Shown here: in pieces, positions 1 through 64,000 of the stretch
Position numbering within the stretch: position 1 is the stretch's first letter
Layout of the letters: each line of letters starts with the position of its first letter
Origin: Rhodoblastus sphagnicola
GTDB taxonomy: Bacteria > Pseudomonadota > Alphaproteobacteria > Rhizobiales > Beijerinckiaceae
Direction of reading: 5' to 3'
DNA length: 64,000 nt
Assembly (NCBI RefSeq): GCF_002937075.1
Contig: NZ_NHSJ01000126.1
Location: 1 to 64,000, forward strand
Made by a program: the position numbers and the translations under genes
Notes under the pieces: generated by a model
What the model was told of the DNA's origin: nothing
The model's input: the letters and a program-made list of their open reading frames with translations, nothing else
The model's database searches: none

Positions 1-1
1 C

Positions 2-2107
2 GCCCCCCCGCCCGTTTCCGTCGCCCCCACGCAAGCGCCGGCCGCGCCCGGCGGCGGCAAGCCCCTGACCGGCAAGGCCGAGGAGGGCTACCGCCAGACC
101 CGCGTCAATATGGGGCCTCTTGGCGACCGCAAGATTCTGGACCTGCCGTTCACCGTCCACACCATCCCCGAGGCCATCATCTCCAACCAGGACGTCCAGA
201 CATTTTCGGACCTGACGAAATACATGCCCTCGCTGCAACAGCAGGGGCATCCCGGACTGGAATTCGGGCCGCCGGTGATCCGGGGCCTCGTCGCCGACGA
301 TTCCTCCGCCAACACCCGCATCGACGGCATGAACGTGCGCGGCGACACGCAATTGCCGCTCAGCCTATACCAGAGTTTTGAAGTGCTCACGGGACCGTCC
401 GGCGCGCTCTACGGCTTTTCCTATCCCGCCGGCACGCTCAATGGAATTTTGAAGCGCCCGACGGACGCGCCGTCCCTGAACGCCACGCTCGGTTATGTCT
501 CCGCCGCGCGCCCGGAATTTTCGATCGATTTCGGCGGCCCGATCCCCGAAACCAACGGCGTGTTCGGTTATCGCCTCAACCTGCTGCACAGCGCCGGCGA
601 AAGTTTTGTCAGGGGCAGCGACGTCAAACGCGACGTGCTCGGCCTCGGCGTCGATGTGAATCTCACGCCGGACACCAAGATCGAACTGAACGCCAACCGC
701 TACCGCTATGAGCAGGACGGCCTGCCCGCCGGCTTCGCCTACAAGGGCGGTTCGGTCAAGCTGCCCTCCGCCCTCGACCCGACCAGGCAGGGCTATGGCC
801 AGAACTGGAGCGCGCTGATTGCGCAGACCGACATCACCGACGCGAAAATCATCCATCACTTCAACCAGGACTGGAGCATCGAGGCCGGCGTCCTGCGCCA
901 GGAGGCCGACCGCTGGTTCAACAACCGCCTGACCAACACGCTCAACGGAGACGGAACCTACAAGGCGACCTATTCCAGCAGCGCCAGCCTGACCACCGTG
1001 GTGAGCAATTTGTTCAACATCAACGGCGTCGTTTACACGGGACCGCTGAAGCATGAACTGGTGTTCGGAACCAATGGCTTCCGCACCGACGCCTATGCGC
1101 TGGCCTCGTCCGCGACCTATACGCTGGGTTCGAAAATTCCGCTCTACGACCCGCTGGTGTCCTCGACCTGGACGCCAAATTGGACGGGCGCGAAATATCT
1201 TTCCTCCACCATCACCCAGCAATCGCTGGTGCAGAACGACACCGTGCATTTCAATGAACAATGGTCGCTGCTGCTCGGCCTGAGCGAGAGTTGGCTGGAC
1301 AATGTCAACTATGGTTCGTCGAGCCCGCACGCGCAGCAAAGCGAGTTCACCAAGAACGCCGCGCTCAGCCCGGTGACGGCGTTGATGTTCAAGCCGCGCG
1401 AAGACATTTCGACCTATGTGTCCTGGTCCTCGTCGGTCCAGTCCAACACCGCGCCATCCACCGGCGTCAAAAACCCCAACGCGGCGCTGGAGCCGCTGCG
1501 CAGCTCGCAGGTCGAGGGCGGCGCCAAGGCGTCCTTGCGCGGCGTGGACCTGGGCGGCGCGATCTTCTATGTCGAGCGTCCCTATGCCGCCACCGACGCC
1601 GACGGATACTACAAGAACCTCGGCAATCAGGACGATCTCGGCGCCGAATTCACCGCGCGGGGCCAGGTGACTGAAGACCTGACCGTGGTCGGCGGCGTCA
1701 CCTGGCTCGACACGAAACTGGCGGACATGAAGGGCGTCAACGCCGTCAACAACGGCCATCAGGTCGTGGGCATCCCGCGCTGGCAGGGCAATTTGCTCGC
1801 CGAATACGCCGTGCCGGAATTGCGCGGCCTGACTGGCTTGCTCAACCTGCATGTCACCGGCAAGCGCGCGGCCGACGCCGAAAATTATTCCTCGGCGGCC
1901 GGCTATTTCACCACCGACATCGGCGCGCGCTACCAGTTCGATGTCGGCGCGCAAAAACTGACGCTTCGCTTCATGGTCGAGAACCTGTTCGACGAAAAAT
2001 ACTGGGCCTCGATCAACGGCGACATGAGCGGCTCAAATGGCGCGACCAACACCGCCTATCTCGGCGCGCCCCGCACCTACAAGGCTGCGCTGTCGGTGAA
2101 TTTCTGA
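2..2107 (+). CDS. TonB-dependent siderophore receptor, 5' end outside the window
   Basis: Outer-membrane gated channel that imports ferric siderophores using TonB energy. The frame is open to the left edge, so the start lies outside; the ATG at 110 is internal, because the frame before it reads a Pro/Ala/Gly-rich linker and then the start of the plug (EGYRQTRVNMGPLGDRKI). The plug follows, with a typical conserved stretch around VIRGL, TRIDGMNVRG and LTGPSGALYGF, then a long beta-barrel rich in alternating aromatic residues. The protein ends in Phe (ALSVNF), as expected for an outer-membrane barrel signal. It resembles the FhuA/FhuE/FpvA class; the ligand cannot be told. The downstream binding-protein gene starts 28 bases later, so the two were probably one iron-uptake operon, but the rest of that operon is damaged. 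Confidence 0.93.
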   Translation, partial: APPPVSVAPTQAPAAPGGGKPLTGKAEEGYRQTRVNMGPLGDRKILDLPFTVHTIPEAIISNQDVQTFSDLTKYMPSLQQQGHPGLEFGPPVIRGLVADDSSANTRIDGMNVRGDTQLPLSLYQSFEVLTGPSGALYGFSYPAGTLNGILKRPTDAPSLNATLGYVSAARPEFSIDFGGPIPETNGVFGYRLNLLHSAGESFVRGSDVKRDVLGLGVDVNLTPDTKIELNANRYRYEQDGLPAGFAYKGGSVKLPSALDPTRQGYGQNWSALIAQTDITDAKIIHHFNQDWSIEAGVLRQEADRWFNNRLTNTLNGDGTYKATYSSSASLTTVVSNLFNINGVVYTGPLKHELVFGTNGFRTDAYALASSATYTLGSKIPLYDPLVSSTWTPNWTGAKYLSSTITQQSLVQNDTVHFNEQWSLLLGLSESWLDNVNYGSSSPHAQQSEFTKNAALSPVTALMFKPREDISTYVSWSSSVQSNTAPSTGVKNPNAALEPLRSSQVEGGAKASLRGVDLGGAIFYVERPYAATDADGYYKNLGNQDDLGAEFTARGQVTEDLTVVGGVTWLDTKLADMKGVNAVNNGHQVVGIPRWQGNLLAEYAVPELRGLTGLLNLHVTGKRAADAENYSSAAGYFTTDIGARYQFDVGAQKLTLRFMVENLFDEKYWASINGDMSGSNGATNTAYLGAPRTYKAALSVNF

Positions 2108-2135
2108 CCGCCGCCGCACTGGAAAGACGCAAACC

Positions 2136-3125
2136 ATGATCCGCTCTCTTTGTCTCGCCCTCGTGCTCTGAGCCGGCCTCGACGCCCGCGCGGAAAACAT
2201 CGTCGATATGTCCGGCCGCACGGTTTCCGTCCCCGACGACATCAAATCCGTTTACGCCATGACCCACGCCATGCCGCTGGTCGTCGCGCTCGCGCCGGAC
2301 AAACTCGCCGGCTTCGCCAGCCCCCGCGCCATGAGCGCGGAAGCCCTGAAATTGCTGCCGCCGGAGCTTTCCAAACTGCCCAATCTCGGCGGCGGTCCCG
2401 ACGCCAATCTGGAAAAGCTCAAGGACATGAAGCTCGACATCGCGCTGGGATGGACCAGTCCGGGCGAAAGCTATCCGGCGCGCCAGATCGAGCGCATCGG
2501 CCTGCCGGTGGTCAACATCGAGGTCGACCGGCTGGATCAGTATCCCGCCACCTTCCGCTTCCTCGGCCGGCTGTTTCACCGCGAGGCGCTGGCGCGCGCG
2601 CTGGAGCGGGAAATGGCGGAGGTGCAGGCCGCCGTCGCGGAGGTGAAGACGCCAAAACCCCGCGTCTACTACGCGGAATCCCAGGATGGCCTGACCACCC
2701 AGTGCGACACGTCCGACCGCGTCGAGGTCATTGCGCGCGCAGGGGGCGTCAATGCCCTGCATTGCGAGCCCGGCGCGCCGTTCGCCGCCAATTATCCGCT
2801 CGGTCTCGAAAGGTTGCTCACGCTTGATCCCGATGTGATCGTCACCCGTTTCGCCGCAACGGCTGAAGCGATCCGCAAGGATCCGCGCTGGGCGCAACTC
2901 AAGGCGGTGCGGGCCGGCAAAATCTTCGCCGCCCCCAATGCGCCCTTCAACTGGTTCGACCGTCCGCCGTCCTTCCTGCGGGCGCTGGGCGCGCGCTGGC
3001 TGGCGGGCAAGCTACATCCGGAAGTGAAACTCGGCGATCTCCGCGCGGATGCGCGCGCCTTTTACGCGCTGTTTTTCGGCGTGACGCCCACCGACGCTGA
3101 TCTTGATCAACTGCTCGCGCCATGA
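2136..3125 (+). pseudogene. iron/siderophore ABC transporter substrate-binding protein, nonsense codon in signal peptide
   Basis: Homologue of class III periplasmic binding proteins (TroA/FepB/BtuF type). The natural start is ATG at 2136, preceded by a GAAAGA ribosome site. It reads MIRSLCLALVL, then TGA at 2169-2171, then AGLDARAENIVDMSGR in the same frame into the mature protein. The stop sits inside the hydrophobic core of the signal peptide. Everything after it is intact to the stop at 3125, including IDIALGWTSPG and the ALDPDVIV-like LTLDPDVIVTRF region. Restart at ATG 2208 would give about 305 residues without an export signal, so it could not serve a periplasmic transporter. A very recent mutation or a base-call error are both possible, but the downstream deletion of the transporter supports real decay. 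Confidence 0.8.
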
Positions 3126-3141
3126 CGGCGTTCGTGTCCGT

Positions 3142-3237
3142 TGCAGCGCCCGCGGGCGCATCTTCCACAATGGACCGCCCAGCGAAGTGCTGACGGATGA
3201 AACAATCCGCTTGCTCTACGGAATTGAATCCGTTTAA
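3142..3237 (+). pseudogene. C-terminal remnant of FecE/FepC-type ABC ATPase
   Basis: The frame ending at TAA 3235 reads GRIFHNGPPSEVLTDETI followed by RLLYGIESV. This is the typical tail of iron-siderophore ABC ATPases (GRI..GPP.EVLT...LR..YGIE). The binding-protein stop overlaps an ATG at 3122 (ATGA), where a permease gene would be expected to start, but that frame runs only about 20 codons. The simplest reading is one deletion that joined the first few permease codons to the last about 30 codons of the ATPase, with the junction near 3140-3155. Walker A, signature and Walker B motifs are all gone, so no ATPase function remains. Confidence 0.72.
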
Positions 3238-3416
3238 TAATTTGGCGCCGAGACTGTCCTGTTCATTCAAGACTCTTGATTGGGTCCGAGATCTCCTCGG
3301 AATTGGTCCGCACACCCCTTGATGCTGTGAGGAGTCCGCTTCCGAATGATCAGTTCATTGCCCAAGGCCAACGACCGGTCCGGATCTGTTCGCGATCATT
3401 CGTTGTCCGACCGCTC

Positions 3417-3497
3417 CCCGCCGCGCATCTGCGCTTTCTGGAAAAACTTCCTTTTTCATATAGATCGGGCGAATATGTCTTCGTCCACGCCGGTGTC
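3417..3497 (+). pseudogene. fragment of a Ser/Thr-type metallophosphatase
   Basis: A 27-codon stretch reads LPAAHLRFLEKLPFSYRSGE and then YVFVHAG, which matches the part of calcineurin-like bacterial protein phosphatases that carries the FVHAG metal-ligand histidine. The usual upstream metal motifs (GDxHG, GDxxDRG, GNHE) are absent, and the sequence on either side does not continue the family. It is a scrap, not a gene. It lies between the siderophore-transporter remnant and the ribbon-helix-helix gene, and marks 3.1-3.6 kb as a stretch where several genes have been lost. Confidence 0.6.
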
Positions 3498-3602
3498 GAT
3501 ACGGGGGCGCATGCGAGCGGCATCCTGACGGCTGTCGCCTTGAGCGCGGCGACAAACCCCAGGTTTCTGGCGACGTTAAGAACGTGAACTCAGGACGATC
3601 GG

Positions 3603-3872
3603 TCAATCGCCCTTTTGCTTGCGGTAACTATCAAAGGCGAGTTCCAACAACTTGCTGAGTTTCATGTCGTGGGCCGACGCATATGTCTTGAATTCACGCC
3701 TGAAATCCGCCGAAACCTTGAAATTGATCGGCTTTTTTTCCTCTTTGGCGGCCTTGTCCGCTTTAACCTTGACGGGCTTTGCAGGCTTCAGCGTCGCTAT
3801 TGTTTTCTTGCTCTCTTGAGCGGTCTTGTCGTTGTCCGCGACGGGCGGCTTTACGGCCTTCTTGGTCTTCAT
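3603..3872 (-). CDS. ribbon-helix-helix (CopG/ParG-like) DNA-binding protein
   Basis: An 89-residue protein with a Lys/Ala/Pro-rich flexible N-terminus (about residues 1-50) and a C-terminal ribbon-helix-helix fold. The DNA-contacting beta-strand is INFKVSADFRREF and the helices follow in KTYASAHDMKLSKLLELAFD. Start chosen at 3872 because it has a GGAAAGG site nine bases upstream; an upstream ATG at 3929 lacks one. Such proteins act as autorepressors, often as antitoxins or partition regulators. No toxin gene is adjacent on either side, so an antitoxin role is not supported here. Three tandem 8-bp repeats just upstream of the ribosome site are a good candidate for its own operator. Confidence 0.72.
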   Translation of the reverse strand: MKTKKAVKPPVADNDKTAQESKKTIATLKPAKPVKVKADKAAKEEKKPINFKVSADFRREFKTYASAHDMKLSKLLELAFDSYRKQKGD

Positions 3873-3892
3873 GTGAACTGCCTTTCCGGTTA

Positions 3893-3916
3893 TCGTGCTT
3901 TCGTGCTTTCGTGTTT
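3893..3916 (-). promoter_or_regulatory. three tandem 8-bp repeats, candidate RHH operator
   Basis: On the minus strand the sequence is AACACGAAAGCACGAAAGCA and so on: two exact units ACGAAAGC and a degenerate third, directly repeated with an 8-bp period. They lie about 20 bases upstream of the ribbon-helix-helix start and overlap a TATAAA box at 3915-3920. Ribbon-helix-helix repressors commonly bind tandem short repeats cooperatively, so autorepression is the natural inference. Confidence 0.45.
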
Positions 3917-3929
3917 TATATTCTAGCAC

Positions 3930-4414
3930 AAGAGCTGCCGCTTGGCATCTGGCTAGGCGCGATCATCGTAATGAAATCATTTCATGTTGGCGGAGGCCGC
4001 GTCGGGATGGCGCGTTCCTCATCCAAAAATTCAAGGAATGTTCGGGCGAGAGCTGAGCGCTCGGTCGGCGCCTCTATCGCGCCGGGTCGATCGAAAGCGT
4101 GTCGCCGGTCGCGTCAGGCGCCGTTGGCGTCCTCCGATCAATGGCGCGGCTGGATTTCAAAGGGTTTGCTCACTGCAGCATGATCCCGTCGATCAGCTTC
4201 GCCAATTCGGGCCGCAGTCTCGCGACTTGGACGGGCTGGTTGCGCCTGCGCCCGCAAGCGCCAATGTCCCGCCGCCGATCAACAGAGTCCGTGGTGTCGT
4301 CACGTGAGCCGCCTGGCGTTGCCGAGGCCGCCCCCGCGGAGGATTTGCATCCTTGGCTCGTCCGGAACATTTCCCATACGCATCGAAACTTTGTGCCCAA
4401 GGCGCTCGCCGCCA
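3930..4414. other. gene-poor stretch, no supported gene
   Basis: About 480 bases between the ribbon-helix-helix gene and the dikinase-like gene. All frames are short. One minus-strand frame starting GTG at 4303 reads a signal-peptide-like VTTPRTLLIGGGTLALAGAG but stops at 4193 without a recognisable mature domain; an overlapping frame reads ARLRPELAKLIDGIM. This could be the frameshifted remnant of a small exported protein, but I cannot name it. Confidence 0.35.
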
Positions 4415-5995
4415 TTAGGCCGCTGCAACGCGCCAGCCCGCGATGGCGGCCAGAGCCTTGTCCGGGCGTTCGGTCAGCGGCGCGAGGCGGCCGGCATAGA
4501 CAGCGCCGGAATTGCCGTCGAGGGAAATGAAGTCACCCTCATTGATGAGCGTTCCACCGATCCGGCATTGACGGCGGCTGATGTCGATGTCCAGACCGGG
4601 ACAGGCGACAAGGCAAACCTTGCCGAGTTGACGCGCCACGACCGCCGCATGAGAGGTGCGCCCGCCCGACGCGGTGAGGATGCCCGCCGCGAGCGCCATG
4701 CCCTCGATGTCCGTGGTCGCCGTGTCGCGCCGCACCAGGATTGTCGGACCTGCCGCCGACAGGCGTTTGACCGCATCGGAATCAAGCGCGACGGCGCCGC
4801 TGGCGACGCCCATGCAGGCGGCCAGGGCAATCGCCAGCGGCGGCGGCGGCGATTCCGCGAAGCGGGTGCGGGCGATGGCGTCGAGATCGATCTCCCCGAT
4901 CTGTTTGAGCGCCTCGGACGGCGTGGTCAGGCCTTCTTCGACCATGTCCACGGCGATGTTCAGCGCCGCCCAGTCGGTGCGCTTGGCGCGCCGGGTCTGA
5001 AGCAGGAACAGCGTTCCCGACTGCACCGTGAACTCGAAATCCTGCGCATCGCCAAACAGCGCCTCCAACTCGTGGCAGATGCCGTTAAGCCGCGCCCAGA
5101 TGGCCGGGAGCGCGATCGGCAGGCGGTCGTTGTCGCTCAGTTTTTGCCGCCCGGCGACAATGTCCTCGCCCTGGCCGTCAAATTGAAAGTCATAATAAAA
5201 CGCCTTGGCGCCGGTCGCCGGGTTGCGGGTGAAACCGACGCCGGCGCCGGAGGCGCCGCCGGCATTGCCGAACACCATGGCCTGCACCGTCACCGCCGTG
5301 CCGCCCTCGTCGCTGATGCCGTTCAAGCGGCGATAGCTGACGGCCTTGGGCGCGTCCCAGGACCGAAACACAGCCAATGCGGCGCTGGCGAGCTGGTCCC
5401 ACGGGTCGTCAGGAAAAGCCTTGCCCGTCAAGGTCCGGTAACAGTCCAGCATGGCGAGGGTCAGCTGCTTCAGGCTGCGGTGATCGAGTTCGCGCGCGGC
5501 GTCGCTCTCGGTTCGCGCCAGTTCCGCCGTCAAAAGCGCGTCGAAGGGCGCTGTCGGCAAGTCCGCCACCACCTCGGCATAGCCCTGGATGAGGCGGCGA
5601 TAGCTGTCCCAGGCGAGGCGCGGATTGCCCGTCAGCCGGATCAGCGCCTCCACCGTCGCCGCGTTCAGGCCGACGTCAAGAACCGTCTCCATCATGCCGG
5701 GCATGGACACGGCGGCGCCCGAGCGCACGGAGACCAGGAGGGGCCGTCGCGTCGCGCCGAATTTTTGGCCGGTCGCGGCCTCGATCCGCGCGACGCCCTG
5801 CGCCAGCGTCCGCCGCAACGACGTTTCTCCGGAGGGGTCCAAGCGGCGGCCCCAGTTCGTCGGCAACACGAAGGCGGGCGGCGCGGGAAGCCCCGCCTTG
5901 GCGAGACGCATCAGGTTCCAGGCCTTGTTGCCCACTTCCCCGGCGCCGCCCTCCGCCAGCGGCGCGCCCGCAAGAATCGGGTAGAAATCAGCCAT
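4415..5995 (-). CDS. pyruvate phosphate dikinase-like protein without the PEP/pyruvate barrel
   Basis: A 526-residue protein matching the N-terminal part of pyruvate phosphate dikinase. It has the ATP-grasp nucleotide domain (VSVRSGAAVSMPGMMETVLD near residue 110, then FDGQGEDIVAG and LFLLQTRRAKRT) followed by the swivelling phosphohistidine domain with GGRTSHAAVVAR, catalytic His about residue 449. It ends about 75 residues after that His. The C-terminal TIM barrel that binds pyruvate/PEP, roughly 350 residues in full-length enzymes, is absent, and no barrel sequence follows. It should be able to accept phosphate from ATP onto His but cannot itself make PEP. Its start overlaps the upstream DUF47-like gene by 8 bases, so the two are co-translated. 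The partner that receives the phosphate is unknown. Confidence 0.85.
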   Translation of the reverse strand: MADFYPILAGAPLAEGGAGEVGNKAWNLMRLAKAGLPAPPAFVLPTNWGRRLDPSGETSLRRTLAQGVARIEAATGQKFGATRRPLLVSVRSGAAVSMPGMMETVLDVGLNAATVEALIRLTGNPRLAWDSYRRLIQGYAEVVADLPTAPFDALLTAELARTESDAARELDHRSLKQLTLAMLDCYRTLTGKAFPDDPWDQLASAALAVFRSWDAPKAVSYRRLNGISDEGGTAVTVQAMVFGNAGGASGAGVGFTRNPATGAKAFYYDFQFDGQGEDIVAGRQKLSDNDRLPIALPAIWARLNGICHELEALFGDAQDFEFTVQSGTLFLLQTRRAKRTDWAALNIAVDMVEEGLTTPSEALKQIGEIDLDAIARTRFAESPPPPLAIALAACMGVASGAVALDSDAVKRLSAAGPTILVRRDTATTDIEGMALAAGILTASGGRTSHAAVVARQLGKVCLVACPGLDIDISRRQCRIGGTLINEGDFISLDGNSGAVYAGRLAPLTERPDKALAAIAGWRVAAA

Positions 5996-7910
5996 TGATC
6001 ACATCCTCGAGCATATGTTCATGCAGGATCAGGCTGGCGCGTTGCAGCGCATCGGAAGCGTTTTCGAGCCGATCGCCGATCGCGGTGAAGAGGTGCAACT
6101 GGCGAAAATCTTCGGCATGTCGAACCGCGCTGGCGGTCAGCGCGCGCTGGGCGTCGTCGGCCTCGTGCTCCAAGGCGGCGATGCGGTCGATCGCGGTCAG
6201 GAAATCCTGCGTCTCGGCGCCGCTGGCGGCGCGGCCGATCTGGCTCGCGTGGCCGAGCGCCTTGATCCATTCCTGCGCCGCCTCCACCAGTTGATCGGCG
6301 AGACCCTGCAAGACAGCGAGCGGCTTGCCCTTGAGCGCGTCGAAGCCCATCAGCGCGACCGCGTCCTCCAACTCGTCGGCCGCATCGTCCGCCGTCCGCA
6401 CCACTTGCAGAAACACTGCATAATCAGGACGCCGGGCGACGGACGCGCGCGTTTCGATCACCAGCCGGTCGGCGTCATGCTCGAAGGCGCGGGCGCGCCG
6501 CGCGCATTTCTCGGCATGTTTCCCGTCGTCCCCCGGATCGGCCCGCAACGCATCGCGCGCAAGGCTGGCGAGTTCGAAGATCAGGCCCGCGTGATCTTGG
6601 GCGACGCGGAGCAACTGCCGCTGCTCATTGCTGAAATGGGCCGCGAGCGCCACCTTGATGCGGTCGCGCAGCAACGCGGCCGACTCGTCCGAAAGCAGCC
6701 CCTGCGTCGCCGTCTTGAACACAAAGCGCAGGAAATCGAGGGTCTCGGCATCGCCGAGCACGTCGCAGAGCCGGTCGCCGAAATGCATCGACAATCCCGC
6801 GACGGCCTCGATGTTCTGATTGACCAGCCGGGCGCCGCCGAGCTCCAGAAAGCCGCGATGCCCGATCTCGGCTTCCGCCGCCCAGCTCAACAGGACGAGC
6901 CGATCCGCGCCGCGTAAAAATCCGCGCAATTGTTTGCGCGCATGGTTCCAGTCGATCAGGAACACCAGGCGCGAGCCCAGGAAGGTGAGGTAATCGCGGG
7001 CCGCCGCATCATCCGCCGCCTCAAGCCGGCCTGTGGCGAGATAAAACGCCGAGCCGGCGGACAGCGCGTCCGTGCGCTGCTTTTCCCATATGACCTTGAA
7101 GGGCTTGAGCATGTCCTGAAAAAAGCCGAGCCGCTCGACATGCACATCGGTATAGGTCACGGCGACGGCCAAGCCCCCGGCTTGCAAGCCCTCGACATGA
7201 ATGACGATCACATGCGCGTCGGTCGTGCCGATGTCGTTTTGAATGATCAGACGGTTTCCGACGCGCGTCGCCGTGGTGGCGAGGCCGGGATGGTTGAATT
7301 TCAGTCGCGCGGTGCGGTCGATCCCGGCCATGAAGGCGCGCACCAGCGGGCGGTCCGCCTCGGCCAGATTATAGGCGGCGGCGCCATCCAATGTTTCCTC
7401 GGCCAGTTCCGCTTGCATCGCGTTGAGCCGCTTGTGCAGATCCATCACCAGCCGATGCAGGCTGTCGGGACCGTCATGCCCGGCCGCCATCATGGCGGAT
7501 AGGACGGCGGGATCGACGAGGTCGTCCTGCGTCCCCGGCATGACCGCCAGCAAACCCTCCAGCCGCGATCCGAATGCGTCGGACTTCGCGCCGCCGACCG
7601 GCGCGGCCATGAGACGCATATCGGCGGTGATGCGGGCCAAAATGTTTCGGGCGCCCTGCACGCGGCATTTCGCCCCGACTTTTCGCGCCGAGGCGACGGC
7701 GCCGTCGAGGTCGGGATCGTCGATGCCGCAGGCGTTGCGCTCCCGCTTCAGCGTCGCCGCCGGATGCTCCGGATGCTCGGCGTGGTCCAAAGCCATTTGC
7801 AGCAGGGAGAAGAGATATTTCACCCGGTCATTGGCGGCGAGCGCGGCGTTGAGCGCCGCGGCGGGCTGCAATTCGCGCTCGCCGAGCGCGGCCAGAATCT
7901 GGGCCTTCAT
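5988..7910 (-). CDS. PhoU/DUF47-like protein with long uncharacterised N-terminus
   Basis: A 640-residue protein. The C-terminal about 220 residues look like the all-helical DUF47/PhoU fold, with repeated acidic metal-site motifs (FEHDADRLV, DDAADELEDA, LEHEADDAQ, GDRLENASDAL). The first about 400 residues are not a family I recognise; they include a beta-rich stretch (NRLIIQNDIGTTDAHVIVIH) and a conserved-looking LAVAVTYTDVHVERLGFF. Start taken at ATG 7910, which has an AGGGAAC site; the frame is open further upstream but reads poor sequence. PhoU-family proteins regulate phosphate uptake. The gene sits about 100 bases downstream of a pstB-like gene and overlaps the dikinase-like gene, which points to one phosphate-linked unit. 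No signal peptide or membrane segment is seen. Confidence 0.75.
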   Translation of the reverse strand: MKAQILAALGERELQPAAALNAALAANDRVKYLFSLLQMALDHAEHPEHPAATLKRERNACGIDDPDLDGAVASARKVGAKCRVQGARNILARITADMRLMAAPVGGAKSDAFGSRLEGLLAVMPGTQDDLVDPAVLSAMMAAGHDGPDSLHRLVMDLHKRLNAMQAELAEETLDGAAAYNLAEADRPLVRAFMAGIDRTARLKFNHPGLATTATRVGNRLIIQNDIGTTDAHVIVIHVEGLQAGGLAVAVTYTDVHVERLGFFQDMLKPFKVIWEKQRTDALSAGSAFYLATGRLEAADDAAARDYLTFLGSRLVFLIDWNHARKQLRGFLRGADRLVLLSWAAEAEIGHRGFLELGGARLVNQNIEAVAGLSMHFGDRLCDVLGDAETLDFLRFVFKTATQGLLSDESAALLRDRIKVALAAHFSNEQRQLLRVAQDHAGLIFELASLARDALRADPGDDGKHAEKCARRARAFEHDADRLVIETRASVARRPDYAVFLQVVRTADDAADELEDAVALMGFDALKGKPLAVLQGLADQLVEAAQEWIKALGHASQIGRAASGAETQDFLTAIDRIAALEHEADDAQRALTASAVRHAEDFRQLHLFTAIGDRLENASDALQRASLILHEHMLEDVING

Positions 7911-8013
7911 CGGCGTTCCCTGTGTTGCATGAAACCTGTTTGGCCTGGGCGACCAGGACATAAAGCCGCATGTGCGAAACGCGCCGCAAAACCGGCGGTT
8001 CTCCGCGCCGTCC

Positions 8014-8877
8014 TCAGCCGAACTTTCCCGCGAAATAATTCCTTGTGCGTTCCCGCAAGGGAGCCTCGAACATCTGCGCCGTCGGACCCGACTCGACCAT
8101 TTCACCGAGATAGAAAAACGCCACCTCATCGGCGCAGCGCCGCGCCTGCTCCATATTGTGGGTCACGATCAGGATAGTGACGTTCTGTTTCAAATCTGCG
8201 ATCAGCATTTCGATTTTTAGCGAGCTCAGCGGATCGAGCGCGCTGGTCGGCTCATCGAGCAGGATCACCTCCGGCCGCGCCGCAAGCGCGCGGGCGATGC
8301 AAAGACGTTGCTGCTGGCCGATCGAAATGGAGTTGGCTTGCTCCGACAACCTGTCCTTGACTTCATTCCACAGCGCGGCGCGCAAAAGGGTTTCCTGAAC
8401 GCGCTCATCCATTTCGCCCTCGGACAGATTTTCGAGGAAACGCGGACCGAAGGCGACATTGTCATAGATCGACATCGGAAACGGCGTCGGCTCCTGGAAC
8501 ACCATGCCAATGCGCCAGCGCAGCAGGTTCAAGTCGACATCCGGGCCGAGGATGTCGCAACCGTCCATCTCCACCTCGCCGGTGGCGCGCTCGTTTGGAT
8601 ACATGTCGTACATGCGGTTAAGAACCCGCAGCAAGGTCGACTTGCCGCAGCCCGAGGGTCCGATCAGGGCGGTCGCCCGCTTTGCCGGCGCCTTCAGGGT
8701 CACGCCCCTCAACGCCTGGGTTTCGCCGTAAAAGAAATCGAGGTTTGTGATCTGGATCGCGCCGCATTGCTCAATGGCGCCGGCTTGCGCCCGGGAACTT
8801 GGTTTAGCGGCATAGCCGGAAGATGCGGGGGGCGACGCTCCGGGATTCGCAGCGCCTTGGCCGACTGCATTGCTCAT
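8014..8877 (-). CDS. pstB: phosphate ABC transporter ATP-binding protein (PstB-like), variant signature motif
   Basis: A 287-residue ATPase matching PstB throughout: Walker A GPSGCGKST (residues 73-81), MVFQEPTPFPMSIYDNVAFG, Walker B and D-loop [12 protein letters not shown], and switch THNMEQA. The signature normally read LSGGQQQRL is here ISIGQQQRL, so the first Gly of the motif is Ile. That position contacts the nucleotide across the dimer, so activity may be altered. The N-terminus has about 35 extra Ala/Ser/Pro-rich residues before the ABC fold. No pstS, pstC, pstA or phoU gene lies in the window; the next gene downstream is the DUF47-like protein. It may be an orphan that works with those two partners, or serve permeases encoded elsewhere. 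Confidence 0.85.
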   Translation of the reverse strand: MSNAVGQGAANPGASPPASSGYAAKPSSRAQAGAIEQCGAIQITNLDFFYGETQALRGVTLKAPAKRATALIGPSGCGKSTLLRVLNRMYDMYPNERATGEVEMDGCDILGPDVDLNLLRWRIGMVFQEPTPFPMSIYDNVAFGPRFLENLSEGEMDERVQETLLRAALWNEVKDRLSEQANSISIGQQQRLCIARALAARPEVILLDEPTSALDPLSSLKIEMLIADLKQNVTILIVTHNMEQARRCADEVAFFYLGEMVESGPTAQMFEAPLRERTRNYFAGKFG

Positions 8878-9320
8878 GTCTGTCGTGAACCTTTTGCCGG
8901 AAGGACGAAGACAACACGCGGATCCGCATTACGCCGATTGAATCATTCGTCTCTCGCGATCGTCTCTCGCGAGAGTCCATTTCGAGAACCAGCATAGACC
9001 GCGACGTTTCAGGAGACAGACTCGGAATGTACTCAGCAATGCCCGGACCTGGCGCATTCAATCAATGACCTGAAGCGGGGCAGTAAGAGAAGTTACGGAC
9101 GTTTTTGCCGGTAGTTTCAGAAATGAAATATTTATTATAATTGCAAAACAAGTCGTTATGTCTCTATTTTCATTCCCTTCCGATATGTCCTGACAGCGTG
9201 ACCGACAGGGCGCGGGGGGACGATATGCACAAAACTTGATCATAATTTTGATTGCCTGCAAAGCTGCCATTGCGTAAACTGAATCCTTGATGACGCTTTC
9301 GGTTCCGTCATAGGTGTCTC
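8878..9320. other. AT-richer intergenic region upstream of pstB-like gene
   Basis: About 440 bases with no supported gene. It is divergent space between the minus-strand pstB-like gene and the plus-strand small gene at 9321. It contains the palindrome CTCTCGCGAGAG (8964-8975) beside a partial direct repeat of CGTCTCTCGCGA, and an imperfect Pho-box-like pair at 9189-9208. The 9110-9270 stretch is clearly richer in A+T than its surroundings and probably holds promoters. Confidence 0.5.
9189..9208 (-). promoter_or_regulatory. imperfect Pho-box-like direct repeat
   Basis: On the minus strand the site reads CTGTCGGTCACGCTGTCAGG. Two CTGTC half-sites are separated by 12 bases; the consensus Pho box has CTGTCAT repeats spaced by 11. 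It points toward the pstB-like gene, about 310 bases upstream of its start. The one-base spacing error makes PhoB binding uncertain. Confidence 0.25.
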
Positions 9321-9536
9321 ATGGAAATCTCATTACAGCAGGCGATCGAAATTCACGCCAAGGTGTTGCGCGCCCATCGTGGCCCGCTCGCCCCAGGCTT
9401 GGCGCGGTACAAGGCCGAACGCCTCGCCGACGCTGGCGACTATGAGGGACGCGACGTCTGGATGAAGGTGGCCGATTGCGCCGAAACCTTGCCGGATCGG
9501 GCGCCGTTCGAAGTCGAAACCGCCCACGCGGCCTGA
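9321..9536 (+). CDS. small conserved-looking cytoplasmic protein
   Basis: A 71-residue protein, MEISLQQAIEIHAKVLRAHR at the start and a later GDYEGRDVWMKVADCAETL. It has no signal peptide or membrane segment and is predicted mostly helical. The pattern of an N-terminal helix with IEIHAK, a KAE..A..GDYEG turn and VW..VAD resembles small proteins common in Rhizobiales, but no function is known to me. It starts at ATG 9321, after the AT-rich intergenic region, and stands alone. Confidence 0.6.
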   Translation: MEISLQQAIEIHAKVLRAHRGPLAPGLARYKAERLADAGDYEGRDVWMKVADCAETLPDRAPFEVETAHAA

Positions 9537-9646
9537 TCGGGCTTCATTCGGCGGTTCTTTCGCCCCGGCGCTCGGCGCGCGCCGCTTTCCCGCCTTTGCT
9601 GGGCGCAGGAGCGTCACGCCAGGATCGTCACGCACGGAGCCAAACG

Positions 9647-10048
9647 ATGCGCGTCGTCTTGTTCGCCGTCCCTGTCCGCGCCTCTCTGGCCGCCGGCGTC
9701 TTGTTGGCTGCCTGCTTCTCCTGGCCCGCCGTCGCGGCGCCCGCGCAAACCCTGAACGAGCTTTTCGCCCAGTTCCGCGCCTGCCTGAAGTCGCCGGCTG
9801 AGACGCCGGAAGGTGAAATCACCCTGCGCTTCAGTCTGCGGCGCGACGGGGCGCTCATCGGCCGGCCGCATATCACCTTCGCGCGCCTGCCGGCCGACGA
9901 TGCGAAAAAGCGCGCCGCGCTCGAAGCCGTGGCCGCCGCGCTCGACCGCTGTCTGCCCGCGCACATCACGGACTCACTCGGCGGCGCCGTCGCCGGACGA
10001 CCGCTGACTCTGCGCCTGATCTCTCGCGCCAGCGAACGCGGAATTTAG
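9647..10048 (+). CDS. exported small protein with TonB-C-like fold
   Basis: A 133-residue protein with an N-terminal signal peptide (hydrophobic core VRASLAAGVLLAACFSWPAV, likely cleaved near VAA-PAQ). The mature part, with LNELFAQFRACLKSP, GEITLRFSLRRDGALIGRP and an ALDRCLP-like helix, resembles the TonB/TolA C-terminal domain found in many stand-alone periplasmic proteins. Two Cys (in FRACL and DRCLP) could form a disulfide. The start at 9647 has a GGAG site seven bases away; the frame is open upstream but without a better start. Periplasmic location is inferred; its partner is unknown. Confidence 0.62.
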   Translation: MRVVLFAVPVRASLAAGVLLAACFSWPAVAAPAQTLNELFAQFRACLKSPAETPEGEITLRFSLRRDGALIGRPHITFARLPADDAKKRAALEAVAAALDRCLPAHITDSLGGAVAGRPLTLRLISRASERGI

Positions 10049-10089
10049 AATTTCAGGCGAACCGGCGTCCGCTCCGCCTGGAAACGCGG

Positions 10090-11430
10090 CTACACCGCCT
10101 TGGCCAGGTCGATGAATGTCGTCATGTCCTGGCGGAGCCGCGCCGATTTCTCCGACAGCGATTGCGACGCGCTCAGCACCTCCTGCGCGGAACGGTCGGC
10201 CTCCTCGGCCGCTTCGTTGACGCCGGAGATATTGGCGGCCACTTCCCGGGCGCCCGCCGCCGCTTCCACAACGTTATGGGCGATTTCGCGGGTGGCCTCG
10301 TCCTGCTGCTCGACGCTCGTGGCGATCGTCGATGTGTTTTCGCTCAAATCGCCGATGCGGGCGCCCACCGACTCGATCGCCGCGCCGGCCTGCCGCGTCG
10401 CCCCCTGGATCTGGGCGATGGCGGCCGTGATCTCCTCGGTGGCCCGAGCGGTCTGATTGGCGAGATTCTTGACCTCGCTGGCGACCACGGCGAAACCCTT
10501 GCCGGCTTCGCCGGCGCGCGCCGCCTCGATGGTGGCGTTCAGCGCCAGCAGATTGGTCTGGCCGGCGATGGTCTGGATCAACTGGACGGTGGCGGTGATC
10601 TTTTCCGCAGTATTCATCAGCGTCAGCACCAGGGAATTGGCGGCATCCGCTTCGGAGACGGCGCGGGAGGCGGCGTCGGCGGACGCTTTGATCCGCTGGC
10701 TGATCTCAGCGACCGAGCGCGACAATTCCTCCGCCGTGGACGCGACCGACTGGACATTGACGCTGGCCTGTTCGGACGCCGAGGCGACGCTGGTCGATTG
10801 TATGCGGGTGCGTTGCGCCATGGCGGACATGCCTTGCGCGGTGGTCTGCAATTGCAGGGTCGCCGCCGCGACAGCGGCGAACATGCCTTGCGACTTGCCG
10901 TCGAAGTCGTTCAGGAGTCCCGAGAGTTTTTCGCCGCGCGCCTCCCGCTCCGCGACCAACGCCTCCTGATAGACCGAAATCGACGTTTCCATGTCCAGCA
11001 TCACCGCCGTCGATATCGCCCGCAACACGTCCTTGAGCTTTCGCGGCGCCCACTTTGCGGAATCCACGGCGATGTCGAACAGCCGCGTCAGGATGAACTG
11101 ATAGCCGCCGACATACCAGCGCGGCTCCAGGCCGATGCGGAAATGCACCATGCCGATGTCGCGGACGCCGGTGAAATAGGCCTGGTCGAACCGTCCGGAG
11201 AACAATTGCATCCAGTGCCCGGTCTGCGCGCGCTTGAGATGCGGGCACTTGCCCGCGATCATCCCGTCGAGATGGGGGACGGAACTCGCATGGGCGTAGA
11301 AGCCGTCGATGATTTCCGGCAGCCTCGGCTGCACCGCCTTCCAGATCTCCGGCAGCAGCCGACGCTCCTCGGGCCGAATGACGAAGTATTTCAGACGCGC
11401 GTCGATATCTTCGACGCTTTCGCGGGCCAT
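10090..11430 (-). CDS. globin-coupled methyl-accepting chemotaxis protein (HemAT-like)
   Basis: A 446-residue soluble chemoreceptor. Residues about 10-165 form a sensor globin: the proximal haem His is probably His96 in [17 protein letters not shown], as in HemAT proteins. A long coiled-coil signalling domain follows, with the conserved hairpin tip [20 protein letters not shown] and helical repeats on either side. No membrane segment is present, so it is cytoplasmic and likely senses oxygen for aerotaxis. A C-terminal CheR-docking pentapeptide is not obvious. No che genes lie nearby, so it must signal to an array encoded elsewhere. It is a single gene facing the DUF155 gene divergently. Confidence 0.9.
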
Positions 11431-11619
11431 GCCAATCTCCGTGAAAAAGTCACAAATCAGGGATTACGCATGAACTGACCCGACCGTCTCAATTCGCTTG
11501 TCTTCCAAGACATTATGCGCCTGTCGGCTTGCGCCGGGCTGGCCGTCCCGGCGCCCGCGCCAGTGAGCCGCGGCCGTGGGGGCCTGCATTTGTCACGGTT
11601 TTGCGCTACAAACTCGCTC

Positions 11620-12426
11620 ATGAGCGAATCGCCTCCTCTCGTCGCCACGAAACTCACCGCCCACGCGCTGCTGCTGGGCGACCGCATCGACCTCGCGGGT
11701 CTGGAGCGGACCGACACCATCTCCCTGACGCCGCTTGCCTTCCGCGTCGGCCCGTCCGGCCTGGTCTCGCTCTACCGCTACGGCGTCGCCGTACTGGTGG
11801 GCCTGAGCCCGCTGGAGGAGGACGACATCATCTCCAAGCTGAAGGACCGGATTGTCGGCGCGCGGCTGCTGAAGGAGGATGAAACGGCGCAACTGGTGCT
11901 CGACGGCGCCGAAGACCGAATCGCGCCCGGCGGGGTGATCGGCCTGAAGGATCTTTCGGACGCGCGCTTCCTGGTTTTCGCCGACGCCCTGGCCAAGAGC
12001 GTCGCTCTCGGGCGCGACGAGCGCGAGGTCAATGGCGTGTTGGACAAGATCGAGCCGCTCGCTTACGGCCTGGCGCAATATGGCCGGCCCATGCGCGGAC
12101 GCCGGGAAATGCTGAAGCTGATCGGCCAGGCGCTGGGCGTGCAGCACCGCGTCTCCGGCCGCGTCGCCGTCGAGGAAAAGCCCGACGTGCTTTGGGACCG
12201 CCCCGATCTCGAACGCCTTTACGCGCGTCTGGAGGACGAATACGAATTGAAGGAGCGGGCGCAGACGCTGCAGAGAAAACTCGACGTGATCGTCGAAACC
12301 GCCCGCGCCTTGGCGGACCTGATCGACGCCGACCGCTCCACCCGGATGGAGGCTGCGATCGTTGTGCTGATCGTGCTGGAACTGGCGGTTTCGCTGTTCC
12401 AGATCTTCTTCCCCCCCGGCCATTGA
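11620..12426 (+). CDS. DUF155 (RMD1/YagE/RMND1 family) protein with C-terminal membrane helix
   Basis: A 268-residue protein of the DUF155 family: an N-terminal beta-alpha domain (TDTISLTPLAFRVGPSGLVS, LYRYGVAVLVGLS), a helical middle, the conserved WDRPDLERLYARLEDEYEL motif and a final membrane helix (AAIVVLIVLELAVSLFQIFF). Eukaryotic relatives act in mitochondrial translation (RMND1); the bacterial role is not established. It is a C-tail-anchored inner-membrane protein with its main domain in the cytoplasm. Start at 11620 chosen because the sequence upstream in frame is Pro/Arg-rich and unlike the family; no clear ribosome site is visible. Confidence 0.75.
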   Translation: MSESPPLVATKLTAHALLLGDRIDLAGLERTDTISLTPLAFRVGPSGLVSLYRYGVAVLVGLSPLEEDDIISKLKDRIVGARLLKEDETAQLVLDGAEDRIAPGGVIGLKDLSDARFLVFADALAKSVALGRDEREVNGVLDKIEPLAYGLAQYGRPMRGRREMLKLIGQALGVQHRVSGRVAVEEKPDVLWDRPDLERLYARLEDEYELKERAQTLQRKLDVIVETARALADLIDADRSTRMEAAIVVLIVLELAVSLFQIFFPPGH

Positions 12427-12526
12427 GCGTCGGCGGCGCCGGCCGCCGGATTGACATGGCTGGCTGAAACCCTCATCAAGGCGCGGTTTTCCGCGCTCCC
12501 GCAGCCGGAGCGCGGAGGAGACTGTC

Positions 12527-12551
12527 ATGGCTTGCTCGCGGAAGATATTGA

Positions 12552-12568
<17 letters not shown>
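12527..12568 (+). CDS. 13-codon leader reading frame overlapping the MsbA-like gene
   Basis: ATG at 12527 follows a near-perfect ribosome site (GGAGGAG, six-base spacing) and encodes MACSRKILIVLAF before TGA at 12566. It is out of frame with, and overlaps by 17 bases, the TTG start of the exporter. The frame of the exporter is closed just upstream by TGA at 12549, so this strong site cannot serve the exporter directly. A translational coupling role, or a frameshift near the exporter N-terminus, are the two explanations. Confidence 0.4.
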
Positions 12569-14357
<1,789 letters not shown>

Positions 14358-14385
14358 GAATTCGCCGCTCCCACAGGCGCCAGCC

Positions 14386-14835
14386 ATGAATCGCAAGACC
14401 CTGCAGCAACCGGTTCTGACCGTTGCGGAAGTCGAGACCTTCCTCGAAGCGGAATTCCCGCAATTGCATCACGGCGGGCGCTCCGTCATGGTTGAGAGCG
14501 TAGGCCCCATGACGGCGCGCCTGCGTCTGATCGCCGATGAGCGCCACCTGCGGCCCGGCGGCACCGTGTCCGGCCCGGCCCTGTTCATGCTCGCCGATGT
14601 CGGGCTCTATGTCGCGATCCTCGCCCATATCGGCCCGGTGGCGCTCGCCGTCACCACCAATCTCAACATCAATTTCCTGCGCAAGCCGCCCCATGGCGAT
14701 GTCATTGTGGAGATTCGCCTGCTGAAGCTCGGCAAAAGGCTGGCGGTGGGGGAGGCGACCCTGTTCGCCGACGGAGACGTCGAACCCGTCGCCCATGCGG
14801 TGGGGACCTATTCGATCCCGCCGGCCGCAAAATAG
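14386..14835 (+). CDS. PaaI-type hotdog thioesterase
   Basis: A 149-residue single-domain hotdog protein of the PaaI/acyl-CoA thioesterase group. The central helix and catalytic region read GGTVSGPALFMLADVGLYVA, with the Asp/Gly arrangement of this family, followed by the strand ALAVTTNLNINFLRKPP. It probably hydrolyses an acyl-CoA or aryl-CoA thioester in the cytoplasm as a tetramer. It lies 28 bases after the exporter gene and may be co-transcribed with it. The substrate is unknown. Confidence 0.8.
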   Translation: MNRKTLQQPVLTVAEVETFLEAEFPQLHHGGRSVMVESVGPMTARLRLIADERHLRPGGTVSGPALFMLADVGLYVAILAHIGPVALAVTTNLNINFLRKPPHGDVIVEIRLLKLGKRLAVGEATLFADGDVEPVAHAVGTYSIPPAAK

Positions 14836-14897
14836 CGGTATTATGATACCGTGCGGCTGAAACGCCAGTATTTTCGCGCTTTTCGCGCGCAAAACCG

Positions 14898-14926
14898 TTG
14901 ACAGGACTCCGGGGCGCCCGTAAAAG
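14898..14926 (+). promoter_or_regulatory. sigma-70 type promoter for rplM-rpsI
   Basis: A perfect -35 box TTGACA (14898-14903), a 17-base spacer and a -10 box TAAAAG (14921-14926), about 50 bases ahead of the rplM start. Its position and quality fit a strong growth-related promoter for the ribosomal-protein pair. Confidence 0.6.
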
Positions 14927-14978
14927 CCGGCATCCTCCCGCCGGGTTTTTCACCCGCGCTGCAACGGAAAAAAGAGAC

Positions 14979-15449
14979 ATGTACGGCAAGACCTATTCGG
15001 CCAAGGCCGCCGAAATCGAGAAGAAATGGGTGCTGATCGACGCCAAGGGTTTGGTTGTCGGCCGCCTCGCCTCGATCATCGCGCTGCGCCTTCGTGGCAA
15101 GCACAAGGCGACCTTCACCCCCCATATGGATGACGGCGACAACATCATCGTCATCAACGCCGACAAGGTGGTTCTGACCGGCCGCAAGCGCGACCAGAAG
15201 ATCTATTTCCACCACACCGGCTATCCCGGCGGCATCAAGGAACGTTCGGCAAAGTTCATCCTTGAGGGCCGTTTCCCCGAGCGCATCGTGGAAAAAGCCG
15301 TGCAGCGCATGCTGCCCGAGGGTCCGCTGGCGCGCAAGCAGCTCGGCAACCTGCGCGTTTACAAGGGCGCGGAACATCCCCATGCGGCCCAGAACCCGCA
15401 AGTGCTGGACGTCGCCGCCATGAATTCCAAGAACATCCGGAGAGACTGA
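14979..15449 (+). CDS. rplM: 50S ribosomal protein L13
   Basis: A 156-residue L13, an early-assembly protein of the large ribosomal subunit. Family marks are [50 protein letters not shown] and [19 protein letters not shown]. The start MYGKTYSAK is the usual alphaproteobacterial one and is preceded by an A/G-rich site (GGAAAAAAGAG). rpsI follows after two bases, the conserved rplM-rpsI pair. Confidence 0.97.
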
Positions 15450-15451
15450 CC

Positions 15452-15931
15452 ATGAGCGAGACCCTCTCCTCCTTGCAGGACCTGAAGGCCGCGACCTCTG
15501 CGCCCGCGCCGGAAGCGCCCGTCCATGTGCAGAAGCTGGACAAGCTCGGCCGCGCCTACGCCACCGGCAAGCGCAAGAACGCCGTCGCCCGCGTCTGGAT
15601 CAAGCCCGGCGCCGGCAAGATCACCGTCAACGGCCGCGAACTCGACGTCTATTTCGCCCGTCCGGTGCTGCGCATGATCGTCAAGCAACCGCTCGGCGTC
15701 ACCGCCCGCGTGGACCAGTTCGACATCATGGTCACGGTGGCCGGCGGCGGCCTGTCCGGCCAGGCCGGCGCGGTGCGCCACGGCCTGTCGAAAGCCCTGA
15801 CCTATTACGAGCCCGGCTTGCGCCCGGTTCTGAAGAAGGAAGGCTTTCTTACCCGCGACTCGCGTGTGGTCGAGCGTAAGAAGTATGGCAAGCGCAAGGC
15901 GCGCAGAAGCTTCCAGTTCTCGAAGCGCTGA
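15452..15931 (+). CDS. rpsI: 30S ribosomal protein S9
   Basis: A 159-residue S9, contacting P-site tRNA with its C-terminal tail. It has an N-terminal extension of about 30 Ala/Pro-rich residues typical of Alphaproteobacteria, then [39 protein letters not shown], and the basic tail [16 protein letters not shown] ending in the essential Lys-Arg. It is translated with rplM and closed by a strong terminator. Confidence 0.97.
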
Positions 15932-15955
15932 GTTTTCTCAGCTTCCAAGCTTTCG

Positions 15956-15981
15956 ACGGCGGGCCTTGGCCCGCCGTTTTT
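15956..15981 (+). terminator. rho-independent terminator after rpsI
   Basis: Inverted repeat ACGGCGGG / CCCGCCGT around a CCTTGG loop, followed by a run of five T. It lies 25 bases after the rpsI stop and ends the rplM-rpsI transcript. Confidence 0.85.
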
Positions 15982-16014
15982 CGTTGGGGAAAGCGAAAGA
16001 TGCCCGGCGGTTTT

Positions 16015-16041
16015 CTCCCTCTCTCCGCTTGCGGGGAGGGG
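16015..16041. repeat. dispersed GC-rich palindrome (imperfect copy)
   Basis: CCCTCTCTCCGCTTGCGGGG followed by AGGGG. It is an imperfect member of the family also seen at 21998, 25155 and 57663, lying in the space between rpsI and the membrane-protein gene. Confidence 0.6.
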
Positions 16042-16135
16042 ACCGCGCTCCCCCTGCATTGACCATTCCCGCGCCCCCCTTGCGTCGGTCCGCAAGACAA
16101 TGAACAATGTTCATATTATTAGAGGGCCAGTGTCC

Positions 16136-16777
16136 ATGCCGCAAAAATCCGCCGCGCCGCTCTGGCTCAAACTGGCCTATTCCGCCTTCGTCGCTGTCCT
16201 CGTCCCGGTCTACTGGCATAATTACGGCCCGGCGAACTTTCTCTATTTCTGCGACATGGCGCTGCTGCTGACGTTTTTTGGCCTGTGGCGCGAGGACAGA
16301 TTGCTGATTTCCATGGGCGCCTGCGGCATTGTCGCGCCGCAAATCCTGTGGGTGCTGGATTTCGCCGCCCACGCCTTTGGCCTGAAGATCACCGGCGTCA
16401 CCGACTACATGTTCGCCGACTCCTCCGCCTTCCTGCGGGGCCTGTCGCTGTTCCACGGCTGGCTGCCGGTCCTGCTGGTCTGGCTGGTGTGGAAGCTCGG
16501 CTACGACCGTCGCGCCCTTTTGGCTTGGACGGGTTTGGCCTGGAGCGCCATGCTGGTGAGCTATTTCTTCCTGCCCCCGCCGTCGCCCGACGCCGGCCTC
16601 GCCGCTGTCAACGTCGATTATGTCTTCGGCCCGTCCGACACCGAGCCGCAGCGCTGGATGGCGCCGTCGCTCTGGCTGGTCACGCTGATGTCGGGTCTGC
16701 TGGCCGTGTTCTGGTTTCCCTCGCATGTCGTGCTGAGCAAATGGCGCGGGACGGCGGCTTGCGCAAAAAAGACATGA
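16136..16777 (+). CDS. polytopic inner-membrane protein of unknown function
   Basis: A 213-residue protein with about six hydrophobic segments, including LKLAYSAFVAVLVPVYW, FLYFCDMALLLTFFGLW, a segment around LISMGACGIVAPQILWVLDF, WLPVLLVWLVWKLGY and a last one around SLWLVTLMSGLLAVFW. Conserved-looking polar residues sit in the loops (YWHNYGPANFLYFCD, LFHGWLP). I recognise it as a membrane-protein type seen in several bacterial groups but know no function. Start taken at ATG 16136; an upstream in-frame ATG at 16100 adds 12 residues. It lies between rpsI and argC on the same strand. Confidence 0.7.
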   Translation: MPQKSAAPLWLKLAYSAFVAVLVPVYWHNYGPANFLYFCDMALLLTFFGLWREDRLLISMGACGIVAPQILWVLDFAAHAFGLKITGVTDYMFADSSAFLRGLSLFHGWLPVLLVWLVWKLGYDRRALLAWTGLAWSAMLVSYFFLPPPSPDAGLAAVNVDYVFGPSDTEPQRWMAPSLWLVTLMSGLLAVFWFPSHVVLSKWRGTAACAKKT

Positions 16778-16844
16778 AAACGCAAAAGCGGCGGGCTATA
16801 GGTCCGCTGTTTTGTTTTACGCGCGCCGCAGCAGGAACACCGCC

Positions 16845-17756
16845 ATGGCCAAAATCTTCATCGACGGCGAAGCCGGCACCACCGGCTTGCAGATTCGCGA
16901 GCGCCTCGACGGGCGCGCCGATGTGACGCTGGCCTCGATCTCGGCGGATGACCGCAAGAACCCCGCCGCCAAGGCGGAAATTTACAAGAATGTCGATCTG
17001 GTCATCCTCTGCCTGCCCGACGACGCGGCCAGGGAGAGCGTGGCGCTGGCCGACACACTGGGCGAAAAAGCGCCAAAGATTCTCGACGCCTCCACAGCGC
17101 ACCGCGTCGCGCCGGGCTGGACCTATGGCTTTCCCGAACTGTGCCCCGGTCAGGCAGAGGCGATCCAGGCGGCGCAAAAGGTCGGCAATCCCGGCTGCTA
17201 CGCCACCGGCGCCATCGCGATTGCGCGCCCGCTGATCGACGCGGGCCTGCTGTCGGCCGACGAGACCCATGCGATCAACGCGGTGTCCGGCTATTCCGGC
17301 GGCGGCAAGGCGATGATCGCCGCCTACGAAGCCGGACAGGCGGCGCCGTTCGAGCTTTACGCGCTGGGCCTGGAGCACAAGCACATCCCGGAAATCATGG
17401 CCTATGGCCGGCTGGCGCGACGGCCGATCTTGGCGCCGTCGGTCGGCAATTTCCGCCAGGGCATGCTGGTCAGCCTGCCGCTGGCGCTCGACACGCTTCC
17501 GCGCCAGCCCGAGGCGGCCGATATCGAAGCGGCGCTGCAAAAACATTACGCCGGCGCGAAATTTGTGCGCGTCGTGACGCCGGAGCCGGGCGGCAAGCTG
17601 GAGCCGCAGGCGCTCAACAATACCAACGATCTGGAAATCCGCGTCTACGCCAACGCCGCGCATCGCCAGGCTGTGATCGTCGCCAGACTCGACAATCTCG
17701 GCAAGGGCGCCTCGGGCGCCGCCGTGCAGAATATGGAACTGATGCTGGGGCTGTAA
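16845..17756 (+). CDS. argC: N-acetyl-gamma-glutamyl-phosphate reductase
   Basis: A 303-residue enzyme of arginine synthesis that reduces N-acetylglutamyl phosphate with NADPH. It is the short (type 2) ArgC. The nucleotide-binding start is KIFIDGEAGTTGLQI, the catalytic Cys118 lies in GNPGCYATG, and the conserved SGYSGGGKAMI and EHKHIPEI follow. Start at 16845 has an AGGAA site; the frame runs a little further upstream without a good start. rplM-rpsI-argC order is common in Alphaproteobacteria; here an extra membrane-protein gene sits between. Confidence 0.95.
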   Translation: MAKIFIDGEAGTTGLQIRERLDGRADVTLASISADDRKNPAAKAEIYKNVDLVILCLPDDAARESVALADTLGEKAPKILDASTAHRVAPGWTYGFPELCPGQAEAIQAAQKVGNPGCYATGAIAIARPLIDAGLLSADETHAINAVSGYSGGGKAMIAAYEAGQAAPFELYALGLEHKHIPEIMAYGRLARRPILAPSVGNFRQGMLVSLPLALDTLPRQPEAADIEAALQKHYAGAKFVRVVTPEPGGKLEPQALNNTNDLEIRVYANAAHRQAVIVARLDNLGKGASGAAVQNMELMLGL

Positions 17757-17764
17757 CCCCGGCC

Positions 17765-18166
17765 TCACTCTTCGGACATCACCCCGCGCCGCACGACAAA
17801 GATCGGCTGGCGATGTTTGCGGTGTCCGAGTTCGATGATGTGCGGCGGTTGCCGGAACACCACCGGCTTGTCCGTCAGGACGGTCACGCGGGGGAGGCGC
17901 GGGCGGAACGCTCCGGGATAGACGAAGTCGTGGGTGACGAACTCGCGACTTTCCACCATGGGCGGCGGCGCGAACAGGGGCCAGCCGAATCCATTGCCTC
18001 CGCCATGATGGCGGTGATGATGACCGTGGGGGCCGCCGGGATGATGGTGGGCGAAACCAGGCGCATGGAAGGGCGGGCGATGCGAAGGTCCGGCCGGGGC
18101 GGCGACAGCCGCGCCGGTCAAGGCCAGCGCGGCTGATATCGCGAGCAAGAAAGCGAACTGTTTCAT
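17765..18166 (-). CDS. small exported His/Gly/Pro-rich protein
   Basis: A 133-residue protein with a clear signal peptide (KQFAFLLAISAALALTGAAV, cleavage near VAA-PAG). A His/Gly/Pro-rich segment follows (FAHHHPGGPHGHHHRHHGGG, about residues 38-58) and then a C-terminal part with VTVLTDKPVVFRQPPHIIEL. The His cluster could bind Ni, Zn or Cu in the periplasm; that is inference from composition only. It converges on argC with only eight bases between the stops. Its own promoter region overlaps the phaC terminator. Confidence 0.6.
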   Translation of the reverse strand: MKQFAFLLAISAALALTGAAVAAPAGPSHRPPFHAPGFAHHHPGGPHGHHHRHHGGGNGFGWPLFAPPPMVESREFVTHDFVYPGAFRPRLPRVTVLTDKPVVFRQPPHIIELGHRKHRQPIFVVRRGVMSEE

Positions 18167-18186
18167 TTTGCGGCTCCCCGCCGGCG

Positions 18187-18208
18187 AAAACGTTCCGAAA
18201 GGGAACGT
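18187..18208 (-). terminator. rho-independent terminator after phaC
   Basis: Read on the minus strand: ACGTTCC, loop CTTTC, GGAACGT, then TTTTC. It lies about 40 bases past the phaC stop, in the right orientation to end that transcript. Confidence 0.65.
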
Positions 18209-18249
18209 CTAATATATACTGTCACCGAAGGGGCAAGAGGGGCGCCGCT

Positions 18250-20079
18250 TTAAGCCTTCACCCGCACGTAGTCGCCGGGCGCGTCGCCAAAAGTCTTGCA
18301 CCGGCCGCCGGGCTTGCGGGCTTTCACCTTTTCGGGCGCCTGCGCGCTGACCCAGGCGACCCAATCCGGCCACCACGAACCCGGATGCGAGTCCGCCTTG
18401 GCGACCCAGTCCTCGAACGCGCCCTCGGGGCGGGGGCCGGTCCAGTACTGGTATTTCGGCTTGGGGCCGGGTGGATTGACCACGCCGGCGATATGCCCGG
18501 AGCCGCCCATCACATAGCGCATCTCGCCGCCAAACAGTTGTGCGCCCAGAAACACCGATTTCGCCGGCGCGATATGGTCTTCCTTGGTGGCGAGATTGTA
18601 GATGGGGATGGTGATCTTGCCCAAATCCAGCTTCACGTCGCCCAAAACCATCTCGCCCTGGGCGAAGCGGTTTTCCAGATAGCAGTTGCGCAGGTAATAG
18701 GAATGGTTTGCCCTGGGCATGCGGGTGGAATCGCTGTTCCAGGTCAAGAGGTCGAAGGCCATCGGCTCGATGCCCTTGAGGTAATTGTTGACGACATAGG
18801 ACCAGATCATGTCGTTCGGCCGGAGCATATTGAAGGCGTTGGCCATCGACTTGCCTTCGAGATAGCCGGACAGTTCCATCTCATGCTCGATGTTCTTGAT
18901 GCGGTCCTCGTCCGCGAACACCTTTAGATCGCCGGAATAGGTGAAATCGACCTGGGTGGTGAACAACGTCGCGGAAGCGATGCGGTCGTCGCCCTTCGCC
19001 GCCATATAGGCCAGCGACGCCGCCGTCAGCGTGCCGCCGACGCAATAGCCGATCGCCGTCACCTGCCGCTCGCCGGTGATTTTCTTGATCCGGTCGAGCG
19101 CGGCGAACACGCCGTCGGTCATGTAGGAAAAGAAATCCTTGTCGGCGTGGCGGGCGTCCGGATTGACCCAGGAAATGCAGAACACGGTCAGACCCTGGGA
19201 CACCGCCCAGCGGATGAAGCTCTTGTCCGGGTTGAGGTCGAGAATATAGAACTTGTTGATCCAGGGCGGGACGATCAGCAGCGGCCGCTTGAAAACCTGT
19301 TCGGTGGTCGGCGCATATTGCAGCAGTTCGATCAGTTCGTTGCGGAACACCACCTTGCCCGGCGTGGTGGCGAGATTGACGCCGAGCTTGAAATTCTCGC
19401 CGGAGGTCTGGCGGATGCGCAGGGTGCCCTCGCCGGCCTCGATGTCCTCGGCCAGCATTTTCATGCCGCGCGCGAGATTTTCGCCGTCCGCCTTCCAGGT
19501 GGCGTGCAGCACTTCCGGATTGGTCAGCAGGAAATTGGACGGCGCCAGCGCCGCCGCGACCTGCCGGACGTAAAAAGCCGCCTTGTCATGGGTGCGCTTG
19601 TCGAGTTTGGCCCCTTCGACCATCTGGTCGCACCAGGAGGACGTGATGCTGTAGGCCTGGCGCAGGAAATCGAAAGCCGGATGCGCCTGCCAGTCTTCCG
19701 AGACGAAGCGCTTGTCGCGCGGGTCGACGGGAATCAGCGGCTTGGTCTCTTCGCCCGCCATGCGGCGCAGCGTGTTGGTCCACAGGTCGAGAAAGCTGCT
19801 GGACAGACTGGTCTGCGCCTCGATGGTGCGGACGGGATCGGACAGCCAGTACTCGGCCACGTGGCCGAAGGTTTTCACGGCGTCGGCGACATCGTCGGCA
19901 AAGCCGGTCTTCACCTTGCCTTCCTCGACCGGCTTGACCATGGCGGCGAGCGCCTTGCCGCCATGTTCCACCGCCTTGGCGAAATTGTCGGCCATGCGCT
20001 CGAAATCGGGCATGTTCGAGGACGAGCTTTCGGATGTCTGGCCGGCTTGTTCGAATTGCTTCCCCGGACTCACGTTCAT
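18250..20079 (-). CDS. phaC: class I poly(3-hydroxyalkanoate) synthase
   Basis: A 609-residue enzyme that polymerises 3-hydroxyacyl-CoA, mainly (R)-3-hydroxybutyryl-CoA, into storage granules. The alpha/beta-hydrolase core has the lipase-like box with the nucleophile Cys346 (GYCVGG). The triad is completed by Asp501 (ATKEDHIAP) and His529 (GGSGHIAGV). The N-terminal domain (residues 1-about 240) is the class I type, with no need of a PhaE or PhaR subunit. The start at 20079 has GAGGA seven bases upstream. No phaA, phaB or phasin gene is adjacent. A hairpin terminator follows. Confidence 0.95.
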   Translation of the reverse strand: MNVSPGKQFEQAGQTSESSSSNMPDFERMADNFAKAVEHGGKALAAMVKPVEEGKVKTGFADDVADAVKTFGHVAEYWLSDPVRTIEAQTSLSSSFLDLWTNTLRRMAGEETKPLIPVDPRDKRFVSEDWQAHPAFDFLRQAYSITSSWCDQMVEGAKLDKRTHDKAAFYVRQVAAALAPSNFLLTNPEVLHATWKADGENLARGMKMLAEDIEAGEGTLRIRQTSGENFKLGVNLATTPGKVVFRNELIELLQYAPTTEQVFKRPLLIVPPWINKFYILDLNPDKSFIRWAVSQGLTVFCISWVNPDARHADKDFFSYMTDGVFAALDRIKKITGERQVTAIGYCVGGTLTAASLAYMAAKGDDRIASATLFTTQVDFTYSGDLKVFADEDRIKNIEHEMELSGYLEGKSMANAFNMLRPNDMIWSYVVNNYLKGIEPMAFDLLTWNSDSTRMPRANHSYYLRNCYLENRFAQGEMVLGDVKLDLGKITIPIYNLATKEDHIAPAKSVFLGAQLFGGEMRYVMGGSGHIAGVVNPPGPKPKYQYWTGPRPEGAFEDWVAKADSHPGSWWPDWVAWVSAQAPEKVKARKPGGRCKTFGDAPGDYVRVKA

Positions 20080-20180
20080 GGGGTTTCCTCACCTGTTGTC
20101 GGGCTCTTTTCGTGCGGCCTGTGGGGCCGCCGTCCCGTTTCGGACATAATAAGACGTTATGTGACAATATGCGTAGTTAT

Positions 20181-20202
20181 CCGATAGGCTGTCGCCTATT
20201 GG
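20181..20202. promoter_or_regulatory. inverted repeat between divergent phaC and exported-protein genes
   Basis: CCGATAGGC TGTC GCCTATTGG: arms match over eight of nine positions. It sits about 100 bases ahead of phaC and 40 ahead of the plus-strand gene at 20239, a good place for a dimeric repressor to control both. The binding protein is not known. Confidence 0.35.
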
Positions 20203-20238
20203 TTAGGTTATACCGCTCGAACAGAAAACCAAGGTCCA

Positions 20239-20655
20239 ATGCCGCACTTTTTCGCCCCGCCTTTAAAAGTGGGACGCCGTAGTTTCCGCAAGGACGCGAC
20301 CTTGGTCGCAGCCCTTCTCGCCGGCCTCGCCGCGTCGATGGGGGCGCCGGCCTGGGGGCAGGAGAATCCGCTGCGCGCGGTCACCAACGCCATCGGCCTG
20401 ACGGCGCCGACGGGGGAGCGCCCCGACTTCGTGCGCGAAAGCCGGCCGGACGAGGAGAAAATGGACTTCGTGCCTTTCCTCGGGCCGGAAAAGAAGCGCA
20501 TCCCCCTGAAAACGCAGGAACAGACGGCGGCCGACGACGCCGCTCTGGTCGCGGACAAGAACCGGGCGCAGGGCCGACAGAAGAAGCTGCAATCCGAGGC
20601 TGTCGAGCAACTGGCGCCCGCGCCGAAACCGCCGGCGATCACCGACAAGTTCTGA
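20239..20655 (+). CDS. exported protein of unknown function
   Basis: A 138-residue protein with a signal peptide (basic start, core LVAALLAGLAASMGAPAW, likely cleaved at AWG-QEN). The mature part is hydrophilic, with acidic FVRESRPDEEKMDFVPFLG and a Lys/Gln-rich helix (KNRAQGRQKKLQSEAVEQL) and a Pro-rich tail ending in ITDKF. No family recognised. It is divergent from phaC and lies 109 bases upstream of the aminotransferase gene on the same strand. Confidence 0.55.
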   Translation: MPHFFAPPLKVGRRSFRKDATLVAALLAGLAASMGAPAWGQENPLRAVTNAIGLTAPTGERPDFVRESRPDEEKMDFVPFLGPEKKRIPLKTQEQTAADDAALVADKNRAQGRQKKLQSEAVEQLAPAPKPPAITDKF

Positions 20656-20764
20656 GGCGATTCGCTCCAAAAAGCGCCTGACACCGGTCAATCCCGGTGC
20701 TAATCAGCAGATTCCCACGGCCAAGATGGAAAAACGGCCTGGCCAAAGCATGAGGACGAGATTG

Positions 20765-21979
20765 ATGAGCGATTTTTATCGCGTGCGGCGCCTGCCGCCC
20801 TATGTGTTCGAACAGGTCAATCGTCTCAAGGCCAAGGCCCGCGCCGCCGGCGCCGACATCATCGATCTCGGCATGGGCAATCCCGATCTTCCCGCGCCAA
20901 AACATGTCGTGGACAAGCTGGTTGAGACCGCGGGCAAGCCGCGCACCGACCGCTATTCCGCCTCCAAGGGCATAGCCGGTCTGCGCCGGGCGCAAGCCGG
21001 CTATTACGAGCGTCGCTTCGGCGTCAAGCTCGACCCCGACACCGAAGTGGTGGCGACGCTCGGCTCCAAGGAAGGTTTCGCCAATATGGCGCAGGCCATC
21101 ACCGCGCCGGGCGATGTGGTGCTGGTCCCGAACCCGTCCTATCCGATCCACGCCTTCGGCTTCCTGATGGCGGGCGGCGTGATCCGCTCGGTGCCGATCG
21201 AGCCCAACGAGGAATTCTTCCGCGCCGCCGAGCGCGCGATCATGCATTCCATCCCCAAGCCGATCGCCGTGGTGGTGTGCTATCCGTCCAACCCGACCGC
21301 CATGGTGGCCTCGCTGGATTTTTATCGCGATCTCGTGGCCTTCGCGAAGAAGCACGACATCTACATTCTCTCGGACATCGCCTATGCCGAGGTCTATTTC
21401 GACGACGACCCGCCGCCCTCGGTGTTGCAGGTGCCCGGCGCCAAGGATATTTGCGTCGAGTTCTCCTCCCTGTCGAAAACCTTCTCCATGGCGGGCTGGC
21501 GCGTCGGCTTCGCGGTCGGCAACGAGCGCCTGCTCAACGCGCTGAGCCGGGTGAAGTCCTATCTCGATTATGGCGCGTTCACGCCGATCCAGGTCGCCGC
21601 CACCGCGGCGCTCAACGGCCCGGACGATTGCATCAAGGAAATGCGCGCCACTTACAAGAGGCGGCGCGACGTGATGGTCGAGAGTTTCGCGCAGGCGGGC
21701 TGGCATATCCCCGCGCCTTCGGCCTCGATGTTCGCCTGGGTGCCGGTGCCGGAGAAATACCGCCCGCTCGGCAGCATCGAATTTTCAAAACTGCTGATCG
21801 AGAAGGCGGATGTCGCCGTGGCGCCCGGAATCGGCTTTGGCGAGCACGGCGACGATTACGTGCGGCTGGCGCTGGTCGAGAACGAGCAGCGCATCCGCCA
21901 GGCGGCGCGCGGCATCCGCCGCTTCTTCGATGGCGAGGACACGCTGCACAACATGATCCCGGCGCAGGCGCAGGCCTGA
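20765..21979 (+). CDS. class I PLP aminotransferase (alanine/aspartate or LL-DAP type)
   Basis: A 404-residue fold-type I aminotransferase. It shows GMGNPDLPAPKHVVDKL, substrate and cofactor loop LGSKEGFANM, VVVCYPSNPTAMV with the cofactor-contacting Asn, and the PLP-binding Lys in SSLSKTFSMAGWRVGF. It matches the alphaproteobacterial group annotated as aspartate, alanine (AlaC-like) or LL-diaminopimelate aminotransferase; the amino donor cannot be chosen from sequence. ATG 20765 is preferred over ATGs at 20726 and 20750 because AGGA lies at the right distance and the protein then begins MSDFYRVRRLPPYVFEQ, usual for the family. Confidence 0.9.
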   Translation: MSDFYRVRRLPPYVFEQVNRLKAKARAAGADIIDLGMGNPDLPAPKHVVDKLVETAGKPRTDRYSASKGIAGLRRAQAGYYERRFGVKLDPDTEVVATLGSKEGFANMAQAITAPGDVVLVPNPSYPIHAFGFLMAGGVIRSVPIEPNEEFFRAAERAIMHSIPKPIAVVVCYPSNPTAMVASLDFYRDLVAFAKKHDIYILSDIAYAEVYFDDDPPPSVLQVPGAKDICVEFSSLSKTFSMAGWRVGFAVGNERLLNALSRVKSYLDYGAFTPIQVAATAALNGPDDCIKEMRATYKRRRDVMVESFAQAGWHIPAPSASMFAWVPVPEKYRPLGSIEFSKLLIEKADVAVAPGIGFGEHGDDYVRLALVENEQRIRQAARGIRRFFDGEDTLHNMIPAQAQA

Positions 21980-21997
21980 GCAGAGGCGGGATTCTCT

Positions 21998-22023
21998 CCC
22001 TCTCCTCGCCTGCGGGGAGAGGG
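21998..22023. repeat. dispersed GC-rich palindrome
   Basis: CCCTCTCCTCGCC TGCGGGGAGAGGG, a near-perfect hairpin 20 bases after the aminotransferase stop. Same family as 25155-25180. Confidence 0.7.
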
Positions 22024-22110
22024 AACAGTCGTCGCTCCTGAAAGCGGATTAACCAGCCTCGCGCAAGCGGATTCGGCGAGATTGCGGCACTTTTCCTGGA
22101 GTTGGCCGCA

Positions 22111-23814
22111 ATGCGCAGCGATACCCCGCGCCTCCGTTTTTCGCTTTCCATCACTCAAATGGTCCTGGCGCTGGCGCTGGCCGCGCTGGCCACGATGGCG
22201 CTCGGCACCGGCATCGCCTTCGTCAATTTCTACCAAGAGACGCTGGAGCATCGCCGCGCGGAACTGCGCGCCGAGGTCGACATGGCCTCGCAAATCCTCA
22301 AGGTGAGCGTCAACGAGACGGGCGGCGACCGGCAGGCGGCGATCCGCGCCGGCCTTGAGCGGCTGCGTCCGCTGCGCTTCGGACAATCCGGTTACATTTT
22401 TGCCGTCTCGCTCGACGGCGTGGGACTGTTGGCGCCGGCCACGCCGCAAGTCGAAGGCACGGATCTGCTGGCGGTCACCGACCCGAATGGCGGCCATCCG
22501 TTCCGGATCCTGACGGATTTCGCGCGGACGCAGGGCGAGGGCTTCACGACCTACATCTGGAAGAAACCTGGCGGCGGCGGCGCGCTCGTGGACAAGCTCG
22601 CCTATGTCAAATCCATTCCCGAACTCGGACTCGTGGTCGGCAGCGGCGTCTATCTCGACGACAATCTCGCGCAAATCATGGCGGTGGCCGGGCGCGTCGC
22701 CCTTTATGTGACGCCGCTCGTGGTCCTGTTCGTCGCCCTCGCCCTCGGCGTCGGCCGCTTCATCGCGGGACGGATGACGGGCATGACCGGCGCGCTGCGG
22801 CGGATGGCGCAGGGCCACTATGACGCGGCGCTACCCGGCCTGCAAAACGCTGACGAACTGGGCGCGATGGCGCGCGAGGTCGAAGCCTTCAAGCAAAGTC
22901 TGGAGGAAAGCAACCGGGCGGCGAGCGCGCAGCGCGCGGAAGCGCGCCGCGAGGCGGCGCAGGCGCGCTCCGGCGACATGCGCGCCCTGGCGGAACGGTT
23001 CGAGGCGGCGGTCGGCGGCGTCGTCGGAGCGGTGGCGGGCGCGGCGCATCAACTGGAGACGGTGGCGCGTTCGCTGGCGAAGGAGGCGGGTTATACCGGC
23101 GAACAGGCGGAAATCGGCGCGCGCGCGGCGGACACGGCGGCGTCCAACATCCGTTCGGTGGCGGCGGCGGCCGAGCAACTCGCCCATTCGGTGGAGGAAA
23201 TCGGCGGCCAGGCCAACCGGTCGCGGGGGGTGTCGTCCAATGCGGAAACGGAGGCCGACAAGACCCACGGACGCATGGAGGAACTCAGCGGCGCCATCCA
23301 GCACATCGGCGGCATTGTGGAGCTGATCACCAGCATCGCCCAGCAGACCAACATGCTGGCGCTCAACGCCACCATCGAGGCGGCGCGCGCGGGCGAAATG
23401 GGGCGCGGTTTCGCCGTGGTGGCGCAGGAGGTGAAGTCGCTGGCGGAACAGACCACGCGCGCCACCGCCGAAATCGCCGACCAGATCGGCAATGTCCAGC
23501 GCGCCTCGCAGGAGGCGGCGGGCTGCATCGGGGCGATGACGGAAGCGAGCCACGAGGTCAATTCCATCGCCTCGGCCATTGCGGCTTCCGTGACCTCGCA
23601 GGGCGAGGCGACGCGGGAAATCGCGCAGAACGTCCACGAATCGGCGGCCCGGACAGCGGAGCTGACCAAGGTGATGGACGAAGTGCGCAACGCCTCGCGG
23701 CAATCGGGCGCATCGGCCAATCAGGTGCTGGATTCCGTGATGGGCCTGTCGCGCCACACCCAAAAGCTGCGCGAGGAATGCGACGCGTTTCTGGCGCAGG
23801 TGCGTGCGGCGTAG
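22111..23814 (+). CDS. Cache-domain methyl-accepting chemotaxis protein
   Basis: A 567-residue transmembrane chemoreceptor. Order: first membrane helix (about residues 12-37), a periplasmic single-Cache domain with [20 protein letters not shown] and [20 protein letters not shown], a second helix ([20 protein letters not shown], near 195-215), a HAMP linker, then the cytoplasmic coiled coil with tip [20 protein letters not shown]. Cache domains of this type bind small organic acids or amino acids; the ligand is unknown. Start at ATG 22111 has GGAG nine bases upstream, better than TTG 22102. The last codons and stop lie inside a 36-bp tandem repeat, so its C-terminus VRAA was set by the repeat. 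Confidence 0.9.
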
Positions 23815-23901
23815 GCGCGCGCACAAAACCGGGATGTGCGTGCGGCTTAGCCGCACGCACAAAACCGGGATGTGCGTGCGGCGTAGGCGCGCGCACAAAA
23901 C
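23800..23901. repeat. three tandem 36-bp repeats at the 3' end of the chemoreceptor gene
   Basis: Units start at 23800, 23836 and 23872. Each begins GTGCGTGCGGC and ends with CGCACAAAAC. The middle unit holds a perfect hairpin, GTGCGTGCGGC TTA GCCGCACGCAC; the outer two carry compensating-looking changes. The first unit supplies the last four codons and the stop of the chemoreceptor. It could act as a terminator or 3' RNA stabiliser. Confidence 0.85.
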
Positions 23902-23980
23902 TCAGGCGTTCGGGCGGCGTGATGGAGCCTTGCGCCGGCCCCCGTGGTCGTGAGAGCATGGCTTCAGCCTGGAGCATCCC

Positions 23981-24745
23981 ATGCCCCTCTCCGCCATTGC
24001 CGGCCTGCTTCTCGATCTCGACGGCGTTGTTTATGTTGGCGGCGGTCCGCTGCCCGGAGCCCTGGCCGCCATCGACCGGCTGCGCGAGGCGAAAATCCCC
24101 CTGCGTTTCGTCACCAACACCACGACGAAACCGCATCGCCGCCTGATCGCGGATCTCGCCGCCCTCGGCCTCATCGTAAAACCTGACGATCTCTTCACCC
24201 CGGCGAGTCTCGCCCGCGACGCCCTCGTTGCGGCGGGCCAAAAGCCATACCTGTTGATCCACCCCGGTCTCGTCGAAGATTTCGACGGCCTCGAACCCGG
24301 CGAGGACGCCGTGGTGATCGGCGACGCCCGAGAGGCCTTTACTTACGCCAATCTGAACAGGGCTTTCCGCCTGATCCAGGACGGCGCCGCCTTCCTCGCG
24401 CTGGCGCGCAACCGCAATTACCTCGACTGGGACCAAAAGCTCAGTCTTGACGTCGGCGGCTTCGTCGCCGCGCTGGAATACGCCTCGGAGAAGCCGGCGC
24501 ATGTGTTCGGCAAACCCTCGGCGGATTTCTTTCTCGGCGCCGTCCACGCCATGGGTTTGCAGCCGCGCCAGACCGCGATGATCGGCGATGACGCGGAGGC
24601 GGATATCGGCGGCGCCATGAAGGCGGGACTCTCGGGCATTCTGGTGCGCACCGGCAAATATCGCCCGGGCCAGGAAGGCTTGATAGCTCCGCCCACACTG
24701 ATCGCCGACGACCTGGCGCAGGCGGTCGATGTCCTGCTGGCCTAA
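23981..24745 (+). CDS. HAD-superfamily IIA phosphatase (NagD/LHPP-like)
   Basis: A 254-residue HAD hydrolase with a C2-type cap. Motif I is [13 protein letters not shown], motif [11 protein letters not shown], the Lys in FGKPSADFF is motif III and [16 protein letters not shown] is motif IV. It resembles the LHPP/TIGR01458 group of small-molecule or phospholysine/phosphohistidine phosphatases; the substrate is open. A GGAG site precedes ATG 23981. Its stop codon overlaps that of the convergent hisI gene by four bases. Confidence 0.88.
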
Positions 24746-25134
24746 ACTTCCGTAAGCCCGCCCTCGGGCGAAACCGCCCGGTAAAAACAGCTTTTGCGCC
24801 CGGTGTGGCAGGCCTTGCCGTCGCCGCCGACCTCAACGCGCAACAGCAGCGCGTCCTGATCGCAATCGACGCGCAGGTCCACCAGTTTTTGCACCTGCCC
24901 GGAGGTATCGCCCTTGCGCCACAGCGCGTTGCGCGAGCGCGACCAGTAATGGGCGATCCCGGTCTCCAGTGTCTTGTCCAGCGCCAGCGCATTCATATAG
25001 GCGAGCATCAGGATTTCACCGCTCGCCGCCTCCTGCGTGACGCAGACGATCAGCCCATGCGCATCGAATTTCGGCGTGAAGGCGAGGCCTTCTTCAAGCT
25101 CATGCTTATCGGTGGGAGGAGGGGGGAACTGCAT
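24742..25134 (-). CDS. hisI: phosphoribosyl-AMP cyclohydrolase
   Basis: A 130-residue enzyme that opens the purine ring of phosphoribosyl-AMP in histidine synthesis. Typical motifs are [38 protein letters not shown], the metal-site Asp/Cys cluster in [10 protein letters not shown] and [12 protein letters not shown]. It is the monofunctional form without a HisE domain. It lies downstream of aspS on the same strand with a palindromic repeat between, away from the other his genes. The start lacks a strong ribosome site. Confidence 0.95.
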
Positions 25135-25154
25135 ATGAAGCGCTCAATCAAACC

Positions 25155-25180
25155 CCCTCTCCCCGCGTGCGGGGAGAGGG
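25155..25180. repeat. dispersed GC-rich palindrome
   Basis: CCCTCTCCCCGCG TGCGGGGAGAGGG, near-perfect hairpin between the aspS stop and the hisI start. The flanking TAGGGGTGAGGGGC extension is typical of this family of intergenic repeats. Confidence 0.75.
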
Positions 25181-25236
25181 TAGGGGTGAGGGGCAGGGGC
25201 ATTAGCCCCGACGTCATCAGGAAAGCCAGGCCAGCC

Positions 25237-27069
25237 TCAGCTCTTGGCCTCGACATTCACCCGCATATGCAATTCGCGCAACTGCTTGGGCGTCGCGGGC
25301 GAGGGGGCGCCCATCAGAATGTCCTCGGCGCGCTGGTTCATCGGGAACAACGCGACTTCGCGCAGGTTCTGCTCGCCCGCCAGCAGCATGATGATGCGGT
25401 CCACGCCCGCCGCCATGCCGCCGTGGGGCGGCGCGCCGTACTGGAAGGCGCGGTACATGCCGCCGAAGCGCTCGATCACCGTGTCCTCGCCATAGCCGGC
25501 GATCTCGAACGCCTTGACCATGCTTTCCGGGCGGTGGTTGCGGATGCCGCCGGAGGCGATTTCAAAGCCGTTGCAGGCGATGTCGTACTGGAACGCCTTG
25601 ATCGTCAGCGGATCCTGCGTATTCAGCGCCTCAAGGCCACCCTGCGGCATGGAGAAGGGGTTGTGGCCGAAATCGACTTTCTTGTCTTCCTCGTTGTACT
25701 CGTACATCGGGAAATCGACGACCCAGGCCAGTTCGAACCGCTCCTTGTCCACGAGATTCAAATCCTCGCCGACTTTGGTGCGCGCCAGCCCGGCAAATCT
25801 CGCGAATTTCTCGGGATCGCCCGCCACGAAAAAGGCGGCGTCGCCGGCGTTCAGACCGAGTTGGATACGGATCGCCTCGACCCTGTCAGGCCCGATATTG
25901 TTGGCGAGCGGACCGCGCCCGCCAACGCCTGACGCATTGGGGTTTTCCTTGAGGCTGGTCTCGTCCTTGGCGCGGTCGAAGAACAGGATATAGCCGAGAC
26001 CCGGCTGGCCCTCGCCCTGCGCCCAGGAGTTCATGCGGTCGGCGAAGGTGCGCTGGCCGCCTGTCGGCGCGGGAATGGCCCAGACCTCGTTTTTCGGCTG
26101 CTCCAGCAGGCGCGCGAAAATCTTGAAGCCGGAGCCGCGGAAATGCTCGGACACTTCCTGCATGACGATGGGATTGCGCAGGTCGGGCTTGTCGGAGCCA
26201 TATTTGCGCAAGGCCTCGGCATAGGGGATGCGCGGCCAGGTCTTCGTCACCGGCCGGCCCTTGCCGAATTTTTCAAAAATGCCGGTGATGATCGGCTCCA
26301 TCGCGGCGAACACGTCGTCCTGCGTGACAAAGCTCATTTCCAGGTCGAGTTGGTAGAATTCGCCGGGCAGGCGGTCGGCGCGCGGGTCTTCGTCGCGGAA
26401 ACAGGGCGCGATCTGGAAATAGCGGTCGAAGCCCGCCATCATCAGAAGCTGCTTGTACTGCTGCGGCGCCTGCGGCAAGGCGTAAAACTTGCCGGGATGG
26501 ATGCGCGAGGGGACGAGAAAATCGCGGGCGCCTTCGGGCGAGGAGGCGGTCAGGATCGGCGTCTGGAACTCGTTGAAGCCGGCCGCCTTCATGCTCGTGC
26601 GCATTTCATCGACAACGCGGCCGCGCAAAACCATGTTGTTGTGGATGCGCTCGCGGCGCAGGTCGAGGAAGCGGTATTTCAGCCGGGTTTCCTCGGGATA
26701 ATCCTGGTCGCCGAACACCGGCAGCGGCAATTCGCCGGCCGGGCCTAAAACCTCGGCGGCGCGGACATAAACCTCGATCCGGCCGGTCGCCAGTTCGTCA
26801 TTGTCGGTGCTCTTGCCGTCCATGGTCGGACGGCGCCGCACGTCGCCGTCGAGCCGCACCACCCATTCCGCCCGAAACGACTCGGCCAGCTTGAAGGCGG
26901 GGGAATCGGGATCGACCACGCATTGGGTGATGCCGTAATGGTCACGCAGATCGATGAACAGCACGCCGCCGAAGTCTCGGATACGGTGGCACCAACCGGA
27001 CAGGCGGGTGGTTTCGCCAATGTGCGTTTCGCGGATTTCGCCGCAGGTGTGGGAGCGATAGGCGTGCAT
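25237..27069 (-). CDS. aspS: aspartyl-tRNA synthetase
   Basis: A 610-residue class II synthetase charging tRNA-Asp. The N-terminal OB-fold anticodon domain holds [17 protein letters not shown]. The catalytic core has motif 2 ([20 protein letters not shown]) and motif 3 ([19 protein letters not shown]), with the bacterial GAD insertion between. Many Alphaproteobacteria use this enzyme in a non-discriminating mode that also forms Asp-tRNA-Asn; that cannot be settled here. It lies 85 bases downstream of the dikinase-regulator gene on the same strand. Confidence 0.96.
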
Positions 27070-27154
27070 GAGTCTTGAGCCTTGAAAGGAGTTTGGGCCG
27101 TGCCTAGCCTAAAAAGCCCCCGGCGTGAAGGGGAGGCGGCGGCGGTCGCCTCGC

Positions 27155-27985
27155 CTAATCCGACAGGAACTTCATCTGGTGCAAGCGATGCAGATCCATG
27201 ATCGACGCCGCCGTTTCCTCGATGGAGCGGCGGGTGACGTCGATCATCGGCCATTTGCGCTCGTTGAACAGGCGCCTGGACTGGGCGATCTCGTCGGACA
27301 CCATGGCGCGGTCCACATAGGGCGTATTGTCGGCGACATTGAGCGACAGCAGCCGATTCTCGCGAATCTGCACGATGCGCTCGGGCGAGGCCAGCAGGCC
27401 GACCACCAGCGGGCGGTTGAGCTGAAAAATCGCCTCGGGGATCGGCGCGCCGGGCACCAGCGGCAGATTTGCGGTCTTCACGCCGCGATTGGCGAGATAG
27501 ATGCTGGTCGGGGTTTTCGACGTCCGGCTCACGCCGAGCAGCACCACGTCGGCGCTCTCGAATTCATCCACGCCCTGGCCGTCGTCATGGGCCATCGTAT
27601 AGTTCAGCGCCTCGATGCGGCGGAAATATTCGGAATTGAGCGTGTGCTGGGCGCCGGGACGCGGGCTTTGCGCCGGGCCGAGATAGGAATGGAACAGGTT
27701 GACGATCGGCTCCAGCACCGACATCGACACCGCGCCGAATTCGGCGCAGGCCGATTGCAATTCGTCGCTGAGGGTCGGATCGACCAGCGTGTAGAGCACA
27801 ATGCCCGGCGCCGACTGGATCTCGTTGATCACCCGCGCGAGCTGGTCGGCGTTGCGCACCAGCGGATAGACGTGCTCGATCGACACCGTGCCCTGATATT
27901 GCGCCGCCACCGCGCGGCTGACGGCGATCAGGGTTTCGCCGGTGGAATCGGACACAAGGTGAAGATGGAAATAGTTGCGGTTCAT
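27155..27985 (-). CDS. PEP synthase/pyruvate phosphate dikinase regulatory protein (DUF299)
   Basis: A 276-residue bifunctional regulator: ADP-dependent kinase and phosphate-dependent phosphorylase acting on the Thr next to the catalytic His of PPDK or PEP synthase. Family marks are [14 protein letters not shown], the P-loop [18 protein letters not shown] and [14 protein letters not shown]. Start at ATG 27985 has AGGA upstream; an ATG nine codons earlier is less likely. It lies upstream of aspS. The truncated dikinase at 4415-5995 keeps the Thr-Ser-His target, so it is a possible substrate along with any full-length enzyme elsewhere. Confidence 0.92.
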
Positions 27986-28088
27986 CGTCCTGACCTTCGG
28001 CGTGCGAGTCATTCTTTCTAGCGTTTTTTGTGGCGATGTGTAGCGGGGCGCTCTTTCTTTGCGTCGGCAAAAGGGATTAACTAAAAAA

Positions 28089-29897
28089 ATGTTTGACTCC
28101 CTGTATCAGGATTTCACCGAAACGGCCGATCCCACGCGCGGCGCGCCCCGGCTGAAGCAAATGCGCGGAAAATTGCGGGCGGAGAAACTCGACGGCTTTC
28201 TCGTTCCCCGCGCCGACGCGCACCAGAACGAATATGTCGCGCCCTGCGAGGAGCGGTTGGCCTGGCTGACCGGTTTTACCGGCAGCGCCGGCTTCGCCAT
28301 CGTGCTGCGCGACAAGGCCGCGCTGTTCGTCGATGGCCGCTACACGATTCAGGCGCGTGAGCAGGTGGATTCGCAAGCTTTCGCCGTCGTCCCGCTCGAC
28401 CAAACCCCTCCGGCGGACTGGTTGGCGCAAAACGCGCGGAAAAAGGGTCGGATCGGTTACGATCCCTGGCTGCACACGCCCGCGCAGGTGGCGCGCTACG
28501 AGGCGGCGGCGCGGCGCGCGGGGGCGGAGCTGGTCGCGGTCGAGGCCAATCCCATCGACGCCTTGTGGCGCGACCGGCCCGCGCCGCCTTGCGGCCCCGT
28601 CGCGTTGCATTCGCTGAAGAACGCCGGCGAAAAGGCGGACAAGAAACTCGCCCGCCTGCGCGAGGGTCTGGCCGACGCCTTCCTCGTCAGCGATCCGCAC
28701 GATCTCGCCTGGCTTTTCAACCTGCGCGGCGCCGACCTCGGCCATACGCCGGTCGCGCTCGGCTTCGCCCTGGTTTTCCGTGCGGAAAAACCGAAACTGT
28801 TCCTGGCGGCGGACAAGCTTTCCGCTCGGGTCGGCGCGGCGCTGGGCGCGCTGGCCGATCTCGCCGATCCGCAAGACCTGCCGGCGGTTTTGGCCGAGCT
28901 TGGCCGGAAAAAGCGCAGGATCCTGTTCGATTCCGCCACGGCGGCGGCGGCGCTCACGCAAATCGCCAGCGCGGCCGGCGCGGAAGTGGAGCTGGCGCAA
29001 AGCCCCATCGCGCTGATGAAGGCGCAAAAGAACGCCCGCGAACTCGATGGCGCCCGCGCCGCCCATTTGCGCGACGGCGTGGCCCTGACCAAATTTCTGT
29101 GCTGGTTCGACGCGCAGGCGCCGAAGGGAAAGCTCGCGGAAATCTCCGCCGCCCTGGCGCTGGAAAATTTTCGCCGCGACACCGGGGCGCTGAAAGACCT
29201 GTCCTTCCCCACCATTTCGGCTTTCGGCGCCCATGCCGCCCTGCCGCATTACCGCGTGACCGAAGCCTCCGACGCAAAAATCGGCAAGGGCGTCTATCTG
29301 GTGGATTCCGGGGCGCAATATCTCGACGGCACCACCGATGTCACCCGCACGGTGACGGTGGGGCCGCCCAGCAAAGCCTTTGTCGACGCCTATACGCGCG
29401 TGCTGAAAGGCCATATCGCCATCGCCCGCGCCTTGTTTCCGCGCGGAACAGTCGGCGCCCAACTCGACGCTTTGGCGCGCCTGTCCTTGTGGCGGGCGGG
29501 GCTCGACTTCGACCATGGCGTCGGCCATGGCGTCGGCTCCTACCTGTCGGTGCATGAGGGGCCGGCGCGCATTTCCAAAATGGGGATGGTGGCGCTGGAG
29601 TCGGGCATGATCCTCTCCAACGAGCCCGGCTATTACCGCGAGGGCGCGTTCGGCATCCGCATCGAGAATCTGGTGGCGGTGGAGCCGCGCAACATCGCCG
29701 GGGCCGAGCGTGACATGCTCGGCTTCGAGACCCTGACGCTGGCGCCGATCGACACGCGGCCGGTCGATGCGAAAATGCTCGATGCGGATGAAAAAGCCTG
29801 GCTCAACGCTTTTCACGCGAGGGTGCGGAAAATCCTGTCGCCGCTGCTTTCGCCGAAAGAACGCGCCTGGCTGAAGCGGGCGACAGCTTCCGTTTAG
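28089..29897 (+). CDS. Xaa-Pro aminopeptidase (aminopeptidase P, M24B)
   Basis: A 602-residue three-domain enzyme that removes N-terminal residues before proline. Two creatinase-like N-terminal domains ([20 protein letters not shown], and the repeat around [20 protein letters not shown]) precede the catalytic pita-bread domain. Metal ligands are seen in [39 protein letters not shown] and IRIENLV. The length suits the eukaryote-like APP1 form common in Alphaproteobacteria. ATG 28089 follows an A-rich run; upstream sequence in frame is unlike the family. Divergent from the dikinase regulator. Confidence 0.93.
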
Positions 29898-29986
29898 CTT
29901 CGGCTGCGTAAAATCAGGGCGACTGCTGGCAATCGCCGAGCCACAGCCTATATTTGAATTATTGGTCCGCCTGACGGAGACGATCC

Positions 29987-30619
29987 TTGGACGATGTGGT
30001 GAAATCGGCCCGCCCTCAGCGTGAGCGCACCGCCGAGAAGAATGATGCGCGCAAGCCGACCCGGGAAGAGGCCGAGGCCGCCGTAGCCACCTTGCTGGCC
30101 TGGGCCGGCGACGATCCCAGCCGCGAGGGTCTGCGCGACACGCCCGCGCGGGTCGCAAAGGCTTACGAGGAATTGTTCGCGGGCTACGCCCAGGATCCCT
30201 CCGACGTGCTCGACACCGTGTTCGAGGATGTCGGCGGTTACGGCGAAATGGTGCTGGTGCGGGACATTCCGTTCTATTCCCATTGCGAACACCACATGGC
30301 CCCGTTCTTCGGCCATGCCCATATCGCCTATTATCCGTCCGGCGGCGTGTTCGGCCTGTCGAAATTCGGGCGTCTCGTCGATATTTACGCGCGGCGCCTG
30401 CAAACGCAGGAGACCATGACCGCACAGATCCTGGCGGCGCTCGACGCCCGCCTGCATTCGCGCGGCGCGGCGGTGATGATCGAGGCCGAGCACATGTGCA
30501 TGTCGATGCGCGGCGTGCGCAAGCCCGGCGCCTCGACCGTCACCATGCAGTTTTCCGGCCCGTTCAAGACCGATCCCGCCGAGCAGGCGCGGTTTCTTAC
30601 TCTGGTGCGGGGCAGGTGA
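29987..30619 (+). CDS. folE: GTP cyclohydrolase I
   Basis: A 210-residue type I enzyme that turns GTP into dihydroneopterin triphosphate, first step of folate synthesis. It has [20 protein letters not shown], the zinc ligands in [12 protein letters not shown] and MCMSMRGV, and the GTP-binding [16 protein letters not shown]. The start is TTG 29987 with GGAG eight bases ahead; no ATG fits. A Lys/Arg-rich N-terminus of about 25 residues precedes the family core. It converges on the TM2 gene, with a hairpin between. Confidence 0.95.
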
Positions 30620-30625
30620 CGCTTG

Positions 30626-30648
30626 CGGCGGCGAAACTTTCGCCGCCG
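30626..30648. terminator. GC-rich hairpin between convergent folE and TM2 genes
   Basis: Perfect 11-bp inverted repeat CGGCGGCGAAA / TTTCGCCGCCG around a single C, immediately after the folE stop. There is no T-run on either side, so it is a weak or bidirectional terminator at best. Confidence 0.4.
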
Positions 30649-30652
30649 AGTC

Positions 30653-30994
30653 TCACGTCCACAGATTAAGTTTCTGGCCCTGCTTGTCGGTGAAATTTCC
30701 GAACAGGATCATCACGAGATCATAGACGGTCCAGACGACGAAACCGCCGCCGGTCAGCAATTGCAGCAGGCCGGTCCAGATTTTCCCGACATAGAACCGG
30801 TGGAAGCCGAACAGGCCGAAGAAGAAGCATAGCAGCGCCGCCGGCAGGATGCGCTTGGTAGTGCCGGTGTTGGGCGCGCCGCAATTGGGGCAGGCGAGGG
30901 CGGATACGTGAATTTCACGACCGCAGCCCCGACAAATGCGCATTGTCGGGACTCCCGAGAGCAGGTTGGGCGCGCCGGCGGGACCAAAACTCAT
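30653..30994 (-). CDS. zinc-ribbon plus TM2-domain membrane protein
   Basis: A 113-residue protein. A zinc ribbon near residues 21-40 ([19 protein letters not shown]) precedes a TM2 domain of two membrane helices ([20 protein letters not shown] and [20 protein letters not shown]), with the conserved GxFGxHRFYxGK and DLxxI motifs. Function unknown; TM2 proteins are small two-helix membrane proteins. The start overlaps the thrS stop (ATGA at 30991-30994), so it is translated with thrS. Confidence 0.85.
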
Positions 30995-32916
30995 CGCAAA
31001 TCCGGAGGGGTCGCCTCCGCTCCCAGGTTGGCCAGCGCCTCGTCCAGCGACGCAGAGGTCTGCGCCTGCGAACCGAGTCGCCGGATCGACACGGTGCGCT
31101 CCGCCGCCTCTTTCCGCCCCACCACGATGAGAACGGGAGTCTTGGCCAGCGACAATTCGCGCACCTTGTAATTGATTTTCTCATTACGCAGGTCGGCATC
31201 GACCCGCAAGCCGGCTTTTCGCGCCAGGGCCACGATCTCCAGCGCGTAATCGTCGGCGTCCGAGGTGATGGTGCAGACCATGGCCTGCACCGGCGACAGC
31301 CACAGCGGGAGATGGCCGGCGAAATGCTCGATGAGAATGCCGGTGAACCGCTCCAGCGAGCCGAAAATGGCGCGATGGATCATCACCGGCGTCTGCTTGT
31401 CCGAGTCCGGGCCGATGTAGAAGGCGCCGAACCGGCCCGGCAGGTTGAAATCGACCTGCGTCGTGCCGCATTGCCATTCGCGGCCGATGGCGTCGCGCAG
31501 GGTATATTCGAGCTTCGGGCCATAAAAGGCGCCTTCGCCGGGGTTGATCCCGGTCTTCACGCCCTGTTTCGTCAACTCGTCCAAAACCTGTTGCAGCGCG
31601 GCTTCGGCGCGGTCCCAATTGTCGTCGCTGCCCACCCGCTTTTCCGGCCGCGTGGACAGCTTCACCACAATGTCCTCGAACCCGAAATCCTTGTAGATGG
31701 TCATGACCATCTCGTTGATCTTCATGGCTTCCGCCATGATCTGATCTTCGGTGCAGAAAATGTGGGCGTCGTCCTGCGTGAAGGCGCGCACGCGCATCAT
31801 GCCGTGAATTGCGCCGGACGGTTCGTAGCGATGGACAATGCCGAATTCGGCGATCTTCATCGGCAGGTCGCGGTACGATTTCAAGCCGTTCTTGAAAATC
31901 TGCACATGGCCCGGACAATTCATCGGCTTCAGCGCGAAAACCCGCTCATCTTCCGTCGTGGTGATGAACATGTTCTCGCGATAGGTCTGCCAATGGCCGG
32001 AGGTCTCCCACAGCGCGCGGTCCAGCACCTGCGGCGTGTTGACCTCGATATAGCCCAACGCCTGCTGGCGCCGTCGCATGAACGAAATCAGCGCCTGGAA
32101 CAGGGTCCAGCCCTTGGGATGCCAGAAAATCGTGCCGGGGCCTTCCTCCTGGAAATGGAACAGGTCCATTTCGCGCCCGAGTCGGCGATGGTCGCGGCGC
32201 TCGGCCTCTTCCAACCGCTTGACATAGAGGTCGAGGTCGTCCTGCTTGGCGAAGGCGGTGGCGTAAATGCGCTGCAACATCGGCTTGGTGGAATCGCCGC
32301 GCCAATAGGCGCCCGCGACCTTCATCAGTTTAAAAGCCTGCCCGATCTTGCCGGTCGAGGGCATGTGCGGCCCCCGGCACAGGTCGAGCCAATCGCCCTG
32401 GCGATAGATCGAAATCTTCTGGTCGGCCGGAATCGTCTCCACCAACTCGACCTTGAACGCCTCGCCGTGCTTTTCGAACCAGGCCACCGCCTCGTCGCGC
32501 GACCATTCCTCGCGCACGATCGGTTTGTCGGCGGCGACGATCTCGCGCATCTTCTTCTCGATGGCGGCGAAATCGTCGGGGGTGAACGGCTGCTCGCGAT
32601 AGAAATCGTAGTAAAACCCGTTCTCGATCACCGGCCCGATGGTGACCTGTACGCCGGGATAGAGCGTCTGCACCGCTTCGGCCAGCACATGGGCGGCGTC
32701 GTGCCGGATCAGTTCCAGCGCGCGCGGGTCGTCGCGGTTCAAAAATTCAATCTTGGCGTCGGCGGCGATCGGCGTGGCGGCGTCCACCATCTCGCCGTTC
32801 AGCATCATGGCGACGGTTTTCTTGGCCAGCGAAGGGGAGATGGATTTTGCGATGTCGAGGCCGGAAACACCGGCTTCATAGGCGCGCGACGCGCCATCGG
32901 GGAAGGCGATAATCAT
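30991..32916 (-). CDS. thrS: threonyl-tRNA synthetase
   Basis: A 641-residue class II synthetase. Domains: TGS (residues 1-about 65), editing domain with [11 protein letters not shown] and a Cys/His zinc-like site further on, catalytic core with motif 2 around [20 protein letters not shown] and the zinc-binding Cys in [12 protein letters not shown], and the C-terminal anticodon domain around [19 protein letters not shown]. Full length. No T-box or other leader is visible in the 600 bases upstream, as expected outside Firmicutes and relatives. Confidence 0.97.
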
Positions 32917-33552
32917 GTTTTCTCCTGCTCACTCGCCGAGACGAGCCGGCGTAAGCTGTTAGGCAGGTCCACTAACTAGCCATTTTGCCGCCGCCGCGCA
33001 ATCGCGCGCGACAGCTTCCGCAATGTTCAAGCAAGCCTCCCGCCGGCGCGCCGCGCAAAAAGTGAAAATGCAATCCGCGCGACTCCGGAGTGAAAATCGG
33101 CAAATCACAACAGTGTGTTCATGATTTGTTTCATGTGAAACGTCCGCCGTAACGGAGAAATGGCGTAACTGATTGAATTAAAAGTCAATGCAGGCGTCGC
33201 CGCCAAGGGGCAAGCCCCGAGCCGCCCCGCACATCTTGTGTGCAACCGCTGAATTGCTTGGGCAAAAATCGTCAGTTTTTTGCGGATTTTTGCGAGAAAT
33301 TCACAACAATCGCGCGCTTTTCCGCGATTTCGGCCGCGCCAAAAACAACCAAAGGTAGAAATTTCCACGACGATCGATGGTCCCCGTCGCCCTCATGCTG
33401 CGATCCCGTAGCCCCTCATGGTGAGGAGGCCGCGCAAGCGGGCGTCTCGAACCACGAGGGCGGTCCACGGGTCCGGCTGTCGCCGATGCGACGCATGGGG
33501 CAGCGCGCCCGTCTCGAATCATGGCCATCGAACCGGGACTTTGACCGTCCCC
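32917..33552. other. long intergenic region upstream of thrS
   Basis: About 635 bases between divergent... thrS start and the 3' end of irr, both on the minus strand. The thrS-proximal half (32920-33360) is moderately AT-rich with no supported gene and presumably carries the thrS promoter. The irr-proximal half holds a copy of an intergenic repeat (33412-33470) and a second partial copy near 33507-33530. Confidence 0.6.
33412..33470. repeat. dispersed intergenic repeat, family 2
   Basis: Contains CCCTCATGGTGAGGAG at the left, then GCAAGCG and CGTCTCGAACCACGAGGG. An inverted copy lies at 55326-55372. The second half (CGTCTCGAA.CATGGCC) recurs near 33507-33530. Similar intergenic elements are common in Rhizobiales. 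Confidence 0.65.
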
Positions 33553-34026
33553 TCAATTATCGTCCGCCAGCCTCACAATCACATCCACCCCAACAATCCG
33601 CTTCCCCTTGGGCGCCTTCAACTGCAACTGATGGGTGACATCCTGCTCCATGTCGAACAGCACGGAGTGGTCTTCGTCGTAATAATGGCAATGCGACCCG
33701 GTTTTTGTGTCATACCAGACCTTTGCGCCATAAAGCGCGATCTCGCGCACCAGGCCGGCATCTGCGAACTGGTGCAGCGTATTGTAAACCGTCGCCCGCG
33801 ACAGCGGCATCTTTAACGCCTGCGCCTCGGCGAAGACCTGTTCGGCGGTGACATGGCGGTCGCCGGCGACAAACAGCAGGCTGGCGATGCTCACCCTCTG
33901 CCGGGTCGGGCGCAATTCGGCGCCGCGCAGCTTTTCCCGCACCAGACGCGCCAGCGCCCCGTTGACCCAGTCATAGGCCGGTTTGGCGACCTTTGCGCCA
34001 ATCTTGATCGTCGTTTGCGCCGTCAT
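33553..34026 (-). CDS. irr: Fur-family iron response regulator Irr
   Basis: A 157-residue Fur-family repressor. The winged helix holds RPTRQRVSIASLLFVAGDRH and the recognition helix SRATVYNTLHQFADAGLVRE; the dimer domain has the His cluster GSHCHYYDEDHSVLFDMEQ, typical of Irr rather than Fur. Irr controls haem and iron genes in Rhizobiales through ICE sites and is itself destabilised by haem. An N-terminal GCPWH-type haem motif is not present, as in many non-Bradyrhizobium forms. ATG 34026 has GGAGAGG upstream. An inverted repeat resembling an iron control element lies 40 bases upstream. Confidence 0.9.
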   Translation of the reverse strand: MTAQTTIKIGAKVAKPAYDWVNGALARLVREKLRGAELRPTRQRVSIASLLFVAGDRHVTAEQVFAEAQALKMPLSRATVYNTLHQFADAGLVREIALYGAKVWYDTKTGSHCHYYDEDHSVLFDMEQDVTHQLQLKAPKGKRIVGVDVIVRLADDN

Positions 34027-34066
34027 GCTTACCTCTCCGGTGTCAGGATTAGCACGGTCAAACATT

Positions 34067-34083
34067 CTTAGAAAGACTCTAAG
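34067..34083. promoter_or_regulatory. ICE-like inverted repeat upstream of irr
   Basis: CTTAGA AAGAC TCTAAG: perfect 6-bp arms around five bases, 40 bases upstream of the irr start. It resembles the iron control element core (TTTAGAA.. TTCTAAA) bound by Irr and RirA-era regulators in Rhizobiales, suggesting autoregulation or iron control of irr. Confidence 0.5.
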
Positions 34084-34173
34084 TTTGTCTTGTTGCCACC
34101 AAAGCAAGACCGGCGCCAGAAACGCCGAAGCCGGCTCTTGACGACCTGTCGCAACACGGCCAGAATCGCGAAA

Positions 34174-34277
34174 GCCAAGGGGAGCCCCGGCAGGGGGCTG
34201 AGAGGCTGGCGGCGGTTGCAACAAACCGGCCCGGCGACCCTCACACCTGATCCAGTTCGTACTGGCGGAGGGATGGC
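34174..34277 (+). ncRNA. TPP riboswitch (THI element)
   Basis: All hallmark blocks are present in order: GCCAAGGGGAGCC, GGGGCTGAGAGG (34194-34205), then ACCCTCACACCTGATC and TGGCGGAGGGATGGC. The terminal GCCA/TGGC pair closes helix P1. It lies 70 bases before the thiO start on the same strand. Between aptamer and start no T-run hairpin is seen, and ATCTCC upstream could pair with the GGGAGG ribosome site, so control is probably at translation: thiamin pyrophosphate would lower thiO-thiS expression. Confidence 0.95.
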
Positions 34278-34346
34278 GCGAAACGACCCGGCTGCAAAAT
34301 CTCCAGCACGAGCCTTTCCGCGCCGACAGATGCGGGAGGTTTGTTC

Positions 34347-35375
34347 GTGCGGGTACGACTCATCGGGGCGGGCGCCGCCGGCCTGACGGCGGCTTTCGAA
34401 CTTGTCCGCCACGCCGAAACGCTCAAGCGCGACATCGCCGTCGAACTGGTCGAAAAGGCCGAGGGGCCGGGGCGGGGCTGCTCGCATTACGCCGGCGGCA
34501 TGATCGCGCCCTGGTGCGAGGCCGAATCGACCGAACCCATCGTCGCAACGCTCGGCGAAGAGGCGCTGGAATTCTGGACGCAAACCTTTCCGGTCGCGGA
34601 AAAGCGCGGCAGCCTCGTGGTCGCGCCGAAACGGGACCGGCCCGATCTCCTCCAATTCTCCCGCCGCACCAAAAACTTCGTCACCCTCGACCGCGAAGGT
34701 CTGGCCGCGCTCGAACCCGACCTCGCCGCAAACTTTGATACCGCGCTCTATTTCGAGCAGGAGGCCCATCTCGCCCCCCGCCAAGCCCTGGCGAAACTGG
34801 CCGAACACCTCGCCACAAAACCCAACGTGACCCTGCGCTACGGCGTGGACGCCACAACCCTGCCCAACGACGCCGACTGGACCCTCGACTGTCGCGGTTT
34901 CGCCGCCAAGCCGGAGCTGAAGAACCTGCGTGGGGTCAAGGGTGAAATGATGATTCTCCGCGCCCCCGACATCAATCTGACCCGCCCCGTGCGCATGGTC
35001 CACCCGCGCCATCCGGTCTATCTGGTCCCGCGTCCGGACGGAACGATCATGGTCGGCGCCACCATGTACGAGAACGAGGAGCGCGCCCGCGTCACCGCCG
35101 AAAGTTTGGTGGAGCTGGTGAATTCCGCCTTCGCCCTCAACCCCGCTTTCGCCCAGGCCGAGGTGGTGGAGACCGGCTCCGACGTGCGCCCGAGTTTCGC
35201 CGACAATCTCCCGCGCATCCGCCGCGAGGGCAAAAAGCTCTACCTCAACGGCCTCTACCGCCACGGTTTCCTGCTCTCGCCGCCCCTCGCAAGCCGGGCG
35301 GCGCGCGTCGTCTTGGAAGACGCCTATTTCCCGGAGGTGATGGATGAAGATCGCGGTCAACGGCGAAGCGCTTGA
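34347..35375 (+). CDS. thiO: glycine oxidase-like FAD enzyme of thiamin synthesis
   Basis: A 342-residue FAD-dependent oxidoreductase that makes the glycine imine for the thiazole ring of thiamin. The dinucleotide fold is RLIGAGAAGLTAAFELV; then HYAGGMIAPWCEAES, and a C-terminal GxxVRPS-like site in ETGSDVRPSFADNLPRI. The start is GTG 34347 with GGGAGG eight bases upstream; TTG 34341 is too close to that site. It follows the TPP riboswitch directly. Its end overlaps thiS by 32 bases. Confidence 0.9.
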   Translation: MRVRLIGAGAAGLTAAFELVRHAETLKRDIAVELVEKAEGPGRGCSHYAGGMIAPWCEAESTEPIVATLGEEALEFWTQTFPVAEKRGSLVVAPKRDRPDLLQFSRRTKNFVTLDREGLAALEPDLAANFDTALYFEQEAHLAPRQALAKLAEHLATKPNVTLRYGVDATTLPNDADWTLDCRGFAAKPELKNLRGVKGEMMILRAPDINLTRPVRMVHPRHPVYLVPRPDGTIMVGATMYENEERARVTAESLVELVNSAFALNPAFAQAEVVETGSDVRPSFADNLPRIRREGKKLYLNGLYRHGFLLSPPLASRAARVVLEDAYFPEVMDEDRGQRRSA

Positions 35376-35541
35376 TGCGAGAGCGGAGACGCTCAAAGCT
35401 CTGCTGAGCGAACTGGACTACGATTCCGCCGTGGTCGCCACGGCGGTCAACGAGGTTTTCGTCCGCGCCAAGGACCGCGCGGCGACCGCGTTGAAGGACG
35501 GGGACAGAGTTGAAGTCCTCAGCCCGAGGCAGGGAGGCTGA
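35344..35541 (+). CDS. thiS: sulfur carrier protein ThiS
   Basis: A 65-residue ubiquitin-fold carrier that delivers sulfur as a C-terminal thiocarboxylate for thiazole formation. It starts MKIAVNGEALDARAETLKAL and ends with the required Gly-Gly (SPRQGG). It overlaps the end of thiO, implying coupled translation. The usual next genes thiG and thiE are not here, nor is thiC upstream, so the rest of the pathway must be elsewhere in the genome. Confidence 0.92.
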   Translation: MKIAVNGEALDARAETLKALLSELDYDSAVVATAVNEVFVRAKDRAATALKDGDRVEVLSPRQGG

Positions 35542-35554
35542 CAGGAAGGCTGAA

Positions 35555-35668
35555 ATGCGCGCCGAGAAACAGCGGTCGCAACGAGTCCGCAACAGGAAAG
35601 GCGCCGGGGTAGCCGCTTTCCTCGTCGCCGCAATCGCGCTATGCTGGGCCGACAAGGACGCTTCGTGA
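35555..35668 (+). CDS. 37-residue putative small membrane protein
   Basis: ATG 35555 follows a strong ribosome site (AGGAAGG, six-base spacing), 13 bases after the thiS stop. The product has a basic N-terminus (MRAEKQRSQRVRNRKG) and one hydrophobic helix (VAAFLVAAIALCWA). Its stop overlaps the GTG of the next gene (GTGA), so the two look translationally coupled. Too short for certainty; no family is known. Confidence 0.45.
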   Translation: MRAEKQRSQRVRNRKGAGVAAFLVAAIALCWADKDAS

Positions 35669-36021
35669 CGCGCTGGATTCGCCTCATTGTCTCAATATTG
35701 GCGCTGGTCGGCCTGATGGCTTCGACGGCGGCGGTCGCGCGTCCCCATCCCGGCGGACACGTCCATTACGCCCAGGCGAGCGCGCAGCCTTCCAGCGCGC
35801 ATTCTTGCTGTCCCAACCAACCCGAGCCGTCCCCTGACCATTCCGGCGCGCCGGACTGCTGCCTCGCCGGCCTTTGCGCCTGCGTCGCGTCGGCCTTTGC
35901 GCCGCCGCTCGCGCTCAACCAAAAGGCGCCCGCGTTCGTCACGGCCGTGCGTCCGCCGCCGCGCGCGTCGCGGCTCGCGAGTCTGTCGCGCCCGCCCGAC
36001 CCGAGACCTCCCAAAGCCTGA
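35665..36021 (+). CDS. exported Cys/His-rich protein, candidate metal-binding
   Basis: A 118-residue protein with a signal anchor or peptide (WIRLIVSILALVGLMASTAA, cleavage near AVA-RPH). The mature part has HPGGHVHY, HSCCPNQ and DCCLAGLCACVA: six Cys and several His in 50 residues, followed by a Pro/Arg-rich tail. It resembles small Cys-rich proteins found just ahead of copper-efflux genes. The start GTG 35665 couples to the 37-residue frame; ATG 35641 in the same frame is the alternative. It lies 74 bases before cusB, and Cu(I) binding is a reasonable inference. Confidence 0.6.
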   Translation: MTRWIRLIVSILALVGLMASTAAVARPHPGGHVHYAQASAQPSSAHSCCPNQPEPSPDHSGAPDCCLAGLCACVASAFAPPLALNQKAPAFVTAVRPPPRASRLASLSRPPDPRPPKA

Positions 36022-36095
36022 CTCCGCCGCGCGCTGCGCCTTTCGCGCCGCGCCTCGCCTTGTCCTGCGCGCCGTTTATCGGCGGGAGTCGTCCC

Positions 36096-37400
36096 ATGTT
36101 CAGAACCTTATCCCTTGCGGGCGCGTTTGCGCTCGCCGCGCTGCTGTGCGCGCCCGCGCCAACGCGCGCCGAACCGGAAATCCTGTTCTATCGCGACCCG
36201 ATGGGCGGCCCGGACCTGTCGAAAACGCCAAAGAAAGACGCCATGGGCATGGACTTCCTGCCCGTGCGCGCCTCGGACCTCGCGGGTCGTCTGCCCGCGC
36301 TCGACGGCGCGCCGCCACCCCATCGCAAGATTCTCTATTACCGCAACCCGATGGGGTTGGCCGACGTCTCCGCGACGCCCAAAAAAGACGCGATGGGGAT
36401 GGATTACATCCCCGTCACCGAGGGCGACGAGGCCGATTCGACCACGATCAAACTCTCGCCGGGCAAAATCCAGCGCGCCGGCGTGCGCTCCGAGGCCGCG
36501 CGGCTGAAAACCCTGACCGCCACCCTGCGCGCGCCCGGAACCATCCAGATCGACGAGCGCCGCCAGACCATTGTCGCGACCCGCTCGCCGGCCTTCATCG
36601 AGAAGGTCGGCGAGGCCACCACCGGCGAAGCCGTGCGCAAGGGGCAAATCCTGTTCCGCTTCTATGCGCCGGATGCGTCGGCGGCGGCGGCGCAATATGC
36701 CGCCAATCCCGGCTACGAGGGCGCGCGCACCCGGCTCGACGTGCTCAACATTCCCGAAGCAACCATCGCCGAAATCGCGCGCACCCACAAAGCGCCGCTG
36801 AGCATCGCCTGGCCGGCGCCGCACGACGGCGTCATCCTGGAGCGCAACGCCATCGAGGGCATGAAGGCCGAAGCCGGCCAGACCCTGTTCCGCCTCGCCG
36901 ATCTCTCCTTGGTCTGGGCGCTGGTCGATGTCGCCGAGCGCGACGCCGTCAGGCTGAAACCGGGCCAGAGCGTCACGCTTTTCGCGCGCGGCGCCCCGGA
37001 GCGCAAATTTTCCGGCCGCATCACCGTGATCTACCCGCAAATCAACCGCGACAGCCGCACCGCCCGCGTCCGCGTCGAACTCGCCAACCCCGATCTTTTC
37101 CTGCGGCCCGACATGTATGTCGAGGCGGAGATCGCGACGGAACAGGCCAAGCCCGTCGTCACCGTTCCCACCAGCGCGGTGCTGGATTCCGGTTTGCGCA
37201 AGATCGTGCTGGTCGATCTGGGCGAGGGGCGTTTCGCCCCGCGCGAGGTGCGGTTGGGCCGCCAAAGCGAAGGCGTCACGGAAATCGGCGACGGCCTCGC
37301 CGAGGGCGAGCAAGTGGTTGTCACCGCCACCTTCCTGATCGATTCCGAAAGCAACCTCAAAGCCGCGCTGCAAAGCCTCGCGCCGGAGCAAAAGCCATGA
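36096..37400 (+). CDS. cusB: CusB-type periplasmic adaptor of Cu/Ag RND efflux
   Basis: A 434-residue membrane-fusion protein linking the CusA pump to an outer-membrane channel. A signal peptide (LAGAFALAALLCAPAPTRA) is followed by two copies in tandem of the heavy-metal-binding motif: YRDPMGGPDLSKTPKKDAMG and YRNPMGLADVSATPKKDAMG, where most relatives have one. Then come the hairpin, lipoyl and beta-barrel domains (LSIAWPAPHDGVILERNAIE, GRITVIYPQINRDSRTARVR). ATG 36096 begins at the signal peptide. Its stop overlaps the cusA start (ATGA). No outer-membrane cusC gene is present here. Confidence 0.92.
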   Translation: MFRTLSLAGAFALAALLCAPAPTRAEPEILFYRDPMGGPDLSKTPKKDAMGMDFLPVRASDLAGRLPALDGAPPPHRKILYYRNPMGLADVSATPKKDAMGMDYIPVTEGDEADSTTIKLSPGKIQRAGVRSEAARLKTLTATLRAPGTIQIDERRQTIVATRSPAFIEKVGEATTGEAVRKGQILFRFYAPDASAAAAQYAANPGYEGARTRLDVLNIPEATIAEIARTHKAPLSIAWPAPHDGVILERNAIEGMKAEAGQTLFRLADLSLVWALVDVAERDAVRLKPGQSVTLFARGAPERKFSGRITVIYPQINRDSRTARVRVELANPDLFLRPDMYVEAEIATEQAKPVVTVPTSAVLDSGLRKIVLVDLGEGRFAPREVRLGRQSEGVTEIGDGLAEGEQVVVTATFLIDSESNLKAALQSLAPEQKP

Positions 37401-40400
37401 TCGCGCGTCTGATTGACTGGTCGGCGCGCAATCTGCTGCTCGTCTTCATCGGCGCCTTGTTCGCGGCGGGCGCCGGCGTGCTGGCGCTGAAAACCCTGCC
37501 GCTCGACGCGCTGCCGGACCTCTCGGACACCCAGGTCATCGTCTACACCGATTATCCCGGACAGGCGCCGCAGGTGGTGGAGGATCAGGTCACCTATCCG
37601 CTCGCCAGCGCTTTGCTCACCGCGCCGCATTCAAAAGTGGTGCGCGGTTTCTCCTTCTTCGGCGTCAGCTTCGTCTATGTGATTTTTGAAGACGGAACCG
37701 ACATTTACTGGGCGCGCTCGCGCGTGCTGGAAACGCTCAATGGCGCCGCGAAGCTGCCGGCTGGCGTCACCCCGACGCTCGGGCCGGACGCAACCGGCGT
37801 CGGCTGGGTCTATCAATATGCGCTGGTTGCGAAAAACCTGACGCTGGCGCAATTGCGCTCCGTGCAAGACTGGACCTTGCGCTACGGTCTCGCCAAGGCC
37901 GGGGGCGTGTCGGAAATCGCCAGCGTCGGCGGCTTCGTCAAGCAATACAATATCGTGGTCGATCCCAACCGGTTGCGCGCGTTAAATGTGCCGCTGACGA
38001 AAATTCGCGACGCCCTGCGCCTCAGCAATGCCGATTTCGGCGGCCGCAGCCTGGAGCTGTCCGAATATGAATTCATCGTGCGCGGGCGCGGTTTTCTTCG
38101 CGGTATTGAAGACATCGAGAGCATCGTGCTGCGCGCCGACAATGGCACGCCGCTGTTGCTCAAGGACGTCGCCCGCGTCGAACTCGGGCCGGACGAACGG
38201 CGCGGCCTCACCGAACTGAACGGCGAGGGCGAGGTGGCCAGCGGCATCGTGCTGCAACGCCAGGGCGCCAACGCGCTCGATGTCATCGACAATGTCAAGG
38301 CGGCGCTGAAGCAGGTGGCGACGAGCCTGCCTGAGGGCGTCGATATCGTTCCGGTTTACGACCGCTCGCGCCTGATCCATGCCGCCATTGCAACGCTGCA
38401 ATCGACCCTGTTCGAGGAGAGCCTGATCGTCGCGCTGGTCTGCGTGGTGTTCCTGCTGCATCTGCGCAGCGCGCTGGTGGCGATCCTGATGCTGCCGGTC
38501 GGCGTTCTCATGGCCTTCGCCGCCATGAAGGCGCTGGGACTCGGCGCCAACATCATGAGTCTGGGCGGCATAGCCATCGCCATCGGCGCCATGGTGGACG
38601 CGGCCATCGTCATGATCGAGAACGCCCACAAGCATCTGGAGCGCGCGCCAAACGCGCCGCGCCTAAATGTGCTGATCGCGGCGGCGAGCGAGGTGGGACC
38701 GGCGCTGTTCTTCAGCCTGCTGATCATCACCGTTTCCTTCCTGCCGATTTTCACGCTGGAGGCGCAGGAGGGCCGGATGTTCAGCCCGCTCGCCTATACC
38801 AAAACCTTCTCCATGGCGGCGGCGGCGCTGTTGTCGGTGACGTTCGTCCCGGCGCTGATGGTGGTGTTCGTGCGCGGCAAAATCGTCAGCGAGCAAAAAA
38901 ATCCGCTCAACCGCCTGCTGATCTGGGCCTACCGCCCGATGATCTCCGGCGTTTTGCGCGCGCGCCTGCTCACAATGGGCGTCGCGCTTCTGGCGCTGGC
39001 GGCGACATGGTTTCCCGCGCAAAAAATCGGCGGCGAATTCATGCCGACCCTGAACGAGGGCACGCTGTTCTACATGCCGACGGCGCTGCCCGGCCTGTCC
39101 GTGACCAAGGCGGCGGAGCTGCTGCAAAAACAGGACGCCATCATCAAAAGCTTTCCGGAAGTGGAGAGCGTTTTTGGCAAGGCCGGCCGCGCCGCCACCG
39201 CCACCGATCCCGCGCCGATGGAAATGTTCGAGACCATCATCGCGCTCAAGCCTCAGGAAAACTGGCGGCCCGGCCTGACCACCGAAAAACTGGTGGCGGA
39301 CCTGGACGCGGCGCTGCAATTCCCCGGCGTGTCCAACGCCTGGACCATGCCGATCAAGGCGCGACTCGATATGCTCGCGACCGGCATTCGCACCCCGGTC
39401 GGCGTCAAGATTTTCGGGCGCGACCTCGGGCAGATCGAGGGTCTCGCGCGCGAAGTCGAGCAGGCGCTGAAGAAAGTGTCGGGCACGGCCAGCGCCTATG
39501 CCGAGCGCATCACCGGCGGCTATTACGTCGAAATCGTCCCGGACCGCGCCGCGCTGGCGCGCTACGGGCTGACGATCGGCGACGTGCAGGATCTCGCGGC
39601 GGCGGCGCTGGGCGGCGAGACCGTCACCACCACGGTCGAGGGTCGCGAGCGTTATGGCGTAACCATCCGCTATCCCCGCGATTTCCGCGACAGCCCGGAA
39701 ACCATCGCCCGCGAAGCTCTGCTCGCTCTGCCGGGCGGCGGAACCGTCCCGCTCGGCGAGGTCGCGCAAATTTCGCGCACACGCGGCCCAGCCTCGATCC
39801 GCACCGAAAACGGCCAACTCGCGGCTTACGTTTTCGTCGACGTGCGCGACCGCGACATCGGCTCCTACGTCGCGGCGGCGCAACAGGCGGTGGAGCGCGA
39901 CGTCGCTTTTCCGGCGGGCGCCTATGCGGTCTGGAGCGGCCAGTTCGAATATATGCAGCGGGCGCGGGCGCGGCTGAACATTGTCGCGCCCGTGACTCTG
40001 CTGATCATCTTCCTGCTGCTCTATCTCAATTTCCGCCGCGTGACGGAAACCCTGATCGTGATGGCCTCGCTGCCGTTCGCGCTGGTCGGCGGCGTCTGGC
40101 TGATGGCGGCTCTCGGCTTCAACATGTCGGTCGCCGTGGCGGTCGGCTTCATCGCGCTGGCCGGCGTCGCGGCGGAAACCGGGGTGGTCATGCTGATCTA
40201 TCTCGACCACGCCTGGCGCGACGTCCGCGCCGAATGTCTGGCCGAAAACCGCGCGGCGACGCGGGCCGACCTGCATCGCGCGGTGATGCGCGGCGCGGTC
40301 GAGCGCGTGCGCCCGAAAATGATGACGGTGGCGGCGATCATCGCCGGCCTGGCGCCGATCCTGTGGAGTCACGGCGCGGGGTCGGAAGTGATGCAGCGCA

Positions 40401-40516
40401 TCGCCGCGCCGATGATCGGCGGCATGGTGTCCTCGACCGTGCTGACGCTGATCGTCATCCCCGCGCTCTACGATCTCATCAAGGGCTTTGGTCTGGAAAA
40501 AGGAGAAAGACAATGA
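37397..40516 (+). CDS. cusA: CusA-type heavy-metal efflux RND pump
   Basis: A 1039-residue inner-membrane RND pump of the heavy-metal (HME) group, expelling Cu(I)/Ag(I) with proton energy. It shows the family pattern IDWSARNLLLVFIGALFAAG, PLDALPDLSDTQVIVYTDYP, membrane segments after the first periplasmic loop (VALVCVVFLLHLRSALVAIL), GGIAIAIGAMVDAAIVMIEN with the proton-relay acids, and a C-terminal GVAAETGVVMLIYLDHAW. Full length for the family. It is translationally coupled to cusB and cusF at both ends. The metal is inferred from the neighbouring CusF. Confidence 0.95.
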   Translation: MIARLIDWSARNLLLVFIGALFAAGAGVLALKTLPLDALPDLSDTQVIVYTDYPGQAPQVVEDQVTYPLASALLTAPHSKVVRGFSFFGVSFVYVIFEDGTDIYWARSRVLETLNGAAKLPAGVTPTLGPDATGVGWVYQYALVAKNLTLAQLRSVQDWTLRYGLAKAGGVSEIASVGGFVKQYNIVVDPNRLRALNVPLTKIRDALRLSNADFGGRSLELSEYEFIVRGRGFLRGIEDIESIVLRADNGTPLLLKDVARVELGPDERRGLTELNGEGEVASGIVLQRQGANALDVIDNVKAALKQVATSLPEGVDIVPVYDRSRLIHAAIATLQSTLFEESLIVALVCVVFLLHLRSALVAILMLPVGVLMAFAAMKALGLGANIMSLGGIAIAIGAMVDAAIVMIENAHKHLERAPNAPRLNVLIAAASEVGPALFFSLLIITVSFLPIFTLEAQEGRMFSPLAYTKTFSMAAAALLSVTFVPALMVVFVRGKIVSEQKNPLNRLLIWAYRPMISGVLRARLLTMGVALLALAATWFPAQKIGGEFMPTLNEGTLFYMPTALPGLSVTKAAELLQKQDAIIKSFPEVESVFGKAGRAATATDPAPMEMFETIIALKPQENWRPGLTTEKLVADLDAALQFPGVSNAWTMPIKARLDMLATGIRTPVGVKIFGRDLGQIEGLAREVEQALKKVSGTASAYAERITGGYYVEIVPDRAALARYGLTIGDVQDLAAAALGGETVTTTVEGRERYGVTIRYPRDFRDSPETIAREALLALPGGGTVPLGEVAQISRTRGPASIRTENGQLAAYVFVDVRDRDIGSYVAAAQQAVERDVAFPAGAYAVWSGQFEYMQRARARLNIVAPVTLLIIFLLLYLNFRRVTETLIVMASLPFALVGGVWLMAALGFNMSVAVAVGFIALAGVAAETGVVMLIYLDHAWRDVRAECLAENRAATRADLHRAVMRGAVERVRPKMMTVAAIIAGLAPILWSHGAGSEVMQRIAAPMIGGMVSSTVLTLIVIPALYDLIKGFGLEKGERQ

Positions 40517-40809
40517 AGAGACGCATGATGCTCGCCGCAATGGCCATGGTTTTGGCCGCGCCCGCCGTCGCGGCGGAGCCGGCCGAGGGGGTGGGCGTGG
40601 TCAACGCCATCGACGCGGCGAAACACCGGCTCAACATCACCCATCAAGCCATCGCCGCGCTGAAATGGCCGGGCATGACCATGGATTTCCAGACGGCGCC
40701 GGCGCTCGATCTCTCGGGCCTGAAACCCGGCGAGAAAATCCGCTTCACGCTCGGGCGCGACGCGCAGGGCCTCTATGTCATCGAGGCGGTGACGCCCGAA
40801 ACGCATTGA
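40513..40809 (+). CDS. cusF: CusF-type periplasmic Cu(I)/Ag(I) chaperone
   Basis: A 98-residue protein with a signal peptide (MLAAMAMVLAAPAVAA) and the small OB-fold of CusF. The metal site is recognisable: a His (ITHQAI), then KWPGMTMDF with the capping Trp and two Met ligands. It passes Cu(I)/Ag(I) to CusB and CusA. Its start overlaps the cusA stop (ATGA) and AGGAG lies upstream. This fixes the operon as copper/silver efflux rather than Co/Zn/Cd. Confidence 0.93.
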   Translation: MKRRMMLAAMAMVLAAPAVAAEPAEGVGVVNAIDAAKHRLNITHQAIAALKWPGMTMDFQTAPALDLSGLKPGEKIRFTLGRDAQGLYVIEAVTPETH

Positions 40810-40953
40810 GACGGGACGCCTGTGTCCGGCGCGCGAATGGGGCTTGACTAAGGCGCGGCGCGACGAAACCATGAGGTTGAGCGGCCGGTGGCCTTGGTCA
40901 AGGCGTGGAATTGCAATGCCCATGGAAAAGAGGTTCCCGTTCGGCGAGGTGGC

Positions 40954-42954
40954 ATGAACCACTCAAATCTGGACAGCCGCCCGCACGCCATCCTCGTCGC
41001 GCTCGTCCTCGTCCTCGTCGCGACGCTGTTGCGCCTGACCTTGCTGCAATCGTGGGGCGCGAGCTTCGCCTTCATCACCTTCTATCCCGCGGTGATGTTA
41101 GCGGTGCTCCATGGAGGGGCGGCGTCGGGACTCACGGCCACCCTGGCTTCGACGGCGATCGCCGACTATTTCTGGTTGGAGCCTGCGGGTTCGCTTGTCG
41201 TCGCCGCGCCGAATCAATGGCTGGCGCTGGCGGTTTTCGTGGCCTCGAACCTGCTGGTGGTCAGGGTCGCCGGCCAAAAGGAGCGCGCCTGCGACCAACT
41301 CAGGCTGCTGGAGCGCGCGCGCGTCGAGGATTTTGAACGGCGCGCCGAAGAGTTGGAGCGGCAAGTCGCCAAACGCACGGCCTCCCTGGACAAGGAGATT
41401 TCCGAGCGCCGCCGCGCCGAAGCCGATCTTTGGCAGGCGACGGCGATCCTGCGCGGCATCGGCCAGCACTCGCCCGATCCGATCTATGTCAAGGATGTCG
41501 AGGGCCGATTTCTCTACGCCAATCCCGCCGTGCTCGCGGTCATCGGAAAGAGCGCGGCGGAGGTGCTCGGCAGCACCGACGCCGAATTGCATTCCAACGA
41601 CGAGCAGGCCGCCGCCGTCATGGCCAACGACAGGCGGATCATGCGCGGCGGCGCCGCCGAAGTGATCGAGGAGCGTTGGGACGGCGCCGGCCCGCGCCAG
41701 CGCATCTTCCGTTCGGCCAAGGCGCCTCTTTTGCTCGACGACGGATCGCTCGCCGGCATCGTCTGCGTGTCCTCCGACATCACCCAAAGCAAGGCCGCCG
41801 AGCAGGAATTGCGCATGGCCAAGGCCGAGGCGGAGCGCGCGGTGCTGGCGCGCTCGAAATTCCTGGCCGCCGCCAGTCACGATCTGCGCCAGCCCGTGCA
41901 ATCGCTGGTCCTGCTGCTGGCGATGCTGAAACAGAACGCCGTGGCGCCGAAAGTGGTCAAGGCGGCGGAACTGATGGGACAGGCGCTGGATGGCCTGACC
42001 CTGCTGCTGAACAGCATTCTCGACATGTCGCGCCTCGACGCCGGCGTGGTCATGCCGCAAGTGCGGAGCGTCGATGTCGGGGCGTTGCTGGACCGGTTGT
42101 CGGGCGAATACGCCGCTCAGGCCGAAGCCAGGGCCTTGCGGTTCAAGGGATCGGGCCTCCAGGCCTGGCGCGCGACGCTCCATGCCCGGACCGATCCGGC
42201 GCTGCTGGAGCGCGCGCTGCGCAACCTGATCGAGAACGCGCTCCGCTACACGCGGCGGGGCGGCGTCCTCGTCGGCGTGCGGCGACGCGGCGACCGCGTG
42301 CGGATCGACGTGGTCGATACCGGCGTCGGCATCGCCGCCGAAAAGCTGTCGCACATTTTCGAGGAGTTTTACCAGGTCTCGAGTGCGGGCCGCGAGCGCG
42401 CCAACGGACTTGGACTCGGCCTGTCCATCGTCGAGCGCATCGCGCATCTGCTGGGGGCGGAGATCGAGGTCCGGTCGCGCGAAGGGAGGGGAAGCCGCTT
42501 CTCGCTGCTGCTGCCGCTGGATGACGAACCGGCGGGGACGGCGGTCCCGCCGGACGCCACCGGGGCCGAAACCGGGCGCATCCTGGTGATCGACGACGAC
42601 GAGGCGGTGCGGTTCGGCCTGCGGATGCTGCTGGAAGGCTGGGGCTACCAAACCATCGCGGCGGCTTCCGGCGACGAAGCGCTCGCCCTCGGCGCGGCGG
42701 AGGCGTGGCGCTTCGACGCCATTGTCGCGGATCACCGCCTCGGCCCCGGCCTGACCGGCGTGGCGACCGTCCATGAAATTCAAGCCCGCGCCGGCCGGAC
42801 CTTCCCGACCCTCGTCGTCACCGGCGACACCGCGCCCGAGCGCATCGCCGAGATTCACGCCAGCGGCTTCGATTTGCTGCACAAGCCCGCGGGCGCCAGG
42901 GAGCTGCGGCTCAGGATGGCGCGTCTCCTGGCGGGGGCGCCGCGCGAGGATTGA
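40954..42954 (+). CDS. hybrid histidine kinase with DUF4118, PAS and receiver domains
   Basis: A 666-residue membrane kinase. N-terminal four-helix DUF4118-like block (residues about 10-108, FYPAVMLAVLHGGAASGL and ADYFWLEP), a coiled coil, a PAS domain (about 165-280, DPIYVKDVEGRFLYANPAV), HisKA with phospho-His309 (AASHDLRQPVQ), the ATPase domain (N-box IENALRY, DTGVGI, GLGLGLSIV) and a C-terminal receiver (VIDDDEAVRFGL, phospho-Asp593 in VADHRLG, Lys644). Start at ATG 40954 with GAGGTG upstream. It is 145 bases after cusF on the same strand, so a role in metal response is possible, but no DNA-binding partner is adjacent. Confidence 0.88.
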   Translation: MNHSNLDSRPHAILVALVLVLVATLLRLTLLQSWGASFAFITFYPAVMLAVLHGGAASGLTATLASTAIADYFWLEPAGSLVVAAPNQWLALAVFVASNLLVVRVAGQKERACDQLRLLERARVEDFERRAEELERQVAKRTASLDKEISERRRAEADLWQATAILRGIGQHSPDPIYVKDVEGRFLYANPAVLAVIGKSAAEVLGSTDAELHSNDEQAAAVMANDRRIMRGGAAEVIEERWDGAGPRQRIFRSAKAPLLLDDGSLAGIVCVSSDITQSKAAEQELRMAKAEAERAVLARSKFLAAASHDLRQPVQSLVLLLAMLKQNAVAPKVVKAAELMGQALDGLTLLLNSILDMSRLDAGVVMPQVRSVDVGALLDRLSGEYAAQAEARALRFKGSGLQAWRATLHARTDPALLERALRNLIENALRYTRRGGVLVGVRRRGDRVRIDVVDTGVGIAAEKLSHIFEEFYQVSSAGRERANGLGLGLSIVERIAHLLGAEIEVRSREGRGSRFSLLLPLDDEPAGTAVPPDATGAETGRILVIDDDEAVRFGLRMLLEGWGYQTIAAASGDEALALGAAEAWRFDAIVADHRLGPGLTGVATVHEIQARAGRTFPTLVVTGDTAPERIAEIHASGFDLLHKPAGARELRLRMARLLAGAPRED

Positions 42955-42962
42955 CTGCGCGA

Positions 42963-43145
42963 CTGAGTCTGCGCCGCCCCGGTCTGGCCGTCCTGTTCTG
43001 CCTTTCCGGCTGGCGCGAGGGCCTGGCCGAATGTCTGGCCCGCCGGGAGACCGCCGCGCCGCTCGTCCGCGAAATCGCGCCGCATCTCGCGCTTCTGCCG
43101 GCGGGCGCGCCGCCGCCCAATCCCCATGACCTGATCGCCTCGTGA
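42963..43145 (+). pseudogene. remnant of an ExoP/Wzc-type polysaccharide tyrosine kinase
   Basis: About 60 codons read LRRPGLAVLFCLSGWREGLA, then ECLARRE and HLALLPAGAPPPNPHDLIAS. This matches the Walker A' to middle part of bacterial tyrosine kinases that control exopolysaccharide chain length (D.DLRRP...F......GL...L.G....LPAG..PPNP.ELL.S). The true Walker A, Walker B and the Tyr-rich tail are missing. It begins directly at the stop of the histidine-kinase gene and ends where an IS110 transposase fragment begins. The next gene is a glycosyltransferase, consistent with a former exopolysaccharide locus. Confidence 0.6.
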
Positions 43146-43146
43146 T

Positions 43147-43254
43147 CTACGACGCGCCGGCGGGGCCGGCCAGTCGGTGGGCGTCGAGATGGTCTTTCGA
43201 GACATCGACGCCGATGGCATCATTCTGCATCTTTTCCGCGCCTCTGCTTGTCAT
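43147..43254 (-). pseudogene. N-terminal fragment of an IS110-family transposase
   Basis: The minus-strand frame from ATG 43254 reads MTSRGAEKMQNDAIGVDVSK followed by DHLDAHRLAGPAG and a stop. IGVDVSKDHLDAHRL is the first DEDD-catalytic motif of IS110 transposases. About 30 codons remain; the rest of the element is gone. It abuts the tyrosine-kinase remnant at about 43145, so an IS110 insertion followed by deletion probably broke that gene. Confidence 0.75.
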
Positions 43255-43360
43255 CCGGGGCTCTCCTCCAGGTATCAGTCCAGGCCAAAAGGAAAAGACG
43301 AGGGCGATCGAACTCCAACTCGACCCGTCAAACGGTCGGCATAGCCTCGATCCGACCCTC

Positions 43361-43395
43361 ACCGCTGGGAGAGGGCCGCCCCCTCTCCCAGCGGT
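43361..43395. repeat. perfect 15-bp inverted repeat
   Basis: ACCGCTGGGAGAGGG, loop CCGCC, CCCTCTCCCAGCGGT. It is related in its GGGAGAGGG core to the dispersed palindromes elsewhere in the window, but with a different outer arm and inverted polarity. It lies in the remnant region before the glycosyltransferase gene. Confidence 0.75.
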
Positions 43396-43458
43396 CCTAT
43401 TTTGCCTCAACGGCGCGGAGCCCGGAATTTGCTCGTCAAAGTAGTATTCAACTCCGTG

Positions 43459-43496
43459 GTTGCGTATCAGAGGTTGTATTTTTCAATTGACGCAAC
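43459..43496. promoter_or_regulatory. spaced inverted repeat upstream of glycosyltransferase
   Basis: GTTGCGT at 43459-43465 and ACGCAAC at 43490-43496, 24 bases apart, in an AT-rich segment 80 bases before the glycosyltransferase start. TTGACG (43487-43492) inside it resembles a -35 box. An operator is possible; an IS scar is equally possible. Confidence 0.25.
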
Positions 43497-43574
43497 TAAA
43501 TTTTTAGATTCTTTTTGAAGGCCAAGAGCGCGGCGGATTCGCCGCGGCCACCCAAAAAACCCGGAGAAAACAAC

Positions 43575-44813
43575 GTGTCTTTGACGCGAACGGGAAAGTC
43601 GTGCGTGATCGTGGTCGAAAACATTCCGGCGCCCGACGACCGCCGCTTGTGGCAGGAGGCGCGGGCGCTGCGTCGCGCCGGACTCGACGTCTCCGTGATC
43701 TGCCCGGCCACGCCGGAGCATCCCGCCGCCTTCGAAATCCTCGACGGCGTCGAAATCCATCGCCATCCGTCGCGGGCGCGCGCCCACAGGGGATCGCTGC
43801 TCGAATACGCCTGCGCGCTGTTTCATCAGACGCGGCTGCTGTTCAAAATCCAGCGCCGACGCGGCGTCGATGTGATCCAGGCCTGCAACCCGTCCGATCT
43901 CATCGTCCTCGCCGCCTTGCCGTTGCTGGCGTTGGGCGCGCGCTTCATTTTCGACCAGCGCGACCTCTGCCCCGAGCTTTACGAAGCCAAGTTCGGCCGG
44001 CGCGGTCCGTTCTACTGGCTGCTGCGGGCGCTGGAGCGGCTCACCTACGCCTGCGCCGACCACGTGGTCACGGCCAACGACGCCTTCCGCGACATCGCGC
44101 TGTCGCGCGGGGCCAAGGCGCCGGAGCGCGTCGTCTCCGTCTACTCCTACCCGGACGCCGCGTTCCCGCGCGGGCGGGCGCCGCAACCGGGGCGCAAGAC
44201 CCTCGTGCTCGGCTATATCGGCGTGATCGGCGACCAGGACGGCGTCGACAATCTTGTCCGCGCCGTCTCCCATCTCGTCGACGTCCGCCGTTTCAGGGAC
44301 TTCCACGCCGTGATCGTCGGCGACGGGCCGGCCCTGCCGAGCGTCCGCGCCCTGGCGAAGGCGCTCGACGTCGAGGATTTCATCACCTTCACCGGCTTCC
44401 TCGGCGGCGAGGCCCTGGCGGCGCATCTGGCCGCCTTCGACATCGGCGTCATCCCCGACCCGCCCAACCCCAGCAACGACAAGATGAGCATGAACAAGGT
44501 GTTCGAATATTGCGCGCTCGGCATTCCCGTCGTCGCCTTCCCGCTGACCGAGACCCGCCGCCTGCTCGGCGACGCCGGGGTTTACGCCCGGGGCGCCGCG
44601 CCCCGGCATCTGGCGGAAGCCGCGCTCGTCCTGATGCGCGACGCCGGTTTGCGCGAGCGGCGCGCGGAATGCGCCCGCCTGCGGGCGGCCACGGCGTTCG
44701 ACTGGTCGCGCGAGGCGCGCAAATATGTGGCGGTCTATGGCCAATGCCTGCGCCTGCCGGAGCCGGCCTTCGACGACCGCCGCAGGGAGGAAGCGCTGAT
44801 CCCGGACGCATGA
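43575..44813 (+). CDS. family 4 (GT-B) glycosyltransferase
   Basis: A 412-residue retaining GT-B transferase. The N-terminal acceptor domain holds ENIPAPDDRRLWQEARALRR and IQACNPSDLIVLAALPLLAL; the donor domain has LGYIGVIGDQDGVDNLVRAV, HAVIVGDGPALPSVRALAKA and the nucleotide-sugar site NDKMSMNKVFEYCALGIPVV with the E-x7-E pattern. It likely adds a sugar in exopolysaccharide or lipopolysaccharide synthesis in the cytoplasm. Start is GTG 43575 with GGAG eight bases upstream. It stands alone beside the remnant of a polysaccharide kinase. Confidence 0.88.
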   Translation: MSLTRTGKSCVIVVENIPAPDDRRLWQEARALRRAGLDVSVICPATPEHPAAFEILDGVEIHRHPSRARAHRGSLLEYACALFHQTRLLFKIQRRRGVDVIQACNPSDLIVLAALPLLALGARFIFDQRDLCPELYEAKFGRRGPFYWLLRALERLTYACADHVVTANDAFRDIALSRGAKAPERVVSVYSYPDAAFPRGRAPQPGRKTLVLGYIGVIGDQDGVDNLVRAVSHLVDVRRFRDFHAVIVGDGPALPSVRALAKALDVEDFITFTGFLGGEALAAHLAAFDIGVIPDPPNPSNDKMSMNKVFEYCALGIPVVAFPLTETRRLLGDAGVYARGAAPRHLAEAALVLMRDAGLRERRAECARLRAATAFDWSREARKYVAVYGQCLRLPEPAFDDRRREEALIPDA

Positions 44814-44843
44814 CCCCCGTCGCCGCGCGGCGCGGGCGCCGTA

Positions 44844-45554
44844 TCAGGGCCGCGCCGGCGGGGAGGACTCGTCGCCAGCGACACGCGGCGAACATTCGGG
44901 CGTCGGATGAGGCGCCCAGGTGACGAGCGCGGCGCGGCCGGCGGGCGTCAATCCGTAAAGCCCCCGGGCGATGCGCTCGAACCAGCCGTAGACGTTGCGC
45001 AGCAAGATTTTCGCGGCGTCCGGCGCGAGAATTTTGAAATCGCGCGGCCGAAGCGGCCCTTCGGACAAAGCGCGGGCGATGGCCAGCGCCTGCTGGCGAT
45101 AGGCGGTCATCTGCGGAACCCGCGTGGACCCGCCGACGACGGGATCGCCCCTGCGGCGCCGGTGCTCCTCGACAATGCGCGAGCGCCGTTTTGGGTCGCG
45201 CCTCGGCGTCCACGGCGCCGGCTCCACCAAAAGCTCGACGCGGCCATCGGCGGCGACCGCGAGCAGGCCGAATCCGAGCAGGCGGCAAAGCTTTTTCACC
45301 CGACTGTCGCCTTCGCGGCCGCGTCCGCGCCGGGAGAGGGCGACGGCGAGCCAGACCTCATCGCAGGCGGAAACGCGATCGACGCCTTGCAGCACGAGTT
45401 CCAGCGTAAAACTCTGCTTGAGTTCGCCGATCACCACGCGCTCGGTCGCGTCTTGCGAAACCGCGACGAGATCGCAGCCGCGCACCTCGCCCTTGACCTC
45501 AAGGCCGAGGCTTTCCAGATGGCGCTTGATCGGAAGGTAGAGGTCGGTTTCCAA
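44844..45554 (-). CDS. DUF2161-family PD-(D/E)XK nuclease-like protein
   Basis: A 236-residue protein starting with the family pattern ETDLYLPIKRHLESLGLEVK. The restriction-endonuclease-like core is visible: GEVRGCDLVAVS gives the Asp, and VVIGELKQSFTLELVLQGVD gives the E-x-K. C-terminally, GWFERIARGLYGLTPAGRAAL looks like a winged helix. The start is TTG 45554, because GGCGGAG lies six bases upstream and the family begins METDLY; the open frame extends 42 more codons without resemblance. The family is predicted phosphodiesterase; target and role are unknown. Confidence 0.75.
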   Translation of the reverse strand: METDLYLPIKRHLESLGLEVKGEVRGCDLVAVSQDATERVVIGELKQSFTLELVLQGVDRVSACDEVWLAVALSRRGRGREGDSRVKKLCRLLGFGLLAVAADGRVELLVEPAPWTPRRDPKRRSRIVEEHRRRRGDPVVGGSTRVPQMTAYRQQALAIARALSEGPLRPRDFKILAPDAAKILLRNVYGWFERIARGLYGLTPAGRAALVTWAPHPTPECSPRVAGDESSPPARP

Positions 45555-45760
45555 GGTCGGCTCCGCCAGGCAGGATTCTCGAAAGGAGGGCGCCGGTTTT
45601 CGGTTGGAAATCCCGCGCCAACAAACAAGCCAAGCCTGAACGCGTTGAGTCGACGCATTCGTTCTCAGGCGCGCGGCCAAACTGGCGGGGCGTGGTTAAC
45701 AAAGGCTCAACATCAGTCGCGAATCGCGCCGCCGCGCGCCAATGCGCGCGTAAAACGCAA

Positions 45761-46180
45761 TCATTCCCCGATGATTTTGATCAGCGCGCGTTTTCTGCGC
45801 CCACCGTCGAATTCGCCGTAAAAAATCTGCTCCCAAGGCCCGAAGTCGAGCTTGCCATCGGTGATGGCGACCACGACCTCGCGGCCCATCACCTGCCGTT
45901 TCATATGGGCGTCGGCATTGTCCTCGCCGGTGCGGTTGTGGCGATAGCCCGACACCGGCTCATGCGGCGCCAGCTTCTCCAGCCAGACCTCGTAATCGTG
46001 ATGCAACCCGCTTTCATCGTCGTTGATGAACACACTTGCGGTAATGTGCATGGCGTTGACCAGACACAGCCCCTCGCGCACGCCCGATTCGCGCAAGGCC
46101 TGCTCGACCTGCGGCGTGATGTTGAGGAATCCCCGGCGTCCCGGCAACTCGAACCACAGTTCCTTGCGAAAGGATTTCAT
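45761..46180 (-). CDS. yjbQ: YjbQ/UPF0047 family protein
   Basis: A 139-residue single-domain protein with the full family pattern: [60 protein letters not shown] and [13 protein letters not shown]. Conserved His, Asp and Glu could bind a metal. Relatives can act as a weak secondary thiamin-phosphate synthase in E. coli; the physiological role is unsettled. It lies far from thiO-thiS and alone on the minus strand. Confidence 0.92.
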
Positions 46181-46315
46181 CGGCGCGATCCTTTTTTTGC
46201 GATCATAGCGGACAGGGGAGGGGGATCAAGCGCGGCGCCTCCCCCATTTGGGGGATGCGGGATCGGTTGGCGCCATGCTTCGTTACCAAAAAATTCCAAT
46301 GGAGCAAGGAAAGCC

Positions 46316-46591
46316 ATGCGCGCCCCCGAACAACCGGAGTTCGACTGTAACCGCGCGGAGTCCGGGAAGTACATGGTCTGTATAGGAGGCTATCCCCGCG
46401 TGATCGTGGACAGTTTCGCGGAGGCCGCCGCGCAGGCCAGCGAGATGTCGTGGCGCCACCCGGACGGCGATTTCACCGTTTATGAAATAGAGACAGGGAT
46501 TCACTTCGACCTGCCGTGCGGTTCGCGACTCGATGACGGTTACATGGCGCTGCTGCGGCTTCTCGCCGACGACACCCAGCGGATGGGGTGA
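46316..46591 (+). CDS. small protein of unknown function
   Basis: A 91-residue soluble protein, ESGKYMVCIGGYPRVIVDSF in the N-terminal half and DGDFTVYEIETGIHFDLPCG later, with a helical tail LDDGYMALLRLLADDTQRMG. It has no signal peptide. The pattern is alpha/beta and acidic; no family recognised. ATG 46316 has an AGGA site six bases ahead. Upstream (46181-46315) is non-coding; downstream is the str-operon promoter region. Confidence 0.6.
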   Translation: MRAPEQPEFDCNRAESGKYMVCIGGYPRVIVDSFAEAAAQASEMSWRHPDGDFTVYEIETGIHFDLPCGSRLDDGYMALLRLLADDTQRMG

Positions 46592-46721
46592 GTCCAGCGC
46601 CAGTACGGGAATCGGATCGCTTTGTTTTCGCAGCCAATTCATCGAGAGCCGCCCGCGGCTTTTCGTGCGTCGCGCCGGGCGCGGAAACAGAGGTAAAATG
46701 CGGCCATCGCGCAAAAATCAT

Positions 46722-46750
46722 TTGACCTTTGCGACTCTGCCGCCTATACG
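46722..46750 (+). promoter_or_regulatory. sigma-70 promoter of the str operon
   Basis: -35 box TTGACC (46722-46727), exact 17-base spacer, -10 box TATACG (46745-46750). It gives a leader of about 310 bases before rpsL. The 46592-47066 stretch holds no supported gene, so this long leader may carry regulation, although no known leader structure is recognised. Confidence 0.65.
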
Positions 46751-47066
46751 ACGGCCACTCAGGCAGGCCGTAGACGGGCATGTCTCTGGCGCCGCGCTGG
46801 AGACCCAGGCAGTCTAAACGCTGTCGACCAGCTATTCGACTGAAAGAGTCATTCGACCTCGCGGAGCGAAAGTTTCGTCATGGTCGTCCATCGACACGAC
46901 TGGCGCGCATCCTGCGTTGGTCCTCTGTCTGTGAAAGCGCCGGAGGCCGATCATGGCCGATGGCGCTTATACGTTTCGCTATTGGCCAAAAGCCTGTCGC
47001 GGGGCGGGGCGAAGCGCAAGCTTCGTTCGACGTCATTATTCAACATTTCGTCCGGAAAGGCGAAGG

Positions 47067-47438
47067 ATGCCCACAATTTCCCAGTTGATCCGCAAACCGC
47101 GGCAACCAAAAACCTATCGCGAAAAAGCCCGCCATCTGCAGGCCTCGCCGCAGAAGCGCGGCGTGTGCACCCGCGTCTACACCACCACGCCGAAGAAGCC
47201 GAACTCGGCGCTGCGCAAGGTGGCCAAGGTTCGCCTGACCAACGGCTTCGAAGTCATCGGTTACATTCCCGGTGAAGGCCACAACCTGCAGGAACATTCC
47301 GTGGTGATGATCCGCGGCGGCCGCGTCAAGGATTTGCCCGGCGTGCGCTATCACATCCTGCGCGGCGTGCTCGACACCCAGGGCGTCAAGGACCGCAAGC
47401 AGCGTCGTTCGAAGTACGGCGCGAAGCGTCCGAAGTAA
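47067..47438 (+). CDS. rpsL: 30S ribosomal protein S12
   Basis: A 123-residue decoding-centre protein. It has [40 protein letters not shown] and [15 protein letters not shown]. The positions that give streptomycin resistance when changed are both Lys (in TPKKPN and RVKDLP), so the protein looks streptomycin-sensitive. ATG 47067 has a GGAAAGGCGAAGG site. First gene of rpsL-rpsG-fusA-tuf. Confidence 0.97.
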
Positions 47439-47924
<486 letters not shown>

Positions 47925-47948
47925 AGCCAAGTTTTAGGGAACTCGACA

Positions 47949-50024
<2,076 letters not shown>

Positions 50025-50059
50025 ACCGCTTGACTTAGGAACAGACAAGGAGTCCGGCC

Positions 50060-51250
50060 ATGGCCAAGGAAAAATTTTCGCGTAACAAGCCGCATTGCAA
50101 CATCGGCACCATCGGTCACGTCGATCACGGCAAGACCTCGCTGACGGCGGCTATCACCAAGATCCTCGCCGAAACCGGCGGCGCGACCTTCACCGCCTAC
50201 GACCAAATCGACAAGGCGCCGGAAGAAAAGGCCCGCGGCATCACCATTTCGACGGCGCACGTCGAATATGAGACCGCCAACCGCCATTACGCGCACGTCG
50301 ATTGCCCCGGCCACGCCGACTATGTGAAGAACATGATCACCGGCGCGGCGCAGATGGACGGCGCCATTCTGGTGGTGTCGGCCGCCGACGGCCCGATGCC
50401 GCAGACCCGCGAGCACATCCTGCTCGCCCGTCAGGTCGGCGTGCCCGCGCTCGTCGTTTACCTGAACAAGGTCGATCTGGTTGACGATCCGGAACTGCTC
50501 GAACTGGTCGAGATGGAAGTCCGCGAACTGCTGTGCAAGTACGACTTCCCCGGCGACGACATTCCGATCACCAAGGGTTCCGCCAAGGTGGCGCTGGACA
50601 ATGGCGACAAGACCATCGGCCATGATTCGATCCTGGCGCTGATGAAGACGGTCGACGAGTACATCCCGCAGCCGGAGCGTCCGGTTGACCAGCCCTTCCT
50701 GATGCCGGTCGAGGACGTGTTCTCGATCTCCGGTCGCGGCACGGTGGTGACCGGTCGCGTCGAGCGCGGCGTGGTCAAGGTCGGCGAGGAAGTCGAGATC
50801 GTCGGCCTGAAGGCGACGGTGAAGACGGTCGTGACCGGCGTGGAAATGTTCCGCAAGCTGCTGGACCAGGGCCAGGCCGGCGACAACGTCGGCTGCCTGC
50901 TGCGCGGCACCAAGCGCGAGGACGTGGAGCGCGGCCAGGTGCTGTGCAAGCCCGGCTCCGTCAAGCCGCACACCAAGTTCAAGGCCGAGGCGTACATCCT
51001 GACCAAGGAAGAGGGCGGTCGTCACACCCCGTTCTTCACCAACTATCGTCCGCAGTTCTACTTCCGCACCACGGACGTGACGGGCATCGTGACCCTGCCG
51101 GAAGGCACGGAAATGGTGATGCCGGGCGACAACATCACGGTCGATGTTGCGCTGATCGTTCCGATCGCGATGGAAGAGAAGCTGCGCTTCGCCATCCGCG
51201 AAGGCGGCCGCACCGTCGGCGCGGGCGTGGTTGCGTCCATCATTGAATGA
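50060..51250 (+). CDS. tuf: elongation factor Tu
   Basis: A 396-residue GTPase carrying aminoacyl-tRNA to the ribosome. G1 [10 protein letters not shown]2 ARGITIST, G3 [10 protein letters not shown]4 NKVDLVDD; domains II and III end in [20 protein letters not shown]. The str operon ends here with a strong terminator rather than running into the S10 cluster. Whether a second tuf exists cannot be seen. Confidence 0.98.
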
Positions 51251-51276
51251 TGGACCGGAACGGACAAAAGTTTGAG

Positions 51277-51301
51277 GGGGAGCCGCGAGGCTCCCCTTTT
51301 T
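51277..51301 (+). terminator. rho-independent terminator after tuf
   Basis: GGGGAGCC, loop GCGA, GGCTCCCC, then five T. It lies 27 bases after the tuf stop and closes the str operon. Confidence 0.9.
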
Positions 51302-51320
51302 CTTTGGCGACGAGGCGGCC

Positions 51321-51839
51321 ATGGCCGAACCCAAGCTGATCATCCTGTCCGGCCTGCCCGGCGTCGGCAAATCGACGCTCGCGCGGGCGTTGGCGCTTGA
51401 ACTTGGCGCGCTCTGGCTGCGCATCGATTCGATTGAGCAGGGCATTCGCGATTCGGGCGTGGCGAAGGGATCGCTCGATGACGCCGGCTATCGCGCCGCC
51501 CAGGCGATCGCCGCCGACAATCTGGGCCTTGGGCATATCGTCATCGCGGATTGCGTCAATCCGTGGGAGATCACGCGCGACGCATGGCGCGCCGTGGGCG
51601 TAGGGGCAGGGGTTCCCGTCGTCGAATTCGAACTGGTCTGCTCCGACCGGGAGGAGCATCGCGCGCGCGTCGAAAGCCGAACGGTCGCCATCGCGAATTT
51701 AACGCCGCCGAGTTGGGAGGAGGTTCTGGCGCGGGATTACCGCCCCTGGCGCCGCGCGCCGGTCCGGATCGACACCGCCGGCAAAAGCGTTGGCGAATGC
51801 TTGAAATTGATGTGTTCGGCGCTGGGGACGGCTCCATGA
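51321..51839 (+). CDS. P-loop kinase (AAA_33 type)
   Basis: A 172-residue small-molecule kinase-like protein. Walker A is SGLPGVGKSTLARALALELG; then LRIDSIEQGIRDSG and HIVIADCVNPWEITRDAW, and a lid region SDREEHRARVESRTVAI. It resembles the zeta-toxin/chloramphenicol-phosphotransferase-like and gluconate-kinase-like P-loop group; the substrate is unknown. It starts 20 bases after the tuf terminator, preceded by GAGGCGGCC, and ends 111 bases ahead of tRNA-Trp. Confidence 0.75.
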   Translation: MAEPKLIILSGLPGVGKSTLARALALELGALWLRIDSIEQGIRDSGVAKGSLDDAGYRAAQAIAADNLGLGHIVIADCVNPWEITRDAWRAVGVGAGVPVVEFELVCSDREEHRARVESRTVAIANLTPPSWEEVLARDYRPWRRAPVRIDTAGKSVGECLKLMCSALGTAP

Positions 51840-51950
51840 CATTTCGTGGCGCGCGCCCGTCCGAAGTTTGTGTTTTTCTTCGGTTCAAGCGCCGCGCGGG
51901 CTTGCGTTACGCCGGTCATTGCGATTAGAAGATCAAACGCTTCGGCGTAC

Positions 51951-52026
51951 AGGAGTGTAGCTCAGTTGGTAGAGCACCGGTCTCCAAAACCGGGTGTCGT
52001 CGGTTCGAGCCCGGCCACTCCTGCCA
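51951..52026 (+). tRNA. tRNA-Trp (CCA anticodon)
   Basis: A 76-nt cloverleaf with encoded CCA. Acceptor AGGAGTG pairs with CACTCCT, D-arm GCTCAGTTGGTAGAGC, anticodon loop CTCCAAA giving CCA, T-arm GTCGG-TTCGAGC-CCGGC. A weak promoter (TTGCGT, 18 bases, TAGAAG at 51902-51931) precedes it. In many Alphaproteobacteria secE and nusG follow; here they do not. Confidence 0.96.
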
Positions 52027-52365
52027 GAAATTCAAAGATTTAGGCGATCCACCGCGATCCCGCTCCAAAGCGAGGTCATTAGTGGGGGAACAGAAAGAGG
52101 CGGGTAACGGCCCTTTTTCGCCCCCGGATGTCCATCACGCCGATTTCGGAGACAAATGGGCGGCTGACGTCACGTGTAGTCCGTCGTGAGTTTGGGCGGA
52201 ATGGGGCGGCGGGCGATTCGCGCACATGACATACGCCCGCTCTTTGCGAGTTTCGGAAAATCCCGCGGTTAGAATGGTCGATAACTCTCGGCTCAATCTT
52301 GGCGCCAGCGACTTACGCTTACGCCTCAAGGCTCTCAAATCATCTGCAAGTCATTGAAATTGTTA
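52027..52365. other. intergenic region between the two tRNA genes
   Basis: About 340 bases with no supported gene, RNA or repeat. The plus-strand end (52300-52365) has a string TTACGCTTACGCCTCAAGGC that might be the scar of a lost gene, but nothing is identifiable. No secE or nusG sequence remains. Confidence 0.5.
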
Positions 52366-52441
52366 TGGTGCTCCCTAGGGGACTCGAACCCCTGTTTTCG
52401 CCGTGAGAGGGCGACGTCCTGGACCGCTAGACGAAGGGAGC
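52366..52441 (-). tRNA. tRNA-Glu (CTC anticodon)
   Basis: A 76-nt cloverleaf on the minus strand with encoded CCA. Acceptor GCTCCCT pairs with AGGGAGC; anticodon stem TCGCC/GGCGA encloses loop CTCTCAC, giving CTC; T-arm CAGGG-GTTCGAG-TCCCCT region is regular. It is the minor GAG-reading glutamate isoacceptor. A good promoter lies just upstream. Confidence 0.95.
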
Positions 52442-52452
52442 AACGTTGGGTC

Positions 52453-52481
52453 TCTATAGCGATATCTAATTCGCTTCGCAA
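52453..52481 (-). promoter_or_regulatory. promoter of tRNA-Glu
   Basis: On the minus strand: TTGCGA, a 17-base spacer, TATAGA, ending 12 bases before the mature tRNA 5' end. Spacing and placement fit a strong stable-RNA promoter. Confidence 0.6.
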
Positions 52482-52679
52482 GCCGGCAAGAGCGCAAAGC
52501 TTGTGGATGCCGTCCGGATCGTCCTTGCCGAAGGAAAACGCCGCGCTGAAAGCGGAACTGGCGGGGGCGCGGGCGAAAGCCTCGCGATCGCCGGCCGATA
52601 TTCGGAGAGGGGGAGAGAAAAGGGCTGAGCTTGGAGCCCGGCTTTTGACGCCGCCGCGATCGGCTGCTATCGACCGGGC

Positions 52680-53564
52680 ATGATCCTCAATGCCAATGAC
52701 AGGGCGAGAAAAATCCTCGTCGCCGACCGCGAATTCCTGGCGCGTGGGTTGAAGCCGACCTTGTTCGGCGATCTGTTCCACAATTCCATGCGGGCGTCCT
52801 GGCCCGTCTTCTTCGCCGGTTTCGCCGTCTATTTCCTGACGATGAACCTAGCCTTCGCCACGCTGTTTCATCTCGGCGGCGACTGCATCGCCAATGCGCG
52901 GCCCGGCTCTTTCCTCGACAAATTCTTCTTTTCCGTCGAGACGCTGGCGACCGTCGGCTATGGCGACATGCACCCGGGCGACGTTTACGCCCATGTCATC
53001 GTCACCGTCGAAATTTTTACCGGCCTTTCGACGCTGGCCGTCTTCACTGGCCTGATCTTCGCCCGATTCGCCCGGCCGCGCGCCCGCGTGCTGTTCGCCC
53101 ATGCGCTGGTGTTCGGCCCGCACAACGGCCAGACCACGCTGATGGCGCGGCTCGCCAACGCCCGCCACAGCGCGGTGATGGAAGCGGAGGCCGAACTGTG
53201 GTTCATCTTCGCGGAAGACACTGCGGAGGGGAAGCGCTACGTCCGGTTTCGCCAGTTGACGCTGACGCAATGGCGCAACCCGATTTTCGTCCTGTCCTGG
53301 ACGCTGTTTCATCCGATCGACGAAGCCAGCCCGCTGCATGGGTTTTCCGAGGCCGATTTGCTGGCGATGGACGCGCGATTCCTGCTGATCTTCAACGGCC
53401 TCGACGAAGTGTCGGGACATCGGCTCAATGTGCGCCGCGCCTATGGCGGCGCCGATCTGCGTTTCGGTCACGTGTTCGCCGACATCGCCACGCCCTCGGC
53501 CGAGGAGGGGGCGCCGGTGGAAATCGACTATCGCAAGATCCACGACACCGAACCGTTCGGGTGA
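52680..53564 (+). CDS. KirBac-type inward-rectifier potassium channel
   Basis: A 294-residue prokaryotic Kir channel subunit. A slide helix is followed by membrane helix 1 (WPVFFAGFAVYFLTMNLAFA), the pore loop with selectivity filter TVGYGD (residues 91-96), and helix 2 (VIVTVEIFTGLSTLAVFTGL). The C-terminal half is the immunoglobulin-like cytoplasmic domain (LVFGPHNGQTTLMARLANAR, TLFHPIDEASPLHGFSEADL). It assembles as a tetramer in the inner membrane. It lies between tRNA-Glu and a convergent ABC ATPase gene, as a single gene. Confidence 0.93.
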   Translation: MILNANDRARKILVADREFLARGLKPTLFGDLFHNSMRASWPVFFAGFAVYFLTMNLAFATLFHLGGDCIANARPGSFLDKFFFSVETLATVGYGDMHPGDVYAHVIVTVEIFTGLSTLAVFTGLIFARFARPRARVLFAHALVFGPHNGQTTLMARLANARHSAVMEAEAELWFIFAEDTAEGKRYVRFRQLTLTQWRNPIFVLSWTLFHPIDEASPLHGFSEADLLAMDARFLLIFNGLDEVSGHRLNVRRAYGGADLRFGHVFADIATPSAEEGAPVEIDYRKIHDTEPFG

Positions 53565-53601
53565 TTCGGCGCGCTGTCTCCTCGCGGGGGCCGGACCGCC
53601 G

Positions 53602-54345
53602 TCAATGCAGGATGCGTTGCAGGAACGCCTTGGCCCGCTCATGCCTGGGCGCGCCGAAAAAAGCCTCCGGCGCGGCGATTTCGACGATCTGACCCTGATC
53701 GAGAAACACCACGCGGTCGGCGACCTGTCGCGCGAACCCCATTTCGTGCGTCACCGCCAGCATGGTCATGCCTTCGCGCGCCAGCTCCACCATGCAGTCC
53801 AGCACCTCCTGCACCATTTCCGGGTCGAGCGCGGAGGTCGGCTCGTCGAACAGCATGATCTTCGGCTTCATGCACAAAGCGCGGGCGATGGCGACGCGCT
53901 GCTGCTGGCCGCCCGAAAGCTGGCTCGGATATTTGTCGGCGTGTTCGACGATGCGCACGCGTTCGAGATAGGTCAGCGCGAGGTCGCGCGCCTCGGCCTT
54001 CGGCGTCTTGCGCACGTTGAGCGGGGCCAGCGTGCAATTGTCCAGCACGGACAGATGCGGGAACAGGTTGAACTGCTGGAACACCATGCCGACCTCGCGC
54101 CGCACCTCCTCGATGGATTTGACGTCGTCGGTCAGTTCCACGCCGTCGATCACGATTTTTCCCGCCTGATGGCTTTCCAGCCGGTTGAGGCAGCGGATCA
54201 GCGTCGATTTGCCCGAACCGGAGGGGCCGCACAAAACCAGCTTCTCGCCGGGCGCGACCTCAAGATCGATGTCGCGCAGGGCATGGTAGGCGCCATACCA
54301 TTTGTTCACGCCCACCATGCGAATCGCTTTTTCGGGTTGCGTCAT
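53602..54345 (-). CDS. polar amino acid ABC transporter ATP-binding protein (GlnQ-like), orphan
   Basis: A 247-residue ABC ATPase of the polar amino acid family: [20 protein letters not shown], Walker [30 protein letters not shown], signature [15 protein letters not shown], Walker [16 protein letters not shown], and [20 protein letters not shown]. Start taken at ATG 54345; the frame extends upstream without family match. No permease or binding-protein gene lies beside it, which is unusual because these genes normally form operons. It must serve permeases encoded elsewhere, or has lost them. Confidence 0.9.
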
Positions 54346-54417
54346 GCCGAACTCCAAGCTCACAACCAGCCTAAAGCAATTCGCCCGCCCGCGCCAAGGC
54401 GCCGGGGCCGCGCGGCG

Positions 54418-55278
54418 ATGAGCGGCTCCCTCGAAATCGCCTGCGGCGACGCCCGCGCCCGCATCGCCTTGCGCGGCGCCGAGCTGAAAAGCTGGCGGGT
54501 CGGCGCCGACGATCTGCTCTGGCCGGGCGATCCCGCCAGTTGGCCGGACAGCGCGCCGCTGCTGTTCCCGGTGGTCGGCTGGACCCGCGACGGCGCGCGC
54601 GTGGACGGGCGGCGATATCCCTTGGGCCTGCACGGTTTTGCGCGCGGCGAAACGTTCCGCGTCGTGGCGGCGGGCGAGGACAGGGTCACGCTCGCGTTGA
54701 GCGCCCATGCGGACACGCGGGCGCTCTATCCCTTCGCCTTCTGCTTTACCGTCGAATACATTATAACTAATAATAAGTTACACCAAGTTATTCATGTGGA
54801 GAATGAAGATGTGCGGCCCATGCCCTATGCCGTGGGCCTGCATCCCGGCTTTCGCTGGCCGCTTCCCGGCGCGTCCGGTCCGCACCAGATCGTCTTTGAA
54901 GCCGAGGAATCCCCTGAAACGCCGGTGATCGCGCCGGGCGGGCTGTTTTCCGACGAAAAGCGCGCCATTCCGCTGGAACAAGGCCGCCGCCTGCGTCTGA
55001 CGCCCAACCTGTTCAGCGAGGCGCTGTGCTTTCTCGACGCGCGCAGCCGGTTTCTGGAGTTTTCTTCTGAAAACAGGGTATTGCGCATGGAACTTGAGAA
55101 TTTGCCTCACATCGCGCTGTGGACGCTGCCGGGGGCGGAATTTCTTTGCCTGGAAGCCTGGACCGGCCATGGCGATCCCGTCGGTTTCAGCGGCGACCTC
55201 TACGCCAAACCCTCGATGCGCGTGCTGGGGCCAAAAGAAAAGGCGCGCCATGGCGCGACCTTTTGTTGGTTGCCGTGA
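54418..55278 (+). CDS. aldose 1-epimerase family protein
   Basis: A 286-residue galactose-mutarotase-fold protein. Motifs include [20 protein letters not shown], the catalytic-type His in [28 protein letters not shown] with the second His, and a Glu near the end (LCLEAWTG). It belongs to the YeaD/GalM-like group acting on a sugar or sugar phosphate; substrate unknown. Within it, codons at 54755-54812 are strikingly AT-rich (ATA, ACT, AAT, AAT, TTA) in an otherwise GC-rich gene, while the protein stays in frame. No strong ribosome site precedes ATG 54418. Confidence 0.82.
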
Positions 55279-55325
55279 AAAACCGGAAAAGGCGCGCCGC
55301 AGGCTGCCGACAAAGTCTCGTTGCG

Positions 55326-55372
55326 TGGCCATGGTTCGAGACGCCGCTTGCAGCGACTCCTCACCATGAGGG
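55326..55372. repeat. dispersed intergenic repeat, family 2, inverted copy
   Basis: Read on the minus strand: CCCTCATGGTGAGGAG, then GCAAGCGGCGTCTCGAACCA and TGG. It matches 33412-33470 in reverse orientation. It is in the 230-base space between the epimerase and MFS genes; a partial CCCTCACCCTGAGGCGCGTC copy follows at 55392. Confidence 0.65.
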
Positions 55373-55509
55373 TTTGGCAAATAATGTAGCCCTCACCCTG
55401 AGGCGCGTCGCGAAGGGTGGGGGCGATCCACGGCTTTGTCAGCGATCTAATGCGCGCCCTGGCGCGACATTTTGTTGGCGTCGCGGTTGAAACTCTGTAG
55501 GAAACCGGC

Positions 55510-56727
55510 ATGGTCTCCTCGTTTTCCGTCGGGCGCAACATCGTCCTGTTCCTGCTGATGCGGGGGCTTGGCGCCTTCACCGCGCAAATGCTCGATGTCG
55601 CCATCGGCTGGCACGTCTATTCCCGCACCGGCAGCGCGCTGAGCCTCGGCCTCGTCGGCCTGGCGCAATTCCTGCCGCTGCTGGTTTTGCTGCGCTGGAG
55701 CGGCCCCGCCGCCGACCGTCACGACCGCCGCAAAATCTCCGCCCTGGCCGCGCTCGGCCAGGGCGCCGCCTCGCTCGCGATCTTTTTCATCGCGTTTTTC
55801 GACGCGCCCATTCCCTGGATCTATCTGGCCCTGTTCGCGCTCGGGGCGTCGCGGGCGTTTTCGGGGCCGGCCAATTCGGCGTTGCTGCCGCAAATCGTCG
55901 ACCGCGCCCATTTTTCCCGCGCCGTGGCGCTCTCGACCACCATGTTCCAGGCGGCGACCATAGCCGGCCCGGCGCTTGGCGGCCTGCTTTACGCCCTCGG
56001 GGCGGAGAAGATCTTTCTCGCCTGCGCGATCCTGGCCGCCGCCGCCGCGCCGCTGGCGCTGACCATCGTCATGCCCAACGCGCCCGCCGAAACCAAAACA
56101 ACCGACGAAAAGAACGCGCTCGACGGACTGCGCTACATCTGGTCGAACAAGGTGCTGCTCGGTTCGATCTCGCTCGACCTGTTCGCGGTGCTGTTCGGCG
56201 GGGTGACGGCGCTGCTGCCGATCTATTGCCGCGACATTCTGCATGTCGGCCCGGAAGTTTTGGGGTTTTTGCGCGCGGCGCCCGCCGCCGGGGCGATCTG
56301 CGTCAGCCTGCTGCTGTCGGTGTTTCCGCTGCGTCGGCGCGTGGGCGTCAAAATGTTCGCCGCCGTCGCTGCCTACGGCCTCGCGACCGTCGTTTTCGCG
56401 CTGTCGCAAAACATCTGGCTGTCCGCCGCCGCCTTGGCCTCGCTCGGCGCGTTCGACGTGGTGAGCATGGTGGTGCGCCAGACCCTGTCGCAAATCGCCA
56501 CGCCCGATTTTATGCGCGGCCGGGTTTCGGCGGTGAACTTTTTGTTCATCGGCGCTTCAAACCAGTTGGGCGAGTTTGAATCCGGCGTCGCGGCGTCGCT
56601 GCTCGGCGCGGTTGGCGCGGCTTTGTTTGGCGGCGTCGCCGCGATTGTCGTGGTCGGACTGTGGGCGGCGCTGTTTCCGGACTTGCGGCGCGCCGACCGA
56701 TTCCAAGGAAGCGAGGAGAAAGCATGA
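55510..56727 (+). CDS. MFS transporter (EntS/MFS_3-like)
   Basis: A 405-residue permease with about twelve hydrophobic segments, starting [20 protein letters not shown]. The conserved loop after helix 2 is [20 protein letters not shown]; later [20 protein letters not shown] and [20 protein letters not shown] are typical of the EntS-like exporters of siderophores and other small molecules. Substrate cannot be assigned. A GTAGGAAA site precedes ATG 55510. Its stop overlaps the folD start. Confidence 0.85.
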
Positions 56728-57641
56728 GCGAGATCGTGAAAACCTCGGGGAAAAAGGCCCTGCTCATCGACGGCAAGGCGGCCCAGGCGGAGGTGCTGGC
56801 GCGGGTCGCGGCGGAAGCGGCTCTGCTCAAGCAAAAGCCCGGCCTCGCCGTGGTGCTGGTGGGCGAGGATCCGGCCAGCCAGGTCTATGTCAAATCCAAG
56901 GGCAAGGCGGCCAGCGCGTGCGGCTTCCTTTCGGTGCAGCACGATCTTCCCGTCACGACAACGCAAGCCGAGTTGATCGCGCTGGTGCAAAGCCTCAACG
57001 TCGATCCGGCCATCCACGGCATTCTCGTGCAATTGCCGCTGCCCAAGGGCATCGACGCCAGCAAGGTTCTGGAAACCATCGCGCCGGAAAAGGACGTGGA
57101 CGGCTTTCACCCCGTCAATGTCGGCCTGCTGGCCACCGGCCTGACCGACCGCGCTTTGGTCCCCTGCACCCCGGCGGGCGCCATGCTCTTGATCGAGGAA
57201 GCCGCCAAGGCTTTGGGTCGCGACATTTCCGGAGCGGAAGCCGTGATCGTCGGGCGCTCCAACATTGTGGGCAAGCCGATGGCGCAATTGCTGCTGGCGC
57301 GGAACGCCACGGTGACGGTCGCCCATTCGCGCACCAGGGATCTGCCCGCCGTGGCGCGGCGCGCCGACATTCTGGTGGCGGCGGTCGGCCGTCCCGAAAT
57401 GATCCGGGGCGACTGGATCAAGCCCGGCGCGCTGGTGATCGATGTCGGCATCAACCGCATCCCCGGCGAAGGTTTTCGCCCGGATGGCCAGCCGAAAACC
57501 CGACTGGTCGGCGACGTGGCCTTGCAGGAAGCCCTTGAGGTGGCGGGCGCGATCACCCCGGTTCCCGGCGGCGTCGGCCCGATGACCATCGCGCTGCTGA
57601 TGTCCAACACGCTGCGGGCGGCGAAGCTCGCGGCGCTCTGA
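56724..57641 (+). CDS. folD: methylene-tetrahydrofolate dehydrogenase/cyclohydrolase
   Basis: A 305-residue bifunctional enzyme interconverting methylene-, methenyl- and formyl-tetrahydrofolate. Motifs: [20 protein letters not shown] with the catalytic Lys, [39 protein letters not shown], the NADP site [20 protein letters not shown], and [20 protein letters not shown] 56724 overlaps the MFS stop (ATGA) and has a GAGGAG site inside the end of that gene, so the two are co-translated. Confidence 0.96.
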
Positions 57642-57662
57642 CGCGCAAGCCATCGGTCTGAG

Positions 57663-57688
57663 CGCTCTCCCCGCACGTGGGGAGAGCG
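57663..57688. repeat. dispersed GC-rich palindrome
   Basis: CGCTCTCCCC GCACGT GGGGAGAGCG, perfect 10-bp arms, between the convergent folD and livK genes. It may also terminate transcription from one side. Confidence 0.75.
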
Positions 57689-57729
57689 GATGATGCGTTA
57701 CGAGGGGACGTCGCCGTCAGGTCAGCTTT

Positions 57730-58854
57730 TCATTTCTCGATCTGCTGATAGCTCACCTTGCCATCGGCGGCCTTGCGCCATTCATAAACCGTGTAATCGG
57801 CGCGGGTGATGTCGCCCTTGGCGTCGAACGACAGATCGCCGATCACGGTCGAAAACGGCCCGGAGTCGTGCAGAGCCTTGGCTACGGCGGTCGGGTCGGC
57901 GGTTCCGGCCTTTTCGATCGCCTGTTTCAGCACTTGCACGGTCGCGTAGGAATAGAGGGTGTAGGTCTCGGGATTGTAGCCCTTGGCTTCAAAAGTCCTG
58001 ACCACGGCGGCGGCCTCGGGGCGCTTGCGCGGGTCCGGCGGGAAGGTCATCAGCGCGCCCTCGACGCCCGGCCCGGCGATGGAGGCGAATTCCTGGCTGG
58101 CGATGCCGTCGCCGCCCATCAGAATGGCCTTCACCCCCTGGTCGCGCATCTGCCGCACCAACAGGCCGCCCTCGGTGAAATAGCCGCCGAAGAACACAAT
58201 GTCCGCGTCCACCGACTTGATCTTGGAGACCATGGCGGAATAATCCTTCTCGCCCTTGTTCAGCCCCTCGTAGATCACCTCCTTGATCCCGGCGACGGCG
58301 AGCGCCTTGCGCGCCTCATCGGCGAGACCCTTGCCGTAAGTGGACTTGTCGTGGACGATGGCGATCTTCTTGCCCTTGGCGTGGTCGGTCAGATATTTCG
58401 CGGCGACGGCGCCTTGCTGGTCGTCGCGCCCGCAAGTGCGAAACAGCAACGGCATGTTGCGCTCGGTGATCTGCGGATTGGTCGAGCCGGGCGAGATTTC
58501 GAGCACGCCGGCCTCGTTGTAGACTTCCGACGCCGGCATGGTCACCGCCGAATTGAAATGGCCGACGACGAAGCTCACGCCCTCGCCGACGAATTTGTTG
58601 GCGACCGAACGCCCCTGCTTGGGTTCGCCGGCGTCGTCGCCGACCGAAATCTGGAATTTCTGGCCAAGCACGCCGCCGGCCGCGTTAATGTCGGCGACCG
58701 CCTGTTCCGCGCCATTCCTGACCTGGGCGCCAAAGGCGGCGTCCGATCCGGTGATCGGACTGCCCACGCCCACAATGATCTGCGCGCGGGAGGGGCCGGC
58801 GAGCAGGACCGCCAGAAGGCCGAGGGCGAGGCCGGCGAAAACGTGCTTTCTCAT
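57730..58854 (-). CDS. livK: branched-chain amino acid ABC transporter substrate-binding protein
   Basis: A 374-residue periplasmic binding protein of the LIVBP (type I) family. Signal peptide HVFAGLALGLLAVLLAGPSR is followed by the family start IIVGVGSPITGSDAAFGAQV, KFVGEGVSFVVGHFNSAVTM, FRTCGRDDQQGAVAAKYLTD and AIVHDKSTYGKGLADEARKA. It captures Leu/Ile/Val or a related amino acid or amide and hands it to LivHM. It is the last gene of the liv cluster, separated from livF by two unrelated small genes. Confidence 0.93.
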   Translation of the reverse strand: MRKHVFAGLALGLLAVLLAGPSRAQIIVGVGSPITGSDAAFGAQVRNGAEQAVADINAAGGVLGQKFQISVGDDAGEPKQGRSVANKFVGEGVSFVVGHFNSAVTMPASEVYNEAGVLEISPGSTNPQITERNMPLLFRTCGRDDQQGAVAAKYLTDHAKGKKIAIVHDKSTYGKGLADEARKALAVAGIKEVIYEGLNKGEKDYSAMVSKIKSVDADIVFFGGYFTEGGLLVRQMRDQGVKAILMGGDGIASQEFASIAGPGVEGALMTFPPDPRKRPEAAAVVRTFEAKGYNPETYTLYSYATVQVLKQAIEKAGTADPTAVAKALHDSGPFSTVIGDLSFDAKGDITRADYTVYEWRKAADGKVSYQQIEK

Positions 58855-58938
58855 GAGGACTCCGGGCGAAGGCGATGAGCAACCAAACTTGGCCGATCTT
58901 GCCGTCTGCCCGAAGGTTTGTCGATAGCCTTGGCGCCC

Positions 58939-59427
58939 TCAGTGGGGGGGACGGAGGCCTCCCTGGGGGTGTCCGCCGCCATGAAAGCCGCCGCCCCCAT
59001 TAAACCCGCCGCCGTTGAAGCCGCCGTGATGGGGGCCTCCGCCCCAGCCATGACGGCGCCAGCCGCCGCCATAATAGCGACCGCCGCCATAATAACCGCC
59101 GCCGCCATAATAGACGGGGTCGCCGCCGTAATAATCGTCATCGTAACGGCGGCAGCCGCCGTAGAGGCAGGGATTGGACAGCACGCCGCCGATCACGGCG
59201 CCGAACATCGCCGCGCCGGGATCGTAACCATGGCGGTAACGGCGGTGATGCCGATAGCCGCGATGATAATGGCGGTAATAGTGCCGGTGGGCATAGCGGC
59301 GGTAGTGCGCCGCCTCGACCGGCGCGGCCGTGCGCTCGATCGCGGCGGGCGCGATCGGCGCGGCGGCGACCGGCTCCATCAGGGTGAAAGCCAGCACGCC
59401 CGCCAGCACTGTCGAGAGCATACGCAT
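58939..59427 (-). CDS. exported Gly/Tyr/His/Arg-rich low-complexity protein
   Basis: A 162-residue protein with a signal peptide (MLSTVLAGVLAFTLMEPVAA). The mature part is low-complexity: a Tyr/Arg/His block (YRRYAHRHYYRHYHRGYRHH, about residues 43-66), a hydrophobic glycine-zipper-like AAMFGAVIGGVLSNP, then Gly/Tyr repeats ending in Gly/His/Phe repeats. Such proteins are common surface or periplasmic proteins in Rhizobiales, with no defined role. It lies between livK and the DUF6867-like gene on the same strand. Confidence 0.65.
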   Translation of the reverse strand: MRMLSTVLAGVLAFTLMEPVAAAPIAPAAIERTAAPVEAAHYRRYAHRHYYRHYHRGYRHHRRYRHGYDPGAAMFGAVIGGVLSNPCLYGGCRRYDDDYYGGDPVYYGGGGYYGGGRYYGGGWRRHGWGGGPHHGGFNGGGFNGGGGFHGGGHPQGGLRPPH

Positions 59428-59513
59428 GGACGTCTCCGTTTCTTGAAATGATGCGGAGCGATCAGGCGCGCCGCTGTTTCATGAAATAGAAATGGGAAGC
59501 CCGCGCTTTGGTT

Positions 59514-59809
59514 TCAATTCAACCAAGGATATTGCCGACGCATCATGGCGCGGCGCGCGATCGCCCAGGAGGCGCCCTGCACGGCGAGGCTCCAGCCATA
59601 GGCGGCCAACGCGCCCAGCGGCGCGAGCGGCTCCTGGAACAGCGACCAATGCAAGAAACGAATAGCCGCAGCCAGCAAAAGCCCATAGAGCGGCAGCAGC
59701 GCAGGCGACTTCCAGGCGCGGGCCACCGCGCGCCCGGAGGCGAAACTGGCGAGTCCGCCGAGAACCAGCGTCACGCCCACGAACACCCGCCAGTCGCCGA
59801 TGACGAAAC

Positions 59810-59813
<4 letters not shown>
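59514..59813 (-). CDS. DUF6867-like small membrane protein of the liv operon
   Basis: A 99-residue protein with three hydrophobic segments (VFVGVTLVLGGLASFASG, LLPLYGLLLAAAIRFLHW, AYGWSLAVQGASWAIA) and a conserved C-terminus ARRAMMRRQYPWLN. It resembles the small membrane protein that follows livF in liv operons of Rhizobiales. The start is TTG at 59813, overlapping the livF stop (TTGA), which ties it to that operon. Its role in amino acid uptake is unproven. Confidence 0.78.
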
Positions 59814-60528
<715 letters not shown>

Positions 60529-60532
<4 letters not shown>

Positions 60533-61455
60533 GTCGCGTCGCTCCCCGTCTTCGCGGACTCGGCAAGCGCGGCTTCGGCCGCCGGCTCGTCGGTCTCCTC
60601 GACGCCAAGATAGGCGGCGATCACGGCGGAATTTTCGCGCACCTCGACCGGCGAGCCGTCGGCGATCTTCTGGCCGTAATCCAGCACCACCACATGGTCG
60701 GAAATCCGCATCACCACGGACATGTCGTGCTCGATCAAGAGGATCGAGGTCTCGCCCTCGTCGCGGATCGCGCGCAGCAAATCCGCGAGATCGCGCGATT
60801 CCGTGGCGTTCAAACCCGCCGCCGGCTCGTCGAGGCAGAGCAGGGCGGGGTTTGTACACATGGCGCGCGCGATTTCGAGCCGGCGTTGGTCGCCATAGGG
60901 CAGTTCGCCGGCGGGATCGTCGGCGCGACCTGTCAGGCCGATGCGCTCCAGCCAGCCCGCCGCGCGGTCCACAGCCGCCCGTTCGGCGCGCCGCCACGAA
61001 GGCGCGCCGAGCAGGCCCAGCACCGAAAAACCGGCGGCGCGCGACAGGCTTCTGCCTTGCGCGATCATCAGATTTTCCAGCGCGCTCATGCCCTGGAACA
61101 GCCTGATGTTTTGGAATGTGCGGGCCAGCCGCGCCTTGCGCACGATCTCATGGTCGGCCATGCGTTCGAGCAAAAACGTGTCGCCGTCGCTTTTTCGCGC
61201 CGAGCGGGTCAGGCGTTCGATCTTTTCCGCATCGAGCCGCTCGGGCGAAAAGGCGATGCGGCCGCTGGTCGGTTGGTAAAAGCCGGTCAGGCAGTTGAAC
61301 AGAGTGGTTTTTCCCGCGCCATTGGGGCCGATCAACGCGGTAATGTCGCCGCGCCCGGCGGCAAACGAGACCTCGTTGACGGCGACGAGCCCGCCAAAGC
61401 GCATGGTGAGCGCATCCACGCGCAGAATCGGATCGTCGATCCAGCGCGCGCTCAT
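60529..61455 (-). CDS. livG: branched-chain amino acid ABC transporter ATPase LivG
   Basis: A 308-residue ATPase: LTMRFGGLVAVNEVSFAAGR, Walker A GPNGAGKTT, FNCLTGFYQPTSGRI, ARTFQNIRLFQGMSALENL, the family's signature-site ELPYGDQRRLEIARAM, Walker B LLCLDEPAAGLNATE. A C-terminal tail of about 25 Ala/Glu-rich residues is longer than usual. ATG 61455 overlaps the livM stop (ATGA). Confidence 0.95.
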
Positions 61456-62771
61456 TTCGCCGGCTCCGGTCCGAGTCTTATGGTCGGCTCTCGCGTGGAC
61501 ACCAGCCCGCGCGGCCGGAAATTCATCATGCCGACCATGGCGAGGCCGACCAGCAGCATGCGATATTGCGCGGGATCGAAATCCTCCCCGAACACGCTTT
61601 TCAAAAAGGTCAGCTCGCGCAAAAGCTCGGAGGCGCCGACCAGAAACACGGCGGCCACGGCCACGCCGAGTTGCGAGCCGCCGCCGCCCAGCACGACAAT
61701 GGCGAGGATCAGCGCGCTTTCCGAAAAAGTGAAGGCCGACGGCGACACGAAACCCTGCCGCAGCGCGAACAGGCAACCGGCCACGCCGGCGAAAAAGGCG
61801 CCCAGCGCGAAGGCGGTGAGTTTGATGTTGGCGGTGTCCAGCCCAAGCGCCCGGCAGGCGATCTCATCCTCGCGCAAGGCCTCCCAGGCGCGGCCCAGCG
61901 GCAGGCGGCGCAGCCGCAGCGAGACGAAATTGGCGGCCAGCGCCAGAACCAGCACCAGATAATACAGGAAAATCGGCTTGTGGACGCCGGCGAACGGCAA
62001 GCCGACATGGGCGGCGAAACCGCGCGGTCCAGGTATGAAGGGCAGGCCGAAGAAATTCAGGCCGGGAAAGCCGAACAGCCCGGCCTCGCCATGGGTGACC
62101 ACATCCCAGTTGATCAGCACGATGCGCACGATTTCGGCGAAGGCCAGCGTCACAATGGCGAGGTAGTCGCCGCGCAGGCGCAAAACCGGGAAGCCGATGC
62201 AAAAGCCCCAAAAGGCGGCGAGCAGGCCGCACACAGGCAGCAGCGCCCAGAACCCGAGGCCGGTGGCGGGGGCGATCAGGGCATAGGCATAGGCCCCCAC
62301 CGCATAAAAGGCGGCATAACCGAGATCGAGCAGGCCGGCGAGGCCGACCGTGATGTTCAGGCCCCAGCCGAGCAGCACGTAGATCAGGATTTGCACGCCA
62401 TAAGTGTCCACCCACTTGAGCGCGGCCTGCGGTCCAAGCGCGCCGACAATGGCGATCGGATAAACCACGAGCACGGCGAGCGCCACCGGCCCGAGCCAGC
62501 CGGGCTTGCGCCAGATTCTTTCCCGCGCAACCGCTTTGGCCGCGCCGCCGCTCCATAGCGCCAGGGCGAAGCGCAGCACGAAGGCGGCGAGGCAAAATTC
62601 GAAAAACAGCGGCCAGCGCGCCTGCAACATCAGCGCATTGTTGAAGTCGGGCTCGGCGCGATAGGCGATGATGGGAAAGCCCAGACCCGCGACGACCAGC
62701 GTGGCCCAAGCCGCCTCGCGCGCGGCGCGAAAAATGTGATCCCCGCGCGTCACGTCAAACCTTTTCGACAT
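61452..62771 (-). CDS. livM: branched-chain amino acid ABC transporter permease LivM
   Basis: A 439-residue permease with about ten membrane segments. The N-terminal 120 residues form an extra membrane region usual for LivM; the family core is ILIYVLLGWGLNITVGLAGL, DLGYAAFYAVGAYAYALI, LRLRGDYLAIVTLAFAEIVR and EDEIACRALGLDTANIKLTA (the cytoplasmic coupling loop). It overlaps livH by 17 bases. Confidence 0.94.
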   Translation of the reverse strand: MSKRFDVTRGDHIFRAAREAAWATLVVAGLGFPIIAYRAEPDFNNALMLQARWPLFFEFCLAAFVLRFALALWSGGAAKAVARERIWRKPGWLGPVALAVLVVYPIAIVGALGPQAALKWVDTYGVQILIYVLLGWGLNITVGLAGLLDLGYAAFYAVGAYAYALIAPATGLGFWALLPVCGLLAAFWGFCIGFPVLRLRGDYLAIVTLAFAEIVRIVLINWDVVTHGEAGLFGFPGLNFFGLPFIPGPRGFAAHVGLPFAGVHKPIFLYYLVLVLALAANFVSLRLRRLPLGRAWEALREDEIACRALGLDTANIKLTAFALGAFFAGVAGCLFALRQGFVSPSAFTFSESALILAIVVLGGGGSQLGVAVAAVFLVGASELLRELTFLKSVFGEDFDPAQYRMLLVGLAMVGMMNFRPRGLVSTREPTIRLGPEPAK

Positions 62772-63669
62772 CGGGGCGGCCCATCAGGCCTGAGGGCATG
62801 AAAATGAGGGTGATCGCCAGCACGGAAAAGGCCGCGACATCCTTGTAGTCGCTGGAGAAATATTGCCCCCACAACGTCTCGATCAGGCCGATCAGCAGCC
62901 CGCCGAGCACGGCGCCGGGCAGCGAGCCGATCCCGCCCAGCACGGCGGCGGTAAAGGCTTTTACGCCCGGCACGAAGCCGTCGGAACTTTTCACCACGCC
63001 ATATTGCAGCAGGTAGAGCGAACCGGCCACCGCCGCCAGCGCCGCGCCGATGACAAAGGTGAGCGCGACGGTGCGGTTGACGTCCACGCCGAGCAAAGCC
63101 GCCATTTTGGCGTCCTGTTCACACGCCCGCTGCGCCCGCCCGAGCGCGGTTTTCTGCACCACGAACCAGAAGGCGGCGAGCAGCGCGCCGGTCACCGCGA
63201 CAATGAGAATCTGCTTGTAGGACAGGGTGACGTCATAGGCGCCGCCTGAGGTGATCTTGATCACGTCGTCCCACATCGGCGGGATGCTCTTGTTGTTCGG
63301 CCCCTGCGTCACCGTGACGAAATTGGCGAGAAAGGTGGACATGCCGATGGCCGAAATCAGCGGCGCCAGCCGGAACGAACTGCGCAAGCGCCGATAGGCG
63401 ACCCGCTCGATGGCGTAGTTCCAAAGGGCGGTGAGGGCCATGGAGGCGACCATCGCCGCCACGAAGGCGGGCGCGGCGGCAAGCCCCAGCATCTGCGTCA
63501 GCAGCAGAAGCAGCAGCAGGGCGATGAAGGCGGACAGCATGAACACGTCGCCATGGGCGAAATTGACCATGCCGATAATGCCGTAAACCATCGTATAACC
63601 AATGGCGATCAGCCCGTAGATCGAGCCGAGCGTTACGCCATTGATGATCTGTTGCAGGAAGATTTCCAT
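62755..63669 (-). CDS. livH: branched-chain amino acid ABC transporter permease LivH
   Basis: A 304-residue permease opening with the LivH pattern MEIFLQQIINGVTLGSIYGL and GYTMVYGIIGMVNFAHGDVF, and carrying ERVAYRRLRSSFRLAPLISA and the coupling loop RACEQDAKMAALLGVDVNRT. First gene of the livHMGF-DUF6867 transcript. ATG 63669 begins the conserved sequence; the open frame upstream is not related. The divergent cupin gene starts 109 bases away. Confidence 0.95.
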   Translation of the reverse strand: MEIFLQQIINGVTLGSIYGLIAIGYTMVYGIIGMVNFAHGDVFMLSAFIALLLLLLLTQMLGLAAAPAFVAAMVASMALTALWNYAIERVAYRRLRSSFRLAPLISAIGMSTFLANFVTVTQGPNNKSIPPMWDDVIKITSGGAYDVTLSYKQILIVAVTGALLAAFWFVVQKTALGRAQRACEQDAKMAALLGVDVNRTVALTFVIGAALAAVAGSLYLLQYGVVKSSDGFVPGVKAFTAAVLGGIGSLPGAVLGGLLIGLIETLWGQYFSSDYKDVAAFSVLAITLIFMPSGLMGRPDVEKV

Positions 63670-63778
63670 TGCGCCGCCGGATTCGCTTGGGGTGACGCTA
63701 GCAATCGGCGCGTCCTGCGGCAATAGCGGGCGGGCTGCCGCCCGTCGGAGCGAAAAAGGCGCATTTTTGGAGGCAAGC

Positions 63779-64000
63779 ATGAGCAATTCGACGTCAACCC
63801 CGCGCATCATCGCCGAAAACGCGGTTTCTATTCCTCCACGCGCGAAAAAATCCAATTATCCCGAGCCTTTCGCCAGTCGGATGCAGGGCCGGGAAAAACG
63901 CGCGCTCGGCGATTTTTTCGGCCTGACCCGATTCGGCGTCAATCTCGTCACGCTCGCGCCCGGCGCGGAATCCGCCCTGCTGCATCGCCACAGCCGGCAG
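63779..64000 (+). CDS. cupin-domain protein, 3' end outside the window
   Basis: The first 74 codons of a gene running off the right edge. ATG 63779 has a GGAGG site six bases upstream. The reading PPRAKKSNYPEPFASRMQGR, then LGDFFGLTRFGVNLVTLAPG and LLHRHSRQ, is the start of small cupins in which that last His begins the metal site. The function is likely a single-domain cupin of unknown substrate. Divergent from livH. Confidence 0.8.
   Translation, partial: MSNSTSTPRIIAENAVSIPPRAKKSNYPEPFASRMQGREKRALGDFFGLTRFGVNLVTLAPGAESALLHRHSRQ

Follow-up and report, generated by a model that had tools for sequence, protein, structure and literature searches.

A siderophore-uptake operon of Rhodoblastus sphagnicola, very probably in early decay after an internal deletion of its inner-membrane transporter

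What has become of a siderophore-uptake operon in which the genes for a TonB-dependent receptor and a periplasmic binding protein (SBP) are followed by mere remnants of the permease and ATPase genes? The question is raised by the beginning of a 64,000-nucleotide stretch of Rhodoblastus sphagnicola DNA (hereafter the window; positions 1 to 64,000 of contig NZ_NHSJ01000126.1, here C126). A sequence-only reading of this DNA had proposed that an internal deletion joined the start of the permease gene to the end of the ATPase gene. That interpretation is supported overall, with its deletion size, reading frame and codon distance corrected and with the addition of a TGA codon in the SBP gene (2169–2171) that it had missed. 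We are highly confident that the locus is a siderophore-uptake operon in early decay, its inner-membrane transporter lost to an internal deletion and its SBP gene interrupted by a stop codon.

The order receptor, SBP, permease and ATPase is that of the siderophore-uptake operon in two sister genomes, G005 and G008, where the four genes are consecutive with ends that overlap or nearly do so. With the window SBP (2208–3122) as the query, matches were obtained in 18 of 60 genomes, the window's own included; the clear orthologues were those of the same genus at G005:C27 (89% identity) and G008:C47 (88%), and the remaining matches were at 43% or less. A scan of named genomes returned four loci, in Rhodoblastus acidophilus MO (88%), in R. 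acidophilus DSM 137 (87%) and two distant ones (34% and 31%). Alignment of window positions 1–9000 gave a single block with each sister, covering bases 49–3150 against G005 (83.0% of 3,119 columns) and bases 49–3159 against G008 (84.0% of 3,124 columns), after which the alignment ends. This comparison, suggested beforehand as the way to see the exact junction, thus revealed a complete operon in both sisters, from which the window departs between codon 10 of the permease gene and a 27-codon tail of the ATPase gene. The contig of the G008 operon also holds a 134-aa open frame (L029, G008:C47:233862-234242) that matches residues 176–303 alone of the SBP query (40%) and is perhaps another decayed copy.

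The spacing between the SBP and the ATPase tail was determined wherever an SBP match was followed within 4 kb by a tail match on the same strand, which gave ten places in relatives. At eight of them the end of the SBP match and the start of the tail match lie 1,678–1,718 bases apart, compared with 29 in the window: 1,678 at both G006:C1 and G002:C28, 1,690 at G004:C65, 1,694 at G018:C1, 1,699 at G008:C47, 1,702 at G005:C27, 1,705 at G013:C12 and 1,718 at G013:C3. The other two are G019:C1 (3,791) and G021:C29 (1,985), where the SBP match ends 91 residues early. Further SBP matches had no tail match nearby, for example at G001:C24, G008:C56 (two) and G005:C27:67707, and the tail search covered some, not all, of the genomes of the SBP search. 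Relatives in which the ATPase gene never followed, which the sequence-only reading had named as an observation that would count against it, were not found.

In the window, the permease gene is reduced to its first 10 codons (3122–3151, forward strand), beginning with an ATG at 3122 that shares bases with the SBP stop codon (3123–3125), as had been noted before. These codons read MTAFVSVAAP, compared with MTASVSMAAP in G005, and match G005 at 20 of 30 bases and G008 at 21 of 30. Beyond the junction (3151–3154, forward strand), at which ~1.67 kb are absent, there follow 27 C-terminal codons and the stop codon of an ATPase gene (3154–3237, forward strand). From the permease ATG to the start of the ATPase segment at 3154 there are 32 bases in the window, compared with 1,705 in G005 and 1,702 in G008, and these coordinates give a loss of ~1,673 bp relative to G005 and ~1,670 bp relative to G008. 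The loss itself was therefore correctly recognised from the letters, but its size had been put at about 2 kb, and the ATPase segment had been placed about 30 codons after the ATG, where the distance is really 32 bases, or 10 codons. The two remnants adjoin, but a fused protein is not expected, because the permease start and the ATPase tail are read in different frames: translation from the permease ATG would meet a TGA (3191–3193) after 23 codons, and the tail is listed in an ORF of its own with a TTG start (3103–3237). The operon consequently lacks a functional permease, of which 10 codons remain, and a functional ATPase, of which the 27 remaining C-terminal codons lie beyond the region where the sister ATPases have their Walker and signature motifs. 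In the mechanism that we propose, a deletion of ~1.67 kb would have taken the permease gene beyond codon 10 and all of the ATPase gene except these 27 codons, and a single event would be the simplest reading of the coordinates.

The junction falls in the middle of a perfect 14-bp palindrome (GCGCCCGCGGGCGC, 3146–3159); such palindromes number 10 in the 64 kb. Its halves look partly ancestral, both sisters having GCGCC at the start of the permease gene and G005 having GGGCG in its ATPase tail, so that the ends of the deletion may have carried short inverted repeats. A position on the breakpoint by chance is unlikely, but the palindrome was noticed after the fact, and we keep it as a remark and not as the mechanism of the deletion.

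The ATPase tail most likely belongs to the operon's own ATPase. It reads GRIFHNGPPSEVLTDETIRLLYGIES in the window and GRIACDGPPGEVLTPHTIRRLYGIDP in G005, and the sister ATPases extend past its end by 9 (G005) and 4 (G008) residues. When the 78 bases of the tail were placed without gaps on the operon strand, the best position was the ATPase C-terminus in both sisters, with 53 of 78 bases matching in 20 kb of G005 (next best 38) and 47 of 78 in 18 kb of G008 (next best 39); on the opposite strand, tried in G005 alone, the best value was 36 of 78. The tails of the two sisters match each other at 55 of 78 bases, compared with 53 of 78 between the window and G005, and with sister tails equally divergent, a moderate identity is what would be expected of an orthologous tail. 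The G005 ATPase as the query found the window tail (3127–3240) at an E-value of 1.5e-4, one of 78 matches in the genome. A profile of four ATPase ends, including that of the G005 orthologue (usable frames came from 4 of 19 loci), was run against 1,371 stop-to-stop ORFs and gave the tail ORF an E-value of 1.1e-8, with five ABC ATPases of the window above it and the next ORF below it at E 1.9. The C-terminal segment of a FecE-type ATPase that had been recognised by eye after the permease start, ending at 3237, is thus borne out, as is its similarity to ATPase C-termini in a profile search. The labels FecE-type and BtuC/FecCD-type derive from NCBIfam matches of the sister's proteins that lie below the equivalog cut-offs, and Pfam returned no family for the 44-aa tail ORF at E-values up to 10.

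Could the tail instead come from a different ATPase, if a rearrangement had placed the end of some other transporter gene behind the truncated operon? A search with the 31-residue tail across 298 genomes of the family bears on this reading from both sides. The best match other than the window itself was the C-terminus of the orthologous ATPase of G005 (E 1.4e-5, 65%), but the best match in another genus (G288) scored almost as well (E 2.5e-5), and the G008 orthologue (E 6.5e-4) came behind several tails of other genera; some match at E-values up to 0.1 was found in 109 of the 298 genomes. Since tails from other genera score nearly like that of G005, the source of the tail is fixed more by its place than by its sequence, and its order and orientation are those expected for the end of the operon's own ATPase. 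In its own genome, the sole place found at E-values up to 0.1 was the window tail itself, so that the host paralogues offered no candidate source. The composition of the tail (GC 55%, GC3 65%) is low for genes of this genome, which could favour a foreign source; among 26-codon stretches of the SBP gene, 0.4% have a GC content as low and 5.4% a GC3 as low. We rejected composition as an indication of origin, because single stretches of neighbouring genes also reach such values. Over the stretches compared, each of the three genomes has different flanks outside the operon, which is compatible with a rearrangement. On balance, we consider a tail of different origin very unlikely and retain the operon's own ATPase as its source.

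Beyond the operon, the side of the window was found to share no flanks with the sister stretches, and these share none with each other, with the exception of two blocks. One, of ~0.9 kb, precedes the receptor in the window's genome (G000:C133) and follows the ATPase in G005; the other is a match of repeated genes (~1.1 kb, 71%) between the first operon of G008 and a second one of G005. As the flanks of the sisters differ from those of the window over the stretches compared, synteny gives no anchor for the far side of the junction. In G005, just past the end of the ATPase gene (10085), L031:10119-10268 (reverse strand) encodes the first ~50 residues of a response-regulator gene, identified by eye, and then diverges; a full-length relative of 224 aa is present in G000:C133, ~7.5 kb from the receptor. 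The DNA downstream of the junction (3100–4300) had no match among plasmid records and matched 21 of 99 family genomes at E-values up to 0.01, the window itself included. One of these matches was clear, that of the RHH-like gene at G005:C35 (E 7.3e-23), and the others were short (E 2.6e-4 or more). The GC content of positions 3240–4400 is 0.57, compared with 0.63–0.68 for the receptor, SBP and dikinase genes.

Several smaller features occupy this downstream region. A remnant at 3348–3584 (forward strand), which we take to be phosphatase-like from its motifs, consists of two parts that match one 291-aa open frame at G000:C57:122539-122889 (64% and 71%); ~140 bases are skipped between the parts, which seems to reflect a second internal deletion, and Pfam found no family in the corresponding ORF (3276–3587). 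A small ORF on the reverse strand (3603–3929) weakly matches the ribbon-helix-helix model RHH_10, at 17.8 bits where the cut-off is 27, and related DNA occurs at G005:C35 (77%), off the operon contig, and at G001:C11 (80%). Three genes stand in a row at 4415–8877 (reverse strand): the first encodes a pyruvate phosphate dikinase that is short (526 aa), and the other two, named by eye, are a PhoU-like gene and one for a PstB-like ATPase. Six of ten further genomes from the genus contain long matches of ~65% to the dikinase part, and the region 4300–8000 (dikinase and PhoU-like) has matches in all 10 genus genomes, in pieces of 64–96%, those of G005 and G008 lying off the operon contigs. We set these matches aside as evidence on the junction, on which they have no bearing.

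The SBP gene carries a lesion of its own. Read from the ATG at 2136 (Peripla_BP_2, 2136–3125, forward strand), it meets an in-frame TGA at codon 12 (2169–2171), within the signal peptide, which is open in both sisters, and is therefore a pseudogene from which no exported periplasmic binding protein is expected. The next in-frame ATG is at 2208, from which the frame is open to 3122; its product would be without an export signal. The protein scores above the Pfam cut-off, and the mature part is 88.8% identical to that of G005 and 88.5% to that of G008. The export signal would thus have been removed by a nonsense codon separate from the deletion.

The receptor gene (2–2107, forward strand) is open and intact, and its 5′ end lies on another contig of the same genome. 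The start of the window, which is also the start of the contig, cuts the gene, and contig C133 ends with the missing first codons. An exact overlap of 13 bases, within a C-rich part of the gene, allows the two contigs to be ordered and joined in frame (window position 1 and L077:1-420), giving a receptor of 754 aa without internal stops. The earlier statement that the receptor is intact therefore applies to this joined frame and not to the copy in the window, which is cut. The product contains the plug and barrel of Pfam, exceeds the cut-off of the siderophore receptor model TIGR01783 (282.9 bits, cut-off 223.5) and is 80% identical to that of G005 and 86% to that of G008 over 701 codons.

As a further reading, the permease and ATPase genes might be present in the organism and have been dropped or mis-joined in the one assembly of the window's strain on which the structural evidence is based. 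The draft comprises 141 contigs, a second contig break falls within the receptor gene of this same operon, and the junction carries the 14-bp palindrome. Against such an artefact, no orthologue of the lost permease or ATPase was found on any contig of the assembly, which is 99.26% complete, and window positions 3100–4300 have one match in their own genome, which is themselves. The SBP gene in addition carries a separate lesion, the TGA. We regard an assembly error as extremely unlikely and a genuine deletion as the better account.

The closest other permease of the genome is 60% identical to that of G005 and the closest other ATPase 56%, both on contig C36, whereas the sisters share 91% identity in the permease and 79% in the ATPase, which identifies the C36 genes as paralogues. 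They belong to one of three further sets of adjoining SBP, permease and ATPase genes, on C36, C9 and C131, of which that on C36 is the nearest. These sets could offer the receptor another use, in which it would bring its ligand into the periplasm and uptake would be completed by a different SBP, permease and ATPase, a reading compatible with the deletion. Such a role would fit a receptor whose frame is intact and constrained on the window's lineage, but a recent lesion explains this constraint equally well, and the paralogous SBPs are 29–38% identical to that of the window, which makes a shared specificity doubtful. We therefore consider retention of the receptor for use possible but rather unlikely. 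It is slightly more doubtful still that the receptor has been kept under selection since the transporter was lost, feeding a paralogous importer such as the C36 set in an orphan state soon after the deletion.

The constraint was assessed by a plain count of codon changes in the three genomes, without a likelihood model. Pairwise dN/dS was 0.20–0.27 for the receptor (701 codons) and 0.11–0.18 for the mature SBP (304 codons). On the branch of the window, the ratio of nonsynonymous to synonymous changes was 29:62 in the receptor and 6.5:37.5 in the SBP, in both genes the lowest of the three branches; these branch comparisons are weak, as Fisher tests of this branch against the pooled other two had p-values of 0.047 for the receptor and 0.06 or 0.10, depending on rounding, for the SBP. 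Neither gene shows any sign of relaxed constraint on the window's lineage. As amino-acid changes are not in excess, the damage is probably recent, and these results suggest lesions that are recent relative to the divergence of these species, or else continued use of the remaining genes. Recent lesions are the simpler of the two readings, because the export signal of the SBP is broken. Decay would thus have only begun, with the receptor frame open and a low share of amino-acid changes in the receptor and the SBP, and the broken operon would by itself no longer be able to move a ligand across the inner membrane. Both the recency of the damage and this loss of function are deduced from the gene sequences.

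The locus resembles a TonB-dependent siderophore-uptake operon with a PF01497 binding protein and an importer of the BtuCD/FecCDE type in its gene order, shared with the sisters, and in a receptor and an SBP that exceed the TIGR01783 and Pfam cut-offs, respectively. It differs from a functional operon of this kind in its permease and ATPase remnants and in the stop codon within the SBP signal peptide. No equivalog model at its cut-off indicated the identity of the ligand for the receptor or the SBP. The formation of pseudogenes by internal deletion is ordinary gene decay in bacteria. The present operon agrees with it in that both ends of the deletion lie within genes, remnants flank the lost stretch, a neighbouring gene bears a second lesion and the orthologues in close relatives are intact. 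Nothing essential differs, and the receptor frame here is still open. The locus is accordingly a case of ordinary decay by a known type of event, and no new mechanism is indicated. In literature listings and the openings of abstracts, neither this operon nor orphan receptors of Rhodoblastus were seen to be treated. The operon provides a clean case of the breakage of an iron-uptake operon, in which both ends of the deletion and a second lesion are visible and intact copies exist in two sister genomes, and it illustrates that an annotated intact TonB receptor does not imply a working uptake route.
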